This document shows, in pieces, positions 1-64,000 of a stretch of 64,000 nt of DNA; position 1 is the stretch's first letter, and every line of letters starts with the position of its first letter. This stretch comes from Peptoclostridium sp. GTDB lineage: Bacteria > Bacillota > Clostridia > Peptostreptococcales > Peptostreptococcaceae. The translations under genes and the position numbers were made by a program. Location: NCBI RefSeq assembly GCF_009881055.1, contig NZ_WXFG01000019.1:1-64000 (forward strand), given 5' to 3'. The notes under the pieces were generated by a model that had not been told where the DNA came from, ran no database searches, and worked only from the letters and a program-made list of their open reading frames with translations.

Positions 1-19
1 GGCAAAATATTTAATTTAA

Positions 20-63
20 GTAATAAAAAGCCTGGAAGGCTCATGTTTAAAAGCTTTCCAGGC
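20..63 (-). terminator. leftward-reading hairpin terminator
   Basis: An 8-bp stem (30-37 with 56-63) is followed on the minus strand by a T-rich run at 29-20. No minus-strand gene was seen between it and 710, so the transcript it ends is unknown. It may end read-through or an unseen short RNA. Confidence 0.45.
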
Positions 64-140
64 AAGCATCCAATAGAACAATATATCTTTTTTAAGGAAT
101 CATACACATAATTATTGACAGACTCCAAAAAATAGAAATA

Positions 141-170
141 ATGAGCAGGAAAAAATATCCTGCTCATTTT
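141..170. terminator. perfect 10-bp hairpin, probable terminator
   Basis: A perfect 10-bp inverted repeat (141-150 with 158-167) has a 7-nt loop. A short T run follows on plus and an A/T-rich flank lies on the minus side. It probably insulates the cadC promoter from upstream transcription. Apart from this and the hairpin at 20-63, bases 1-250 hold no recognisable gene. Confidence 0.45.
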
Positions 171-253
171 GCGTTAAAGAGACTAGTCTTCCTCTTGTCT
201 TGATTTTTGCTTTAGTTGACTTGCCATTCTCTAAAGGGTATACTGAGTACATA

Positions 254-267
254 TGAGCATTCGTTCA
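254..267. promoter_or_regulatory. imperfect palindrome, candidate CadC/SmtB operator
   Basis: TGAGCATTCGTTCA is a 6-2-6 imperfect palindrome resembling the TGAACA-type half-sites of ArsR/SmtB metal sensors. It lies about 30 bp upstream of the cadC-like gene, where an autoregulatory operator would be expected. Only 4 of 6 positions pair, so the call is tentative. Confidence 0.35.
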
Positions 268-295
268 CGCGACATTTAATATCGGAGGGATTATA

Positions 296-655
296 TTGGA
301 TAAAAATGTTGAGCTTTGCAGCTCATGCCTGATACACGAAGACATTGTTGCCGAAGTTAAGAACAAGATGCCACAAGAACGCACTTTTTACGAGCTGTCC
401 GAATTCTTCAAGGTGTTTGCCGATATGACAAGGATAAAGATTCTCCACGCGCTCTCTTGTTCTGAAATGTGCGTTTGTGACATAGCAGCCTTGCTTGGCG
501 CAACACACTCTGCAGTATCGCATCAGCTCCGCATACTCAAACAGGCCAGACTCGTCAAGTTCAGGAAGGACGGGAAGGTTGTATATTATTCCCTCGACGA
601 TGACCACATAAAGAGCATATTTGAGTGCGGTCTTTCACACATATCTGAAAAATAG
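296..655 (+). CDS. cadC: CadC/SmtB-type ArsR-family metal sensor repressor
   Basis: A 119-residue winged-helix repressor, the usual length for CadC. It has the full ligand set of both CadC sites: the alpha-3N site (Cys8, Cys11 and a CVCD motif at 59-62) and the alpha-5 site (Asp102, His104, His115, Glu118, spaced DxHx10HxxE). Family knowledge predicts that it leaves DNA when Cd(II), Pb(II) or Zn(II) binds. The start is TTG behind GGAGGG. A terminator follows at once, so unlike the classical cadCA pair no efflux ATPase is co-transcribed. Its target must be itself or a gene outside the window. The family is clear; the exact metal is inferred. Confidence 0.85.
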   Translation: MDKNVELCSSCLIHEDIVAEVKNKMPQERTFYELSEFFKVFADMTRIKILHALSCSEMCVCDIAALLGATHSAVSHQLRILKQARLVKFRKDGKVVYYSLDDDHIKSIFECGLSHISEK

Positions 656-660
656 CAGCA

Positions 661-690
661 AAATGCCCGGCGATTGATGCCGGGCATTTT
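661..690. terminator. bidirectional terminator between cadC and oppA
   Basis: A perfect 10-bp stem (661-670 with 680-689) has A's before it and T's after it. It serves the converging cadC (plus) and oppA (minus) transcripts. Confidence 0.8.
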
Positions 691-709
691 AATTTGCATT
701 ATTTTTTTA

Positions 710-2326
710 TTATTCGTTTACTATATCAGCAGTATCGAAATATACAAAGCCAAGCGGAGAAACTCTTACATCTTTCACATATGATTTGAACATCATTGGA
801 TTTGTGTAGTAGTAAACCGGCAGGACTATCTGGTCAGCCATCATCAGGTCTTCCGCCTGGTGCATGATCTGGAATCTCTTCTCAGGATCACTTTCCTTCT
901 TGGCATCGCCTATCATAGCATCAAACTCCGGATTGTTCCAGTGCGGGTGGTTGTTTCCGCTGTTGGATATGAACATGTCAAGGAATGTCATAGGATCTAC
1001 ATAGTCAGCCAGCCAGCCGTCTCTTGCTATAACATAGTCGCCCTTGTTTCTTGTGTCCTGGAATACCTGCCACTCCTGGTTTGAAAGCTCAACATTTATG
1101 CCCAGGTTTTGCTTCCACATCTCTTGGACTGCTTCTGCTATCTTCTTGTGGTTTTCGTCAGTATTGTATATAAGCTCTATCGTCGGGAAGCCTTCTCCGT
1201 TAGGATAACCTGCCTCTGCAAGCAGCTGCTTCGCCTTGTCAACCTGTGCTGTTTCAGTTACGCCGTAATCGCCGCCCATCTCTCTGAAGTCATTTCCTTC
1301 ATGGTCCTTTATGCCGGCAGGCACAAACCCTGTAGCTGGAAGCTCTCCACCTTGTGATATTACTGAGGTTATAGCCTTTCTGTCTATTGCCATCGAAAGC
1401 GCCTGCCTAACCTTTAGGTTGTTTGTAGGCTCGACATTGACATTGAATGAATAGAAATAGGTTCCAAGGTTAGGGAATATCTTGAATTCAGGGTTGTTTT
1501 CCTTCTGGAATGTTGGTATCTGCTCTCTTGCCACACGGTAGAGTCCGTCAACATCCCCTGATTCGAATGATGCCATAGCCGTAGAGATTTCTTCCATGAA
1601 ATAGAAGTCTACTCCGTCAAGCTTGACTCTCTGCGCATCGTAGTAGTTTTCGTTTTTCACAAAGGAGAACACGCTTCCCTGGTCAAGAGCCTCCGCCTTG
1701 AAAGGTCCGTTTGATATGTATGATTCAGGCTTTAGCGCCCACTGCTCGCCGTACTGTTCAACTATGTCCTGTCTTAGCGGGAAGTATGTTGGGAAAGCCG
1801 TAAGCTCTATGAAGTAAGGCACAGCGGCTTCAAGCGTAACTTCAAGAGTCTTCTCGTCAATAGCCTTTACGCCTACCTCATCAACAGTGGCTTCCCCGCT
1901 GTTGAACTTTTCGCCATTTTTCAAGTAGAACATCTGATATGCATACTCTGACGCAGTCGCAGCATCAAGAGCCCTTTTCCAAGAATATTCAAAATCCTTG
2001 GCAGTTACCGGCTCGCCGTCAGACCATTTTGCATCCCTCAGATGGAATGTGTATGTAAGGCCGTCTTCTGAAACCTCGTATTTTTCAGCCATTCCTGGTA
2101 TTGCCTTGTCGTTCTCGTCAAGCCTCATAAGTCCTTCAAATGCATTGACTATTATTATAGCCCCGTCAACAGATGCATTAAGCGTAGGGTCGATAGTCTT
2201 TGTTGGGCTCGAAAGGTTGTATCTCATTATCTTGCCCTCGCTGCCAGCCTTGTCTTTGCCGCCGCATCCAACTAGCGATGTCATTACAAGCATCACTGCC
2301 AGAATAAGTGAAATGATTTTTTTCAT
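710..2326 (-). CDS. oppA: oligopeptide ABC transporter substrate-binding lipoprotein OppA
   Basis: Extracellular peptide-binding lipoprotein (SBP_bac_5 family), about 538 residues, normal length. The signal peptide ends in a lipobox LVGC, with the acylated Cys at residue 21. The mature protein shows family landmarks such as LRDAKWSDGEPVTAKDFEYS and an RQALSMAIDR segment. The start is the ATG 8 nt after AGGAGG; an in-frame TTG at 2332 is too close to the ribosome site. It lies downstream of oppF after a gap of about 255 bp holding a strong hairpin, so its level is probably set apart from the membrane genes. Peptide uptake fits a proteolytic lifestyle. Confidence 0.92.
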   Translation of the reverse strand: MKKIISLILAVMLVMTSLVGCGGKDKAGSEGKIMRYNLSSPTKTIDPTLNASVDGAIIIVNAFEGLMRLDENDKAIPGMAEKYEVSEDGLTYTFHLRDAKWSDGEPVTAKDFEYSWKRALDAATASEYAYQMFYLKNGEKFNSGEATVDEVGVKAIDEKTLEVTLEAAVPYFIELTAFPTYFPLRQDIVEQYGEQWALKPESYISNGPFKAEALDQGSVFSFVKNENYYDAQRVKLDGVDFYFMEEISTAMASFESGDVDGLYRVAREQIPTFQKENNPEFKIFPNLGTYFYSFNVNVEPTNNLKVRQALSMAIDRKAITSVISQGGELPATGFVPAGIKDHEGNDFREMGGDYGVTETAQVDKAKQLLAEAGYPNGEGFPTIELIYNTDENHKKIAEAVQEMWKQNLGINVELSNQEWQVFQDTRNKGDYVIARDGWLADYVDPMTFLDMFISNSGNNHPHWNNPEFDAMIGDAKKESDPEKRFQIMHQAEDLMMADQIVLPVYYYTNPMMFKSYVKDVRVSPLGFVYFDTADIVNE

Positions 2327-2450
2327 TACCAATACCTCCTGTTAGTTTTTTTTGCCTGATACAACCTTGAATTTTGGCAATATTCAGGCTTTTTTTATTC
2401 TTCTGTTGCCAAAAGCATTTGTTCCAGAGACTCGATGTCTCTTTATATAG

Positions 2451-2480
2451 CAGGTTTCCAGAATGCTTTCCGGAAACCTG
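2451..2480. repeat. 9-bp inverted repeat in the oppF-oppA gap
   Basis: CAGGTTTCC (2451-2459) pairs with GGAAACCTG (2472-2480) over a 12-nt loop. There is no good T run on the minus strand, so it is more likely an RNA-stability or partial-attenuation element than a clean terminator. A second, weaker GCCTGA/TCAGGC pair lies at 2354-2389. The 254-bp gap holds no gene. Confidence 0.45.
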
Positions 2481-2580
2481 TTATTTGACAGCCTTAACAT
2501 ATTTATAACACATTTATATTATGTTTATAGTTCTTTCTTATAGATTCACTCTATAATTTCGTCTATTCTATTGATTATTT

Positions 2581-3567
2581 CTATCTGTCCATGAGGTGAC
2601 ACGCTACGCAGTGTCCTGCTCCCACATCCTTTAGCAGCGGCTCTACCTCCTTGCATATGTCCATTGCATACCTGCACCTTGTCCTGAATCGGCAGCCTGA
2701 CGGAGGATTAAGCGGGGATGGCACGTCACCTTCAAGTATTATTCTGCTGCTTTTCTTCGCAGTTTCAGGGTCGGCTATTGGTACGGCCGAAAGGAGTGCC
2801 TGAGTGTAAGGGTGCTGCGGTTTATAGTAAAGCTCATCGCTTCCTGCAATCTCTACGAGCTTTCCAAGATACATTACGCCTATCCTGTCGGATATGTGCT
2901 TTACCATTGAAAGGTCGTGCGCTATGAACAGGTATGTAAGCCCCATCCTTTCCTGAAGGTCCTCGAGCATGTTTACAACCTGTGCCTGTATCGAAACGTC
3001 AAGTGCGGATATAGGCTCGTCTGCTATTATGAAGTCCGGCTCTACAGCGAGCGCCCTGGCTATTCCAACACGCTGCCTTTGTCCTCCGGAGAACTCATGC
3101 GGATATCTGTTGGCATGGTCTCCGCTTAGGCCTACCGTTTCAAGCAGATTGTGAATTCTCTCAATTCTTTCTCTGCCCTTTGCTATTCCATGAATGTCGA
3201 GCGGCTCGCCTATGATGTCGCCTACCGTCATCCTCGAGTTTAGAGAAGCATACGGGTCCTGGAATATCATCTGTATTCTTTTTCTGTATGGCAGGAGCTG
3301 CTTTTGGCTGAACTTGCTTATATCCTGGCCGTCAAAAATTATCTGGCCTGCAGTGGGCTCGTATAGCCTTATTATCGTCCTGCCTGTAGTTGACTTCCCG
3401 CAACCTGACTCTCCAACTAGTCCGAGTGTCTCGCCCTTTTTTATGCTGAAGGTCACATCGTCGACTGCCTGAACATAGCTTGTCTTTGAACCAAGGAAGC
3501 CCTGCTTCACAGGAAAATATTTTTTTAGTCCTCTAACCTCTAAAAGGTTTTTTGATTCATTTGACAT
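2581..3567 (-). CDS. oppF: oligopeptide ABC transporter ATP-binding protein OppF
   Basis: Cytoplasmic ATPase of the peptide importer, 329 residues from the ATG that follows AGGGAGG one base after the oppD stop. The longer in-frame extension lies inside oppD and is rejected. Visible motifs: Walker [13 protein letters not shown] signature [15 protein letters not shown], Walker [14 protein letters not shown]-loop IAHD. The C-terminal oligopeptide-ABC segment carries [15 protein letters not shown], whose cysteines bind an iron-sulfur cluster in some family members. Fourth gene of oppBCDF; pairs with OppD. Confidence 0.93.
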
Positions 3568-3568
3568 A

Positions 3569-4591
3569 TTATCTATCCTCCCTGTCTGCCGAACATGCAA
3601 AGCCGCTCTTGGGGGCATTAGGATCCAGCAGCCAGCACGCCGCTCTGTGTCCCTGCTCCACAAAAGTATATTCCGGCATCTTCTCCATGCATATTTTCAT
3701 AGCGCTGTCACATCTTGATGCAAACGGACAGCCCTTTGGAGGATTCAAAAGATCTGGCGGCGAACCAGGTATAGGGCAGAGCTTTTCCTTATCGCCCTTT
3801 TGAGTTATCTTTGGTATGGATTTAATAAGTCCATGCGTGTATGGATGTTTGGCCCTGTAGAATATGTCATCTGCCGAGCCTTCCTCCATAATTAGTCCGC
3901 CATACATTACTATTATCCTGCTGCAAAGGTCAGCCACGACTCCCAGATCGTGAGTTATGAGTATTATTGACGTATTTAGCCTGTCCTTTAGGTCTTTCAT
4001 GAGCTCGAGTATCTGTGCCTGAATCGTTACATCGAGAGCAGTTGTCGGCTCGTCTGCTATAAGCAGTTTGGGCTCGCACGAGAGCGCCATTGCAATCATG
4101 GCCCTTTGCCTCATACCGCCTGAAAATTCGTGCGGATAGTTGTCTATCCTTTTCTCAGGTGAGGGTATGCCTACTAGCTTGAGCATCTCAATGGCTTTTT
4201 TTCTTGCATCGCTCTTTGAAAGCTTCTGGTGCTTTACTATGGCCTCTACAATCTGGTCTCCGACCGTATACACGGGATTTAGCGAAGTCATTGGATCCTG
4301 GAATATCATGCTTATCTCATTGCCCCTTATGCTTTGCATATCTTTTTCAGACTTTTGCATGAGATCCTTGCCGCCGAAAATTATCTCGCCTCCGATTACC
4401 TTGCCCGGCTTTTGAAGCAGCCTCATAACCGACATTGATGTTACCGATTTGCCGCTTCCCGACTCGCCCACTATGCCCAGAGCCTCGCCTTTGTCTATGT
4501 AAAAATCTACGCCTCTTATGGCCTTCACCTCTCCCACATGCGTGAAAAATGAGGTCTTGAGGCCTTTAACATCTAACAATCTATCTGACAT
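3569..4591 (-). CDS. oppD: oligopeptide ABC transporter ATP-binding protein OppD
   Basis: The other ATPase of the Opp importer, 340 residues. Walker [12 protein letters not shown], signature [15 protein letters not shown], Walker [14 protein letters not shown]-loop ITHD, and the C-terminal family segment [15 protein letters not shown]. The ATG follows AGGAGG in the short gap after oppC. Together with OppF it should form the heterodimeric motor on the OppB-OppC channel. The order B-C-D-F matches the standard peptide/nickel transporter operon. Confidence 0.94.
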
Positions 4592-4612
4592 GCTAATCCT
4601 CCTATATTCTAT

Positions 4613-5548
4613 TTACTTACGCATACGCGGATCGAGTGCATCCCTTAGCCCGTCACCCAGGAAGTTAAACGCAAGCATTGTAACAGATATAGCAAGCGCC
4701 GGGAAAAACAGAAGGTGAGGAAAAATGCTCAGGCTTGCCAACGCATCATTTGCAAGCACGCCCCATGAAGCCATAGGAGCCGAAACCCCAAGCCCTATGA
4801 ACGAGAGGAATGCCTCAGTAAATATTGCTGTAGGTATCGACATTGTCAGTGTTACTATTATAGGTCCCATGGTATTTGGTATAAGGTGCCTTATTAGTAT
4901 TCTTAAATCGCTTGCCCCAAGGGTCTTGGCAGCCATAACGTATTCCTGCTCCTTGAGCGAGAGTATCTGCCCTCTTACTATACGCGCCATGCCTATCCAA
5001 TATACAAGGCCGAGGGCTATTAGTATGCTTCCAAGTCCGCCCTTTCCAAATACTACCATAAGGAGTATGACATACAGCGTCAGCGGTATGGTATAGAGTA
5101 TATCTATGGCTCTCATCATTATATTGTCTATTTTGCCTCCGAAGTAGCCCGATATTCCTCCATAGAGTACACCAATCACAAGATTTATTACCGAAGCCAC
5201 CAGACCTACCGTTAGAGAAATCCTTGCTCCGTAGAGCACTCTTACAAAAAGGTCTCTGCCGTGGGCATCCGTTCCGAACCAATGCTGCGCGCTTGGCAAC
5301 TGATTCGCCATCATCAGATTCTGGTCAGAATATGAATATTGTGATAGATAAGGCCCGAATACTGCCGTCAGAACCAGCAGCAAAAGAAAATACGCGGAGC
5401 CCATTGCAACCTTGTTTGCCTTGAATCTTCTCCAAACATCCTGCCAGTAGGTCATTGAAGGCCTGGCTATTCTCTCAGAGTCCTTCTCCTGCTGACTGAC
5501 AAGAGTCCACATAGAATCGTTTTTCAAATCCATGTTTTCAACCGACAT
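4613..5548 (-). CDS. oppC: oligopeptide ABC transporter permease OppC
   Basis: Inner-membrane permease of the Opp importer, about 311 residues. It has the long cytoplasmic N-terminus typical of OppC (first TM near residues 50-70) and five further hydrophobic segments. The EAA loop is visible as EYVMAAKTLGASDLRILIRH. The ATG at 5548 follows GAGGTG; an upstream in-frame GTG has no ribosome site. Lies between oppB and oppD with short gaps, so co-transcribed. Confidence 0.93.
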   Translation of the reverse strand: MSVENMDLKNDSMWTLVSQQEKDSERIARPSMTYWQDVWRRFKANKVAMGSAYFLLLLVLTAVFGPYLSQYSYSDQNLMMANQLPSAQHWFGTDAHGRDLFVRVLYGARISLTVGLVASVINLVIGVLYGGISGYFGGKIDNIMMRAIDILYTIPLTLYVILLMVVFGKGGLGSILIALGLVYWIGMARIVRGQILSLKEQEYVMAAKTLGASDLRILIRHLIPNTMGPIIVTLTMSIPTAIFTEAFLSFIGLGVSAPMASWGVLANDALASLSIFPHLLFFPALAISVTMLAFNFLGDGLRDALDPRMRK

Positions 5549-5580
5549 TATAACACCTCTTCGCACTATTGTTGTTTATA

Positions 5581-6504
5581 TTATTCTTCGTCAAGTTTTA
5601 TTCTAGGGTCAATCAAGGCATATATTATGTCAACCGCCAGTATCATTACAACCAGGAAAGCCGCATAGAATATTGTAACGCCCATTATTACTGTATAGTC
5701 CCTGTTGCTTATGCTCTCAACAAAGAACCTTCCAAGACCCGGCACCGCAAAAATCTTCTCTATTACGAATGAACCTGTCATTATCCCTGCCGCAAGCGGT
5801 CCTACGTATGACACTACAGGTATTAAAGCATTCTTGAGCGCATGCTTGAAAACGACCACCTTTTCGCTAAGTCCCTTTGCTCTTGCTGTCCTTATATAAT
5901 CCTGCGATATTACCTCCAGCATGCTTGAACGCGTAAGCCTCGCTACAAATGCCATGGAATATGCAGCCAGTGCAATACTCGGCATTATCATCTGATCCAG
6001 CTCACCCCATCTTGCAGGCGGCAGCCAGCCGAGCTGTACGCTGAATACGTATATCATAACGGCAGCAATGACAAAGCTTGGTATCGTGACCCCCACAATA
6101 GCCAGGAACATTACTGCGCTGTCCACCCACGTGCCTTGCTTTAGGGCGGCGGCTATCCCAAGCGGTATCCCGGCAATCAGTATAAGTCCCAGCGCTATAG
6201 CTCCAAGCTGTGCTGAAACCGGAAATCTGTCAGCTATTATATCACTTACATCCTGACCCTTGAGCTTGAAAGAAGGCCCGAAATCTCCCTTTACAACGCC
6301 GAGCAGATAGTCTATGTACTGCTTGTGGAGTGGATCATTCAGATGGTATTTTTCTTCAAGAGCCCTTTCGATAGACTCAGGAAGCTTCTTTTCACTTGCA
6401 AAAGGACCTCCCGGTATGGCGTGCATAAGGAAAAATGTTATGGTTATGATCAGGAAAATGGTCACGACCATAGATACAATTCTGCTTAATATAAACCTTG
6501 CCAC
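5581..6504 (-). CDS. oppB: oligopeptide ABC transporter permease OppB
   Basis: First gene of the opp operon and partner channel subunit to OppC. TM1 lies at the extreme N-terminus, followed by the OppB landmark MHAIPGGPF and an EAA loop DYIRTARAKGLSEKVVVFKH. I chose the GTG at 6504, about 8 nt after GGGAG, giving an N-terminus MARFILSRIV like other OppB proteins. Earlier in-frame GTG and TTG codons overlap the ribosome site. Confidence 0.92.
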   Translation of the reverse strand: MARFILSRIVSMVVTIFLIITITFFLMHAIPGGPFASEKKLPESIERALEEKYHLNDPLHKQYIDYLLGVVKGDFGPSFKLKGQDVSDIIADRFPVSAQLGAIALGLILIAGIPLGIAAALKQGTWVDSAVMFLAIVGVTIPSFVIAAVMIYVFSVQLGWLPPARWGELDQMIMPSIALAAYSMAFVARLTRSSMLEVISQDYIRTARAKGLSEKVVVFKHALKNALIPVVSYVGPLAAGIMTGSFVIEKIFAVPGLGRFFVESISNRDYTVIMGVTIFYAAFLVVMILAVDIIYALIDPRIKLDEE

Positions 6505-6682
6505 TAACAACACTCCCTCTTCTTCTTTTTCTGAGCAAAAAATAATAAAGGCGCAGCACCTTTAATTTCGTATCTCTTGACACGTAAGAAATTAAGTTTA
6601 TTTTATTTTTTTGAAACGTATAAAAATATTATTGCATGATATTTATATTTTATCTAAAAGTATTATCTAATTCAATACCTTA

Positions 6683-6710
6683 ATTTTACCAGAATACATT
6701 CCAATCTCAA
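6683..6710 (-). promoter_or_regulatory. candidate sigma-A promoter of the opp operon
   Basis: On the minus strand TTGAGA (6710-6705), a 16-bp spacer and TAAAAT (6688-6683) lie about 180 bp upstream of oppB in an A/T-rich region. Each hexamer matches consensus at 5 of 6 positions. Apart from this and the gatB terminator, the 6505-6907 gap shows no gene. Confidence 0.4.
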
Positions 6711-6867
6711 GTGTCCAAACGTTTCAACGCATGCAGGGAGTGTTCTTTAAAATAAACATTAGTATTTAAAAAATTGCATTTTTTTATGTGCGATAATTCA
6801 TGTTTTATCTCTATACCTTGCGGTAGGCCAACAGAATGCGGTTTATCCGGATAAAGCGGAATCCTCG

Positions 6868-6902
6868 CAAAAAAAGACAGGCTATGCAGCTCACCTGTCT
6901 TT
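6868..6902 (-). terminator. terminator after gatB
   Basis: GAAAGACAGG pairs with CCTGTCTTT on the minus strand and is followed by a run of seven T's. It ends the ligA/methyltransferase/gatCAB transcript. Confidence 0.8.
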
Positions 6903-6907
6903 CACTG

Positions 6908-8338
6908 TTATTTGCTTTGAATAATCTCCATTATCAGCTTGTTAGCAAGCTGCGGATTGGCCTTGCCCTTGCTCTCCTTCATAACCTGTCCTACAAGGAA
7001 TCCAAGTGCCTTGTCCTTGCCGTTCTTGAAGTCCTCTATAGACTGAGGATTCCTGTCCAGGACCGACTCGACTATACTCTTTATAGCATCCTCGTCCTGT
7101 ATTTGAACTAGTCCTTGTTCCTTTATTATGTCCTCCGGCTTTTTACCCAGCTCAAACATCTCTCTGAATACCTTCTTGCCTGCATTGTTGTTGATTGTTC
7201 CAGATGCTATAAGCTCAAGCAGCTTTGCAAAATCCTGCTTTTCAAACTTGAGCTCAGAAAGCGCAACCTCTTCCTCATTTACCCTTCTTAGAAGCTCAGT
7301 CATTATCCAGTTGCTCACAAGCTTTGGATTGTCAATGAGCCCCAGCATGTCCTCGAAATAGTTCGACACTTCCTTTGAAGCAGTAAGTACCTTGGCGTCG
7401 TATTCAGGAATTTCGTATTCCGCCATAAGCCTCGCCCTCTTCGCGTCAGGAAGCTCAGGCAGCTGGCTTCTTACCTTGTTGATGAATTCATCGTCAAGCA
7501 CTATGTCGACTACGTCTGGTTCCGGGAAATACCTGTAGTCATCCGCAGTCTCCTTGCTTCTCATTGATATTGTGATGTTTTGGACATCGTCCCATCTTCT
7601 TGTTTCCTTCTTTGTGTCCTCGCCCTTTTCAAGCAGCTCTATATGCCTTTGCTGCTCATATTCTGCGGCCTTGAAAGCGGCCTTGAACGAGTTGAGGTTT
7701 TTTATCTCGACTATCTTTGTTCTGACTCCATCATTTCTGACCACATTGACGTTTATGTCGCACCTTAATGAGCCCTGCTCCATCTTGACATCTGAAATCT
7801 CAGTGAAAAGAAGCGTCTCCTTGAGCTTTTCCAAGAAACTCATAGCCTGGGCTGGAGAATTCATATCTGGATAAGTAACTATCTCAATAAGAGGCACTCC
7901 AGACCTGTTGTAGTCGAGCAGCGTATCTCCCTGAGCATCGTGCATAGACTTTCCTGTATCCTCTTCTATGTGTATCCTTTGTATCCTTATCTTCTTCTTG
8001 TCGCCTTCCTCGTCAGTTATCTCTATATATCCATCCGTACAAAGGGGTATATCATACTGGGATATCTGGTATGCCTTCACCAGGTCCGGGTAAAAATAGT
8101 TTTTCCTGTCCATTTTCGAACGCCTTGATATATCGCAGTTGAGAGCCATTCCAGCCATAGCGGCGTACTCAAGCACCTTTTCGTTGAGTACTGGGAGAGC
8201 TCCCGGCAGTCCAAGACATACAGGACAGCAGCATGTATTAACATCTGCGCCGAATTCGTTCTTGCAGCCGCAGAATATCTTGCTCTTTGTTGAAAGCTCG
8301 CAGTGTATCTCAAGCCCTATCAGAGTAGTGTAGTTCAA
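6908..8338 (-). CDS. gatB: aspartyl/glutamyl-tRNA amidotransferase subunit B
   Basis: Kinase/transamidase subunit of GatCAB. It phosphorylates mischarged Glu-tRNA(Gln) or Asp-tRNA(Asn), then amidates it with ammonia channelled from GatA. About 476 residues: the N-terminal catalytic cradle includes IGLEIHCEL and FCGCKNEFGADVNTCCCPVC with the zinc-site cysteines, and the C-terminal YqeY-like helical tail includes FLVGQVMKESKGKANPQ. The preferred start is TTG 8 nt after AGGAGG, giving MNYTTLIGLEIHCEL; an upstream GTG overlaps the ribosome site. Last gene of gatC-gatA-gatB. Confidence 0.95.
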   Translation of the reverse strand: MNYTTLIGLEIHCELSTKSKIFCGCKNEFGADVNTCCCPVCLGLPGALPVLNEKVLEYAAMAGMALNCDISRRSKMDRKNYFYPDLVKAYQISQYDIPLCTDGYIEITDEEGDKKKIRIQRIHIEEDTGKSMHDAQGDTLLDYNRSGVPLIEIVTYPDMNSPAQAMSFLEKLKETLLFTEISDVKMEQGSLRCDINVNVVRNDGVRTKIVEIKNLNSFKAAFKAAEYEQQRHIELLEKGEDTKKETRRWDDVQNITISMRSKETADDYRYFPEPDVVDIVLDDEFINKVRSQLPELPDAKRARLMAEYEIPEYDAKVLTASKEVSNYFEDMLGLIDNPKLVSNWIMTELLRRVNEEEVALSELKFEKQDFAKLLELIASGTINNNAGKKVFREMFELGKKPEDIIKEQGLVQIQDEDAIKSIVESVLDRNPQSIEDFKNGKDKALGFLVGQVMKESKGKANPQLANKLIMEIIQSK

Positions 8339-8350
8339 AGCATTCACCTC

Positions 8351-9820
8351 CTATATGTCAGCCTTTATATTTTTGTATCCGCTTACGTCTTCATACGCCT
8401 TCGCAAGCCTCAGTATGCCGGCTTCGTCAAAATGCTTGCCTATTATCTGCATTCCTATTGGCATACCGTTCGAGTCAAGACCACACGGGATTGAAAGGCC
8501 AGGAAGTCCAGCCATGTTCACAGGTATTGTGCACAGGTCCTCCATGTACATGGACAGCGGATCTCCTATCTTTTCTCCCAGCTTGTATGCTGTGTTCGGA
8601 GCCGTAGGAGTTATTATCGCATCGTACTTATCGTATGCGTTCATGAAGTCGTTCTTTATGAGCGTTCTCACCTTGAGCGCTTTCTTGTAGTAAGCATCGT
8701 AGTATCCAGCGCTGAGCGCGTAGGTTCCTATCATTATCCTTCTTTTTACCTCTTCACCGAAGCCCTCGCTTCTTGTCCTCTTGTAGAGCTCCTCAAGAGT
8801 TTCAAAGTCGCCCGTCCTGAAGCCATATCTTATGCCGTCATACCTTGCAAGGTTTGAGCTGGCCTCGCAGGGAGCTATTATATAGTAGGTCTCTATGCTG
8901 TACTTGAGGTTAGGCATTGATATTTCTTCCCACTCAACTCCTTGCTCCTTGAGCTTTTCAAGCGCAGCCACAATGGCATTTTTAACGTCGGGATTTATCC
9001 CCTCGCCAAGAAGCTCCTTTGGTACTCCCACCTTCATGCCCTTTACGTCGCCTGCAAGCTCGCCTGCATAATCAGGCACTGGAACATCAACGCTTGTTCC
9101 GTCCATTCTGTCTTTGCCTGCCATGTGCGCAAGCACCATAGCGCAGTCCTCTACATCTCTTGTGAAAATTCCTATCTGGTCAAGCGACGAACCAAAAGCC
9201 ACAAGGCCATACCTTGATATTCTGCCGTATGTAGGCTTTAGTCCTACTATTCCCGTAAATGATGCAGGTTCCCTTACCGAGCCGCCTGTGTCAGAACCAA
9301 GCGCATAGAATACCTGGCGTCCTGCTACAGAAGCCGCAGAACCTCCCGAAGAACCGCCTGGAACTCTTGATGTATCCCATGGATTTCTTGTCGGCTTGAA
9401 TGCGGAGTTCTCTGTCGAGCCCCCCATTGCAAACTCATCGAGATTAGTCTTTCCGACAAGCACTGCGCCCTTATCAAACAACCTGTCAACTACAGTCGCA
9501 TTGTAAGGCGGCACGAAATTTTCCAGCATTTTTGACGCGCATGTCGTCTTTATGCCCTTTGTACATATGTTGTCCTTTATAGCCATTGGTATTCCGGCTA
9601 TGTCGGAAAGAGCTTCTCCAGAGGCTCTCTTTTCGTCCACAGCTTTCGCCTGCGACATGGCAAGCTCCTCAGTTATGCTAAGGAAAGAATCAAGTTTTGG
9701 TTCTATACTTTTTAGCCTTTCCATCGATGCTTTCGTAAGCTCGCTGGAGCTGATTTCTCCATTTTTTAGCATGCTCGAAACCTGAGCAATGCTCAAATCG
9801 TATATATTCAAAGTTTTCAC
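8351..9820 (-). CDS. gatA: aspartyl/glutamyl-tRNA amidotransferase subunit A
   Basis: Glutaminase subunit of GatCAB and a member of the amidase-signature family. The Ser-cisSer-Lys triad is visible: Lys in GIPMAIKDNICTKG, and the serine loop SRVPGGSSGGSAASVA followed by GSDTGGSVREPASFTG. The drawn start is a GTG close behind GAAGG. A TTG three codons in (position 9811) sits 5-6 nt after AGGTGA and would give MNIYDLSIAQV, aligning better with other GatA N-termini. Either way about 486-489 residues, full length. Confidence 0.95.
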   Translation of the reverse strand: MKTLNIYDLSIAQVSSMLKNGEISSSELTKASMERLKSIEPKLDSFLSITEELAMSQAKAVDEKRASGEALSDIAGIPMAIKDNICTKGIKTTCASKMLENFVPPYNATVVDRLFDKGAVLVGKTNLDEFAMGGSTENSAFKPTRNPWDTSRVPGGSSGGSAASVAGRQVFYALGSDTGGSVREPASFTGIVGLKPTYGRISRYGLVAFGSSLDQIGIFTRDVEDCAMVLAHMAGKDRMDGTSVDVPVPDYAGELAGDVKGMKVGVPKELLGEGINPDVKNAIVAALEKLKEQGVEWEEISMPNLKYSIETYYIIAPCEASSNLARYDGIRYGFRTGDFETLEELYKRTRSEGFGEEVKRRIMIGTYALSAGYYDAYYKKALKVRTLIKNDFMNAYDKYDAIITPTAPNTAYKLGEKIGDPLSMYMEDLCTIPVNMAGLPGLSIPCGLDSNGMPIGMQIIGKHFDEAGILRLAKAYEDVSGYKNIKADI

Positions 9821-9828
9821 CTACCTTC

Positions 9829-10113
9829 TTATTCTAGTACTTTTGGCACTTTGAAGCATCCCATTTCACTGTCGGGAGCATTCTTAAGCACATCTTCCCT
9901 TGGCATTGACGAGGTTATAGTATCATCTCTGAATGCATTGAAGCTGTTGTTTGTATTGTAAGTTATGTCTACGTCTTCTGTGTCTACGCTCTGAAGATTT
10001 TCTACGTATGAAAGTATGCTGTTTATCTTTTCCATGTACCCCTGGACTTCCTCATCTTTTATCTCCAATCTGGAAAGATGGGCTATGTGGGCAATGACAT
10101 CCTTGTCTATCAT
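9829..10113 (-). CDS. gatC: aspartyl/glutamyl-tRNA amidotransferase subunit C
   Basis: Small subunit (94 residues) that wraps GatA and GatB. It shows the family N-terminus DVIAHIAHLSRLEIKDEEV and the C-terminal APDSEMGCFKVPKVLE. The ATG at 10113 follows GGAGGAG; the longer upstream reading has no ribosome site. First gene of gatCAB, likely with its own promoter in the 95-bp gap before it. Confidence 0.93.
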   Translation of the reverse strand: MIDKDVIAHIAHLSRLEIKDEEVQGYMEKINSILSYVENLQSVDTEDVDITYNTNNSFNAFRDDTITSSMPREDVLKNAPDSEMGCFKVPKVLE

Positions 10114-10154
10114 TTCTTCACTCCTCCTTCTTGTTAAATCATCTAACATTCAAA

Positions 10155-10183
10155 ATTATACCTTTTTTAAGCCCAATAATCCA
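10155..10183 (-). promoter_or_regulatory. candidate gatCAB promoter
   Basis: A perfect -10 TATAAT (10160-10155) lies 17 bp from a weak -35 TGGATT on the minus strand, about 45 bp upstream of gatC. It would let gatCAB be transcribed independently of the methyltransferase gene. Confidence 0.4.
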
Positions 10184-10208
10184 GCTAATCAAGGCATCTT
10201 TCTCAACG

Positions 10209-12185
10209 CTATTTGCATATGAGTTTACTTTCTATGAAATTTATTTCAGCTTCAGACAGGCCATATGTGATGAATATCTCTTTGTCTACTGCATTTTGAA
10301 TCTGCTCTGCAGACTCGCTGTTTTTCGCAGGAAAACCCGGCTTCATAAGTTGCTCCACGTACGAGCATATTCTAGCCATAGCCTGCTTGCACGGCCACTT
10401 TATCGGTATACGTGATAGAGGCTTTTGATAAAGCTCAAGGTAGCAGCCCTTTCTCTTTCCCCTGTAGTACAGCCAAAAATGCATAAGCTTGCTGTTGAGC
10501 ACTCCCAGAATATATCTTGGATCAGTTTTCAAATCAGATATATAGTATATGTCGGCGCTGGCATACCAAGGACAATTGTTGTAGCCGAATGTAGGTTTTT
10601 TTGCCCTCTGGGGAGACACTATCTTCTCGCCTTCGAACACACCTTGGTTTCTAGGCCAGTGCAGGCTATACCAAGGTATAACGCCTGTTTTGGCCTCCCT
10701 CCTCGCTTCTAGCACCGCCCTGAATTTTGACAGATGCCTCTGTACCTGCGGATAGTCATCTATAACCGTATTCTTGTCAGTATATATTATGTACAGCTTA
10801 TCGGATTCCGGGACTCTATTCTCGTCCGTGGCATATCTTCTTATATCCGGAGATTTGTAAAACGGCTTTATTATGGCGCTGGCTGGATTCAAGCCCAGCC
10901 TCTCAACTTCATGCTGCCGCAGCACAAATATGCCCTCACCCTCAGTCACACCGGCAATTTCGTCCTCTGCTCCATTTTTAAGCAGCCTCATGTTCCTCGG
11001 ACTTACCTTGTCTGCCCCCGAGACGAGACCCTGATTGATGCTTGAAATTTCACCGAGCAGGAATTCCGCACCCGACCTTATTTTGTCGGTTATCTCTCTG
11101 ACCTTGGGGTCCATGAAAAGGTACATGCCGTTTTCATCCCTTACAAAATCCGATTTGCATGTATTTATCTCAAAAACATCTCCATCCCCTGCATCTATGG
11201 CGCTCAGAAGTCCCTGTATCTTACCTTTCGAGGTGCTTACGCTGACATGCTTGAAATCTTTGGATGCAAGCTCCTTTTCAATTATGAATATCATGTTGTG
11301 CTGCCCCATGGCCTTGCTGAACAGCTTGAAGTCATTGAAATCAATGACCAGCCTGAATCTGCAGTTCCTCGAAATCTTGTCTCTTAGCTTAACTGCATAG
11401 TCAGCCATTGTCCAATAGCTTGTCGTGACGAAGCACATTATGCCGCCCTGGCGCACCAAGTCTATCGATTTTTCTATGAAGTAATAGAAATAATCCATTC
11501 CCTTCTCGTAATACGCTCTGCCAAATTCGCTCTTCCTTACGCCGTCAAAAAGCTGTTTGTTGCCCTTTTCACCAATATACGGAGGATTGCCTGCTATTAT
11601 GTCAAAATCCATCTCGCTGTACTCCGACAGGAAATCGGCACAGCAGACATTCGGTTCGATGTCATGCAGGCCTGTGTATATTTTCGCCCTGAGCTTTGAT
11701 ATTTGTACAGCCCGCATGTCAATGTCCACCGCAAACAGATTGTTGCAGAAAATCCATCTGCAGGCTTTTTCATATTCGAATTCCGGAGCAAATTTCCTGT
11801 GAAGCTTTAGAAGCTCTCTGAAAAATGCAAGCATGAATGCGCCGCAGCCGCATGACGGATCGAGAATTCGAATTTTCATTATCCTCTCAAGCATGTCTTC
11901 CCCGGACGTTTCTCCTATATACTCGCCCACAGCCTTGCTTGCCATGAACCCGGCAAGTATCTCGTCCGTATAGACTACGCCTTTTGATTCATCAGCACCG
12001 CCTGACAAGGAGTTCTCGAAAATCCGGGACAGAATTACTGTTTTGTCTTCGGCTTCGATTTCAGCTGGATTTTGCTGGCCTATCTGTTCGGACAGGGCCT
12101 CTGCAAGTGCATCTAAATTTTCACCTTCTGCGGTGCTTGCCATATTTTTAAAATTTTCAAAAAAATCAACCCGCATTTTATCCAT
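10209..12185 (-). CDS. solitary N6-adenine DNA methyltransferase (Eco57I/TaqI-type)
   Basis: A 658-residue adenine-specific methylase. SAM-binding motif I is DPSCGCGAFMLAF (about 109-121), catalytic motif IV is NPPYIG near residue 195, and the C-terminal 250 residues resemble a TaqI-like specificity domain (GVLNSKLMHFWLYYRGKRKG). The first 100 residues are helical and acidic, too short for the nuclease domain of a type IIG enzyme. No restriction gene adjoins: neighbours are ligA and gatC. It is therefore likely an orphan methylase for epigenetic marking or a remnant of a restriction-modification or BREX-like system. The target cannot be read from the sequence. Confidence 0.85.
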   Translation of the reverse strand: MDKMRVDFFENFKNMASTAEGENLDALAEALSEQIGQQNPAEIEAEDKTVILSRIFENSLSGGADESKGVVYTDEILAGFMASKAVGEYIGETSGEDMLERIMKIRILDPSCGCGAFMLAFFRELLKLHRKFAPEFEYEKACRWIFCNNLFAVDIDMRAVQISKLRAKIYTGLHDIEPNVCCADFLSEYSEMDFDIIAGNPPYIGEKGNKQLFDGVRKSEFGRAYYEKGMDYFYYFIEKSIDLVRQGGIMCFVTTSYWTMADYAVKLRDKISRNCRFRLVIDFNDFKLFSKAMGQHNMIFIIEKELASKDFKHVSVSTSKGKIQGLLSAIDAGDGDVFEINTCKSDFVRDENGMYLFMDPKVREITDKIRSGAEFLLGEISSINQGLVSGADKVSPRNMRLLKNGAEDEIAGVTEGEGIFVLRQHEVERLGLNPASAIIKPFYKSPDIRRYATDENRVPESDKLYIIYTDKNTVIDDYPQVQRHLSKFRAVLEARREAKTGVIPWYSLHWPRNQGVFEGEKIVSPQRAKKPTFGYNNCPWYASADIYYISDLKTDPRYILGVLNSKLMHFWLYYRGKRKGCYLELYQKPLSRIPIKWPCKQAMARICSYVEQLMKPGFPAKNSESAEQIQNAVDKEIFITYGLSEAEINFIESKLICK

Positions 12186-12223
12186 ATATACTCTCTCATT
12201 ACATTATTTTGGGAAAATCATGT

Positions 12224-12267
12224 CGGAATCCGTGGGGGCGGTCCATTTCCATCCCCCGGATTCGCCG
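12224..12267. repeat. long G/C-rich interrupted inverted repeat between ligA and methylase gene
   Basis: On the minus strand TCGGCGAATCCG pairs with CGGATTCCGA, and an inner GGGGG/CCCCC pair nests inside, giving a roughly 44-nt hairpin much richer in G+C than its surroundings. It lies just after the ligA stop, but no strong T run follows. It may be a leaky terminator between ligA and the methylase gene, or a REP-like element. Confidence 0.5.
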
Positions 12268-12292
12268 ATATTTAAATTGTGTTATACACGGT

Positions 12293-14860
<2,568 letters not shown>

Positions 14861-15718
14861 TTGAATGAAAAAAATTTTTTAGCACCCGCAGAGATATGTG
14901 ACTACACTTCGCACGTAGGTTTGGGCAAGGTTAGTCTCACATCTTTGAAGCAGATACTCCTCGGTTTTCTCGCTGGAGCCTTCATAGCATTTGCTTCAGA
15001 AGGGTCCAACATGGCAGCATTCAACCTTTTCGCAAATCCCGAGACATATGGACTTGGAAAAGTTCTCGCCGGCTCAATATTCGGCACAGGACTTATGCTT
15101 GTTGTACTTTGCGGGGGAGAGCTTTTCACCGGAAATACTCTCATTATGATAGGCTTGTTGCAAAGACGCGTGAAGCTTCGCGACATGCTTAGAAACTGGA
15201 CCTTTGTATACATAGGAAACTTCATAGGATCTGTATTCATAGCTTACATGATGGTCGAATCGGGACTTTTCAACAGCGGCGCCAACGTGCTCGGAGGCGT
15301 CACCTTAAAGATAGCATCGTACAAGGTATCGCTTCCATTCATGTCAGCCTTCTACCTTGGCATAATGTGTAACTGGCTTGTGTGCCTTGCGGTATGGATG
15401 TCATATGGCGCCAAGGACATGATTGGCAAGATATTCGCGATATTCTTCCCTATATGGCTGTTCATAACTTCAGGCTTCGAGCACTGCGTTGCAAACATGT
15501 ACTATATACCTGCCGGAATACTTGCAAAGTCTAATCCTGACTGGGTAGCAGCTTCTCAGCTTACTCCTGAAAAGCTTGAAGCTTTAAACTGGCAGAGCTT
15601 CTTTGTAAACAACCTGCTTCCAGTTACGCTCGGCAACATAGTTGGCGGCGCGCTGCTTGTGGGCGGGGTTTATTGGTTTGCATATCTGAAGGATCAGAAG
15701 GTTTGCGAAGCTAAATAA
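14861..15718 (+). CDS. focA: formate/nitrite channel (FocA/FdhC family)
   Basis: Integral membrane protein of the FNT family, 285 residues and six hydrophobic segments. Family signatures are LCGGELFTGNTL in the re-entrant half and GFEHCVANMYYIPAG, which contains the pore histidine. FNT proteins form pentamers passing formate or related monovalent anions. The TTG start lies 8 nt after AAAGGAGG. It is monocistronic with its own terminator. No formate dehydrogenase or pyruvate-formate lyase gene is adjacent, so formate rather than nitrite is inferred from the family motif and lifestyle. Confidence 0.9.
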   Translation: MNEKNFLAPAEICDYTSHVGLGKVSLTSLKQILLGFLAGAFIAFASEGSNMAAFNLFANPETYGLGKVLAGSIFGTGLMLVVLCGGELFTGNTLIMIGLLQRRVKLRDMLRNWTFVYIGNFIGSVFIAYMMVESGLFNSGANVLGGVTLKIASYKVSLPFMSAFYLGIMCNWLVCLAVWMSYGAKDMIGKIFAIFFPIWLFITSGFEHCVANMYYIPAGILAKSNPDWVAASQLTPEKLEALNWQSFFVNNLLPVTLGNIVGGALLVGGVYWFAYLKDQKVCEAK

Positions 15719-15741
15719 AAAACAATACTCAAAAAATATTT

Positions 15742-15770
15742 AGGAAGCCCTTTTAAAGGCTTCCTTTTTT
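15742..15770 (+). terminator. terminator after focA
   Basis: AGGAAGCC (15742-15749) pairs with GGCTTCCT (15758-15765), followed by TTTTT. Confidence 0.85.
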
Positions 15771-15877
15771 ATGTGGATTGTAATTATTGGTATTTTGATA
15801 TATTATGTTTATATATGAAGTTATTTTTATAATAGGTTTTTTCAATGGTTTCGCTCATATGAATAGAGGTGACTTTT

Positions 15878-16783
15878 ATGAAGAACAGCATGTTGGCAGA
15901 CATGTCTCTTTTTTTGATTACTATTCTTTGGGGTTCCACGTTCGTGCTGTGCAAGATTGTGCTCGAATCAACGGGAACCTACAGTTTCCTTGCAATAAGG
16001 TTTTTCATGGCTTTCGTTATACTTGCCGCAATTTTCTGGAAGAGGCTCATGTCTGCAGACAGGACAACGTTAAAGCACGGCTTGATTATAGGCATTGTGC
16101 TCTTTTTTGCTTATGCTACTCAGACTCTTGGCATTTTCTATACCACAGCTTCGAAGGCCGGCTTTATAAACGGCTTTTCAATAGTGCTCGTTCCGGTTAT
16201 TAGCGCACTGATTTTGAAGGATTCACCCAAAGCCGAAAACATTATAGGCATTGTCATGGCAATAGCAGGCTTGGCGTTCCTGACTTCCGGAGCAGCAGGA
16301 GACTTCTCTGTAAATGTCGGTGATATAATAGTATTCATTTCAACCTTCGGATATGCGCTTCAGATTCTTTCAGTTAGCCACTACTCCAAGCTTTCCGACC
16401 CTATCCTACTTTCGATTATACAAGTGGGCGTGGTGTCTGTGCTTTCGGCAGTTTTCAGCCTTATGTTTGAGGTTCCTGCCATGCCGCAGGGCACGACTGT
16501 ATGGGCGTGCATTATAATAATGGCTGTCTTTGCAACGGCGCTGTGCTTCCTTGTGCAAAACACCATGCAAAAGCATACGACTCCGACAAGAGCAGCCCTC
16601 ATATATCTTGGCGAGCCTGTATTCTCAGCGTTTTTTGCATTCATAATACTTGGCGAGGTACTCTCAGACCAGGGAATAATTGGCTGCATTCTGATATTTG
16701 CGGGCATGCTGGTGTCTGAACTTGAATTCGTAGCATACATCAAACAGAAGATAAATCCAACAGAATATAAAAAGGCCTCGTAG
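15878..16783 (+). CDS. EamA/DMT-superfamily transporter
   Basis: About 301 residues with ten predicted TM segments as two repeated five-helix EamA halves. The N-terminal landmark is ILWGSTFVLCKI and the second half contains PTRAALIYLGEPVFSAFFAF, both typical of drug/metabolite exporters. The ATG at 15878 follows GAGGTGA. It stands alone with a terminator overlapping its 3' end. The substrate is unknown; relatives export amino acids or metabolites. Confidence 0.85.
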   Translation: MKNSMLADMSLFLITILWGSTFVLCKIVLESTGTYSFLAIRFFMAFVILAAIFWKRLMSADRTTLKHGLIIGIVLFFAYATQTLGIFYTTASKAGFINGFSIVLVPVISALILKDSPKAENIIGIVMAIAGLAFLTSGAAGDFSVNVGDIIVFISTFGYALQILSVSHYSKLSDPILLSIIQVGVVSVLSAVFSLMFEVPAMPQGTTVWACIIIMAVFATALCFLVQNTMQKHTTPTRAALIYLGEPVFSAFFAFIILGEVLSDQGIIGCILIFAGMLVSELEFVAYIKQKINPTEYKKAS

Positions 16784-16797
16784 CAAGCGAGACCTTT
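16770..16797. terminator. bidirectional terminator overlapping the DMT gene stop
   Basis: AAAGGCCTCG pairs with CGAGACCTTT (one mismatch), with T's on the plus side and a matching T run on the minus side. It serves the converging DMT and dehydrogenase genes. Confidence 0.7.
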
Positions 16798-16804
16798 TTA
16801 TATT

Positions 16805-17746
16805 CTAATATCCCTTTTTCAGATCAACTATATTGACAAGCGGCTGATTATCCCTGTATCTTTTGAGGTTTTCTAGGATCATCTCAAAACGCCTTTCATC
16901 CCTCATCTGTGACACCCATGAATTGTGCGGAGTCACTAGCACGTTTTCCATTTCCCAGAGCCTGGACGACTTGTCGAGGGGCTCCTGCTCGAATACGTCG
17001 AGTGCCGCTCCGAGGAACTTGCCTTCCTCCAGCTTTTCGATGAGAGCATTCTCGTCTATTATGCTGCCTCTTGATATGTTTATTATCACGGACCCGTCCT
17101 TCATCATGCCCAGCCTTTGCTTGTCCATGATATGATGTGTGGAATCGGTGTACGGGATTGAAAGCACAAGAGTATCGCATTCCAAAAGAAACTTGTCAAG
17201 TTCTTCAAGCGGGTAACATTTTTCAAACCCCTCTGCGTCTCTACCTTTTGTATTCAGGCCAATCAACCTGGTTCCAAATCCGGAAAGTCTCTTTGCAGCC
17301 TCCTGCGCTATTGTGCCTGTTCCAAGAAATCCTATTGTGGTGCCATAGATTTCATATACGTTCTTGCTGAGCTTCCATATCCTGTTTTTCTGGTTTTCAT
17401 GAAAAAGCCTGCTGTTTTTGTATATTTCGAGAATCTTAAGGACTATCCACTCGCCCATCGGGATGCTGTAGCCGCCTCTGTTGTTAGTAAGTATGATGCC
17501 GTTCTCGCTTATGAAGTCGTGGGAAACCTGGTCCACCCCTATGCTTGAAAGCTGGACCCATTTTAGCTTTTTCATCCTGGTTATATCGAATGTGCGGAAT
17601 GGGTCATAGCATATCAGGATTTCAGCATCATCAGTCTCTTCATCGTTGACCATGTTGTCCTCATGCCTGTATACGAGCTCGTACCCGAGCTTTCTCACGG
17701 CATCCATCTTTTCATCGCCGTAGTTGTAGGTTATCAGGGCTTTCAT
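16805..17746 (-). CDS. D-isomer-specific 2-hydroxyacid dehydrogenase
   Basis: A 313-residue NAD(P)-dependent dehydrogenase of the phosphoglycerate/D-lactate dehydrogenase family. The nucleotide loop is GFLGTGTIAQEAAKRL. The catalytic residues are present: Arg in INISRGSIIDE, Glu in ALDVFEQEPL and His in VTPHNSW. Length is normal and there is no C-terminal ACT domain, so it is not a full SerA. It probably reduces a 2-oxo acid in amino-acid fermentation; the exact substrate cannot be read. The ORF directly upstream (17768-17992) may be co-transcribed. Confidence 0.88.
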   Translation of the reverse strand: MKALITYNYGDEKMDAVRKLGYELVYRHEDNMVNDEETDDAEILICYDPFRTFDITRMKKLKWVQLSSIGVDQVSHDFISENGIILTNNRGGYSIPMGEWIVLKILEIYKNSRLFHENQKNRIWKLSKNVYEIYGTTIGFLGTGTIAQEAAKRLSGFGTRLIGLNTKGRDAEGFEKCYPLEELDKFLLECDTLVLSIPYTDSTHHIMDKQRLGMMKDGSVIINISRGSIIDENALIEKLEEGKFLGAALDVFEQEPLDKSSRLWEMENVLVTPHNSWVSQMRDERRFEMILENLKRYRDNQPLVNIVDLKKGY

Positions 17747-17767
17747 ATTTCCAATCCCCCGATTTTT

Positions 17768-17992
17768 TTATTTTATTCCGTTCTGAAGCTCTTCCGGTAG
17801 GTATTTAATCAATTTTGCCGGCTCGGTAGCGCCCAGAACTTTTGCCAGTGAAAAGAATCTCACAAAAACGTCTGAAACGTCTTCTTCCTTCCCAAGTCTT
17901 TGCGCCCTTGCAACATACATGGCAAGCTCTATAGCTACGTCAAACTCGTTCCTTTGTATAGGGGTTGGTGTTAGCGTTATATTGTCACTCAT
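17768..17992 (-). CDS. small conserved-looking protein of unknown function
   Basis: A 74-residue protein with a strong AGGAGG ribosome site, so a real gene. It is mostly helical and slightly acidic, with a Thr/Pro-rich N-terminus (TLTPTPIQRNEF) and no TM segment, cysteine or signal peptide. It lies 21 bp upstream of the 2-hydroxyacid dehydrogenase gene in the same direction. I do not recognise the family. Confidence 0.65.
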   Translation of the reverse strand: MSDNITLTPTPIQRNEFDVAIELAMYVARAQRLGKEEDVSDVFVRFFSLAKVLGATEPAKLIKYLPEELQNGIK

Positions 17993-18100
17993 TTTTTATT
18001 CCTCCTAATGTTTTATATTCTCTTTCTTTATTTTACATGAAAAATGTAATTTTGAAAGCAACAAGTTGTTTTGCCATCGGTGTGGGTAATTAATTAATAG

Positions 18101-18109
18101 TGCTATAAT
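18101..18109 (+). promoter_or_regulatory. extended -10 promoter of the HlyD/ABC operon
   Basis: TGCTATAAT (TGn plus a perfect -10) lies 60 bp upstream of the adaptor gene. There is no convincing -35, as is normal for extended -10 promoters. Confidence 0.5.
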
Positions 18110-18168
18110 ATTCATATGAAAATACACTAAATCAAGCACTATATAATTCTCCAGAGAGGTAATTCACT

Positions 18169-19176
18169 ATGAAAAAATCACTCGTATCACTCTGCATCGC
18201 ATCAGTCCTTTTTATTTTCAGCGCCTGTCAAAGCTCCGATCTGGACTACTATACGGGCTCTGTCGAAAGCGACTCTTACAGCGTTTCCACCGAGGTCGGC
18301 GGAATAGTCGAAGAGATATTCGTCAGGGAGGGCGACACCGTCAAAAAAGGCGACAAGCTGGCGCGTATAAATGTCGATTCGCTCAAGTTCGAGCTTGGCC
18401 GCCTCAAGGCCCAGTCTGGCGCCTCAAAGGCTGCGCTTGAGAAGACTGTAAAAGGCTCAAGAAGCGAGGAGTTAGACAAAGCCAGAATACAGGTCAGCCA
18501 GCAGGAAGCCGTTGTAAGCGGCAATCAGCAGGATTACAGCTACAGGCTCGAGAGCTACAATACTATAGCTCAGCTCTACGATTCGGACGCTACATCCGAG
18601 CAGTCACTCAAGGATGCAAAGGCTGCGCTTGACGCCTCCGCTGCAAAGCTTGAAAGTTCGCGGCAGCAGCTGTCATACCTGCAGGAGCAGCTCCGGCTAG
18701 TGCAAAACGGATCAACCAAGGAGGATATTGATGTATCAAGGAGCAATCTAGATGCCTCTCAATGGAGCATCAAATCGCTCGAAGACAGTATAGCCAAGGA
18801 ATTTGTATATGCGAATTCAGACGGGGTTATAGAATCCCTCAACTACCTCAGCGGAGAATACGCGCCTCTATTCACAAGGATTGCCGATATAAACAACCTG
18901 TCGAATCTGTGGGTCAAAATATATGTCGAAGAGAAGAACCTTAGCCTTGTTAAGCTTGGTAATATAGTGACCATGGATGCAGGCCTTGAAAGCGCAGACA
19001 CGATAAAGGGCAAGGTGGTCTACATAGCCTCCGAAGGCGAATTCACGCCCAAGAACATTGAATCCAAGGAGAACAAACAGGAGATAGTCTACGAGGTCAA
19101 AATCAAGGTGCTTGACCACATTGATGCTGTCAAGCCTGGCGTGCTTGTGGATGTGTATCTGGGGGATTCCAAATGA
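18169..19176 (+). CDS. HlyD-family membrane fusion/adaptor lipoprotein of an ABC exporter
   Basis: A 335-residue adaptor. The signal peptide ends in the lipobox FSAC (Cys at about residue 20). It has a biotinyl-lipoyl-like half-motif (GGIVEEIFVREGDTVKKGDK), a long coiled coil (roughly 85-200) and a C-terminal beta barrel. The stop codon overlaps the next gene's ATG by 4 bp. In a Gram-positive it would sit on the outer membrane face and help the ABC pump release its cargo. The arrangement resembles the YbhG-F-S/R exporters. Confidence 0.88.
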   Translation: MKKSLVSLCIASVLFIFSACQSSDLDYYTGSVESDSYSVSTEVGGIVEEIFVREGDTVKKGDKLARINVDSLKFELGRLKAQSGASKAALEKTVKGSRSEELDKARIQVSQQEAVVSGNQQDYSYRLESYNTIAQLYDSDATSEQSLKDAKAALDASAAKLESSRQQLSYLQEQLRLVQNGSTKEDIDVSRSNLDASQWSIKSLEDSIAKEFVYANSDGVIESLNYLSGEYAPLFTRIADINNLSNLWVKIYVEEKNLSLVKLGNIVTMDAGLESADTIKGKVVYIASEGEFTPKNIESKENKQEIVYEVKIKVLDHIDAVKPGVLVDVYLGDSK

Positions 19177-19979
19177 CGAAGGAAAATATGGCAGTCTGGA
19201 CAAAAAGCCTCACCAAGCGCTTCGGCGACCTGGTGGCGGTCAACGGCGTCAGCCTTGAAATACCAAAAGGCAGCATATATGGCATACTCGGGCCTAACGG
19301 AGCAGGCAAGTCAACTTTAATACGCATGCTCTGCGGCGTGCTGACGCCGACTTCCGGGGAAGGTGAGATATTCGGATACGACATTTTAAAGGAGTCCGAG
19401 AGGATAAAGCAAAGCATAGGCTATATGTCTCAAAAATTCAGCCTCTATGAGGACCTTACGGTTCTTGAGAATATAAGGTTTTATGCACAGGTCTATTCAG
19501 TTCCGGATGACATAAGAAACGAAAGAATAAGCCAAATTGTTAAAATGGCCGGTCTCGAAGGCAGAGAAAAGCAGCTGGCCGGCCATCTTTCCGGTGGCTG
19601 GAAACAGCGTCTGGCCCTTGGGTGCACACTGCTTCACAAGCCCAAGATGCTAATACTAGATGAGCCAACATCAGGAGTCGATCCCGTTTCACGAAGGGTG
19701 TTCTGGCAGATAATACACAGGCTTGCAAAGGAAGGCATAACAATAATTGTAACCACGCACTACATGGACGAAGCCGAAGGGTGTGACGAGCTCATATTCA
19801 TATTCAGCGGTCACATAATAGGCAAGGGCAGCCCAAAGGAACTCATAGCTGAGAAGAACGCCAGGAATCTTGAGGATGTGTTCATTAAATATGTCGAAGA
19901 AGACACCGGTAAAAAGGTGGAAGCTTCATTTGAAGATATGAAATTCATACTCAGAGATAAAGAAGGTGACAGGCATTGA
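19173..19979 (+). CDS. ABC exporter ATP-binding protein
   Basis: A 268-residue ATPase with Walker A GPNGAGKST, signature LSGGWKQRLALG, Walker B MLILDEPTSGVDP and H-loop VTTH. The GWKQR form of the signature is typical of YbhF/multidrug ABC-2 pumps. It carries one nucleotide-binding domain, whereas YbhF has two, so it should work as a homodimer. Translationally coupled to both neighbours by 4-bp overlaps. Confidence 0.92.
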   Translation: MTKENMAVWTKSLTKRFGDLVAVNGVSLEIPKGSIYGILGPNGAGKSTLIRMLCGVLTPTSGEGEIFGYDILKESERIKQSIGYMSQKFSLYEDLTVLENIRFYAQVYSVPDDIRNERISQIVKMAGLEGREKQLAGHLSGGWKQRLALGCTLLHKPKMLILDEPTSGVDPVSRRVFWQIIHRLAKEGITIIVTTHYMDEAEGCDELIFIFSGHIIGKGSPKELIAEKNARNLEDVFIKYVEEDTGKKVEASFEDMKFILRDKEGDRH

Positions 19980-21103
19980 ATATAAAAAGGCTGATGGCCG
20001 TAATAAAAAAAGAGTTTCTTCATATACGGCGCGACAGGGCAAGCCTCATCATGGCTGTCATGATGCCGCTTATATTCATATTTCTGTTTGGATATGCAGT
20101 TAACACAGATGTTGAAAATATAGACATGGCCGTCTTGGATATGGACAAGAGCATGGAAAGCCGTGAACTCGTAAAAAAATTTGAGGCATCCAACTACTTT
20201 GTTCCTTCTGTATATGTAAAGAATACAGGAGAGCTTGAAAGGCTCATTGACACCGGCAACGTCAAATGCGCCATAATCATACCTTCCGGATTTTCAAAGA
20301 CCGTTAACGGTTTTGGAGATTCCAATGTGCAGCTAATAATAGACGGTGTCGACCCAACGATAGCAAGAACAGCTCTACAAAGTGGTTTTTTGCTGTCTAA
20401 AAATTATTCGTTAGAGCAGCTGCCCCAATTACAATCCAGCCAGCTCAGCAGTGGCGAGCCGGGCCTTGATGTGCGCACTAAGGTCTGGTACAATCCCAAC
20501 CTAGAAAGCACGAAATTCACAATCCCCGGCCTGATAGGGCTTATTATGCAAAATATCACCGTTATACTTACGGCCTTTTCACTTGTACGGGAAAAGGAGC
20601 GCGGCACTATAGAACTCCTAATGGTCACGCCGGTAAAGCCTGCTGAGCTAATTGTCGGAAAGATGGTGCCCTATATTTTAATTGGTACGCTTGATTTTCT
20701 CATAGCGCTGTTTTTCGGCACATTTTGGTTTGACGTGCCCATAGCCGGCAACACTCTGCTGCTTATACTCCTTGGGGTGATTTTCGTTATATGCTCGCTT
20801 TCCATAGGCATACTAATATCCACAATAGCCCAGACACAGGCCCAGGCCATGCAGATGGCTTTCCTATTTTTGCTGCCGAGCATACTTCTCTCGGGCTTCA
20901 TATTTCCAAGAGAATCTATGCCTTTTCCCATAATGGTTGCAGGATATTTCATACCCCTGACCTACTTTTTGAAAATATTGAGGGGGATTATTTTAAAAGG
21001 CTCAGACTTTACAATACTTGCAAGCGAGGTCTATATACTCCTTGCATTCGGCATAGCTTTACTAGCGGTTGCATCGATAAGCTTCAAAAAAAGACTCGAT
21101 TAA
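19976..21103 (+). CDS. ABC-2 type exporter permease
   Basis: A 375-residue permease with one N-terminal TM segment, a large extracellular domain (about 45-175) and five C-terminal TM helices. The ABC-2 landmark is REKERGTIELLMVTPVKPAELIVGK. The TTG start overlaps the ATPase stop and follows AAGGTGA. Only one permease gene is present, where ybhFSR-type loci have two, so a homodimer is expected. The substrate is unknown; cationic drugs or a cell-envelope compound are plausible. Confidence 0.9.
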   Translation: MNIKRLMAVIKKEFLHIRRDRASLIMAVMMPLIFIFLFGYAVNTDVENIDMAVLDMDKSMESRELVKKFEASNYFVPSVYVKNTGELERLIDTGNVKCAIIIPSGFSKTVNGFGDSNVQLIIDGVDPTIARTALQSGFLLSKNYSLEQLPQLQSSQLSSGEPGLDVRTKVWYNPNLESTKFTIPGLIGLIMQNITVILTAFSLVREKERGTIELLMVTPVKPAELIVGKMVPYILIGTLDFLIALFFGTFWFDVPIAGNTLLLILLGVIFVICSLSIGILISTIAQTQAQAMQMAFLFLLPSILLSGFIFPRESMPFPIMVAGYFIPLTYFLKILRGIILKGSDFTILASEVYILLAFGIALLAVASISFKKRLD

Positions 21104-21122
21104 AAGCCGCTCCATCCAATTC

Positions 21123-21167
21123 AAAAACAGGCAGCCCCACATCATTTTGTGAGTTCTGCCTGTTTTT
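21123..21167. terminator. bidirectional terminator after the ABC exporter operon
   Basis: AAAAACAGGCAG (21123-21134) pairs with CTGCCTGTTTTT (21156-21167). A's and T's on both sides serve the converging transcripts. Confidence 0.85.
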
Positions 21168-21178
21168 CGCTTTGCCGC

Positions 21179-22303
21179 TTATATATTCGTATCTTCCTGT
21201 ATCTGCGGTTGGGGATGTGGCTTTGGCTTTGTCTTGTTGAATATCTTGTATGACACTATCATTAATATAAGATATATAATGCCGGAAGCACCAAACGTCA
21301 TAAGACCTACAAATATGGCTGCCAGCAGCAGCACAGGATGTATGCCAAGCGAAGTTGACACAAGCTTTGGCTCTATTACATTCCTTACAACCACAACAAA
21401 TACGTAAAGCATCATAAGTCCTATGGCTGTCTTGTAGTTGCCCAATATTGCGTATATTATTATAAGCGGCCAGTATATCGCACCTGCTCCAAGCACAGGT
21501 ATTATGTCAACCACAAATGCCACAACACTTAATATTACAGCATATTTTATCTTAAGTACGAAAAAGAATCCTATAAACGTTTCGAGGAATGTTATGAAAT
21601 AAATCAGCGCATATGACTTGACCGTCCTGGCAAACATTTTTATTCCTTCATCCCATACATTCAGGAATCTTTGCTGTCCTTTATCCGAAAGTATTCCAAA
21701 CATTTTTTCCCTTATTGTGCCCATATCCCTTGTAAAAAAGTATGTCGATATCATAACAATGACCATTATAGCTATCCACAGCGGCAATGATGCTGCAAAC
21801 GACAATAATCCGTTGAGGACTTTACCGACCATCTCCATGATATTTTTGACAATGTCAGTAATCTGACCGCTGTTTTTATTTAAAAAATCAGGGTCAATAT
21901 ATTTGAAGTATACGTCGAATCTGCTCATCCAATCCTTAACAAGCTGTGTCACATCGTTAATATTAAGAGTTGTAAGCAAAGAGAGCAGCTGTTTGGCTTC
22001 CGAAACCACCTTGAATGAAATGAAGGTTAGAATGGTGAAGAATATTGCATATACCAGCAACGAAGCTATAAGTGCTGTGATTCCATTTGAAAGTTTCAGC
22101 TTCTCATTTAGCAGTTTGGTCAACGGCTGAAGCGATAGTGCTATTATGAATGCTATTATGAACGGGAACGTATATTTTGCAGTCCCAAAAAACGCTATGA
22201 ATGCAATCGTGTAGAATATGGCAAATATTCCAAATCTCCTCGCATTTTTCATAAAACTCTCGCTAAAAATTTCTTTGAGACTGTTTTTTATTTTATCCAT
22301 CAT
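21179..22303 (-). CDS. AI-2E family (PF01594-type) membrane permease
   Basis: A 374-residue membrane protein with two hydrophobic blocks around a polar helical domain (about 110-160), followed by the conserved half containing VDIIPVLGAGAIYWPLIIIY and a PKLVSTSLGIHPVLLL motif typical of the AI-2E/YtvI superfamily. The tail is polar and proline-rich. Members export signals, act as Na+/H+ antiporters, or function in sporulation (YtvI), so the role is open. The ribosome site is weak. Monocistronic. Confidence 0.85.
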   Translation of the reverse strand: MMDKIKNSLKEIFSESFMKNARRFGIFAIFYTIAFIAFFGTAKYTFPFIIAFIIALSLQPLTKLLNEKLKLSNGITALIASLLVYAIFFTILTFISFKVVSEAKQLLSLLTTLNINDVTQLVKDWMSRFDVYFKYIDPDFLNKNSGQITDIVKNIMEMVGKVLNGLLSFAASLPLWIAIMVIVMISTYFFTRDMGTIREKMFGILSDKGQQRFLNVWDEGIKMFARTVKSYALIYFITFLETFIGFFFVLKIKYAVILSVVAFVVDIIPVLGAGAIYWPLIIIYAILGNYKTAIGLMMLYVFVVVVRNVIEPKLVSTSLGIHPVLLLAAIFVGLMTFGASGIIYLILMIVSYKIFNKTKPKPHPQPQIQEDTNI

Positions 22304-22450
22304 ACGCTTTGCTTAAACCTCCATACATGTATTGACTTTCCAGCCGCTAGAAATTTTTGCTATTTCTTTTAGCCCTAATATATTACATTAAAGCTTGAAT
22401 GTCAACAGACACAAGCACTTCTCATTATATTCTAATCTTTGATGGGCATG

Positions 22451-22499
22451 AAAAAGCGGCATCATATGCAGCTTGAGATTTTACTGCCATAACACCGCT
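22451..22499 (-). terminator. terminator after the AIM24-like gene
   Basis: An interrupted stem (AGCGG..GGCAG with CTGC..CCGCT) is followed by TTTTT on the minus strand. Confidence 0.55.
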
Positions 22500-22506
22500 G
22501 AATATT

Positions 22507-23313
22507 TTAGTCTCCGTCCAGAAGTCTTCCAAGACCTCCCAGCAAACTTCCTTCATCCTTGGATGCTCCGCCGCCTCCCATATGGCGGGACGCCGATATC
22601 ATCCTGTCTGCCAGCCTGCTGAAAGGAAGCGACTGCAGCCAAACCTTGCCAGGCCCTTTGAGCGTTGCAAGAACTATGCCTTCGCCCCCAAATATGGCGC
22701 TTTTTATATCACCCATGAACTGAATATCATAGTCGACTTCGCTTGTAAATGCTACCAGGCAGCCCGTGTCTACCTTAAGCACTTCTCCTTGGCTGAGCTC
22801 TTTTTCTATTATAGTTCCGCCGGCGTGCAGGAATGCAAGTCCGTCACCTTCAAGCCTTTCCATTATAAACCCTTCGCCGCCAAAAAGTCCTACTCCTATT
22901 TTTTTCTGGAATTCCATCTGCACCGATATTCCCCTTGCCGCGCACAGGAATGCATCCTTCTGGCAAATTATCCTTCCGCCGTATACATTCAGATCAAAAG
23001 GCACTATCTTTCCAGGATATGGAGCGGCAAACGAGACCTTCTGCTTCTGGCTTTCCTTGTTTGTAAATAGAGTCATGAAAAGACTCTCTCCCATTATTAC
23101 CCTCTTGCCGGCTCCAAGCAGCTTGCCCATAAGGCCCGCCCCTTCGCCTTTGCCTGAAGCATCTCCGAAAACCGCCTCCATCTGTATTCCGTTTTCCATA
23201 TAGAGCATGGCTCCCGCTTCAGCTATTACACTTTCTCCCGGATCTAGCTCAATCTCCACAAGCTGAAGATCATCTCCATAAAGCTTGTAGTCGATTTCAT
23301 GCGCTCTTTGCAT
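22507..23313 (-). CDS. AIM24/TIGR00266-family protein
   Basis: A 268-residue soluble beta-rich protein. The N-terminal block LDPGESVIAEAGAMLYM and Gly-rich repeats such as FGGEGFIMERLEGDG and FGGEGIVLATLKGPG are hallmarks of the AIM24 fold. The biochemical role of bacterial members is unknown. A perfect AAGGAGG ribosome site precedes the ATG. The C-terminus is Gly/Ser-rich and likely disordered. Monocistronic. Confidence 0.85.
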   Translation of the reverse strand: MQRAHEIDYKLYGDDLQLVEIELDPGESVIAEAGAMLYMENGIQMEAVFGDASGKGEGAGLMGKLLGAGKRVIMGESLFMTLFTNKESQKQKVSFAAPYPGKIVPFDLNVYGGRIICQKDAFLCAARGISVQMEFQKKIGVGLFGGEGFIMERLEGDGLAFLHAGGTIIEKELSQGEVLKVDTGCLVAFTSEVDYDIQFMGDIKSAIFGGEGIVLATLKGPGKVWLQSLPFSRLADRMISASRHMGGGGASKDEGSLLGGLGRLLDGD

Positions 23314-23528
23314 TAATCCATCCTCCTTAGATTTATTTCCTATACACTTATTATTTACCCATCTGATGTGACTTACACATTAATTTCAGATTAACACTCT
23401 ACAAATCTCATGTTATGCCTTGTACAGTTTTTGGGTAAAAAATAGATAACGCATAAATAAATCGATAAATTATTTGTACAATGCAGTATATACTTTATGA
23501 TTGTCATATATCTAAGGAGGAATTCTAT

Positions 23529-23858
23529 ATGAAAGCAGAGCTTGAAAATAAAAAATGCGTTCCTTGCGAAATTGGAACAAATCCGCTCAACCACTCGGAC
23601 ATAATGGTTTTCTCAGATATTCTAAGCGATGGCTGGGAGGTCATTAACGACGTTAAAATCGAAAAGAAATTCAAGTTCAAGGACTTCAAGGAAGCCCTTG
23701 AATTCACAAACAAGGTTGGCGCACTAGCCGAAGAAGAAGGTCATCATCCCGACATTCAGCTTTCCTGGGGCAAAGTTGTAATATCGCTTACAACCCACAA
23801 AATACACGGGCTTTCCGAAAACGACTTCATTATGGCTGTGAAAATCGATAAGCTATAA
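23529..23858 (+). CDS. phhB: pterin-4a-carbinolamine dehydratase (PhhB/PCD)
   Basis: A 109-residue PCD-family enzyme. The active-site histidines lie in EEEGHHPDIQLSWG and the family end motif is THKIHGLSENDF. The ATG at 23529 follows AAGGAGG; an upstream in-frame ATG lacks a ribosome site. The classical role is recycling the pterin cofactor of aromatic amino-acid hydroxylases. No hydroxylase is present here and one is unlikely in an anaerobe. Some bacterial PCDs are thought to work in molybdopterin or folate pterin metabolism instead. Confidence 0.9.
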   Translation: MKAELENKKCVPCEIGTNPLNHSDIMVFSDILSDGWEVINDVKIEKKFKFKDFKEALEFTNKVGALAEEEGHHPDIQLSWGKVVISLTTHKIHGLSENDFIMAVKIDKL

Positions 23859-23886
23859 ATAACCATACGCTATTGTCCACCATTTT

Positions 23887-23921
23887 AGCGCCGGATTCAT
23901 ATAAATGATCCGGCGCTTTTA
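23887..23921 (+). terminator. terminator after phhB
   Basis: AGCGCCGGAT (23887-23896) pairs with ATCCGGCGCT (23908-23917), followed by T's. Confidence 0.85.
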
Positions 23922-23941
23922 CTTTTTTGAAAAAAAATAAA

Positions 23942-23956
23942 TGAAAATAATTATCA
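23942..23956. promoter_or_regulatory. upstream Fur-type box
   Basis: TGAAAATAATTATCA matches the 7-1-7 Fur motif TGATAATnATTATCA at all but one base. It abuts the -35 of the iron-transporter promoter. Confidence 0.7.
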
Positions 23957-23962
23957 TTTTCA

Positions 23963-23991
23963 TTGACAGGGTGGCTAAACCTATATATATT
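23963..23991 (+). promoter_or_regulatory. sigma-A promoter of the ferric-iron transporter operon
   Basis: TTGACA (perfect), a 17-bp spacer and TATATT, flanked on both sides by Fur-type boxes. Confidence 0.75.
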
Positions 23992-23997
23992 TATCGA

Positions 23998-24018
23998 TAT
24001 TGATAATCATTATCAATA
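23998..24018. promoter_or_regulatory. perfect 21-bp Fur box at the transcription start
   Basis: TATTGATAATCATTATCAATA is a perfect palindrome around a central C and contains an exact TGATAATCATTATCA. It lies a few bases after the -10, where a bound iron repressor would block initiation. Confidence 0.85.
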
Positions 24019-24048
24019 AATATAATATTTAAATATATGGAGGTTTTT

Positions 24049-25110
24049 ATGAATAGGAAAACAGCTTCACTGATTTCAAGTTTTATTATTGGAGCCGCAG
24101 TACTAAGCGGCTGTACAGCCAACCCTTCTTCTTTGAAGACAAGCGTTAGCAATAAAGAAGAGGTAGTCAACATATATTCAGACAGGCACTATGATACCGA
24201 CAGGGAACTGTATAGCATTTTTGAGGAAACAACAGGAATTAAGGTTAATGTTGTGGAAGGCAAATCGGATGAGCTTATTGAGAGGCTAAGCCGTGAAGGT
24301 AAAGATACAAGCGCAGACATACTGATAACGGCAGATGCGGGAAGACTCCACAGAGCCAAAGAAAAAGGCCTTCTTCAGTCTATCGAAAGCAAAAATCTTG
24401 AAACTTCAATACCAGAAAACTTGAGGGATTCAGACAACCAATGGTTTGGACTAACAGTAAGAGGCAGAGTTTTTGTTTACTCCAAAGACAGGGTGAATCC
24501 GAGCGAGCTTTCTACATACGAGGACCTAGCCAATCCAAAATGGAAGGGCAAAATTCTTGTAAGACCTGCTGACAGCATATATAACCAATCTCTTCTGGCT
24601 TCATTTATTGAGCTTAGGGGCGAAGAAGCCGCAAAAGAATGGGCATCAGGAATAGTCGCAAATATGGCCCAAACGCCTAAGGGCAACGACCGTGATCAAG
24701 CCAAAGCTGTTGTGGCCGGCATTGGAGACATCGCCATAATGAATACGTACTATTTAGGTAAAATGCTTAACTCTTCAGATCCCGCTGAAGTAGAAGTTGC
24801 AAAAAAAGTCGGTATATTTTTCCCCGATCAAACAGGCGACGGAACGCACATTAACATAAGCGGTGCAGGCGTAACAGCATATTCAAAAAACAAGGACAAC
24901 GCCGTAAAGTTCATTGAATTTCTTGCAAGCGAAAAATCCCAGAGAATTTTTGCGGATTTGAATTATGAATATCCGGCGAATCCAGCTGTTGAGCCTTCAG
25001 ATCTTCTAAAGTCATGGGGCGAATTCAAATCTCAAGAAATACCACTTTCAAGGCTTGGAGAACTTAACCAGAGAGCTGTTGAAATACTCGGCGAGGTAGG
25101 CTGGAAATAG
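24049..25110 (+). CDS. fbpA: ferric-iron ABC transporter substrate-binding lipoprotein (FbpA/FutA type)
   Basis: A 354-residue lipoprotein with lipobox LSGC (Cys about residue 22). The mature part begins VVNIYSDRHYDTDRELYS, as in Fe(III)-binding FbpA/FutA proteins, and includes ILVRPADSIYNQSLLASF, ISGAGVTAYSKN and a C-terminal NYEYPANP loop. Tyrosines in these regions normally bind ferric iron. The ATG follows GGAGG. Two Fur-type boxes confirm the iron role. The downstream hairpin probably keeps fbpA mRNA above the permease mRNA. Confidence 0.92.
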   Translation: MNRKTASLISSFIIGAAVLSGCTANPSSLKTSVSNKEEVVNIYSDRHYDTDRELYSIFEETTGIKVNVVEGKSDELIERLSREGKDTSADILITADAGRLHRAKEKGLLQSIESKNLETSIPENLRDSDNQWFGLTVRGRVFVYSKDRVNPSELSTYEDLANPKWKGKILVRPADSIYNQSLLASFIELRGEEAAKEWASGIVANMAQTPKGNDRDQAKAVVAGIGDIAIMNTYYLGKMLNSSDPAEVEVAKKVGIFFPDQTGDGTHINISGAGVTAYSKNKDNAVKFIEFLASEKSQRIFADLNYEYPANPAVEPSDLLKSWGEFKSQEIPLSRLGELNQRAVEILGEVGWK

Positions 25111-25119
25111 ATAGCTGCA

Positions 25120-25141
25120 GGGGCAGCCTGAAAGCTGCCCC
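25120..25141 (+). repeat. GC-rich hairpin between fbpA and fbpB
   Basis: GGGGCAGC pairs with GCTGCCCC over a 6-nt loop just after the fbpA stop, without a T run. Such hairpins often protect the upstream message so the binding protein is made in excess over the permease. Confidence 0.6.
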
Positions 25142-25171
25142 CATATGTTCATAATCAAAGGATGTGCATTA

Positions 25172-26836
25172 ATGAGATACATATTAAACGGCTTCTCAAA
25201 ACTCAAATACAAATTGAATATATGGTCGCTTTCAAGCATTGTTGTAATTCTTATTCTGACGATACCCAGCCTGAGTGTTTTTTCCGGACTTTTCTATCCC
25301 GGAAATAGCAATTGGATTCACTTTAAAGCGTATTTGCTGAGTGATTATATCTCCAATACAGTCATACTAATATCTTCTGTTGGAATTGCCGCGGCAATTT
25401 CAGGCACCCTGCTTGCATGGCTTGTCTGCATGTACGATTTTCCAGGACGCCGCTTTTTCAAATGGGCACTAATCCTTCCGCTTTCCATACCACCTTATAT
25501 GGGCGCTTACACATATGCAGGCATTTTTGACTACACAGGTCCTGTTCAGACTCTCATAAGACAGCAGACAAGCTGGAGCATAGATCCCAGACATTTCGAT
25601 ATAATGTCGATTCAGGGAGCTTCGTTCATATTCACAATTTTTTTATTTCCATATGTGTATATGCTTGTACGCTCTTTTCTCGTAAATCAGTCTTCATCCA
25701 TGCTCGAAAGCTCGCGACTACTAGGATCTAGTGGCATCTCATCATTCTTTGCCGTCATTGTTCCTCTCTCGCGTGTTTCGATAGCCGGCGGAGTCAGCCT
25801 TGTAATGCTTGAAGTCCTCAATGATTATGGAGTCGTCAAATATCTTGGCATTCCAGCACTTAGCACTGCGATATTCAAGGCTTGGTTTTCTCTTGGCGAT
25901 ATCCAGACGGCAATAAAGCTATCCTCATACCTCATGCTCGCCGTCTGCATTGTTTTAATCTTAGAAAAGCTTCTGCGTGGCAGACGCAGCTTTTCGTATT
26001 CGAGCACTAAAATACGTCCGCTTAACGCCACAAAGCTCCACGGCTTACATGCTTTTGGTGCAACAACTGTATGCGCCCTGTTTTTCTCGGCGGGATTCTT
26101 AGTGCCGCTGCTTCAATTAGCATCCTGGAGTTTCAAAACCTACGCCAGCGTATTCGATGTAGATTTACTAAAAGCCGGGTTTCAGTCTGCACTGACAGCT
26201 GGAATTGCAGCACTTTTAATAACATTACTGTCTATAATTATTGCAAATTCAAGCAGGATATCAAAAGGCCTCGCTTCGATTGCTTATTCACGCATAATTT
26301 CATTCGGATATTCAATCCCAGGTGCCGTCATTGCAATAGGTGTGCTTTCACTTTTTGTTTATTTGGACAGAATAATACATCCACTCTATTCGAGCATCAA
26401 CAGTTCAGCCCCATCACTGCTTTTAAGCGGCAGCATTTTAATGCTCATATTTGCTTACGTTGTTAGATTCATGTCTATTGGGTACAACAGCATTGACGCA
26501 GGCTTTGAAAAAAACGGCAGAAGCTATTATGAGGCTTCAAGGACACTCGGCATGAATATAACCCAGACTTTCTTCAAGGTTGATATGAAAATGCTAAAGC
26601 CCGCCATCGCCTCCGCTTTCATACTGGTGTTTGTAGACATACTCAAGGAGCTGCCTCTTACTCTAATTCTCAGACCGTTCAACTTCAACACATTATCTAC
26701 CAAGGCATTCCAATATGCAAATGATGAGATGGTTCAAGAAGCTTCTATAGCTTCATTAATAATAGTACTTATTAGTGCAGTTTTAATATTGCTGCTTAAC
26801 AAAAAAAATTCAAAGGGGGAGCACAATGCATTTTAA
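25172..26836 (+). CDS. fbpB: ferric-iron ABC transporter permease (FbpB type)
   Basis: A 554-residue permease made of two fused halves with about 12 TM segments, normal for FbpB. Each half has an EAA loop: ESSRLLGSSGISSFFAVIVP in the first and YYEASRTLGMNITQTFFKVD in the second. The ATG follows AAAGGA; the frame extends upstream into the hairpin region without a ribosome site. The stop overlaps the start of fbpC. Confidence 0.92.
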   Translation: MRYILNGFSKLKYKLNIWSLSSIVVILILTIPSLSVFSGLFYPGNSNWIHFKAYLLSDYISNTVILISSVGIAAAISGTLLAWLVCMYDFPGRRFFKWALILPLSIPPYMGAYTYAGIFDYTGPVQTLIRQQTSWSIDPRHFDIMSIQGASFIFTIFLFPYVYMLVRSFLVNQSSSMLESSRLLGSSGISSFFAVIVPLSRVSIAGGVSLVMLEVLNDYGVVKYLGIPALSTAIFKAWFSLGDIQTAIKLSSYLMLAVCIVLILEKLLRGRRSFSYSSTKIRPLNATKLHGLHAFGATTVCALFFSAGFLVPLLQLASWSFKTYASVFDVDLLKAGFQSALTAGIAALLITLLSIIIANSSRISKGLASIAYSRIISFGYSIPGAVIAIGVLSLFVYLDRIIHPLYSSINSSAPSLLLSGSILMLIFAYVVRFMSIGYNSIDAGFEKNGRSYYEASRTLGMNITQTFFKVDMKMLKPAIASAFILVFVDILKELPLTLILRPFNFNTLSTKAFQYANDEMVQEASIASLIIVLISAVLILLLNKKNSKGEHNAF

Positions 26837-27467
26837 AATTGACAACATAAGCTTCAAGTACAAAAATTCCGGCAGCAATATAATTGACAGCTTCAGCCTG
26901 GAACTAGAGAAAGGGGCTACTGCCGCAATTCTCGGCGGAAGCGGCAGCGGAAAAAGCACGCTTCTGCGACTTATTGCCGGGCTTGAAACTCCACTCAAGG
27001 GAAATATTATATTAGACGGTCAAACGCTATCTGGTGATTCAATATTTGTCCAACCTGAAAAAAGAGGTGTCGGAATGGTTTTTCAGGATTATGCACTATT
27101 TCCACACCTTACGGTCGCTCAAAACATTACATTCGGCCTCAGGAAGCTTGGTGCGGAACATAAAGCTCAGAGACTTGAAGAAATGCTAAAGCTCATTGAA
27201 CTCGAAGACAAACAAAATAAGTATCCTCATGAACTCAGCGGCGGCCAGCAGCAAAGAGTTGCATTTGCTAGGGCTGTGGCTCCAGAACCGTCACTCCTGC
27301 TGCTTGACGAACCATTCAGCAACTTGGATGCTGAATTGAAATCGCGAATCCGACTTGAATTTAAAAAACTCCTTGAGAAATTGAAAATCACTTCGGTATT
27401 TGTAACTCACGACATTGAAGATGCAATAAGTATTTCAACAAAGACAATATATCTGGATTCAAACTAA
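26826..27467 (+). CDS. fbpC: ferric-iron ABC transporter ATP-binding protein (FbpC type)
   Basis: A 213-residue ATPase. Walker A GGSGSGKST, signature LSGGQQQRVAFARA, Walker B LLLLDEPFSNLD, H-loop VTHD. It is much shorter than typical FbpC (about 350 residues) because it stops right after the H-loop and lacks the C-terminal regulatory/TOBE domain. The reading frame is clean and a terminator follows, so this is its natural end, not a frameshift. Overlaps fbpB by 11 bp. Confidence 0.9.
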   Translation: MHFKIDNISFKYKNSGSNIIDSFSLELEKGATAAILGGSGSGKSTLLRLIAGLETPLKGNIILDGQTLSGDSIFVQPEKRGVGMVFQDYALFPHLTVAQNITFGLRKLGAEHKAQRLEEMLKLIELEDKQNKYPHELSGGQQQRVAFARAVAPEPSLLLLDEPFSNLDAELKSRIRLEFKKLLEKLKITSVFVTHDIEDAISISTKTIYLDSN

Positions 27468-27496
27468 ACTTCTCCGAGGCAGCAATGCAGGCATCA

Positions 27497-27529
27497 AAAG
27501 AGGGCATGAAAATTCACGCCCTCTTTTTT
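27497..27529. terminator. bidirectional terminator between fbpC and the lgt-like gene
   Basis: AAAGAGGGC (27497-27505) pairs with GCCCTCTTT (27518-27526), with T's on plus and A's on the other side. The stem overlaps the stop region of the lgt-like gene. Confidence 0.8.
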
Positions 27530-28347
27530 GTGCCAATTCCATTCGAAAAAAATATCCATAAAAACGTTACTAATAAAAGTACCATTATAACCACGTAAAG
27601 TCTTGGCTGCCACATCAGATAGTTAGCCTGTGCTGAGCTGAATTCCCTAAGGCCGTGGTTGAGCGTCCTGAAAATTGTGAATGCAAGCGAGCAGGCCATG
27701 AACACAAAACCGTCCTTTAGCCCTTTTTTATTAAGATATATGGCCAATAGCATTATTGCAGCCGCAGCAAGCAGCTCGTATATCTGCGTAGGATGAACGG
27801 CGTGCGATTCTAAAGGAATATTGAGTATTGTGAAGTCCGCAGCCTTGTCTTTGAAGTGGTATGAATAAGCTGGACTTCCCATGGGGAATCTAATTCCCCA
27901 CGGAAGCTCTGTCTCCTTACCGTAACAGCAACCATTAAAAAGACATCCTATTTTCATAGTCCCAATACCGACGCATATTGCAGGCACAAGTATATCTGCA
28001 ATTCTCATAAGCCTCTGCCTCATTAAAATGACCACCAGACCCCCAAGCAATGCGCTTCCGAAAATCCCGCCATAAAGCGCAAAATTGCTAGCTGATATGT
28101 CTGCTATGTTGTATCCTTTTTCAATGTAGAGTGCCCGATTTAGCATGTAGTGAAGCAGCCTGGCTCCTGTTAGAAAGCCCGCTACTATTGTCACCGTCAA
28201 AATAGTTGCTTGCTTCTTCGTAAGCAATTCCTTTCTCAGTGATAAGTAACATACTGACATTGCAGCTGTTACAGCCAAAGCCATGAAAAGCTTGTAAGAG
28301 TTAAATGTCAGTATTTTTAATCCCATTATGCTGATTTGAGGGTTCAT
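27514..28347 (-). CDS. prolipoprotein diacylglyceryl transferase family protein (divergent)
   Basis: A 277-residue multi-TM protein of the Lgt fold. Recognisable: NFALYGGIFGSALLGG, KIGCLFNGCCYGKETELPWG and HAVHPTQIYE. Canonical Lgt has a GRxGNFxNxE signature; here it is MKIGCLFNGCCYG, with Lys for the key Arg and a Cys-rich loop, as in the variant Lgt-like subfamily. It follows a lipoprotein gene in the same direction (25-bp gap), suggesting a dedicated lipid-attachment or other envelope role. Whether it is the cell's main Lgt is doubtful. Confidence 0.75.
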   Translation of the reverse strand: MNPQISIMGLKILTFNSYKLFMALAVTAAMSVCYLSLRKELLTKKQATILTVTIVAGFLTGARLLHYMLNRALYIEKGYNIADISASNFALYGGIFGSALLGGLVVILMRQRLMRIADILVPAICVGIGTMKIGCLFNGCCYGKETELPWGIRFPMGSPAYSYHFKDKAADFTILNIPLESHAVHPTQIYELLAAAAIMLLAIYLNKKGLKDGFVFMACSLAFTIFRTLNHGLREFSSAQANYLMWQPRLYVVIMVLLLVTFLWIFFSNGIGTKKRA

Positions 28348-28372
28348 AACTTACGCCTGCTTTTAAATTTCA

Positions 28373-30481
28373 CTAAGACTGTACTGTTGCCGGAGCTTGC
28401 TTGGCCTTTGATACATTCCAAGTTCCACTTATGCTTAGACCGGCTTTTTCCAGAGATTCTGGGAATTTGAACTTGAAGTTGCCGTTAAGTCCATATGAGG
28501 TTTGATCCTCTGACGCATAGCCTGTAAACACAACCGCGCTGTCGCTTTCATCCGAAATGGTGAAGCTCACCTGCCCGCTCTTGTAGCTTATTGGCATGGG
28601 ACCGTTGCTGTCTCCGTCCAAAGTTATTGTCACGTTTCCGCTGCCCGACTTGTCCATTGTAACGTTCAAGACCATCGGTCTTGCAACGCCTTTCATGGCT
28701 TCAAGCTCCTTCTTTATGGCGTTCCAGTCCAGGTTGAAATCGCAGCCCGCGTCACCCTCCGCCTGCTGCTCCTGCTCCTGCGTTTCAAATTCAGGGAACG
28801 TAATGTTAGTAATAGTCATGTTGCCGCTCCATGAGCCTGCCATGGCTTCAGCCGGCGGATATATCTCTATGTTGAAGTTGTCCTTGATGTATTTTGCATA
28901 GCCCGCATAACCTTCTGTGTACCATATCATAGTAAGACTCATTATGTGGTCCATGCCTATCTTGCCGTTGTTATAGCCGCTTGCCATAAGCTCCTTGCTC
29001 TTTGTATCCTTTAGTATCTTGTCCTTGAGGTGCATCAGCACGTCAAGCCTTTGCTCGATGTCGTAGCCCTTGTCGAAGCCAAACGAGCCCTTCTCGAGAA
29101 GCCCCTTTTCCTTGTACTCCTCGACGAGCTGCTTTATCTCCTGCTCCTTCTTTGCCAGTTCTTCCTCCTGCTTTAGCCTTCTATCAAACTGGCTCTGCAG
29201 ATCCTTACTTACCTTGTCCTTTATTTTATCCTCTTCTTCAGATGTAAGAGGCGGATATCCGGCCTCAGCCCGTATCTGATTTTGCTTTTTGACTGCCTCT
29301 ATCTCAAGCTGCCTTGCAGCTCCTCTCATCTGCTCGTATACTGCGTCAAAGTCGCCTTTTTCAACGTTGTAACCGCCCCACCACCATTTCTGGGAAGCAC
29401 CGTTTTTGAAGGCCTGGTATGCCGCTTCGACCTCCTTGTTTTTCCATGACTGTATTTCGTTTTCCACAGCAGCTATGGCAACCTTGCCTACGGTGGTTAT
29501 TACAAACTTGTCTGCAATATTCTCGCCTATTATCTTGGCTGCATCGTATTTTCTGCCCTCGGCAAGGTATCCAAGCGCAGTTGACGCCGCCTTTACCGTT
29601 TCTATTCCATCATCCTCTGTGACGCCCTTGAGCAGCTTAGAAAGAGTTCCTTCAGACACGTTGTCCACTATCTTCTTGCCAACAAGCACGTTGAAATTCT
29701 GATTGAAGGTTATGTAATCTCCGTCCTTAACAGACTTGGCCATGTTGGCCCATTCGTCGTCATTGAGCAGGCTGGCAAGCACCTTCTTCTTGGTGCTCTC
29801 GTCGCTCATGCCTAGCTTTTCCTTGAGTATGTGATCCACTGCCTGCTCTACAGCCTTGTTGACCTTGTCGTCCATTCCCTTCTGGGTCCAGTCGGCAAGC
29901 GCCTTGTTCTTTGTGTACTCCTCTATCTTTTGGTCCACGGTGATTTTGCCGTAGCCGAAAAGGCTGAAGTGGCAGGTTGTGAATGTCATTGTTCCGGCAT
30001 CCAGATCCACACTGTCAGGCCTTATGTACTCCCACTTGTTGCCATCGTAATAAGAAACCCAGTAATCCGAGGGCATCGTATCCTCGCTTATTGTGCTCTT
30101 ATCGAGCGCGAATGTCACCTGAACAGGGTTGTTTGTCCTTGTGAATTCGGCGTCGCACTGTACTTCAACGGGTGCACCTATCGGCTCGAATTTCTTGGAA
30201 ACAACGTTCGGCACCTTGTCCGGTGTGTAGAGCTTAAGCTTTGTCGGGCTGTCAAACGATTTTCCAGGAATCTTTACCTGAACCTTGTCCTTTTCAATGC
30301 TGCCAAGGTTCAGCTCCTCGTTGCCAGCACTCGCCTCTATCGGTTTTTTTATGGCCTTTTCGTAGGACCACTTGAGATCCCCCTTTTCCTTGCCGCTGTC
30401 ACACCCTGTCTGCAGGAGCGCTGCACCTATTGCAAGCGCAAACAGGCACGACTTGAGTAATATTCTCTTTTTTTTCGCCAT
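28373..30481 (-). CDS. large lipoprotein of unknown function
   Basis: About 702 residues from the ATG at 30481, downstream of GGAGGTGG. The signal peptide ends in the lipobox LQTGC. An N-terminal beta domain (about 50-190) resembles the ZU5/autoproteolytic-type fold in giving GTMTFTTCHFSLFGYGKI. A long, highly charged helical middle (about 195-520, Lys/Glu-rich) follows. The C-terminal beta domain (about 560-690) holds MAGSWSGNMTITNITFPEFE and a GNVTITLDGDSNGP block. Found at the outer membrane face. No enzyme motif was seen. Co-directional with the Lgt-like gene. Confidence 0.7.
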   Translation of the reverse strand: MAKKKRILLKSCLFALAIGAALLQTGCDSGKEKGDLKWSYEKAIKKPIEASAGNEELNLGSIEKDKVQVKIPGKSFDSPTKLKLYTPDKVPNVVSKKFEPIGAPVEVQCDAEFTRTNNPVQVTFALDKSTISEDTMPSDYWVSYYDGNKWEYIRPDSVDLDAGTMTFTTCHFSLFGYGKITVDQKIEEYTKNKALADWTQKGMDDKVNKAVEQAVDHILKEKLGMSDESTKKKVLASLLNDDEWANMAKSVKDGDYITFNQNFNVLVGKKIVDNVSEGTLSKLLKGVTEDDGIETVKAASTALGYLAEGRKYDAAKIIGENIADKFVITTVGKVAIAAVENEIQSWKNKEVEAAYQAFKNGASQKWWWGGYNVEKGDFDAVYEQMRGAARQLEIEAVKKQNQIRAEAGYPPLTSEEEDKIKDKVSKDLQSQFDRRLKQEEELAKKEQEIKQLVEEYKEKGLLEKGSFGFDKGYDIEQRLDVLMHLKDKILKDTKSKELMASGYNNGKIGMDHIMSLTMIWYTEGYAGYAKYIKDNFNIEIYPPAEAMAGSWSGNMTITNITFPEFETQEQEQQAEGDAGCDFNLDWNAIKKELEAMKGVARPMVLNVTMDKSGSGNVTITLDGDSNGPMPISYKSGQVSFTISDESDSAVVFTGYASEDQTSYGLNGNFKFKFPESLEKAGLSISGTWNVSKAKQAPATVQS

Positions 30482-30517
30482 ATGTATTGTTCCACCTCCA
30501 TTGTTTGGTTGGTATTT

Positions 30518-30547
30518 ATTATACCAGACCGTTTCAATTATAATCAA
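30518..30547 (-). promoter_or_regulatory. promoter of the lipoprotein/lgt-like operon
   Basis: TTGATT, an 18-bp spacer and TATAAT preceded by TGG (extended -10), read on the minus strand about 40 bp upstream of the start codon. Confidence 0.55.
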
Positions 30548-30635
30548 AATTTATTCGCATTTGCCAAAAACAAAAAGACACTGCCTATTATAATATCTGG
30601 CAATATCTTTTTCGTATTTTAAGCGGTGCAGTATG

Positions 30636-31430
30636 CTATTTTTTGTCAACCCTGTCCAGCGCCTTTAATATTCCATACATTATGGCATGCGGCCTCGGCG
30701 GACATCCTGGAACGTAGACATCTACAGGCACTATGCAGTCAATGCCGTTTCTTGTGGCATAGTTGTCCCTGAATATGCCTCCGCTGCATGCGCATGCGCC
30801 TACAGCCACCACCAGCTTTGGATCTGGCGCTGCGTTGTATGTCTTTATGAGCGCAAGCTCCATGTTCCTTGTGGCAGTTCCCGTAACAAGCAGCATGTCG
30901 GCGTGCCTTGGCGAAGCGACAAAATGAATGCCGAGCCTTTCTATGTCATTGAATGGGTTGTTGAGGCCGTTTATCTCATAGTCGCAGCCGTTGCACGAGC
31001 CGGCGTCGACCTCCCTTATCTGAAGGCTCCTTCCGTATATTTTCTTTATCTTCTCTTTTACATCTCTTTGTATGAGCTCGTATCTCTCGTCCGGGATCTC
31101 CCGCTCCTCAATCACAAGCGGCGATTTCCTAAGCAGCAGTCTGTCCCTTTCTGCCAGCTCGAACTCGCTTGTCATTCTGGCCGCCCCGCTTGAGCACACA
31201 TCCTCGCATCTTGCGCAGAAAATGCACTCATCCAGGTTTATACCCATCTCGCCCTTTTCATCCCTGACTATGCAGCCTGACGGACATGCCTTTATGCACT
31301 CGTTGCACCCTGTGCATTTGGAATTGTCTATTTCGGGCTTTCCTATGAAAGGAGGCAAATCAAGAGGCTTCTTGGGATATTTTTGAGTTAGCCTTGGATA
31401 TTGAACAATTTTTTTTATCATTCCAAACAA
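30636..31430 (-). CDS. fused ferredoxin/NuoB-like small subunit of an Ehr-type complex
   Basis: About 264 residues. The N-terminal half is a HyfH/NuoI-like ferredoxin with two [4Fe-4S] motifs (CTGCNECIKACPSG and CIFCARCEDVCSSG). The C-terminal half is a HyfI/NuoB-like small subunit keeping all four ligands of the proximal cluster (CNGCD, GACACSGG, PGCPP). In hydrogenase 4 and complex I these are separate proteins, so this is a fusion. The start is TTG at 31430, 6 nt after GAGGTG, giving MFGMIKKIVQYPRL as in HycF/HyfH. Last gene of the operon. It should carry electrons from a ferredoxin-like donor to the large subunit. Confidence 0.88.
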   Translation of the reverse strand: MFGMIKKIVQYPRLTQKYPKKPLDLPPFIGKPEIDNSKCTGCNECIKACPSGCIVRDEKGEMGINLDECIFCARCEDVCSSGAARMTSEFELAERDRLLLRKSPLVIEEREIPDERYELIQRDVKEKIKKIYGRSLQIREVDAGSCNGCDYEINGLNNPFNDIERLGIHFVASPRHADMLLVTGTATRNMELALIKTYNAAPDPKLVVAVGACACSGGIFRDNYATRNGIDCIVPVDVYVPGCPPRPHAIMYGILKALDRVDKK

Positions 31431-31441
31431 ATATATCACCT

Positions 31442-33028
31442 CTACAAGTCATTTCCAGCATACGATAGATTGAAACTTTTGTTTATTAGTGGAAAATCAG
31501 GAACTATGTTTCCTCTTACAGCCTCGCAAAGCGCCGGCCAGTTGCAGAACGACGGGGTCCTGACCTTGTATCTGTATATGTCATTGTTTTTGCCCGACAT
31601 TATCCAGTGTATATTTTCGCCTCTAGGCGACTCTGTATATCCCAAAGCAGATGCATGCGCAGGAAGGGTCTCAAGCCTGCTGTGCACACTTCCGCTCTCG
31701 AGCATGTTTACTCCCTGCATTATAAGTTTTATTGACTGCAAGCATTCTTCAAGCTTCACATTAAGCCTACAGTTGACATCGCCATTGTTGTGCATTGAGA
31801 TTTCAAATTCCATGTCGCCGTAAGTCTCGTAAGGAAATGACTTCCTCACATCGAAGTGCACACCTGATGCCCTGCCTGCGGGTCCTGTTGCATTGAGGTC
31901 TATTGCCGCCTTTTTTTTGAGCGTGCCTGTATTTTCAACCCTGTCAATAAAGAGGCTTTTCGCCTTGATTATATCTATAGTTTCAAGCAGTTCCTTTTCT
32001 ATCTTCACCATCATATCGATTATCCTTTTTTCATTGCCTTCAATAAAATCCTTTCTTACTCCGCCAGGAGAATTGACGCTCCTTAAAAATCTTGAGCCGC
32101 AGACAGCCTCAATCATCTGATACAGCCAACCTCTCATCATCCTGAATTGGAATGTGGCAAAACCGTAGGCTACGTCAAGGCATACGCCTCCAAGGTCTCC
32201 CAGATGGCTTGTCAGGCGCTCAAGCTCTGCAAATATTACCCTTGTGATTTTAGCCCTTCTTGGTATCTGAACGCAAGCTATCTTTTCTATGGCCTGGCAG
32301 TAAGCCAATGAGTTTGAGAATGTCTCATCGCCCGATATCCGCTCTGAAACATAAAAGCACTTGTTGAAATCCATACCCTCGCACATTTTTTCTATGCCCT
32401 TATGGACAAAATACAGCTGGGCTTCAAGGTTTATTATGGGTTCCCCTGCAACGCTGAACCGGAAATGTCCTGGCTCTATAATGCCGGCATGCACTGGTCC
32501 TACCGGAATCTCATACACACCTTCGCCCTTGACCTTCATGAACTCCTGCCTTCTTGAAGCAAATGCAGGCTTTCTCCTTCTGTCGAAGCTTTTCCTGAGC
32601 GGAAATTCTCCCTCGGGCCAGTTGCCGTGAAGCACCATAGGCCTTAGGCTGTCGTTGCCTTCAGCCCTGATTCCAAAAAGATCATGAATTTCGCGTTCAT
32701 AAAAAGATGCCGAGTGTATTAGGTCCGAAACGGAAGGATAGCTCAGCTTGTCGCTGCCGAGTGCCAGCCTTGCTGTTATAAAGGCTCCTCTTTCTGCATC
32801 CGCAAATACATAGTAAATGGCAAACCCTCCTGATGGCAAAAGTGTTTCATCGCTGGCAAACATGCAGGCAAGCTTTTTGCCTTTGTCCCTGCATAGTAGC
32901 TCTGCCAGCCTCCTGACATCCGCCGCCTTGATGTCCAGCCTTATTTCATTTCCGTGCTCTATATTGCAATTCAAGCCGTTTTCACAAAAGCCTGCTCTTA
33001 GCTCTTCAATAATGTCTTCCATTTTCAT
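31442..33028 (-). CDS. NuoCD/HyfG-like large subunit lacking NiFe ligands
   Basis: 528 residues: a NuoC-like N-terminal domain (FYEREIHDLFGIRAEGND, about 109-127) fused to a NuoD/HycE-like large subunit (from about 165). In hydrogenases the L1 motif ERxCGxC and the C-terminal DPCxxC bind NiFe. Here L1 reads ERISGDE, so the two cysteines are Ser232 and Glu235. The C-terminal motif reads NLSYAG, so they are Ser522 and Gly525. All four ligands are lost without frame damage and the C-terminal cleavage site is absent. It cannot bind NiFe as a hydrogenase does; a quinone-like or unknown acceptor is possible. Confidence 0.9.
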   Translation of the reverse strand: MKMEDIIEELRAGFCENGLNCNIEHGNEIRLDIKAADVRRLAELLCRDKGKKLACMFASDETLLPSGGFAIYYVFADAERGAFITARLALGSDKLSYPSVSDLIHSASFYEREIHDLFGIRAEGNDSLRPMVLHGNWPEGEFPLRKSFDRRRKPAFASRRQEFMKVKGEGVYEIPVGPVHAGIIEPGHFRFSVAGEPIINLEAQLYFVHKGIEKMCEGMDFNKCFYVSERISGDETFSNSLAYCQAIEKIACVQIPRRAKITRVIFAELERLTSHLGDLGGVCLDVAYGFATFQFRMMRGWLYQMIEAVCGSRFLRSVNSPGGVRKDFIEGNEKRIIDMMVKIEKELLETIDIIKAKSLFIDRVENTGTLKKKAAIDLNATGPAGRASGVHFDVRKSFPYETYGDMEFEISMHNNGDVNCRLNVKLEECLQSIKLIMQGVNMLESGSVHSRLETLPAHASALGYTESPRGENIHWIMSGKNNDIYRYKVRTPSFCNWPALCEAVRGNIVPDFPLINKSFNLSYAGNDL

Positions 33029-33031
33029 GTT

Positions 33032-34504
33032 CTATCCCCCGGTAACAATTCTTTGGGCGTCCGTAAGAAGCTTAAGTACGCCATCAGGCATAAACACACC
33101 AGTCACAGTTATTACTCCAAGCATCGCAACTAGCACTATGTCAGCATACGGGCTAGGTTTCAAACTCTTTTGCTGTTCCCCTTTCGCATTCCCGTAAAAA
33201 ATCTTAAATAGCGTCACAGCAAAGCCGACAAACACGAGTGCAAGCAGGAAAAGAAAAGCTGCTCCCGCAAAATAGCTGCCATTCTTGAACAACGCTACAA
33301 CCATGCCGAGTTCGCTTGAAAATATGCTGAAGGGCGGCATGCCTGTAATTGCAAATATCCCCAGCATGAACACCACTCCGGTTATCGGCATTGACTTGTA
33401 AAGGCCCTTCACCTTGTAAATATCCTTGCTTCCGTACCTTTGATATATGTTTCCGGCTGAAAGGAAAAGCATCGACTTGGTGAAAGAATGGTTTATCATG
33501 TGCATTAGCGACGCAAGCACTGATGCCGGAGTGAACACTCCAAGTCCCAGGGCTATTATCCCCATATGCTCAATGCTGGAATATGCAAGCAGCCTCTTGT
33601 AGTCTCGCTGTGTAAGTATAAATACCGCGGCCGTTAATATTGAAAGCAGTCCTAGTGCCATAAGGGCTGCTCCTGCAAAGCTGCCGCTTCCCATTGCTTT
33701 GTTTAGTATGGCAAGGCCTCTCATTATCCCGTACATGGCGTTGTTGAGCAGTACTCCTGAAAGCATTGCGCTGACAGGCGACGGAGCCTGGCTGTGGGCA
33801 TCCGGAAGCCAGGTATGCATTGGGGCAAGACCGGCCTTTGTTCCAAATCCGACAAGCATGAATATGAAAGCCAGCCTTAGCAGATTGACATCAAGCTCTT
33901 TCGCATGCTCATACAGATAAGTCCATGATAGATCCGTTCCGGCATCCTTTATAATTCCTATGGATGAAATGTGAAGCAGTATTATCCCCAGAAGCGCTAT
34001 TGCTATCCCCACAGAGCATATGATTATGTACTTCCATGAAGCCTCCAGCGAACGCTTGTTGTTTTCAAAGCCGACTAGAAACACAGATGCCAGCGTTGTA
34101 GCTTCAATTGCTATCCACATTATCCCCATGTTAGGCGTAGTAAGAAGAAGTATCATAGAAAACATAAATGCAAACAGCAGCGAGTAAAATAGCCTGAGCC
34201 TCTTTATGTCTGTCTTGCCGCGCTCGAGCTCCTTCTTAAAGTAGCCTGCACAATAAATAATTACAAAAAGCGATACAGCCAGCACAAGATCAAGCACTAT
34301 TATGCTCAGGCTGTCCACATAAAAGTTCATTAAATATCTCTTATTTACATGTCCAAGAGCGGCCACATCAATCGAGAGTTTCACCCCTGCAGACAGCATT
34401 ATAAGTGCTGCCGCAATACCAAGCGCAAAAATCTGACTTGCGCGCTTTGCCAGCCAGAAGGCTACTATAGATACTAAAGGTAACAGCAACAGATATGATA
34501 TCAT
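33032..34504 (-). CDS. HyfF-like antiporter-type membrane subunit
   Basis: 490 residues, about 14 TM helices, of the NuoL/M/N-MrpD family. It keeps the functional residues: the TM5 glutamate in GIMWIAIEATTLASVFLVG and the TM7 lysine in FGTKAGLAPMHTWLPDAHSQ. Proton- or sodium-translocating subunit. The start follows AGGGGAT and the stop is 3 bases before the large-subunit gene. Confidence 0.9.
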   Translation of the reverse strand: MISYLLLLPLVSIVAFWLAKRASQIFALGIAAALIMLSAGVKLSIDVAALGHVNKRYLMNFYVDSLSIIVLDLVLAVSLFVIIYCAGYFKKELERGKTDIKRLRLFYSLLFAFMFSMILLLTTPNMGIMWIAIEATTLASVFLVGFENNKRSLEASWKYIIICSVGIAIALLGIILLHISSIGIIKDAGTDLSWTYLYEHAKELDVNLLRLAFIFMLVGFGTKAGLAPMHTWLPDAHSQAPSPVSAMLSGVLLNNAMYGIMRGLAILNKAMGSGSFAGAALMALGLLSILTAAVFILTQRDYKRLLAYSSIEHMGIIALGLGVFTPASVLASLMHMINHSFTKSMLFLSAGNIYQRYGSKDIYKVKGLYKSMPITGVVFMLGIFAITGMPPFSIFSSELGMVVALFKNGSYFAGAAFLFLLALVFVGFAVTLFKIFYGNAKGEQQKSLKPSPYADIVLVAMLGVITVTGVFMPDGVLKLLTDAQRIVTGG

Positions 34505-34508
34505 TCCC

Positions 34509-35162
34509 TTATCCCCTTAACCTCTTGAGTTTATTTATGTCAGTAGTTTCCAGTTCCTCGTTTATCTTGAACACCATTATCCCCATTATTATAACTGCGG
34601 TTATAAGGTCTATGAATATTCCCACATCCACAAGCACAGGCATGCCCCCAGAAGCGAAAAGTGCGGCCACAAATATGCCATTTTCCATTACGAGAAGTCC
34701 GACTATCTGGCCTATCGCCTTTTTCCTGCTTATCATGAAGAAAAAACCTATGAATATTACAGATACGGAGTTGGCCAGGTACATGCCAAGCTCAGTCGGT
34801 TTCCCGCCAATTGCCGATGATATCGAAAAATAGTTGAATACTGCTATGGCGCAGCTAACGAGCACCAGCAGCGGTATGTTGTAGAAAAAGTTCTTTTCAA
34901 CCTTGTAGTCCACATTTGCGAAGGTGTGGCTCAGAAGCTTCGGAATGTAGTAGACCTTGAGTGTCACTATGAGCAGGCACACAAACATTATTTCTATTGC
35001 GCCATGACCGCTTAAGTTCTCCATGCCCAGAATGAATGCCGCAATAGCCAAAAGTGCAGACTGAGCCTGGAATGTCCTTATGTAGGACTTGGTCCTCTTG
35101 TTGGCTACAAGCACAAAGCATGACAAGAGTATCAGTACTGACAATAATTGCATTATCTCCAT
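34509..35162 (-). CDS. HyfE-like membrane subunit
   Basis: 217 residues, about six TM helices, NuoK/HyfE type. A conserved acidic position lies in GLLVMENGIFVAALFASGG. Small membrane subunit linking the antiporter-like modules. ATG after GGGGGAGG. The gaps to both neighbours are under 5 bp. Confidence 0.85.
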   Translation of the reverse strand: MEIMQLLSVLILLSCFVLVANKRTKSYIRTFQAQSALLAIAAFILGMENLSGHGAIEIMFVCLLIVTLKVYYIPKLLSHTFANVDYKVEKNFFYNIPLLVLVSCAIAVFNYFSISSAIGGKPTELGMYLANSVSVIFIGFFFMISRKKAIGQIVGLLVMENGIFVAALFASGGMPVLVDVGIFIDLITAVIIMGIMVFKINEELETTDINKLKRLRG

Positions 35163-35163
35163 A

Positions 35164-36117
35164 TCAATTGCCTCCCCCTGTGAAATACTGCAGGAATCCT
35201 ACGAAAGAAGCGATAAAGGAAAGTGCCGCAAGATTCGGTATGCTGAAAAACCTAAGCTTGACAGTGCTAGCCTCTATGCATGCCACCGCTACTGAAATAG
35301 CTGCCACCTTCGCTACATAAGCAAGCAGCGAAACCATCAACACCGCAAAACCTGATCCCGCATAAACTAAAATACCTGCAGGTATGAACACATTGGCTAT
35401 TATTGTTATGAATATCAGTTGCTTTATAAGCGAAGCCAGCTCCATGAGCGCCAGGTACCTTCCTGAATATTCAAGAATCATGGCTTCATGCACCATTGTG
35501 AGCTCAAGGTGCGTAGAAGGGTCATCCAATGGTATTCTTGAAGATTCCGCTATAAGTATCAGCACTAGCGAAACCAGCAGCAGCATATAGGACGGCTGGA
35601 CTATGGCAGGCCCCAGCCGGGCCGAGTGGAGCATGATGTCCCCAAGCGAAGTGCTCTTGGCTGAGAATCCCAGGGTAATCACTGCAACTATAAGTGACGG
35701 CTCGAAAATCGCGCTTATCATCATCTCCCTGCTGCTGCCCATGCCTCCGAACGTGCTCCCCGTATCGAGCCCTGATATTGCCATGAAGAATTTCCCAAGC
35801 AGGAGTATGTATATTACCATGAAAATATCCCCGGGCAACGGCTTCATGGCAATTCCCGGCAAAACCGGAACAAAGGCGCATGCCGCTGCAGCAGATGCAA
35901 ACACAATGTATGGCGTGGCAGTAAAAACCCACGATGCCTGATTGGATACAACTGTATCCTTTGTAAAAAGCTTTATGATGTCAAGATATACCTGATATAC
36001 AGGAGCCCCCTTCCGCTTCTGCGTAAAGGCCTTTATTTTTTTTATAATCCCGCCTACCAGCGGCGCTATGAGTATGAAAAGTGCCATCTGAATAACATAG
36101 TATGCCAAATCCGCCAA
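35164..36117 (-). CDS. HyfC/NuoH-like membrane anchor subunit
   Basis: 317 residues, eight or so TM helices. It carries the NuoH/HyfC hallmark acidic loop ESSRIPLDDPSTHLELTMVH, which in complex I faces the large subunit and starts proton translocation. A second landmark is GSTFGGMGSSREMMISA. The start is TTG after GGAGGG. This subunit should join the peripheral electron-transfer arm to the antiporter-like subunits. Confidence 0.9.
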   Translation of the reverse strand: MADLAYYVIQMALFILIAPLVGGIIKKIKAFTQKRKGAPVYQVYLDIIKLFTKDTVVSNQASWVFTATPYIVFASAAAACAFVPVLPGIAMKPLPGDIFMVIYILLLGKFFMAISGLDTGSTFGGMGSSREMMISAIFEPSLIVAVITLGFSAKSTSLGDIMLHSARLGPAIVQPSYMLLLVSLVLILIAESSRIPLDDPSTHLELTMVHEAMILEYSGRYLALMELASLIKQLIFITIIANVFIPAGILVYAGSGFAVLMVSLLAYVAKVAAISVAVACIEASTVKLRFFSIPNLAALSFIASFVGFLQYFTGGGN

Positions 36118-36130
36118 TTGAATCCCTCCG

Positions 36131-38176
36131 TTAAACCAAGGTGTTGTATATCATGAAGGCAAACACAGTCACAAAAATATACATCAGGTATCCGTGTATG
36201 CTTCCTGTCTGTACTGAAATCTTAGCTATCACAGATATCCGGCTGAAGAATTCTGAGACAGGTTCGTACATGTATTTTTCAAATATTCTCTCAGTCTTGA
36301 GCGTATATTTGATGCTCTTGGGATTGTACCTTATGCTTCCTTCGTCTATCTGCAGCTCCCTTACCGGTCTGAAGAGAAGCTTCAGAACTATTCCTATTGG
36401 ATTAGAAAAACCTGTCGATGAATACTGCATCCTCGGATTTAGCCTTTCAAAACCGCAATCCCACGTATTGTAAACCCTGCTTTGCCTCTTACCGCCCACG
36501 GCTGTCATTATAGCGGCTATTGCAAGTGCCGCCGCAGCACCTGCTATAACTGCTGCTAACGGGGTTATATTAGATGCGTCCAGACTCAGGCTAAATACAG
36601 GCGCAACCCCAAATCCCCCAAGGCTCTGTGATATTGAAACCCCGCTGAGTGAGTAAAACGCGCTGTCTGCTATACCTATCAGTGGTCTTGGAAACATACC
36701 CATTGCGAGGCAAAGCAGAGCCAGAAAGCCGCTTGAGATGTACATTGCAGCAGGCACTTCCTTAGCCTTTTGTGCATGCGAGCTTCTCGGGCTTCCCATA
36801 AAGCAAATTCCTATGAGCTTGACAAAGCAGCCTGCCGCAAGCGCCCCTGCAAGGCCAAGGGAAGCTGCTCCCATTACAGCCGCCAAGCTGCTTGTTCCTA
36901 TGGCAGAGCCTATGCTCACTATGAACGCCTGGTATGTCAGCCACTCTCCTATGAATCCGTTGAAGGGAACTGCCGCCGAAATAGAAAGCGATCCTACAAG
37001 CATGAACAGTCCTGTAAGCGGCATTGTCTTCATAAGCCCCCCAAGCTCATCCATCTGCTTGGTGTGGGTTGCATACTGCACAGAACCCGCGGACATGAAA
37101 AGCAGACCCTTGAAAATTGTGTGATTGAAGCAGTGTACCATTGCAGCAGTCAGAGCCAGCGCCTCAAGCACTGCATTTCCAGCGTAAGCAGCCATTCCTG
37201 CAATGCCTATGCTCATTAATATGATGCCTACGTTTTCTATGCTGCTGTACGCCAGCATGCGCTTTATGTTTCCTTCCATATATGCATATGCCACACCGAT
37301 TACCGCAGAAAGTATGCCTACAACAAGAATCGTAACTCCCCACCATAAAACGTCTGCTCCGAGGATTTCAAACACAAAACGCAAAATACCGTATATGGCA
37401 GTCTTTATCATTATCCCCGACATTAGCGCCGACACATGGCTTGGAGCCGCAGGGTGAGCATACGGCAGCCATATGTGAAGCGGCACTATGCCCGCTTTCG
37501 CTCCGAATCCAATCAGGAACATCACGAATAGAGCGTTCTTTATGCCCTCTGGAAGCGATGCAGCCGCAGCCGTAAACTCAAAGCTGCCTGTATAGGCGTA
37601 TATCACTGCAAACGCAGCCAGCAAAAAAGCCGTTCCGATATGCGTCATAATTATATAGAGCGTACCTGCGTGCAGAGTTTCTTTCTTTTCGGATTCGTAC
37701 ATCACTAAAAAATATGAAACGAGCGACATGAGCTCCCAGGCAACAAAAAACGTAACCATGTTTCTGGCAGCAAATACGAATATCATTGAAGTTATAAAAA
37801 TAGCGTATAAGGAATTTAGAAGATATGTATTGTTCTTTTCGTAATAATGAGAAACGTAACCCATAGAGTAAATGGATACAGTTATAGCAAGAAGCGAAAG
37901 GGACAGGATGAAAAATGCTGATATGTTGTCTAGTCCTATTGAAAAAGTCAGATATGGTATATTGGTGCTTGCCGTATCAAGCAGCATATCGTTTGCATTT
38001 CCACTCAGCTTTGTCAAAGATAAGCTTAAGCCGAGAATACCACCTATGCTGCAAAGCACCCCTGTGATATGGTTGGCCAATGCCTGCTGCCTTTTCATCA
38101 GCAGCGGCGCTACTGCTCCTATTAGATATACCAAAATCATTATTGAGAATAATTTTTCCAAACTTGCCATTTCCAT
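36131..38176 (-). CDS. HyfB-like antiporter-type membrane subunit
   Basis: About 681 residues, roughly 16 TM helices, NuoL/HyfB family. First gene of the six-gene operon. The pump residues are intact: Glu in MVTFFVAWELMSLVSYFLVM and Lys in GFGAKAGIVPLHIWLPYAHP. The C-terminal third has TM segments plus the HyfB-type stretch TWDCGFERLNPRMQYSSTGF. The ATG at 38176 follows AGGAGG. No hyfD is present between hyfB and hyfC, so the complex has two antiporter-like subunits, not three. Confidence 0.9.
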   Translation of the reverse strand: MEMASLEKLFSIMILVYLIGAVAPLLMKRQQALANHITGVLCSIGGILGLSLSLTKLSGNANDMLLDTASTNIPYLTFSIGLDNISAFFILSLSLLAITVSIYSMGYVSHYYEKNNTYLLNSLYAIFITSMIFVFAARNMVTFFVAWELMSLVSYFLVMYESEKKETLHAGTLYIIMTHIGTAFLLAAFAVIYAYTGSFEFTAAAASLPEGIKNALFVMFLIGFGAKAGIVPLHIWLPYAHPAAPSHVSALMSGIMIKTAIYGILRFVFEILGADVLWWGVTILVVGILSAVIGVAYAYMEGNIKRMLAYSSIENVGIILMSIGIAGMAAYAGNAVLEALALTAAMVHCFNHTIFKGLLFMSAGSVQYATHTKQMDELGGLMKTMPLTGLFMLVGSLSISAAVPFNGFIGEWLTYQAFIVSIGSAIGTSSLAAVMGAASLGLAGALAAGCFVKLIGICFMGSPRSSHAQKAKEVPAAMYISSGFLALLCLAMGMFPRPLIGIADSAFYSLSGVSISQSLGGFGVAPVFSLSLDASNITPLAAVIAGAAAALAIAAIMTAVGGKRQSRVYNTWDCGFERLNPRMQYSSTGFSNPIGIVLKLLFRPVRELQIDEGSIRYNPKSIKYTLKTERIFEKYMYEPVSEFFSRISVIAKISVQTGSIHGYLMYIFVTVFAFMIYNTLV

Positions 38177-38262
38177 TGTTGCTCCTCCTGTCATTATTTC
38201 ATCCAGTTGCTGAGGCGGCCATATATACATCCATCTGAAAACGTACTGAAAACCACACAATA

Positions 38263-38388
38263 ATGTCCGCTAATATTTGAATGTATGCCTGACTATCTCA
38301 TTGGCATATCTATTGAAATATGGTTTTTTTTGATTTATAATTGATTGAGTGATGTCCACTAATTTAAAATATCATGTCCACTAATATT
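38263..38388 (+). repeat. three copies of an ATGTCC(A/G)CTAAT repeat
   Basis: Direct copies at 38263-38277 (ATGTCCGCTAATATT), 38352-38363 (ATGTCCACTAAT) and 38374-38388 (ATGTCCACTAATATT), between hyfB-like and the recombinase gene. They may be recombinase arm/core sites, operator sites, or multiple terminal repeats left by an IS21-like element (those ends commonly start TGT and are repeated). Nothing here proves which. Confidence 0.6.
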
Positions 38389-38411
38389 AGTCAATACTCG
38401 GAGGTAGCCTT

Positions 38412-39299
38412 TTGAATAAAATGCGAGAAGTCTCAAATGAAGGCAGGGAGCTTATAAACAGCTTCATTTCATCACTTTCAGAAAAAAATCTTAACTCAAA
38501 GACGATTCAGGAATACTCTGCCGACCTTAAACACTTCATAGGATGGCATGAATATCAGGGCATGGATACATGCCAGAATGTGCTCATATTTTCTTTCGAT
38601 CAGATATGCGTCAGAGAACTTGAAACATACAAGGAGGCAATGCAGAATCTTAGCCTTAAACCTTCGACTATCAACAGAAGGCTATCAACGATTAAGCTTT
38701 TCTTCGACTGGGCGTATCACACAGGCATTTCAGGACGTAATCCGGCTAAGCACATTAGGCTCAGCCCTGTGCAAAAGGGCAAGCCGCGCGAAATCACGCA
38801 GGATGAAGAAAAACGCCTCCTCGATACGGTAAAGTCCCATGGCACTCTGCGCGACCAGGCTATGTTAAAACTCATGATACATACGGGAATTCGCGTAGGA
38901 GAAGTGTGTAGCCTTACGATTTCCGACATAAGCGTATCCAAAAAGAGCGGCTCGGCAAGCATTTCTTCGGGAAGCCAGACAAGGAAAATCCCGCTTAATT
39001 ATGCCTGCGCTTCTGCCCTTGAAAGGTATGTCTCTTCTCAAGACGCAAAGGGGGACGCTCCTCTTTTCCGCTCCGAGAAAACCGGGGAAAAACTGACCGA
39101 GAGGGCCGTGCGGTATATAGTCAGGAAATACATGGTGCTTGCGGGCCTTGAAGGTCTGAGCGCCTACTCGTTCCGCCACAGCTTCGGCTACAAGAACGCT
39201 CAGAGTACTAACCTGCACAAGTTGGCAGGCATAATGGGCCATAGCAACTTAAGCACCACAATATCGTATGTCAAGGCACCTGAAGAGGAGAATAAATAG
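38412..39299 (+). CDS. tyrosine recombinase (XerC/D-like), orphan
   Basis: 295 residues with the two-domain architecture of Xer/phage integrases: an N-terminal SAM-like DNA-binding domain (about 10-95) and a catalytic domain. Catalytic residues: Arg in HTGIRVGEVCSL, then SAYSFRHSF, then MGHSNLSTTISY with the nucleophilic Tyr. The usual first His of HxxR is Tyr here (YSFR). TTG start after GGAGGT. There are no phage, transposition or excisionase genes nearby and the gene ends at its own terminator. It may be a chromosomal Xer-like enzyme or a leftover of a mobile element. Confidence 0.88.
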   Translation: MNKMREVSNEGRELINSFISSLSEKNLNSKTIQEYSADLKHFIGWHEYQGMDTCQNVLIFSFDQICVRELETYKEAMQNLSLKPSTINRRLSTIKLFFDWAYHTGISGRNPAKHIRLSPVQKGKPREITQDEEKRLLDTVKSHGTLRDQAMLKLMIHTGIRVGEVCSLTISDISVSKKSGSASISSGSQTRKIPLNYACASALERYVSSQDAKGDAPLFRSEKTGEKLTERAVRYIVRKYMVLAGLEGLSAYSFRHSFGYKNAQSTNLHKLAGIMGHSNLSTTISYVKAPEEENK

Positions 39300-39310
39300 A
39301 AAGAATAGCT

Positions 39311-39359
39311 AGCTGTCTCTGATCAGGAAATCAACTCCTGAATGGACAGCTTCTTTTTT
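39311..39359 (+). terminator. terminator after the recombinase gene
   Basis: AGCTGTC (39311-39317) pairs with GACAGCT (39345-39351), an inner TCAGGA/TCCTGA pair extends it, and TTCTTTTTT follows. Confidence 0.7.
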
Positions 39360-39428
39360 ACCCAAATCGAAAAAGGCAGACTCCGAAGAATCCGCCCTAA
39401 TATATAATGCGACACCAAACTGTGCTCT

Positions 39429-40085
39429 TTATAATTTTGACTCCATGTACTTTTCGTAGCCTTTGCTTCTAAGATTGCATGCCGGACATTCCCCGCACCC
39501 GTCTCCGATGATACCGTTATAGCATGTGAGCGTCTCGTTTTTTATTACATCCAAAACCCCAAGCCTATCTGCAAGTCCCCATGTCTGCGCCTTGTCTAGC
39601 CACATAAGCGGAGTGTGCATAACAAAGTCATATTCCATAGCGAGGTTTGTTGTGACGTTGAGCGATTTAACGAATATGTCCCTGCAGTCTGGATAGCCGC
39701 TGTAGTCACTTTGCGACACGCCTGTGACTATGTGCCTGATGCCCTTTTGTTTTGCGAATATGGCCGCAAAAGTGAAGAACAGCATGTTTCTTCCGTCCAC
39801 AAATGAGTTTGGAAGGCTGCCCTCCTCGACTTCCTTGTCGACCTCCATGTCAGCTCTTGTTAGCGAGTTGGAAGTAATCTCCCCAAGAAGTCCCAGATTC
39901 ATCGAGTGGTGCTCAACCCCGTACTTTTGGCATATGGCTTTTGCGCAGTCCAGCTCGAGTACATGCTTTTGGTTGTAGTCGAACGAAAGGGCAACTACAT
40001 CGGCAAATCTATTCTTAGCCCAAAAGAGACATGTGGTGCTGTCCTGCCCGCCGCTGAAAACAACTAGCGCTTTTTCACTTTTCAT
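39429..40085 (-). CDS. queC: 7-cyano-7-deazaguanine (preQ0) synthase QueC
   Basis: 218 residues. Converts 7-carboxy-7-deazaguanine to preQ0 with ATP and ammonia. PP-loop [14 protein letters not shown] at the N-terminus and the zinc-binding C-terminal [16 protein letters not shown] after GGGGGG. Last gene of the operon, with 1 bp between it and queE. Product feeds queuosine in tRNA. Confidence 0.96.
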
Positions 40086-40086
40086 G

Positions 40087-40755
40087 CTATACCCCCCTTT
40101 TGTCTTTGTCCCATATGAACTTATGCAGCTGCAGCTGCAGGCTAATACCGTTGATATAGTGGCTTTTCATGTACTCTGCAATCTGGGCAGGCTCTATTTC
40201 ACCAAATACAGGGCTTAAGTAGACTCGAGTTTTCTTGTCAAGGTCATACTCCTCGATTACTTCTTTTGCCCTCTCTAGGTCGTCAATGCTGCCTACAACA
40301 AACTTGACAGTGTCCTGCCTGGATACGCAGCTGAGGTTCTCCGTATCCATGTATGCTTCCATTCCGCTGCTTCCAAGCTTATAGTCCAGCGTGAATGACG
40401 GCCTCCTGGGCGATATGTTCAAGAACGGCTCTATGTCGATACTGCCGTTTGTCTCTATCTCCACATCAATATAGCTGTCATCTGCCAATCTGTCCAGAAG
40501 CTCCCTGATGCCGTATTGATTGAGCGGTTCTCCTCCCGTGAGCGTTACATTAGATATCCCTGTTGATTTGATGTATTCATGGATATCCTGCGCACTCATC
40601 TTTTCAGCTTTTACATCCGCCTCGTTTGCCCACTTTGTGTCGCAGTACCTGCAGCTTAGGTTGCAGCCCGCAAACCTTATGAACACAGCCAGCTGCCCCG
40701 CCTTTGGACCTTCGCCGTTTATGCTTGCAAACTTTTCAACTACATTATACTCCAT
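40087..40755 (-). CDS. queE: 7-carboxy-7-deazaguanine synthase QueE (radical SAM)
   Basis: 222 residues. Radical SAM enzyme that contracts 6-carboxytetrahydropterin to 7-carboxy-7-deazaguanine. The cluster motif is [13 protein letters not shown] (CxxxCxxC), preceded by [17 protein letters not shown] and followed by [16 protein letters not shown] after GGAGATGA. Sits between queD and queC. Confidence 0.95.
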
Positions 40756-40767
40756 GATGTCATCTCC

Positions 40768-41187
40768 CTATTCCTCGTATGTCGCGCAGTTTTTTGGCGT
40801 TTCGTACACAGTGACTCTTTTCACCGCAAAACCAGTCTCCTTTATCTTGTCAAAAAAGAACTTGGAAAAATTTTCTGCCGTAGGGCGGAAATCCAGCTCT
40901 ATTACCCTGAAGCCGTCCTCGACAAGACATTCAAGCGTCTTGCTCCTAATTGAGCCTTTTTGTATCAGCAGGGCGTGGTCAAGCGAATCTACAAGTCCCT
41001 TCAGGACAGTCTTGATGTCCGAAAAGTCTACGACCATGCCGTCGTTTTGCCCTCCCTGGAGAAGCTCCTGCGATGCAACCTCAGCATGGACGTTCCATCT
41101 GTGTCCGTGTATGTTAGCGCATTTGCCTTCATATCCTGCAAGAAAATGCGCACTGTCGAAGCTTTGCTGCGTTTTAATTATATACAT
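40768..41187 (-). CDS. queD: 6-carboxy-5,6,7,8-tetrahydropterin synthase QueD
   Basis: About 139 residues. Converts 7,8-dihydroneopterin triphosphate to 6-carboxytetrahydropterin. Zinc ligands lie in FDSAHFL and CANIHGHRW, with an active-site DFSDIK/DHALL pattern. I chose the ATG at 41187, which overlaps the activase stop region. An ATG at 41199 is also possible. Translationally coupled to the activase gene. Confidence 0.93.
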   Translation of the reverse strand: MYIIKTQQSFDSAHFLAGYEGKCANIHGHRWNVHAEVASQELLQGGQNDGMVVDFSDIKTVLKGLVDSLDHALLIQKGSIRSKTLECLVEDGFRVIELDFRPTAENFSKFFFDKIKETGFAVKRVTVYETPKNCATYEE

Positions 41188-41188
41188 A

Positions 41189-41977
41189 TTATTTCCCATG
41201 CCTTTCCAATGCTTTTTTTGACGCCAGCCTGGCCGCATAGTGGCAGCAGCCTATGGCTCCGTTAAACTGAGGATTGTCAAGCTTTATAACGCTGTCATAG
41301 TCATTCGCAAGATATCCCGTGAGTGCTGCGTTATTTGCCACCCCGCCCGACACTACAAGGACTCTCCCCTTGAAATTGGCAAGCATGGGCTGCAGCCTCT
41401 TGTACATCGAGTGGTTCACGCCGGCGCACAGACTCTCAAGATCCACTCCCTCTGCTATCTTGCCTATAAGCTCTGATTCTGCGAACACGGCACACGTCGA
41501 GCTGAGCTCTATCGGATCATTCGAATGGCTCGCCATTTCATCAAGCGAAATTTCAAGAACATTTGCCATGTTTTCAAGATACCTGCCGCACGATGCCGCG
41601 CACTTCTCGTTCAGCTCGATGTCGGTTATCATTCCCTTTTCAACTCTTGTGACCTTCACATCCTGACCTCCTACATCAAGCAGCACGAAATCATCAAGAC
41701 CAATCTGTGCAATCGCGCCGTGCACATGCGCCTTTATTTCATTTATCTGGACAAAGTCAGTCATATTGGTATTGTTTTTACCGTAGCCTGTGGAAACCGC
41801 CATGTCATAGCCGCTTACTCCTAGCGCATTTGTATTAAGCCTTATGCCGTTACTATAGCTGCAGTAGTTTCTGTAAAATGACATTGTGCTGTATGACCGC
41901 ATGTCTTCTATTTTACCGTCATTCATCATTACAAGCTTGACCTGCCTGCTGCCAAGGTCAATTCCAAGTGTCCTCAT
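41189..41977 (-). CDS. ATP-dependent 2-hydroxyacyl-CoA dehydratase-type activase (BadF/BcrA/HgdC family)
   Basis: About 262 residues, ASKHA fold. The phosphate loop is LGIDLGSRQVKLVMM. The two cysteines expected to bridge a [4Fe-4S] cluster at the dimer interface lie in NEKCAASCGRYLENM and SSTCAVFAESE. A second phosphate loop VVSGGVANN is visible. This family uses ATP hydrolysis to fire a low-potential electron into a partner. The ATG overlaps the stop of its partner gene by one base (TAATG). It lies directly upstream of queD, in one operon. Confidence 0.9.
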   Translation of the reverse strand: MRTLGIDLGSRQVKLVMMNDGKIEDMRSYSTMSFYRNYCSYSNGIRLNTNALGVSGYDMAVSTGYGKNNTNMTDFVQINEIKAHVHGAIAQIGLDDFVLLDVGGQDVKVTRVEKGMITDIELNEKCAASCGRYLENMANVLEISLDEMASHSNDPIELSSTCAVFAESELIGKIAEGVDLESLCAGVNHSMYKRLQPMLANFKGRVLVVSGGVANNAALTGYLANDYDSVIKLDNPQFNGAIGCCHYAARLASKKALERHGK

Positions 41978-42978
41978 TACAGAGCTTCCTTTCTGTCGCA
42001 CAGCATGTCGAGGAATGCCTCAAGTCTGAGCCTTGTCCTGGCGTCGAGCCTGTCCGACTTGTCTCCCTCGATGTTTATGATTGGGATGTCTATACGGCTT
42101 TTTATTATTATGTCGTCGAGCGCCCTGTGGCAGAAAGCCTGGGTGTAGTGGATAAGGCCGTCAAGCCTTCTTTCCTCTATCTGCTTTTTTATCTCCTGCA
42201 GCCTGAAATCTATGTCGTACGGATATGTGTAGTCGGCATACTGCTCGTATATACTCCTTGCAGCGCCTGATCTAGGAAAAGCAAACTCCCTCTGCACCTC
42301 GTTGTATACTATCCTTGCTCCCTGCTGCTCTGTGAATTCATACAGGTCAGCCATCATAGGCGGAACGCCGATATAGCCCAGCCTCAGCCTAGGCTCGTCA
42401 ATTTCTCTGGCCTCAATTTCACAAAGCTTGCTGTCAAGCTCCGCTTCGAAGCCCTCCAGATCCGAGTTGAAATCGCTCATGCCAACCTGGTAGAGGTGGT
42501 TTTCAAAGCCGCTGGCCTTGGAAGTTTTCCAAGTGAGCTCATCGAGCCTTGCAGCCTTGTTTCTTAAGCCTTGAAGCCTTTCCCTTACTTTCTCAGTGTC
42601 TGCCGCATCAACGCCCAGCAACTTCATGAAGCTTTCTATCTCAGCCTTTATGTTTTCAACACTTCTGGCATGGGGATAAGAAAACGGTATGACATCTATT
42701 CCCCTTAGCCTTAGTACCTCGGTGAGCGACGCGGTATTGGAGCAGTCTCCTTGGACTACTCCAACTATTTTTCTGATTCCGTTTATCATGCAGGCGCCGT
42801 ATAGTCCCTTTATCCAGGCACACATGCTCTTTGGGAATCCATCCCTTTCGGCTACATCGATATAGCCCTGGCAGTCATTGCTTGTAACAAAAATATTATT
42901 CAGGTCTACCGGAGCAAAGCCAGCTGCAATAATAGCTTCCACCGGAACCGTTGTTGTTATTCCTATTTTTTCTTTCAA
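41977..42978 (-). CDS. HgdB-like 2-hydroxyacyl-CoA dehydratase / double-cubane cluster protein
   Basis: 333 residues. Single D-component-like protein of the 2-hydroxyacyl-CoA dehydratase superfamily. Likely cluster cysteines are Cys36, Cys53 (SMCAWIKG), Cys63, Cys79 (GDCSNT) and Cys283 (TQAFCHRAL); the family end motif TRLRLEAFLDML is present. True dehydratases need two different components; here there is one plus the activase. That is the arrangement of double-cubane cluster proteins, which reduce small molecules with ATP. TTG start after AAAGGA. First gene of an operon that continues into queDEC. Confidence 0.85.
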   Translation of the reverse strand: MKEKIGITTTVPVEAIIAAGFAPVDLNNIFVTSNDCQGYIDVAERDGFPKSMCAWIKGLYGACMINGIRKIVGVVQGDCSNTASLTEVLRLRGIDVIPFSYPHARSVENIKAEIESFMKLLGVDAADTEKVRERLQGLRNKAARLDELTWKTSKASGFENHLYQVGMSDFNSDLEGFEAELDSKLCEIEAREIDEPRLRLGYIGVPPMMADLYEFTEQQGARIVYNEVQREFAFPRSGAARSIYEQYADYTYPYDIDFRLQEIKKQIEERRLDGLIHYTQAFCHRALDDIIIKSRIDIPIINIEGDKSDRLDARTRLRLEAFLDMLCDRKEAL

Positions 42979-43021
42979 TTTATGTTTTTCCTTTCAGTTA
43001 TACTATACGGTTTTTTGAAAA

Positions 43022-43160
43022 TAAAAAAGGGCGCAAAAGCCCCTGCAAACAAAAAATCCATAAGCTACGCCATATGGATGAGCCCTAGTTTTGTTTATAG
43101 ACAGGATGGTACGAATGAACTGTCTTATATGATTTTTTAAGTGGTTTTTGAAGCAATCTG
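43022..43160 (-). ncRNA. structured 5' leader, preQ1-I-like riboswitch candidate with terminator
   Basis: On the minus strand, right after a good promoter: a first stem AGACAG/CTGTCT (43125-43120 with 43104-43099) whose 15-nt loop has GTTC and ACC, then an A-rich tail ATAAACAAAACTAGGG very like the tail of preQ1-I riboswitches. Alternative stems follow: AAACAAAA with TTTTGTTT (43096-43089 with 43054-43047), ATCCATA with TATGGAT inside it, and then GGGGCTTTTGCGCCC with six T's (43043-43022). The GGGC next to the tail could pair with GCGCCC of the terminator. The second pseudoknot helix of preQ1-I was not convincingly found. Confidence 0.45.
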
Positions 43161-43189
43161 AGTATATCACAAAGGCGGATTGTGTGCAA
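43161..43189 (-). promoter_or_regulatory. sigma-A promoter of the reductase-queDEC operon
   Basis: On the minus strand TTGCAC, a 17-bp spacer and TATACT. It would start transcription near 43154, leaving a leader of about 175 nt before the first gene. Confidence 0.7.
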
Positions 43190-43451
43190 GTTTGACGTAT
43201 CGCCTCTGGCATGATATTTGCGCGCCCTCTTTCGTTTTGGGATTTCCAATCATCTTATTCAACCATCACGCCGGAAGCTTTGAAACTCGCTACCGCTCAG
43301 ACAGTCAAAGCTTTATCCCGGCAACAGGGCTGAATTTCGATGGGAAATTCTGCAAAACTCCATAAAGGCGCTCTGCTTATCACGTTCAGAGGCTACAAAA
43401 ATCCAGTAGCAAAACATTAAATGCATTAAATGGATCCACAAGAAATTCCAA
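43190..43451. other. intergenic region with no gene recognised
   Basis: Between the operon promoter and the anti-sigma gene stop. Small open frames exist but lack ribosome sites or family features. No strong terminator for the anti-sigma transcript was seen. Confidence 0.4.
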
Positions 43452-44444
43452 TTATTCGACTCTTATTCCCAGTTCCCTGCTGTAGGTAGGTTGGTTTTGA
43501 GTAGGCTTCTTGGCAAGTACTATACGACATTCTCCAGCCTTCAATGGGATGAATGAAATTTCCAGCATTTCTCCGACGGTTTCTGCCCCTACTGGTTCTA
43601 GTACATCCCCCTGGACGCTGTACTCCCAGTCGCTGCCGCTGAGTGTTATTTTAAGCATGTCATCCATTTTGATTGTTGTCGTGCCTGTATTATCCATTTC
43701 TCCATCTACATATACCACATTGGGCGCTGCGAAGGATTTTGCTGCAAATTTTTCATGTGCTAAGTCAGACCCATCTACCTCGTTAGACTCCACCATGCCG
43801 GGATGTGAATCAGCATTCAAGCTCGACATGGCAATTGTCTGCTCGTCAGCAACTTCGCTATTTTCTGTGGCCGCTGATGATTCTTCCTCCTTTTGCTGAG
43901 TACCTTCTGCATTTTTTTCGCTCGCTGAAACTTCTTTTATAATATCTTTGCCGGATATATCTGCCAATCGGTGCTCTTTGTCACCTTCTCGAATACTGTT
44001 TTTTTCCACATTCTCACCTGTAGCTTTTTCCACTCCGTCTGCAGCCGATGAATCGCTCTCTACTCTTGTTTTCATCGACAGCTCCTGGCCTGCTTTATCC
44101 GGCAAGCCTGCATTTTCGAATATTGCATAGCTCCCTGCAAGTACAAGAAGGCTTGCCGCAATGTAGGCCATCCATCTGTAAGGCTTTAATCCTCTAATTT
44201 TGCTTGTCTGAGACACAGGTAAGCTTATTTGTTCAAGCTTCTCTCTGAGACTTTCATCAAAACCTTCTGGAAGAGGCTCTTCCTCTAGGCTTTGCAAACC
44301 TGCTATTATGTCTGACAGTGCTTCGTATTCCGCTTTGCATGATTCGCATTCTCCAATGTGGTTTTCCAGCGCTTTTTTCTCTGCTTCTGAAAGCGCTCCG
44401 TCTATATATAAGTCCAAACTTTCTAGACATTCCCTACATTTCAT
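43452..44444 (-). CDS. zinc-finger anti-sigma factor with extracytoplasmic chagasin-like domain
   Basis: 330 residues. N-terminal zf-HC2 anti-sigma domain with MKCRECLESLDLYIDGALSE and the HIGECESCKAEY motif (Cys3/Cys6, His-Cys-Cys). One TM helix near 91-107 (WMAYIAASLLVLAGSYAIF). Then a long Ser/Glu-rich linker. The last 80 residues are a beta domain (SGSDWEYSVQGDVLEPVG ... FIPLKAGECRIVLAKKP) that resembles chagasin/I42 peptidase inhibitors. It should hold the co-encoded sigma at the membrane. Its start overlaps the sigma gene by 11 bp. Confidence 0.82.
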   Translation of the reverse strand: MKCRECLESLDLYIDGALSEAEKKALENHIGECESCKAEYEALSDIIAGLQSLEEEPLPEGFDESLREKLEQISLPVSQTSKIRGLKPYRWMAYIAASLLVLAGSYAIFENAGLPDKAGQELSMKTRVESDSSAADGVEKATGENVEKNSIREGDKEHRLADISGKDIIKEVSASEKNAEGTQQKEEESSAATENSEVADEQTIAMSSLNADSHPGMVESNEVDGSDLAHEKFAAKSFAAPNVVYVDGEMDNTGTTTIKMDDMLKITLSGSDWEYSVQGDVLEPVGAETVGEMLEISFIPLKAGECRIVLAKKPTQNQPTYSRELGIRVE

Positions 44445-45030
44445 TCATATCACCTCTTCTCTCCAGCTCTTGATATATCTCCCGCAGCCTCCTGCGGCCT
44501 CTGCTGATGCGTGATTTTACTGTTCCTATGTTTGCATTCGTAATTCTCGATATCTCGTCATAGCTAAAACCCTGTATATCCCTTAGTATAACAGCAGCCC
44601 TAAAGTCGCTCTCAAGCAGGTCGAGAGCCTTTTTTATTTCATCCCTCTTTATACTCTTCTCCATTACGCTCTCCGGCGTCTCTTCAGCCCGCAGGTTTTC
44701 TATCACTCCCGCCCCCGGGCTATCTTCCCCTGCATCAGTTATGTATTTGTACCTGCCCTCTTTTTTGAGATGGTCAAGGCAGCAGTTCACTGTAATTCTG
44801 TATATCCATGTGGAAAATGACGATTTACCCCCGAACTTCCCTATTGATTTATATACTCTTATGAATACCTCCTGCGATACATCGAATGCATCATCCCTGT
44901 TTTTGACCATGCGCAAGGCTATGTTGTACACCCTCTGTTTGTGTGCTTCAATAAGCCTCTCGAAAGAATCTACATCGCCTTCCTGCGATAGACTTACGAG
45001 CCGCATCTCATCCAAATTGATATTGTCCAT
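44434..45030 (-). CDS. ECF-family RNA polymerase sigma factor
   Basis: 198 residues. Region 2 is visible as DVSQEVFIRVYKSIGKF and TWIYRITVNCCLDHLKKEGR. Region 4 is FSYDEISRITNANIGTVKSR followed by ISRGRRRLREI. It is of the SigW/SigV-like group controlled by zf-HC2 anti-sigmas. Directly followed by, and overlapping, its anti-sigma gene. A cell-envelope stress role is inferred. Confidence 0.93.
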   Translation of the reverse strand: MDNINLDEMRLVSLSQEGDVDSFERLIEAHKQRVYNIALRMVKNRDDAFDVSQEVFIRVYKSIGKFGGKSSFSTWIYRITVNCCLDHLKKEGRYKYITDAGEDSPGAGVIENLRAEETPESVMEKSIKRDEIKKALDLLESDFRAAVILRDIQGFSYDEISRITNANIGTVKSRISRGRRRLREIYQELERRGDMNEM

Positions 45031-45172
45031 CTATATGCCACCCCGTATGTGGTTATTTTTCTGTTCATATGAATTATGTTATCATTGTATGACTCGATTA
45101 TGACAAATAAAGTTTCCAATCTGCAAAAAAACACATGAGCTTTCGCCGTTTATTGCGCATAAAACAAGCTTA

Positions 45173-45196
45173 ATGCCCAGCTAACAAAGCCGGGCA
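45173..45196 (-). terminator. hairpin downstream of the glycosidase-like gene
   Basis: ATGCCC-GCT pairs with AGC-GGGCAT with small bulges, followed on the minus strand by a weak T-rich stretch. It probably ends the 45219-47375 transcript. Confidence 0.5.
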
Positions 45197-45218
45197 TCAC
45201 TGTTGTAATATTATATTT

Positions 45219-47375
45219 CTAATTATACTTCTCGAACGCTTGCTTTAATATATAGTATGAAGGTTTTAACCTTTCATGATATGTGGGCTGCTCCCAGGCA
45301 TCCCAGCTGTAGAAATCCATTCCGATCTCTGCGATAGCCTTGCCACCTTTTACTACGCCGCATCCGATGTTGAACCCTTCTGTCTTTTGCGGCTTAAAGC
45401 CCTCATTTTCATACAAGTCTCCCATTATTGCCTTTGTTGACGGATCCATTACATTGAGAAGCTGCCAAGGTATTCTTATTTCCACATTGCCATTCTTCTC
45501 ACAGAAATCAGCTAGAGAATTGAATGACTCGTGTTTGGGGTTTGCATCTCCATAAGCAAGCAATCCCGTTTCATATTTCGAGAAAGGCACGGTCTTCTTG
45601 TCCTGAGGAAGATATATTTCCCTGCCAAGGCACAGATACATCGGATTAAATATTCCGCTGCCCGACTTTTTGTATTCCGGATTGGAATCTATCATTTTCA
45701 GCCTCTCTGCATACATATAGTTGAAAGAGTCGTAATATGCGTCTACTAGTATCCTTGAATCTTTTTTACCGCTTATTTTTACGAGAAAATCTGCAGGCTT
45801 TTGAAATTTAGCATCGCTTGCGCTATGATTCAAGTTTCCCTGCCCCTGCAGTATATCAATCGGTATTAATAGCTCGTCTTTTTCAAAATCATAATTCTTT
45901 GCAGCCGCCATCAAATATATGTATTTTTCATCTGATTTTACATGAAGCCTGACATTCTCATCCGAGTATACAAGCTGTGAATCTTCCCACTCATCAACAT
46001 CCCCGTCGACATAGCACACGCTCTTTTTCTGGCCCGGGTCAAACGCAAGAAGCCCAAACTGTTGCTCATTTGTCTGAGGATTTGACCAATATGGCCTTGT
46101 GTCAGGCAAGTCAAAGTCCGCAGTATTCCATGTCCTCTTGAACCATTCGTCCTGCCATGCAAATACAATGCCTCCGCAGTAGCCTTCTTCGTATATGTCC
46201 TTAAGGAGGTCTGCCTGTATGCCACCCTGCTTAGTTTCATCAAGATTGCCCTGGTTATAACCTGAATAAAGGCTTTCATGAGCCATGCCTCTTGACGCCG
46301 GCACGCCAAACTCAGCCACTAGCACTGGCACTGTATGCTGCTTGAAAAGGTCTCTCAAGTATGCCCTATACGTATTCACTTTGCCGCTTTCATCCTTGAA
46401 CGAGGCATACTCCCTTTGGTAGCTCATGAAATCCGGATAGTATGGATAGACATGGTAGGATGCAAAAACTCCGGGAGTGAAAAGTTCAGTCTTTTTAATA
46501 TGCTCAGTATCAACCTGAGCCATGTCCTCCTGCTCAAACGGCTCGTTGGGATGCTCGAGCGTATCTGTAGTGAGCCAGTTGGTAAAGCTCAAAGGTCTTG
46601 CCATCCCATATTCTGAAGCCTCATACCCGATTACGCTGTCACCCACCTCGCACAGAAATGCTTCAAAAGGAGAGGCATTCTGTGTATATAAGTATTTGCC
46701 GCTGTACGAAGCTTTATCCGGATTTGCATTATTAGTAGCAGTCACAAAATTTGGATCCCACTCAATCCCAAGTATCCATCCAATTACGTACCTTGAAACA
46801 TCGCTTTTATATGTGCCGCTTGCAAATCCAGGTTTCGAAGGAAGGCTTGCTTTACCGTGAATTATGTCCACAAGGTCCTTAGTGTCCTTTATGAAGTTGT
46901 TTTTTATCTTTCCATTGGCTGCATATGCATCCTTTAAGGTTTCGATGTCATCCTCGTTTATCCATACGCCCTGCATCAGATAAAGGGGCTGTGACGAAGT
47001 CCTGTTGAAGTCATAGAGCGCATCGTAGAATTCGGGCTTCATCGTGGTGTAGACCCTTATTACTTCGGCGTTCATCTCGCTTATGTAGGCAAACCATCTC
47101 ATATACTCTTCTTTTGTTATGGCCAGCTCCCCCGGAAAATGACCCGGTTTTCCTGCTCCAATGTTGACACCTTTGAGAAACTTCTTTTCCCAATCCCCTC
47201 CGGAATAGACATAAAACGATCTGCCTTCGATTTTAGCGGCATGCTTGATTCCATTGGCATCTTCAGGTATTTTTTCATTATCCAAACCGGATGTCTTTGC
47301 CCCGCATCCTGTCATTACCGCCAGCATGCTTACAATTAACACGGCAGAGGCAATCTGCTTTATATTCATTTTCAT
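45219..47375 (-). CDS. glycoside-hydrolase-like (TIM-barrel) lipoprotein
   Basis: 718 residues. Signal peptide with lipobox MTGC. N-terminal (beta/alpha)8-type domain (about 55-440) starting FLKGVNIGAGKPGHFPGE, with SEMNAEVIRVYTTMKPEF and a candidate nucleophile Glu in VPVLVAEFGVPASRG, and VIGWILGIEWDPNF as a candidate acid/base region. The C-terminal part (about 455-715) is a beta domain, perhaps carbohydrate-binding. Resembles GH2/GH5-like barrels but no substrate can be assigned. Extracellular, lipid-anchored. Monocistronic. Confidence 0.7.
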   Translation of the reverse strand: MKMNIKQIASAVLIVSMLAVMTGCGAKTSGLDNEKIPEDANGIKHAAKIEGRSFYVYSGGDWEKKFLKGVNIGAGKPGHFPGELAITKEEYMRWFAYISEMNAEVIRVYTTMKPEFYDALYDFNRTSSQPLYLMQGVWINEDDIETLKDAYAANGKIKNNFIKDTKDLVDIIHGKASLPSKPGFASGTYKSDVSRYVIGWILGIEWDPNFVTATNNANPDKASYSGKYLYTQNASPFEAFLCEVGDSVIGYEASEYGMARPLSFTNWLTTDTLEHPNEPFEQEDMAQVDTEHIKKTELFTPGVFASYHVYPYYPDFMSYQREYASFKDESGKVNTYRAYLRDLFKQHTVPVLVAEFGVPASRGMAHESLYSGYNQGNLDETKQGGIQADLLKDIYEEGYCGGIVFAWQDEWFKRTWNTADFDLPDTRPYWSNPQTNEQQFGLLAFDPGQKKSVCYVDGDVDEWEDSQLVYSDENVRLHVKSDEKYIYLMAAAKNYDFEKDELLIPIDILQGQGNLNHSASDAKFQKPADFLVKISGKKDSRILVDAYYDSFNYMYAERLKMIDSNPEYKKSGSGIFNPMYLCLGREIYLPQDKKTVPFSKYETGLLAYGDANPKHESFNSLADFCEKNGNVEIRIPWQLLNVMDPSTKAIMGDLYENEGFKPQKTEGFNIGCGVVKGGKAIAEIGMDFYSWDAWEQPTYHERLKPSYYILKQAFEKYN

Positions 47376-47813
47376 TCAACCTCCCGGCAATATCTAATGT
47401 ATCATCAACATATTAACAACATATCCAGTATATCAGAATTTTGCATATATTTACATCTGTTCAAACTTTCATATTTTAACATGTCGGTTTGAACTATGAT
47501 GTAACCCATAAAATTTTCATATATTCAAAAATAATACAATTGAAATGATTAATCGAACATCTCTCAAATCATGATAATACTGTTAAAAAAAATATATAAC
47601 TTGCCCTGTAAAAATCAGCATTTGAATTGGCCTGTTGATTTTTATGATATGCCAGGATTCAATTTAATGTGAGCTTTGACCTGATTCTCTCAGCTTGTGT
47701 GGCCGAATCGAAAGTCATGCCTGTAATAATATTACATAACTACTTCTTTGGTGTCGTTAGATTTTTCACTAAAGTGCGCGATAATTTCTCGCAAATCCGC
47801 TTGTTATGCAAGT
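47376..47813. other. A/T-rich intergenic region without a recognised gene
   Basis: Between divergent genes. A plus-strand open frame at 47669-47962 overlaps the next gene, has no ribosome site and is not called. No riboswitch motif was recognised. Confidence 0.4.
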
Positions 47814-47841
47814 TTGACTTCCATTCAAAAAATGGTATCAT
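47814..47841 (+). promoter_or_regulatory. promoter of the degenerate P-loop protein gene
   Basis: TTGACT, a 16-bp spacer and TATCAT, about 105 bp upstream of the coding start. Confidence 0.45.
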
Positions 47842-47880
47842 GTTATCTAAGATAATCAACAATCCAAAATCAGAGTACTT

Positions 47881-47907
47881 CTCTTATAATCAGTATTTCT
47901 ATAAGAG
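47881..47907 (+). repeat. 5'-UTR hairpin
   Basis: CTCTTATA (47881-47888) pairs perfectly with TATAAGAG (47900-47907) within the leader, about 40 bp before the start codon. It could be an operator or an RNA stem; no T run follows. Confidence 0.45.
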
Positions 47908-47945
47908 AGTTTCTCTAACACTAAAAGACAGGGGGATTGATTTTA

Positions 47946-48440
47946 ATGAATCCAATGCTTAAAAAACTTGTAGATCAGAATTTCATGACAGAAGCTCAGG
48001 CGGCTTATCTTGAAGAGGCCGTGGGCAGACAGGATACAGTTATAGTATCTGGACACAAAGGCTGGGGAATACTTCCTCTAATGGCAACACTAAGCGCCGT
48101 TGCCAAGAGCAAGTTCAGCATCAAGCAGGTTAAAGGCTTCGATGACCTGGCCGATGAAGCTCAGTACTACATAATAGCCGACCTTTCAGACATTGATTTT
48201 GCAAAGCTTATTGCCGATACAATATCTATCAAAGACACATCTATGATAACAATAAAAGACCCTGACCACCCATTCTCTCTCTACAAAATACTTGGTGATG
48301 TGTACAAGGCTACAGGTGACACTTCAAAAACATTCCAGGTTGCCGAATGCTGCAAGGAAAATGGCGAAAAGAAGCTCGCCAAGATCACTCAGGTTACTTA
48401 CAATGAAAGCGGCAAGCTTGTAAAGGTTGATTTTAAATAA
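47946..48440 (+). CDS. PilT/TadA-like ATPase remnant family with degenerate P-loop
   Basis: 164 residues, ATG after GGGGG. The segment DTVIVSGHKGWGILPLMATL occupies the place of a Walker A motif in secretion/pilus ATPases (GxTGSGKTT), but the Lys-Thr/Ser pair is gone (GHKGWGI). It continues with a Walker-B-like IIADLSDIDF and a conserved SMITIKDPDHPFSLYKIL. So it looks like a small derived RecA-fold domain that may no longer hydrolyse ATP. No pilus genes nearby. Function unknown. Ends with a strong hairpin. Confidence 0.65.
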   Translation: MNPMLKKLVDQNFMTEAQAAYLEEAVGRQDTVIVSGHKGWGILPLMATLSAVAKSKFSIKQVKGFDDLADEAQYYIIADLSDIDFAKLIADTISIKDTSMITIKDPDHPFSLYKILGDVYKATGDTSKTFQVAECCKENGEKKLAKITQVTYNESGKLVKVDFK

Positions 48441-48451
48441 TACCCTGACCT

Positions 48452-48525
48452 AAAGCAAAAAGTGTGTATCCTCCTTGAAATTGATATAATCAAACTCTAA
48501 TTCAGGGAGATACGCACTTTTTCTA
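48452..48525. terminator. long bidirectional terminator sharing sequence with 50711-50755
   Basis: AAAGTGTGTATCCTCCTTGAA pairs with TTCAGGGAGATACGCACTTT with a few mismatches; T's on plus and A's/T's for minus. Ends both the 47946 gene and the radical SAM gene. The same AAAGTGTGTATC stem recurs at 50714. Confidence 0.75.
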
Positions 48526-49836
48526 TCAGCTGTTTTGAATTTTCAATCTTTCAAAAGACTTGAGAGTCTCCTGTATCCTGCCTTTAAGCCATTTTTCGTC
48601 AAATTCGCTTTTATATAGAAATCTTGTTTCGTTTTCTATAGTCCAATCGTCTGCGCTTATTCCTGATACTCTTTCATAAAGCTTTGAGCCTGGCAGCGGG
48701 TAAGGCACGTTGAATGATATCTCATCAAGTCCCAGGGAAAGTGAAAACTCGAGAGTATCCTCGATAGTAGCCTCTGTTTCACCCGGATAGCCCACTATGA
48801 AAAAACCTGCGCATGCTATTCCATTTCTTACGAATACCTCAACGCCATTTCTTACACTTGACGTATCAATGCTTTTGTTCATCAGCTTAAGAACCTCATC
48901 GTTGCCCGACTCTATACCAAGATACACCTTGCTGCAGCCTGCCTTTTTCATTTCACACGCAATCTCGTCATTTATAGTATCCACACGCGAAAGACAGCTC
49001 CATGATATTCCCAGCTTTTCTTCAACGAGTCTTTCGCAGAAGCTCTTTAGGAATTTGGTGTCGAATGTAAAAAGGTCATCTGCAATCCAGAGCGAGTCAT
49101 AGCCATAAGATAATATGTCTCTTATTTCGTCAAAAATCCTATCAAGACTCCTGAACCTCACCTCTTTTCCGAATATAGGCTTGGAACAAAAGTCGCACGA
49201 AAACGGACATCCGTAGGTCATCATTATTGAAGTTTTCTTTTTCCCGGAATGCCTGTGACACAACTCCTGATATCTGCCATGATCAAAGCCTGACCTGTCA
49301 GGCAGCGGGCAAGTGTCGATCTCATCCTTGCTAAGATGTGTCGCAGTCGAATATAGTCCCCCGTTTTTCAAACTGTATATGCCAGGATAGCTTTCCGAGT
49401 TTATTCTCTCTATGAACCCGATTCTGTTTGGAGCATTAAGATAGTCGTGGCAAAAGTCTGGAAAGCTTTTAGCAGCCTCTCCCTTGAAAACATAATCGAA
49501 CTTCTCGGCGAACCTGGCAGGATAGAGCGTTGGCAATGGTCCACCCGCTATATAGATGCTGCTTGGATTTATTTTTTTGAGCTTGTCCAGCAGCTTCAAT
49601 GCATTGTCGGCAAATGTCGTCATTACATATATTCCTGTTATATCTGCTTTGTATGCCTCCGCCCTTGAGATTACCTCTTCCAATGTCAAGAAGGTGCAGT
49701 CCAGCTTCATAACCTCAACCCCTTTTTCTTTAAGAAGCGCCGAAAGCAGTCCTATCCCAAGAGGTGGAAATAGCTGGTCTTTAGTAACGCCAGTGTAAAA
49801 GTAAGGATATATAAGCAGGACTTTTTTAGAGCTCAT
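48526..49836 (-). CDS. B12-binding radical SAM protein
   Basis: 436 residues. N-terminal cobalamin-binding-like Rossmann domain (about 5-140, VLLIYPYFYTGVTKDQLFPP and SIYIAGGPLPTLYP). The radical SAM core follows with cluster motif YGCPFSCDFCSKP (CxxxCxxC) and YLGIESGNDEVLKLMNK, then FFIVGYPGETEATIED. Belongs to the BchE/MiaB-like group of B12-type radical SAM enzymes that modify diverse substrates. It starts 4 bases into the end of the 272-residue unknown gene, so both are co-translated. Confidence 0.9.
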   Translation of the reverse strand: MSSKKVLLIYPYFYTGVTKDQLFPPLGIGLLSALLKEKGVEVMKLDCTFLTLEEVISRAEAYKADITGIYVMTTFADNALKLLDKLKKINPSSIYIAGGPLPTLYPARFAEKFDYVFKGEAAKSFPDFCHDYLNAPNRIGFIERINSESYPGIYSLKNGGLYSTATHLSKDEIDTCPLPDRSGFDHGRYQELCHRHSGKKKTSIMMTYGCPFSCDFCSKPIFGKEVRFRSLDRIFDEIRDILSYGYDSLWIADDLFTFDTKFLKSFCERLVEEKLGISWSCLSRVDTINDEIACEMKKAGCSKVYLGIESGNDEVLKLMNKSIDTSSVRNGVEVFVRNGIACAGFFIVGYPGETEATIEDTLEFSLSLGLDEISFNVPYPLPGSKLYERVSGISADDWTIENETRFLYKSEFDEKWLKGRIQETLKSFERLKIQNS

Positions 49837-50618
49837 ATTATCACCTCTTTGAATATTATCGAATATTTATAGTTTTCAAACCTTCCCGAATCGCAGAAAA
49901 TCTCGCTTTCAAAACCTGCCCAGCAATAGCCTTCTGCCATCTCCCTCCCCCAGTATAGCTGGCTTGTAACTCCATCTGGTATATGAGTCTCTAAAATAGC
50001 AAATTTCAACGAGTATGCACTGCTCAGCAGTTCACAAACCCCCTGCATTTTCTGCCATCCCGACGGAGGCTCTGTCACATTTCCGTTTATGACGCCCTTG
50101 TCAAATATTCCTGCCCCCATCTCATTCATGACAAAAATCCTGCATGCCTTTTTTTTGATGTCGCAGCTTAAATCAACAGATACCTCATTTCCATTTACGC
50201 TGTACAATGCCCTTACTTCTCCATTGGAAACCACTTCCACAAAGCATGCTTCAACATTGAAAATCTTTCTAAGCACGCCGCCTAATCGGAGAAACATGCC
50301 TTGTTTTTTTTCATTCTTCATGTATATGTTTGTACAAATGTATTCAAAAACCCTCGTCAGCGGCCTAATCCTTAAACCCCAAGTCTTCCATTCCAGCCTT
50401 TTGTCCACATCTGAAATCACAAGGATTCTGCCGTTTTCCTTTTGAACACTTCGCACAGACGAAAAATAAGTGTAGCCGTCAGCTTGGACAGCAAACGCGC
50501 CAATGCCCATGCCTTCTTCTACTATGATTTTGCCGTCCTTGAATGCAACAAGCCCTCTGTCAAGTCCTCGTGAAACTCCAATTCCCTTGTATTCGTCTAT
50601 TATATCGAAATCAAGCAT
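49833..50618 (-). CDS. unknown protein paired with the radical SAM enzyme
   Basis: 261 residues from the ATG after GGAGG. No signal peptide or TM segment. Beta-rich, with EYKGIGVSRGLDRGLVAFKD near the N-terminus and a C-terminal TSQLYWGREMAEGYCWAGFE block. Contains few cysteines and no recognised enzyme motif. Some features recall lipocalin-like CrtC/hydroxyneurosporene folds, but that is a weak impression. The 4-bp overlap with the radical SAM gene strongly suggests a joint function. Confidence 0.7.
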   Translation of the reverse strand: MLDFDIIDEYKGIGVSRGLDRGLVAFKDGKIIVEEGMGIGAFAVQADGYTYFSSVRSVQKENGRILVISDVDKRLEWKTWGLRIRPLTRVFEYICTNIYMKNEKKQGMFLRLGGVLRKIFNVEACFVEVVSNGEVRALYSVNGNEVSVDLSCDIKKKACRIFVMNEMGAGIFDKGVINGNVTEPPSGWQKMQGVCELLSSAYSLKFAILETHIPDGVTSQLYWGREMAEGYCWAGFESEIFCDSGRFENYKYSIIFKEVII

Positions 50619-50710
50619 ATCAACCTCCGTATACAGGCAATTGCAGAACATCGCACTTATTCAATCTTACCCAAAATCCACATTGGTAATGCAATATTTG
50701 GTATATTGCA

Positions 50711-50755
50711 AAAAAAGTGTGTATCCTCAATAAATGAAGATACACACTTTTTTTT
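50711..50755. terminator. bidirectional terminator with shared AAAGTGTGTATC stem
   Basis: AAAGTGTGTATC (50714-50725) pairs with GATACACACTTT (50739-50750), flanked by runs of A and T. Ends the HD-GYP gene on minus. Nearly the same stem as 48458-48521. Confidence 0.85.
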
Positions 50756-50756
50756 G

Positions 50757-52718
50757 CTATGACTTGAATTGTTCCTGCATATTTCTAAACAAATCGATAT
50801 TGCCTGCAAATACATCGACTATATGCGGGTCAAAATGTTTTCCTTTTCCATCCATAATTATTTCAACGCTTTTTTCAAATGTAAACGGCTCCTTGTACGG
50901 TCGCTTTGATAATAAGGCGTCCAACACGTCTGCCACAGCGACTATCCTGGCTGAGAGCGGTATTTCATCTCCCTTTAGCCCGCTTGGATATCCGCTTCCA
51001 TCCCATTTTTCATGATGTGCAAGTGCTATGGAAATCCCTTCTGAAAAGAGGCTTCTTCCGCTTCTCATGATATTTGCTTCGGCTTCTTTCAATACATCCG
51101 CACCATACACAGTATGCATTTTCATGATTTCAAATTCTTCTCCAGTCAGTCTGCCGGGCTTTAGCAGTATGTTGTCCGGTATTCCAACTTTGCCGATATC
51201 ATGCATGGGGCTGAATTTTTCAATATCTATCAAAAATTTCGAATCAATCATGTCCGCATACTTGCTGTTGGTTTTCAGCAGATTTGATATCAAAACAACA
51301 TAATTCTTCATTCTGTTGAGATGCTCCGCAGTATCGTCATCCTTGGCCTCCGCAAGCTTCGCCAGTGCAAGGACGCTTGAATACACAAGATCATCGACAA
51401 AAATGTTCTTCTCAAATGATATTGCTATGGCGTTGCTGACAGATTTGAGAAAATCCACATGCAAAGGGCTGTACACATTTTTCTTGTTGCTCGAAAAGAA
51501 TATGAAACCTATCTGCTTATTGTTTATAAGCAAAGGAAGTGTAATTGATGCCTGTATTCCATGCTTCATTATTATTCGGCTGTAATCGCTTATTGTCCTG
51601 TTTTCAAAGTATGAATCCAGATCGTTAATCACCCTGGGTCTGTTCTTCTCGATAATCCTTTTCAGGCTGGTTTTATTTATGTCTACAGCCGTTCCAAGAA
51701 GCTCTGTTTCAAGTCCTTTGTGTTCGCTTCCGCATACGCCGTAGGAAGCGACTATATTGTCATCTCCAGATCCCCTGAACAGGGCAATGCCAATATATGT
51801 GTATGGTATGTATCTTTTGAATGTTTTGAATATGTAATCGAGAGTCTCATCAAACGATGTATGCATGTTTATGTTTTCAATCAGATGCATCATTTCACTT
51901 ATCCCGCTAAATAAATTCTTAACCTCTATTACGACTCTGTTGATGTTGTTTTTTGTCTTGAATGAACTGCCCTCATTGTTGCTCATGAACCCTATATTGT
52001 TAAAACCTATATAAAGCTCTTCCAATGGCTTGAAAAGGTAGTTATAAAGCCTGTATACAGTCATTCCCGACAGCAGGCTCACAATCAGTATAAGCGCGAG
52101 ATAAATGTTTCTATACATAAAATATGCGCCATTCATCCTGTCTGTTATCATATTCATCATTTTTTCGTTCAAATCCAGTAACTTCAAATTATTGCCATTT
52201 ATGAAAATCAGCGCATTTTTGAATTCCTTGCTGGTGTGCTCTTCCGATACAATTATGTAGGCGCTTCGTTTATATTCACTCCAGAGGGCGTCGATTTCGC
52301 CTATGTTGCTGTTTATGCTTGAATCTCCTAAATAGTCAATTTTTACAGTTTCATTCTGTACCCTGATATATCCTTTTTTGATTCCTTCTAGCGTAGCTTC
52401 GAATGACTTTGTTGAGCTGATGATTTTCTCTCGTGCGCCGGTTGCTTTTTCTCTCAAAATTTCATCTGATTCTATGCCTTCTCCCGAGCTTATCGCATTC
52501 AAAAGGACCGATATTCTGCTGGCATCTTTTGCAATCATTTGGGTCAGCATCCTCTGCCTGCCGAGCTCATTTACAATATTCGTCGCATTTTTTTGAGCAG
52601 CCGCATTCAAAAGCGACATTCCAATGATAAGAAACAGCAGGGTTATTATCATTACAAGCAGAATAATCACATGGCGTCTTAACTCAATAAACATGTATGT
52701 ATTTGTTTTTTGTTTCAT
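50757..52718 (-). CDS. membrane-bound GAF/HD-GYP domain protein (probable cyclic-di-GMP phosphodiesterase)
   Basis: 653 residues, ATG after GGAGGAG. TM1 near residues 14-36, a periplasmic-like PilJ/type IV-like sensor domain (NELGRQRMLTQMIAKDASRI), TM2 near 205-225, a GAF-like domain (about 290-450) and a C-terminal HD-GYP domain. Catalytic motifs: HLNRM, MHDIGKVGIPDNILLKPG, HHEKWDGSGYPSGLKGDEIP. HD-GYP proteins usually cleave cyclic-di-GMP. Senses an extracellular signal and signals inside. Monocistronic. Confidence 0.9.
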   Translation of the reverse strand: MKQKTNTYMFIELRRHVIILLVMIITLLFLIIGMSLLNAAAQKNATNIVNELGRQRMLTQMIAKDASRISVLLNAISSGEGIESDEILREKATGAREKIISSTKSFEATLEGIKKGYIRVQNETVKIDYLGDSSINSNIGEIDALWSEYKRSAYIIVSEEHTSKEFKNALIFINGNNLKLLDLNEKMMNMITDRMNGAYFMYRNIYLALILIVSLLSGMTVYRLYNYLFKPLEELYIGFNNIGFMSNNEGSSFKTKNNINRVVIEVKNLFSGISEMMHLIENINMHTSFDETLDYIFKTFKRYIPYTYIGIALFRGSGDDNIVASYGVCGSEHKGLETELLGTAVDINKTSLKRIIEKNRPRVINDLDSYFENRTISDYSRIIMKHGIQASITLPLLINNKQIGFIFFSSNKKNVYSPLHVDFLKSVSNAIAISFEKNIFVDDLVYSSVLALAKLAEAKDDDTAEHLNRMKNYVVLISNLLKTNSKYADMIDSKFLIDIEKFSPMHDIGKVGIPDNILLKPGRLTGEEFEIMKMHTVYGADVLKEAEANIMRSGRSLFSEGISIALAHHEKWDGSGYPSGLKGDEIPLSARIVAVADVLDALLSKRPYKEPFTFEKSVEIIMDGKGKHFDPHIVDVFAGNIDLFRNMQEQFKS

Positions 52719-52865
52719 CTTCTCCTCCAAAAGTATCAGGCATAGTATTGTGTTTTTTTGGAATATACCATGTTTAGCAGTATTTCTCATATCTATTATA
52801 TTCTATTAAACCTGCTATTCAAAGCTTCATTATACACAATACACGATGATATGGATACGCTGATA

Positions 52866-52894
52866 TTGACATCAATTTTATAATTTGGTATATA
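52866..52894 (+). promoter_or_regulatory. htpG sigma-A promoter
   Basis: TTGACA, a 17-bp spacer and TATATA just before the CIRCE operator. Confidence 0.8.
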
Positions 52895-52905
52895 AAATGT
52901 AAGGA

Positions 52906-52932
52906 TTAGCACTCATCATGCAAGAGTGCTAA
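52906..52932 (+). promoter_or_regulatory. perfect CIRCE operator (HrcA binding site)
   Basis: TTAGCACTC, 9 bases, GAGTGCTAA: an exact match to the CIRCE consensus, placed directly downstream of the -10. HrcA should repress htpG when cells are unstressed. Confidence 0.95.
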
Positions 52933-52971
52933 TGATGTGCCAGTTAAATACTTAATTTTGAAAGGAGCGAT

Positions 52972-54864
52972 TTGTTTATAATGAAACAGACAAAACAGTT
53001 TCAGGCTGAATCCAAAAGGCTTCTCGATTTGATGGTCAACTCCATATACACTCACAAGGAAATTTTCTTAAGGGAGCTCATTTCCAACGCCAGCGACGCT
53101 ATCGACAAGATATACTATGCGGCGCTCTCGGACGATACCGTTAGCTTCAACCAGGATGACTACTATATCACCATAACTCCCGACAGGGAAAACAGGACGC
53201 TTAGAATATCCGACACTGGTATTGGAATGACTAGGCAAGAGCTTGAAGACAACCTTGGAATCATTGCAAAGAGCGGCTCTTTTGCATTCAAGAACGAAAA
53301 CGAGCTCAAGGACGGATATGACATAATAGGCCAGTTTGGAGTCGGCTTCTACTCGGCTTTCATGGTTTCAGACACGGTCACTGTAATAAGCAAGGCCCTA
53401 GGCAGCAGCGAAGCATACAGGTGGGAATCCTCGGGCGCTGAAAGCTATACCATAGAGCCCTGCGACAAGGCTTCTGTCGGAACAGACATAATACTCAAAA
53501 TCAGGGAAAATTCAGCCGATGAAAACTACGATGAGTATCTCGACGAATACAGGCTCAAATCAATAATAAAGAAGTACTCAGACTTCATAAGATATCCTAT
53601 CAAAATGAATTTCACAAAGAGCAGGCTCAAGGGCGGCAGCGAAAGCGAATATGAGGATTACACGGAAGAAGAGACTGTAAACAGCATGGTTCCAATATGG
53701 AAAAAAAACAAGAGCGAGCTGACTAACGAGGACTACGACAACTTCTATTCCGAGAAGCACTTCGGCTTTGACAAACCAATAAAACACATACACATAAATG
53801 CCGAAGGCACCGTAAGCTACAAATCCATACTCTTCATTCCAGAGAAAATACCGTATGATTTCTATACGAGGGAGTATGAAAAGGGGCTCGAGCTGTATTC
53901 AAATGGCGTCATGATAATGCACAGGTGTCCAGAGCTTTTGCCGGACTATTTCAGCTTCGTAAAAGGAATTGTGGATTCAGAGGACCTCTCGCTCAACATA
54001 TCGCGTGAAATGCTCCAGCATGACAGGCAGCTCAAGCTGATAGCCAAAAATATAAAAAACAAAATCAAGAACGAGCTTGAGGATTTACTGAAAAATGACA
54101 GGGAAAAGTATGAGTCCTTCTACAAATCCTTCGGACTTCAGCTTAAGTATGGAATCTACAGCGACTTTGGAGCCAACAAGGAATTCCTGCAAAACCTGCT
54201 CTTGTTCTATTCATCAAAGGAGAAGAAGCTTGCAACTCTTGACGAGTATGTTTCCAGAATGCCTGAAGAACAAAAATATATTTACTACGCCGCTGGAGAA
54301 TCCGTGGAAAGGATCGAGAAAATGCCGCAGACAGAGCTGCTGCTTGACAAGGGCTACGAGATTCTATTCTTTACAGATGACGTTGACGAATTCGCGATTA
54401 AGATGATTATGTCATACAAGGACAAGGAGTTCCGCTCTGCATCCAGCGGAGATCTTGGTATAGAAAAGGAAGAAGTCGAAAAAGCTTCCGATGCTGAAGA
54501 TGCTGAAAATATGGAGCTTTTCGACTCCATGAAGGATATCCTCTCCGGCAGGGTGACTTCAGTTAAGGCATCGAAAATACTCAAGAACCACCCTGTTTGT
54601 CTTTCAACAGAGGGCGAGCTGACCATAGAAATGGAGAAAGTATTAAGCGCCATGCCTGGCAGCGAGAACGTAAAAGCAGACAAGGTGCTTGAAATAAACA
54701 CAAGCCACGAGGTGTTCAAAACTCTCAGAGATGCTTTCGAGCATGACAAGGATAAGCTCAGACTCTATACAGAGCTGCTTTACAACCAGGCGCTTCTTAT
54801 TGAAGGTCTTCCTATTGAGGATCCTGTGGAATTCACAAACAGCATATGCAGTATTATGAAGTAA
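52972..54864 (+). CDS. htpG: molecular chaperone HtpG (bacterial Hsp90)
   Basis: 630 residues, full length. The ATP pocket of the N-terminal domain shows [20 protein letters not shown] and [13 protein letters not shown]. The middle domain arginine is in [15 protein letters not shown]-terminal dimerisation domain intact. The start is TTG 4 nt after AAAGGAG; an ATG at 52981 lies too far from that site but is also possible. Controlled by a perfect CIRCE. Confidence 0.96.
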
Positions 54865-55068
54865 TCGAGTAAGGGGCTATCGATTATTTCGTCAAACAAT
54901 AAAAACTTTCTAGGCTTAGACTGTAATAGTTGTCCGTTAACGTCAGCATCTGATATACTACTATTCATAGGAAACCTCTGAACACTTGATATTGTTGAGT
55001 TTTAGACAATTCAATTATAACATTATAACATAGTCGGAATTAGTGTATTAAAAATATGAGGTGATATA

Positions 55069-56091
55069 TTGAATACAGTAAAAACAGAAGATGCAGTCGG
55101 TATGATATTAGGGCACGACATAACAGAAATCGTACCGGGAGAATTTAAGGGCGCCGCCTTTAAGAAGGGCCATCTAATTGCAGAAAATGATATAGAGCAT
55201 CTATTAAGGATTGGAAAAGAAAATTTGTTTGTTTTTGAACTGGGAGAAAATGAGCTTCATGAAAATGATGCAGCTCTGAGGTTAGGCACACTATTTGCCG
55301 GTACGGGAATATACTTTTCGGAACCTTCTGAAGGAAAGGTCAGTTTCAAATCAGAGTATAAAGGCCTTTTGAAAATAAACAGGGAGCTTGTAGACCTGGT
55401 TAATGATACTGAAGATATTTGTCTTGCCACAATCCATGGAGATATATGCGTCGACAAAGATGAATTACTTGGAGGATGCAGAATCATACCACTAACAACA
55501 AAAAAAGAAAAAATCGACTCAATGGAAAACATTGTAAGTGGCAAGGCGCCAATATTTGAAATCAAGCCTTTTATTAAATTGAAAACAGCAGTAATTGTAA
55601 CAGGATCCGAGGTGTTTAAAGGAAGAATAGAGGACAAATTCGGGCCTGTTATTGAAAAGAAAGTGAAAAACTTTGGCTCAGATGTTTTTCATAAAACAAT
55701 AGTCCCCGATGTACTAGAAGATATAAGAAACGCAATATTTGACGCCAAAAAAATGGGCGCAGAGCTCATTATGGTAACGGGCGGAATGTCAGTAGATCCT
55801 GATGATAAAACCCCCGGTGCAATCAAATCTACAGGTGCTGATATAGTAACCTATGGCACACCTGTTTTGCCCGGTGCAATGCTGTTATTCTCATATCTGG
55901 ATAATGTACCTGTATTCGGTCTTCCCGGGTGCGTTATGTTTGCACATACTACGGCCTTTGACCTGCTGCTTCCAAGAGTATTCGCCGGAGAGAAAATAAT
56001 CAGGAAAGACATTACAAAAATGGGCTATGGAGGACAATGCTTGTCATGCAAAGTCTGCACATTTCCACACTGTAATTTTGGAAAGCATTAA
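55069..56091 (+). CDS. MoeA/MogA-like molybdopterin-binding protein with Cys-rich tail
   Basis: 340 residues. The C-terminal two thirds is a MogA/MoeA-type fold: TAVIVTGSEVFKGRIEDKFG, MVTGGMSVDPDDKTPGAIKS, GLPGCVMFAHTTAFDLLLP. The N-terminal part resembles MoeA substrate-binding domains. It ends in a cysteine cluster (GGQCLSCKVCTFPHCNFG, four Cys and a His) like a small Fe-S or zinc finger. Members occur beside molybdo-hydroxylase or formate dehydrogenase loci, but here it stands alone. TTG start after GAGGTGA. It probably helps insert or allocate the Mo/W cofactor. Confidence 0.82.
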   Translation: MNTVKTEDAVGMILGHDITEIVPGEFKGAAFKKGHLIAENDIEHLLRIGKENLFVFELGENELHENDAALRLGTLFAGTGIYFSEPSEGKVSFKSEYKGLLKINRELVDLVNDTEDICLATIHGDICVDKDELLGGCRIIPLTTKKEKIDSMENIVSGKAPIFEIKPFIKLKTAVIVTGSEVFKGRIEDKFGPVIEKKVKNFGSDVFHKTIVPDVLEDIRNAIFDAKKMGAELIMVTGGMSVDPDDKTPGAIKSTGADIVTYGTPVLPGAMLLFSYLDNVPVFGLPGCVMFAHTTAFDLLLPRVFAGEKIIRKDITKMGYGGQCLSCKVCTFPHCNFGKH

Positions 56092-56125
56092 AGAGGACGC
56101 CAGTAACATGGCGTCCTCTTTTTTT
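56091..56125 (+). terminator. terminator after the molybdopterin-binding gene
   Basis: AAGAGGACGCC (56091-56101) pairs perfectly with GGCGTCCTCTT (56110-56120), then TTTTT. Also abuts the stop of the converging SLH gene. Confidence 0.88.
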
Positions 56126-59015
56126 ACTGTTCTGGAGCTGGAGGTCTGGTGAAATTTATTGCGTAGGATTTTGTTAGCGAACCGTCAGATGAGCGTATTC
56201 TGAAGCTTATCGACGTCGTTGCAACACTCATGTTCAGTGTAGTGTCTTCTCCGTTTTCAATTTGATAGCCATCAATCAATATGGTAGCATCTGGGTCTTC
56301 CGGAACTATATTAACTACAACAGACATGGTGTCGTATGACTCCAGCATGTAGCTGGTTCCGGGATTATATGAATCTCCGTTGATTGTCATGGAATCCAAA
56401 TCAGCGCTCCCTGCCTCTATCAATGTAACAGTATATATTACGGAACTTTTTCCTGTTTCCTGAATATTTACAATAATTGTCACCTTTCCATTGACAAGAG
56501 GTACTCTGACTGTTGCCGTGCTGGCTTTACCGTTGATTGAAATGGTGCCTACAAACAAATCCGAATTAGCAGCTGCAGTGACGTCTACCGCATCAGTTCC
56601 AAAAGGCACGTAAATATTGTTGTATGCTGTTTTTTCCGGTTCAAAGCCGACAAGTACATTCTTGCCACCATCTATTACAGGAACTATTGTCAAGCTCTTA
56701 AGCAGCAGCGGCATTGTAGTCTCTGTCACATTAGCCACGTTGGATACATTGCCGCTTCCGTCATACAGCACTGCGTATATTTTGTATTGTGTGTCCGTTT
56801 CAAGTCCGGAAAGGCTGAGCGTTTTAGCATTTGCAGCTGTCACACCAGAACTTGCAAATGCTGCTGCAGCATTTCCCGAGCCATCCTTTCCATTTTTGAT
56901 TGCCGCCGCATCCGGCGCAACCGCGCTTGTATCTACAGCAACAGCATACACAGTGCCATTCACGCTGGGCGTGGCCTTAAAATCTATTGAATTCTGATGA
57001 GGCGTAGCGCTGATACTGGTTAGGGCAGGGGCTCCAGCTGTGGTCCATGTGGACCCGGCTGACGTCACAGCCGTTCCGCCTTCTGTTTTGAGGGTGTTCG
57101 ATTTTATACCCACATAGTATCTTGTGTTGAGCGACAGGTCGAAATCAGGAGTTACCGTAATCACCCTGCGGGTACTGTTTATCGAAACCGCATAGCTGCT
57201 CGTACTAACAGCTTTGCCTCCCTCCTGGAATACGACAACGCTGTCCTTTAGATATCTGTCTGTGCTTGATGTTATGGAGCTTCCGTCATATTTTACAACT
57301 CTGTCTGAGAATGTGATTGTGAATGAATCTGTATCAATCGGAACACCTGTTGCCCCGTTTGCTGGCGAGAAGGTTACAGTGAGCTTTTCAGTGGCATCTC
57401 CCGTTGTAAAGTAGCTCGATTCTGCGTCGTTGTAGTTGCCGTATTCATCCCTCATTGTGTCTTCCTCTACCTGGATGTAATATTTTGTGTTGCTGCTCAG
57501 GTTTGAAGACGGCGTTATTGTGATAAGGTCCTTTGCTGTGTTTATCGTAGCGCTGAAATCAACTGTCGCTCCCGTAGACGAGCCCTTCCTGAGTGTCACA
57601 ATATCATTTATATCTGATGCAACTATTGCATTGCCGTTGTACTTTCTCATAGCCGTGTTGAACTTGATTGTAATCTTTGTGTCCAAATACACGCCGGTTT
57701 CGGCATTTTGGGGATTGAACTTCATTGACAGCTCAGGCTCAGTCTGAGTTGGCGTCGAGCCTCCTGTACCAATTGTCCAAGACCTAGGCTTTGTTTCATA
57801 TGTGATTCCCCTTGCATAAACCAGCATGCTTGAAATTGTTCCTTCGCCATGGAAATACGATTCCGCATAAACCTTTGCGGTTTTGACTGTCGCTCCGCTT
57901 TCCACTGTTATGTCTGACCTTCTCCCATCAGATAATACATAAAGCTCATTTATTGTGCCTGTCTCAAGCTTGACGTTGGCATAAGAGCCGTCTATTGATA
58001 CATACGGAAAGCTTCCCCTGAGCACCGCCTGTGCGGACCCGGATATGCCTATTTTTTCAAAACCGGCACCATAATCCCCTCCGGCAAGGCTTGAAGTCTG
58101 AAGAATGAAGTCCTCTGAGCCTTCTGTTCTGGCAATTGTAGTTTCGCCCTTTGCCAGCAGCCTTACACTCGAATCAGATTTATCGACTACGGCCTTGGCA
58201 ATTCTGGAGTTGTTCACTGTTATAGTGTCGTCTCCCCCACCCTGTACATTCAGACTTCCAAGTATTACGCAGTTGTCTATTAAAGCGCTCTCGTCGCCGA
58301 GATCCTCGTCCATCATAACATCATTGGAATATATTGTTCCCGAAAGCTTAGTCCCGTCCTTTCTGACAACAGTATCGGATGACACTATTTTTTCTTCATC
58401 GATTATTTCGCTTATTATCTTAGCTGCCTGGGCACGAGTCAGGTTGTCTAGAGGATGAATCTTGCCATCAGCGTATCCGCCGATATACCCCTTTCCATTA
58501 ACCTTAGACACCGCAGTATATGCCCAGCTGGCAATCGACCTATAGTCTGGGAAAGTCTGGAGGCGTCCGTTCTCTCCATAAGTGGGAACAAACTTCGATA
58601 TCATAACGCAGGCCTCTTGTCTTGTTATTGACCGACCCGGCCTGAATGTCGAATCATTGTAGCCTAAGACATATGACGCACGCACCGCTTTTGCCACATC
58701 CTCATAGTACCAATCGCCTCGCAATACGTCAGAGAATGAAATGCTAGCCGAGCCCGAGTTTTCCAAAGCTCTGTTTACCATGCTTACAAATTCAGCCCGC
58801 GACACCTGCGCATCAGGCTTAAAGCTCCCATCAGGATATCCCTTTATGAATCCCTGACTTACGGCTTCATTGATATAAGACTCCGCCCAGTGTCCTGAAA
58901 TATCATTGAAGGCTGAAGCAGCATACGACTTAGAGTTAATCGAATAAATAGAAAATACCATTGCGATAGCCAAAAGCAAGCTAGTTAGCCTTTTGATAAA
59001 ATTTCCTTCATTCAT
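56124..59015 (-). CDS. S-layer-homology (SLH) surface protein with Big_5 and cadherin-like domains
   Basis: 963 residues, ATG after GGGGAGG. Signal peptide to about residue 32. Three SLH repeats follow (SGHWAESYINEAVSQGFIKG near 40, DWYYEDVAKAVRASYVLGYN near 100, SWAYTAVSKVNGKGYIGGYA near 160), which attach to cell-wall polymer. Then a beta region, two Ig-like Big_5 domains (SMKFNPQNAETGVYLDTKIT; TVTFSPANGATGVPIDTDSF), a fibronectin-like stretch, and two C-terminal cadherin-like beta sandwiches. No catalytic domain; likely a surface or adhesin protein. The SLH names and domain limits are by eye. Confidence 0.88.
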   Translation of the reverse strand: MNEGNFIKRLTSLLLAIAMVFSIYSINSKSYAASAFNDISGHWAESYINEAVSQGFIKGYPDGSFKPDAQVSRAEFVSMVNRALENSGSASISFSDVLRGDWYYEDVAKAVRASYVLGYNDSTFRPGRSITRQEACVMISKFVPTYGENGRLQTFPDYRSIASWAYTAVSKVNGKGYIGGYADGKIHPLDNLTRAQAAKIISEIIDEEKIVSSDTVVRKDGTKLSGTIYSNDVMMDEDLGDESALIDNCVILGSLNVQGGGDDTITVNNSRIAKAVVDKSDSSVRLLAKGETTIARTEGSEDFILQTSSLAGGDYGAGFEKIGISGSAQAVLRGSFPYVSIDGSYANVKLETGTINELYVLSDGRRSDITVESGATVKTAKVYAESYFHGEGTISSMLVYARGITYETKPRSWTIGTGGSTPTQTEPELSMKFNPQNAETGVYLDTKITIKFNTAMRKYNGNAIVASDINDIVTLRKGSSTGATVDFSATINTAKDLITITPSSNLSSNTKYYIQVEEDTMRDEYGNYNDAESSYFTTGDATEKLTVTFSPANGATGVPIDTDSFTITFSDRVVKYDGSSITSSTDRYLKDSVVVFQEGGKAVSTSSYAVSINSTRRVITVTPDFDLSLNTRYYVGIKSNTLKTEGGTAVTSAGSTWTTAGAPALTSISATPHQNSIDFKATPSVNGTVYAVAVDTSAVAPDAAAIKNGKDGSGNAAAAFASSGVTAANAKTLSLSGLETDTQYKIYAVLYDGSGNVSNVANVTETTMPLLLKSLTIVPVIDGGKNVLVGFEPEKTAYNNIYVPFGTDAVDVTAAANSDLFVGTISINGKASTATVRVPLVNGKVTIIVNIQETGKSSVIYTVTLIEAGSADLDSMTINGDSYNPGTSYMLESYDTMSVVVNIVPEDPDATILIDGYQIENGEDTTLNMSVATTSISFRIRSSDGSLTKSYAINFTRPPAPEQ

Positions 59016-59116
59016 AACTGACCTCCCCGCCCCAACAGGCACCTGTCCTTATTATATATACACCATGTTTCTTCCTTATGATAACATTACCCATTGCAAC
59101 TGCTAAATAACAATCC

Positions 59117-59152
59117 AAACAAAAAGAGAATGCCCAATACTAGGCATTCCCT
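59117..59152 (-). terminator. terminator after the deacylase gene
   Basis: GGGAATGCC pairs with GGCATTCTC over an 8-nt loop on the minus strand, followed by TTTTTG. Confidence 0.75.
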
Positions 59153-59185
59153 CGATATATGCTTCCGACTAAATTGTTTTTTTCA

Positions 59186-60124
59186 CTATCTGACCGCATA
59201 AAACACAGTGTTTTCAGGAGACTTAAGAGCCTTTCGCTTGGCAATGGGCACTCCCAGCCTTTCTGACAAAGCGGCTGCAAGTTCTCTTTGTTCCTTTCCC
59301 AGCTTCTCATGTATTACTATTCCCTGCACACCTCCGTTTATGGAGTTTATGCAGTCCATAAGATGTGAAATCCCTGTTTCACCTGTATACATTTCAGTTT
59401 CAATCCAACGGCTCGGCAGTATGTGCGTTAGCGACACCGGATGCGTCGGGTGAAGCACAGCATTTGTTATCGTGTCCTCGAAATGTATGCCGCCCATATA
59501 AAGCACTGTCGGAAATTCTCCTGATTCTCCGAAAACTTCAATCAGCGCTCTGGCAATCACCTCAACGGCTGCGGGGTTATTGTAGCTTTCTGATGTGCTT
59601 CCGATTTCCACATCAAGGAAGGGCACCTTGTACTCGTCTATCCACTCCGCTTTTCCGCCGTAGACTACTCCCGACCAATGTGTAGCCTCTGTTGTTACCT
59701 TGAAATCATCAAGCCCTAGTGACTGCCTGTGCTTTTCCAAGGCTCTTGCTATATTAGTCGAAAGCTTCGGCTCACTTTTTCCGAAAATCCCCGAGCTGAC
59801 ATCCCCTACAGTATGTATGCATATTACCTTGTCTGGAGCATTGCCTCCACCATGCCAGTTGACCATTACTGCCAGGTCGCAGTCAGAGAATTTCTCTTTT
59901 ATTTCAGGGAGATACCTGCCATAGTCCATGCATATAACCGTGCTCGTCCTGACATAATATATAGTGTCTCCGTCTCCAGCCTTGTATTCCAAAACAGGAT
60001 AGCCGTCTACCTCCATGCCGGTTTCCGAAAGCTCGAGAATTTCACGTGACTTTTCAAAGACCAGTGGCGCAACCTCGTCCTTTGTGGAATCCATACAAAA
60101 GAAATATACTGCCTTCTTATCCAT
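59186..60124 (-). CDS. dtdA: archaeal-type D-aminoacyl-tRNA deacylase (DTD2/GEK1 family)
   Basis: 312 residues. Removes D-amino acids mis-attached to tRNA. Family motifs: MVNWHGGGNAPDKVICIHTV, KVTTEATHWSG and VPFLDVEIGST. This is the form of archaea and plants (PF04414), not the usual bacterial Dtd (about 145 residues), and is found in only some bacteria. The ATG at 60124 follows AAGGAT; an upstream in-frame GTG is too close. Monocistronic with its own terminator. Confidence 0.92.
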   Translation of the reverse strand: MDKKAVYFFCMDSTKDEVAPLVFEKSREILELSETGMEVDGYPVLEYKAGDGDTIYYVRTSTVICMDYGRYLPEIKEKFSDCDLAVMVNWHGGGNAPDKVICIHTVGDVSSGIFGKSEPKLSTNIARALEKHRQSLGLDDFKVTTEATHWSGVVYGGKAEWIDEYKVPFLDVEIGSTSESYNNPAAVEVIARALIEVFGESGEFPTVLYMGGIHFEDTITNAVLHPTHPVSLTHILPSRWIETEMYTGETGISHLMDCINSINGGVQGIVIHEKLGKEQRELAAALSERLGVPIAKRKALKSPENTVFYAVR

Positions 60125-60218
60125 AGTATTCACATCCTTGAGATTATATAGTTTTAATCATATAACAATAATTTAAATATATCACCATTTGATAACTCGT
60201 GCAAATGCGCGGCATCAC

Positions 60219-60276
60219 ACAAAAAAAAGAAGCCCCCGTATCGCGGACCTGTAGTCTACAAACAGAGGGCTTCTTT
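60219..60276 (-). terminator. terminator after sstT
   Basis: AAAGAAGCCC (60226-60235) pairs with GGGCTTCTTT (60267-60276). The T run TTTTTTTT follows on minus. Confidence 0.8.
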
Positions 60277-60304
60277 GGTTTTATATTGCTTTTTAGTATT
60301 GCTA

Positions 60305-61552
60305 TTAAGCTACTTTTTCATCGATAGTGATTTCTTTTCCTGCTTTACGCCATTTCGCAAATTCTGCAGTTGCTGTGAAAAGAACGTCAGTAGATGAGTT
60401 AAGTGCAGTTTCACAAGAATCTTGAAGAACTCCTACTATGAATCCAACTCCTACTACTTTCATAGCTATGTCGTTTGGTATTCCAAACAAGCTGCATGCA
60501 AGTGGGATAAGCAGCAGCGATCCGCCGGCTACGCCTGAAGCGCCGCAAGCACATACTGCAGAAAGTACGCTTAGTATGATAGCCGTTCCGATGTCTACCT
60601 GTATTCCAAGTGTGTTGACTGCAGCAAGCGTAAGCACTGATATTGTAACTGCTGCACCTGCCATGTTGATTGTGGCTCCTAGCGGAATTGATACAGAATA
60701 AGTATCCTTGTCTAGGCCCAGCTTTTCGCAAAGGCTCATGTTAACAGGTATGTTTGCAGCAGAACTACGAGTAAAGAATGCTGTTATTCCGCTGTCCTTA
60801 AGGCATTTAAGAACTAGTGGGTATGGGTTCTTACGGATGTTTATGAAAACTATTATCGGATTAACAACAAGTGCAACGAATGCCATGCATCCAAGAAGAA
60901 CAGCTAGAAGTTGTCCATAGCTTAAAAGCGTTCCTATTCCATTAGTAGCTATTGACTCGAACACAAGACCCATTATTCCAAGCGGTGCGAAGTTTATAAC
61001 CCATCTTACCATTTGAGATACCGCATCCGAGAAGTTGCTAATAAGAGTCTTTGTAGAATCTGCAGCATTTCTAAGTGCAAGGCCAAGAACTAGCGCCCAA
61101 GCAAGTATGCCTATGTAGTTGGCATTGAAAAGCGCTTTGATTGGGTTGTCGACAACATTCATAAGAAGCGCCTTTAGAACTTCCGAAACGCCCCCTGGAG
61201 GTGCTATATCTCCCGCTGCAGCTCCTGTAGCAAGAGTAAGTGTAACTGGAAATACAAAGCTTGCTATTACTGCAGTAAGTCCAGCTAGGAATGTTCCAAG
61301 CAGATACAGTACCACTATGGACTTCATGTTTGTTTCATGTCCGCTCTTGTGCTGAGATATGGCCGACATTACCAAGAAAAATACTAGTACAGGTGCAATA
61401 CCTTTTAGAGCACCTACAAACAATGCTCCGAAAATCACTACTGGTTGTGCTGTTTCAGGAATAGCTACTGCAAGGATAATACCTATGAGCAGGCCTACGA
61501 TTATCCTTTTAACAAGGCTGAGCTGATTCCATTTGTTAAGTAGATTTTTCAA
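60305..61552 (-). CDS. sstT: sodium:serine/threonine symporter SstT
   Basis: 415 residues, member of the dicarboxylate/amino acid:cation symporter (DAACS) family. Re-entrant hairpin regions: [60 protein letters not shown] and [20 protein letters not shown], matching SstT rather than GltP. The TTG start lies 7 nt after AGGAGG and gives [10 protein letters not shown]; an upstream extension is not needed. Serine/threonine uptake fits an amino-acid fermenter. Confidence 0.93.
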
Positions 61553-61825
61553 TGTCTTTCCTCCTAAATGATAAATTAGATATGATAAGAATAATTGCAA
61601 GCACACATGCTCTATGTGCTACAGGTGCAAACGTTATCCCCACAAATAACGCTTTACCATTGACAAGTATATCATAGATTGTAGCCGGATGAAAAACAAA
61701 AAATACCAAAATATAAATTATTCTTATAATTCAAATTAATTCTATAGTTCTGTTTTCAAAGTCTGTGGCATTTGTATGGTATGATTTTTTTTAAAAAAAC
61801 AATTATTTTCCTGCATTTTTCCCAT
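61553..61825. other. upstream region of sstT
   Basis: A/T-rich gap without a gene. An extended -10 (TGATATACT on the minus strand, 61674-61666) could be the sstT promoter; no strong -35 was seen. Confidence 0.35.
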
Positions 61826-61857
61826 AAAAAACCCCCTACAAATCTACTGCAGGGGGC
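61826..61857 (-). terminator. terminator after the aminotransferase gene
   Basis: CCCCCT pairs with AGGGGG and TTTTTTATGGG follows on minus. Confidence 0.7.
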
Positions 61858-61885
61858 CATAATTCTTATTTCATATTTTACAAGA

Positions 61886-63205
61886 CTATGCTCTTTGAGC
61901 CTCGTATTGTCTAAGAAGCTTAACGAACAATTCAGGCACCTTCGCCATTTTTTCTGGTGTTTCAACGTATGAGATACGGAACTGAGTAGTTCCTGGATTG
62001 TATTCACCTGCTACATTCTCATAGAAGCCTCTCATAGGAGCAACAAGAAGTGTTGTTTCTACACCGTCTATAACAGCCGAGCCTTCCTGAGCACAGTAGA
62101 GTACAAAGTCAATACAATCGAATCCTGGTTTTACTACGTTTCTTACATCTATTACAGAATATATCGATGCATCAGGACTAGAAACTATCAATTTAGGCTC
62201 CTGCTCTTTAAGTCCATTATACACCTTCATTATTAACTCTTCGTAATACTCGCGAATTTCCTTCGCCCATGCTGCAATTTCTTCTTTTGTTTGATGAGCC
62301 AATGCGCCAAATATATACTGGCCTATAGCGTTTGCACAAAGGTTTGCAGTATATTCAGCAACTGCGCGGTCATAGAATTCTTCGTTGTCAGTTATAAGAG
62401 CGCCTATTCTCAATCCGCAAGCGTTCCATACCTTCGAAGCAGTATCAAGGCTTATTCTTCTTCCCTCTATACCTGGCACCTCAGCATCGCTAATGTTCCA
62501 GATGCTTATAAGATCCTTGTTTTTATCGTAGTAAAGCTCACGATATGCTTCGTCGCTGATCATCCACATGTTGTATTTAACGCAAAGCTCTGCAAGCTCC
62601 TTCATCATTTCAAATGAGTAAAGCTGTCCAGTAGGGTTGTCGTATGGAATAACTAGAAGCGCTCCTGGGTTGTGCTTTTTGATAGCCTCTTCTATCTTGT
62701 CCATTTCAGGAAGATTGAACTTTCCGTCTTCACCCATGTGACGCTTTACAGAAACAGTCTTTCTGCCTATTCTTTCTGCGAAAGATATATAGTTCGTATA
62801 GGCTGGATCGATCATCATAAGTGGCTGCTCGCCAGTGCCTGCAGGTCCGCAAACGCCAACAAGAAGCAACTCCATACCAGAAGAACCGCCATCTGTAACC
62901 GCAACGTGTAGTTTGCTTGTGTCGTAACCCTGGCATCTTAGGATGTTTTTAAATGCCTCCTGGCACTCTGGAGTACCCGCAGTACCTGTATATCTTATAA
63001 CGCCTTTGGAAAATGGACTTTCAGGAGCATCAAGTTCAAACATTCTCTTCTGCATCGCTGGGTTTGTAGGTAGGGAAACGTTTCCAATGCCGACGTTGAT
63101 AACTTCCTGCGGCTTAACCTTACGTTCATCGTATTTCATCTGAGCCAATCTAACATCCGATGGTTTTCTTGATGCAAAATGCGCTGAAACAACTGGTTTA
63201 CTCAT
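61886..63205 (-). CDS. PLP-dependent class I/II aminotransferase
   Basis: 439 residues, fold type I. PLP lysine in SLDTASKVWNACGLRIG, Asn/Asp pocket in YDNPTGQLYSFEMM and WMISDEAYRELYY, and the substrate-carboxylate Arg in TTQFRISYVETPE. ATG after GGAGGAG. Fermenters use such enzymes to swap amino groups between amino acids and 2-oxo acids, but the specific substrate cannot be read. Lies upstream of and codirectional with sstT, with separate terminators. Confidence 0.88.
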   Translation of the reverse strand: MSKPVVSAHFASRKPSDVRLAQMKYDERKVKPQEVINVGIGNVSLPTNPAMQKRMFELDAPESPFSKGVIRYTGTAGTPECQEAFKNILRCQGYDTSKLHVAVTDGGSSGMELLLVGVCGPAGTGEQPLMMIDPAYTNYISFAERIGRKTVSVKRHMGEDGKFNLPEMDKIEEAIKKHNPGALLVIPYDNPTGQLYSFEMMKELAELCVKYNMWMISDEAYRELYYDKNKDLISIWNISDAEVPGIEGRRISLDTASKVWNACGLRIGALITDNEEFYDRAVAEYTANLCANAIGQYIFGALAHQTKEEIAAWAKEIREYYEELIMKVYNGLKEQEPKLIVSSPDASIYSVIDVRNVVKPGFDCIDFVLYCAQEGSAVIDGVETTLLVAPMRGFYENVAGEYNPGTTQFRISYVETPEKMAKVPELFVKLLRQYEAQRA

Positions 63206-63431
63206 AACACCACTCCTCCGAAAATTGTTATATTAGAAATTATTGCATTTTAAATTAGAGCATATCTGTGAATGATATGCTTTATTTGATTATACCATTT
63301 TAGAACATCAACTTCACGTATTTTTTCACAATTTTATAAAAATTAAAATAATACTCTTTGAATAGTTCTAGAGATGGATATTGATTCCAGCGCCACATTC
63401 TCTCCTGTTAAACAGGCTCAAATCGTTATAA

Positions 63432-63908
63432 TTATGACATTTCAAAGGAGTTGTTTTCTAACTCTAGTAACTTTTTCTTCAATTCTATTCCGCCGCCATA
63501 TCCTACAAGCCTTCCGTTTGACCCTATCACTCTGTGACAGGGAACTATTATAGAAATCGGATTTTTGTTGTTTGCCATACCCACTGCTCTGCACGCTTTT
63601 GGATTCCCAATCTGCTCTGCAATTTGCTTGTAAGTTCTGGTTTCACCATATGGGATTGTTCTTAATGCTTCCCAGACTAACTTTTGAAATTCTGTGCCTT
63701 CCGGGCTAAGCGGCAGTTCAAAATCTTTACGTTTGCCCGCAAAATAGTCAACAAGCTGCTTTGCAGCCTCATTTAGCAGCTCTGTTTCCTCTAATAGAGA
63801 ATCCTTTGGTCTGTCGGCGGCGGCGAAAAAAACATCCGTTATACACTTGCCGTCTTCAGCTATTCCAATCCTGCCAATTGGCGTGTCATAGAAAAATACT
63901 TTTTTCAT
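63432..63908 (-). CDS. ogt: methylated-DNA-protein-cysteine S-methyltransferase
   Basis: 158 residues. Suicide repair of O6-methylguanine. Acceptor Cys in IIVPCHRVIGSNGRLVGYGG, the helix-turn-helix segment RTIPYGETRTYKQIAEQIGN upstream. ATG after GGAGG; a TTG four codons upstream overlaps the ribosome site. Last gene. Bases 63909-64000 hold only upstream DNA. Confidence 0.95.
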   Translation of the reverse strand: MKKVFFYDTPIGRIGIAEDGKCITDVFFAAADRPKDSLLEETELLNEAAKQLVDYFAGKRKDFELPLSPEGTEFQKLVWEALRTIPYGETRTYKQIAEQIGNPKACRAVGMANNKNPISIIVPCHRVIGSNGRLVGYGGGIELKKKLLELENNSFEMS

Positions 63909-64000
63909 AGTGTCCTCCAATCATCCTCATTGTAAAAGTCTATTTTCAACATTCATTTATGTTTTTAATTTGCATTTACATTTTATGCCCAATTTCGCTT

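Follow-up and report, generated by a model that had tools for sequence, protein, structure and literature searches.

A variant preQ1-I type I riboswitch predicted upstream of a queuosine operon headed by a candidate preQ0 reductase in Peptoclostridium

The window considered here is a stretch of 64,000 bp from Peptoclostridium sp. (contig NZ_WXFG01000019.1). On its minus strand lies a five-gene operon headed by an HGD-D family protein and a BadF/BcrA-type ATPase activator, followed by queD, queE, and queC (Table 1); as the initial annotation had it, the reductase pair constitutes the first two regulated genes. The queC gene is convergent with a gene for an XerC/XerD-like tyrosine recombinase (38412-39299, plus strand), and a gene run at 30636-38260 (minus strand) resembles, judging by translations, a hydrogenase-4/complex I-like membrane complex. 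Upstream of the leader, also on the minus strand, are genes for an ECF-sized sigma-70-family factor and an adjoining zf-HC2 anti-sigma-like protein (43452-45030), and for a lipoprotein-like protein of 718 aa that matches no Pfam family at E 0.001 (45219-47375).

The operon is preceded by a structured leader, and every element described in the initial annotation is present on the minus strand, i.e., the promoter with a 17-bp spacer, the stem, loop and tail, the competing pairings (L3 with its complement and GGGC with GCCC), and the hairpin with six T's, whose T-run ends 45 bp upstream of the TTG start at 42978. The promoter was also found in a consensus pattern scan, one base off, with about one such site expected by chance in the region. 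Within L3, AAACAAAA (43096-43089) has its complement in TTTTGTTT (43054-43047). A search of the window for the motif pattern gave a single hit, compared to none in 100 shuffles. In single-sequence folding, the fold energy of the window leader is not above chance relative to shuffles (z -0.58); it is the conservation of the leader, described below, that is decisive for its reality, fold stability alone not being above chance. The internal hairpin is trailed by at least six U's, both in the window (43056-43051) and in the equivalent hairpins of relatives, and tandem terminators are possible.

Table 1. Coordinates of the leader elements and of the operon genes in the window
Feature	Position	Strand	Remarks
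Whole leader element, promoter to T-run	43023..43189	-	
Promoter	43161..43189	-	-35 TTGCAC 43189-43184, 17-nt spacer, -10 TATACT 43166-43161; read directly
preQ1-I-like aptamer	43083..43125	-	
P1 5' strand AGACAG	43120..43125	-	All 78 leaders have GACAG; covariation of P1 in the wider set
Aptamer loop UUCAUUCGUACCAUC (DNA TTCATTCGTACCATC)	43105..43119	-	U6, U7, C8 ... A12 ... U16, C17; 15 nt vs. the usual 12
P1 3' strand CUGUCU (DNA CTGTCT)	43099..43104	-	Pairs with 43125-43120
Tail ATAAACAAAACTAGGG	43083..43098	-	
L3, A-rich, AUAAACAAAA, 10 nt	43089..43098	-	8 nt pair with 43054-43047 in the alternative fold
P2 tail CUAGGG (C31, U32)	43083..43088	-	C31 in 78/78, U32 in 77/78 leaders
AGGGCUC	43080..43086	-	Predicted arm capturing the terminator 5' arm in ligand-free nascent RNA
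Internal hairpin AUCCAUA...UAUGGAU, then U6	43056..43079	-	Computed folds; equivalent ACUACC...GGUAGU hairpin in relatives
UUUUGUUU, complement of L3	43047..43054	-	In relatives, 3' strand of the antiterminator; most leaders have a UUUUGUUUAU-type complement
Intrinsic terminator GGGC-UUUUGC-GCCC-UUUUUU	43023..43042	-	Hairpin 43042-43029, six T 43028-43023
HGD-D family (HgdB/DCCP-like) protein, proposed preQ0 reductase	41977..42978	-	333 aa, TTG start; PF06050
BadF/BcrA-type ATPase activator, electron donor to the reductase	41189..42001	-	PF01869 and TIGR00241 over cut-off
queD, 6-carboxytetrahydropterin synthase	40768..41238	-	TIGR03367 over cut-off
queE, 7-carboxy-7-deazaguanine synthase	40087..40755	-	TIGR03963 over cut-off
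queC, preQ0 synthase	39429..40085	-	PF06508 271.7 bits; TIGR00364 over cut-off

Orthologs of the first gene were found in 13 of 61 genomes, the window's own genome included, and in all 13 the leader lies upstream of the orthologous reductase gene. A covariance model built from these 13 leaders, the window among them (hereafter R1), recovered the leader 70-370 nt before the reductase gene at 75 of the 80 best named-genome loci. The matches span Clostridia and Fusobacteria, including Clostridium, Tepidibacter, Caloramator, Ruminiclostridium, Propionigenium, Psychrilyobacter, and others, and R1 matches were present in 98 of the 291 genomes sampled from the class. Three loci (L104, L116, L170) contain a second copy of the leader, located before a separate que operon or an activator gene. 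No leader was found in 8 of 20 genomes of the class with the reductase (families f33 and f63); the respective loci, L051-L058, represent a reductase subclade with neither a recognizable preQ1 leader nor an Rfam match.

At the Rfam gathering cut-offs, no family is accepted in the window. The covariance search with RF00522 that the initial annotation had called for leaves the window well below threshold (15.1 bits vs. the cut-off of 39), and at permissive settings (E<=10) this match aligns over the full length of the model. The same model assigned 25-27 bits, again below 39, to six of the 13 close-relative leaders, and none of the best 20 R1 loci reached the gathering cut-off; among 20 weaker R1 loci, it was passed only by two aptamers with a 5-bp P1 and an 8-nt L3. 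Hence the leader has a divergent geometry and is not a standard Rfam member. The preQ1-II (RF01054) and preQ1-III (RF02680) covariance models had no match in the window. A match to the rimP leader (RF01770; 20.2 of 47 bits) includes the terminator and was discarded as a terminator artifact.

The assignment to a particular aptamer class is based on the ligand-contacting positions. In the type I preQ1-I structure, two stacked preQ1 molecules contact U6, U7, U16, C17, A30, and C31 (PMC8752633). All six bases are invariant in the 78 reductase-group leaders and are present in the window, as are the UC directly 5' of the P1 3' strand (AUC followed by CUGUC) and the CUA in the 3' tail (CUAGGG). In 77 of 78 leaders P1 has 6 bp and L3 has 10 nt, as against the 5 bp and 8 nt of comparison aptamers passing RF00522 (e.g., L017-L029), which supports the divergent aptamer considered possible in the initial annotation. 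The alignment of the 13 close-relative leaders has the form ATAAGACAG-UUCGUAACCAUC-CUGUCUAUAAACAAAACUAGGG, in which the standard 12-nt loop UUCGUAACCAUC closely matches the known consensus. The window and its sister genome deviate from it by a loop insertion of 3-4 nt; compared with the sister genome, the window loop has three nucleotides inserted, and an A adjoining A12 is missing. The resulting 15-nt length recurs in 13 of the 78 related leaders, one of them (L127) with an identical loop. This insertion explains why the second pseudoknot helix had been judged unconvincing, an assessment that needs correction, as it reflects a recurring 15-nt form in the window's lineage. The P2 bases are conserved as in the crystal structure and vary too little across leaders for the predicted P2 pseudoknot to show covariation.

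Most reductase leaders share a common layout of the expression platform: the aptamer, a short hairpin, the L3 complement UUUUGUUUAU, and the terminator GGGCA...UGCCC-U(5-8). A terminator-like hairpin was found in 72 of 77 leaders, the search sometimes choosing the internal hairpin instead. In unconstrained best folds of nascent RNA lacking the terminator 3' arm, CUGUCUAUAAACAAAA, comprising the P1 3' strand and L3, pairs in many leaders with UUUUGUUUAUGGGGCAG, a segment containing the terminator 5' arm. Capture of this arm by P1'/L3/tail was computed for 64% of 69 leaders, compared to 22% when the linker alone was shuffled. In the window, the minimum-energy nascent fold (-18.2 kcal/mol) pairs AGGGCUC with 43042-43036 and captures all four nucleotides of the terminator 5' arm, with P1 still formed. 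The P1'/L3 antiterminator of the relatives is not the best fold here and has a weak duplex energy, so that in the window capture needs the tail pairing instead.

This weak antiterminator, together with an RF00522 score below that of every other leader scored (15.1 vs. 25-27), would be expected if the window copy were a decayed riboswitch, its ligand binding abolished by the loop insertion and the missing A and its operon constitutive. We regard such decay as very unlikely: the contact bases, P1, the terminator, and the promoter are all intact, the 15-nt loop occurs in 13 leaders and once in identical form, and the window scores 62.9 bits with R1, although it is itself one of the 13 training sequences.

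In the reductase group the P1 core GACAG/CUGUC is invariant (78/78), beyond what a plain stem needs. Together with the sub-threshold Rfam score, this might point to a different kind of attenuator, binding a protein or a new class of ligand, whose likeness to preQ1-I is accidental. The invariance had first suggested a protein-binding element; that candidate was abandoned in view of the varied-P1 matches and of the second role that the P1 3' strand has in the alternative fold. Indeed, lower-scoring R1 matches have other P1 stems (GUGAG/CUCAC, GUCAG/CUGAC, GAGUG/CACUC, GUGUG/CACAC, GUCGG/CCGAC) with the loop and tail unchanged. Across 73 matches P1 is 100% paired, with compensatory changes in five of the six pairs and a covariation score of 0.511 compared to 0.096 in shuffles (0/500). 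The alignment was fitted to the model, which biases it towards the structure; slid controls, scoring at most 0.078, exclude this as the whole explanation. These variants covary fully and precede the same queuosine genes, and the pairing of the P1 3' strand with the terminator arm gives it a second partner, which may explain the invariance of GACAG/CUGUC within the reductase group. A chance resemblance is accordingly given very little credence, the least among the readings considered.

The genes under R1 aptamers are the expected preQ1/queuosine regulon. Among the 73 matches, the first gene most often encodes QueT (46 cases), followed by the HGD-D reductase and a nucleoside hydrolase (7 each), a YhhQ-type protein (PF02592) and a RaSEA-like radical SAM protein (3 each), and QueC, QueF, and FolE (one each); four first genes have no assignment, one of them for lack of sequence. 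Assignments were made by Pfam or NCBIfam on representatives and by BLAST clusters, QueC being read from sequence. The RaSEA-like proteins (L064, L070, L074) have no Pfam match; they are possibly queuine-salvage lyases similar to QueL. At L065, L067, L172-L178, and similar loci, the aptamer precedes queT and a Shine-Dalgarno sequence (CUAAGGAG, CUACGGAGG) directly follows the tail; these are a translational version of the switch.

Association with a reductase also raises the question of whether the ligand of the RNA is preQ0, or its signal the preQ0/preQ1 ratio, with the aptamer tuned to the substrate of the enzyme. Class I aptamers do bind preQ0, albeit more weakly (17-fold for Tte; PMC11625349), and the loops of the reductase group mostly end in AUC, compared to CUC or similar in Rfam-passing aptamers. 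On the other hand, this aptamer also lies ahead of queT and queF, genes for which preQ1 makes sense as the signal, and the bases of the type I beta site, which is expected not to accommodate preQ0 easily (PMC11625349), are kept. Tuning to preQ0 thus appears highly improbable.

Based on the contact bases, P1 covariation, the queuosine gene context, and terminator-arm capture, all in support of the transcription-attenuating preQ1-I-like switch proposed in the initial annotation, we conclude that the leader is a putative transcription-terminating preQ1-I type I riboswitch with a variant geometry missed by the Rfam threshold, and that its predicted ligand is preQ1. The closest characterized counterpart is the type I aptamer of Carnobacterium antarcticum (PMC8752633, RF00522), which has the same H-type layout with P1, a UUCG...UC loop, an A-rich L3, and a CUA tail, identical ligand-contact bases, and preQ1-related genes downstream. 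The leaders described here differ from it by P1 of 6 bp and L3 of 10 nt (vs. 5 bp and 8 nt) with scores below the RF00522 cut-off, by the 15-nt-loop subgroup that includes the window, and by the transcriptional terminator. The preQ1-I type II riboswitch of the B. subtilis que operon likewise acts by transcription termination on a preQ1 biosynthetic operon, and its A-rich L3 is part of the antiterminator (PMC11625349). However, it has AC rather than UC before the P1 3' strand, binds one ligand, and controls an operon with QueF.

The protein encoded by the first gene matches PF06050 (E 4.7e-36; 125.5 bits vs. the cut-off of 28.4) and belongs to the HGD-D/BCR-I superfamily. Its predicted fold resembles the double-cubane cluster protein (DCCP) and 2-hydroxyacyl-CoA dehydratase (Foldseek hits 7yzm, 3o3n, and 6eno; TM about 0.77), the nearest solved structures being those of DCCP (7yyl, 6eno). 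Both by profile and by fold, the DCCP/DCCP-R system (6eno, 7yyl, 7yzm) is the closest solved relative, also formed by one HGD-D subunit and one ATPase activator; the physiological substrate of DCCP is not known (PMC11971306). The activator gene adjoins the reductase gene at all 80 loci. In contrast to these likenesses, identity to DCCP is about 20%, the score with the double-cubane anaerobic reductase model NF040772 (43.3 of 350 bits) is far below the equivalog cut-off, and there are only three invariant cysteines, Cys53, Cys79, and Cys283, each kept in all 92 sequences. A double-cubane cluster requires more than three cysteine ligands. The cysteine pattern therefore suggests a single [4Fe-4S] cluster in the HGD-D reductase, which fits better with a site of the BzdO type, a three-cysteine [4Fe-4S]-OH2 site (PMC11971306). 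Acetylene, hydrazine, and azide are all reduced by DCCP (PMC11971306), which makes it chemically plausible that a nitrile could serve as substrate. In the open-access literature searched, we found no report linking the HGD-D family to queuosine.

The function of the pair is indicated by its distribution. QueF (PF14489) has no match in the window genome, though the operon makes preQ0 (queD, queE, queC), and TGT, QueA, and QueG or QueH are present in all 13 close genomes; hence the vacant step is preQ0 reduction. Among 56 QueC-positive genomes from two genome draws, the reductase pair is present in 30 and QueF in 25; the two never co-occur, and a single genome lacks both (Fisher p 5e-15, with genomes treated as independent despite kinship). 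The single genome with neither (G052) has its QueC in a Dpd DNA-modification cluster, for which a need for preQ1 is not expected; a DpdC-DpdA fusion gene is located there (L211 3419-5800, minus strand) beside queC, queD, and folE2, in a 7-deazaguanine DNA-modification cluster. The two enzymes are swapped even within genera, i.e., in g85 (reductase in G099, QueF in G201) and in g104 (reductase in G126, QueF in G223 and G303). One genome (G114) has the reductase and lacks QueC. QueF, an NADPH-dependent preQ0 reductase, would share with the pair the proposed reaction and pathway slot, and in some relatives queF is under the same riboswitch (L176); the two are from unrelated sequence families, and no genome in the sample has both.

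By its distribution and context, the pair is a strong candidate to act in place of QueF as a non-orthologous, ATP-driven preQ0 reductase. The family is versatile, including dehydratases and benzoyl-CoA reductases (PMC11971306), and the pair might serve epoxyqueuosine reduction or an unrelated reaction while merely sharing the operon. This seems unlikely, given the exclusivity with QueF across QueC-positive genomes and the presence of QueG or QueH in all close genomes; the latter led us to reject the role of epoxyqueuosine reductase. We consider it likely that the HGD-D reductase acts with its activator as an ATP-driven iron-sulfur nitrile reductase converting preQ0 to preQ1 under preQ1-I feedback control, in many Clostridia as well as in some Fusobacteria.

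The proposed mechanism combines these predictions. When preQ1 is scarce, L3 and the tail would pair with the terminator 5' arm, allowing RNA polymerase to read through; the pairing strand would be AGGGCUC in the window and the P1 3' strand with L3 in most relatives. Bound preQ1, probably as two stacked molecules as in characterized type I aptamers, would stabilize P1 and the P2 pseudoknot so that L3 and the CUA tail are held in place; the terminator would then form and transcription would stop. In the window, ligand-driven P2 would take the CUAGGG strand and free the terminator. The switch would therefore be of the OFF type, repressing the operon that makes preQ1, in which the first two genes, most likely encoding an ATP-driven iron-sulfur preQ0 reductase, stand in for QueF. 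Since the pair likely makes preQ1, the RNA would sense the product of its own operon. Taken as a whole, this reading, an OFF-type variant of preQ1-I type I repressing a preQ1 operon whose reductase pair likely replaces QueF, is in our view very probably correct.

The standard RNA family model misses a geometry that R1 matches in 98 of 291 genomes, which leaves preQ1 regulation under-annotated in these anaerobes. Here, the RNA points to an enzyme: the QueF step is apparently filled by a protein of the same family as benzoyl-CoA reductases and the double-cubane protein. If true, this would be a biological ATP-dependent nitrile reduction by an iron-sulfur enzyme, would provide a physiological role for this branch of the family, and would correct those calls of preQ1 auxotrophy that rest on the absence of QueF.
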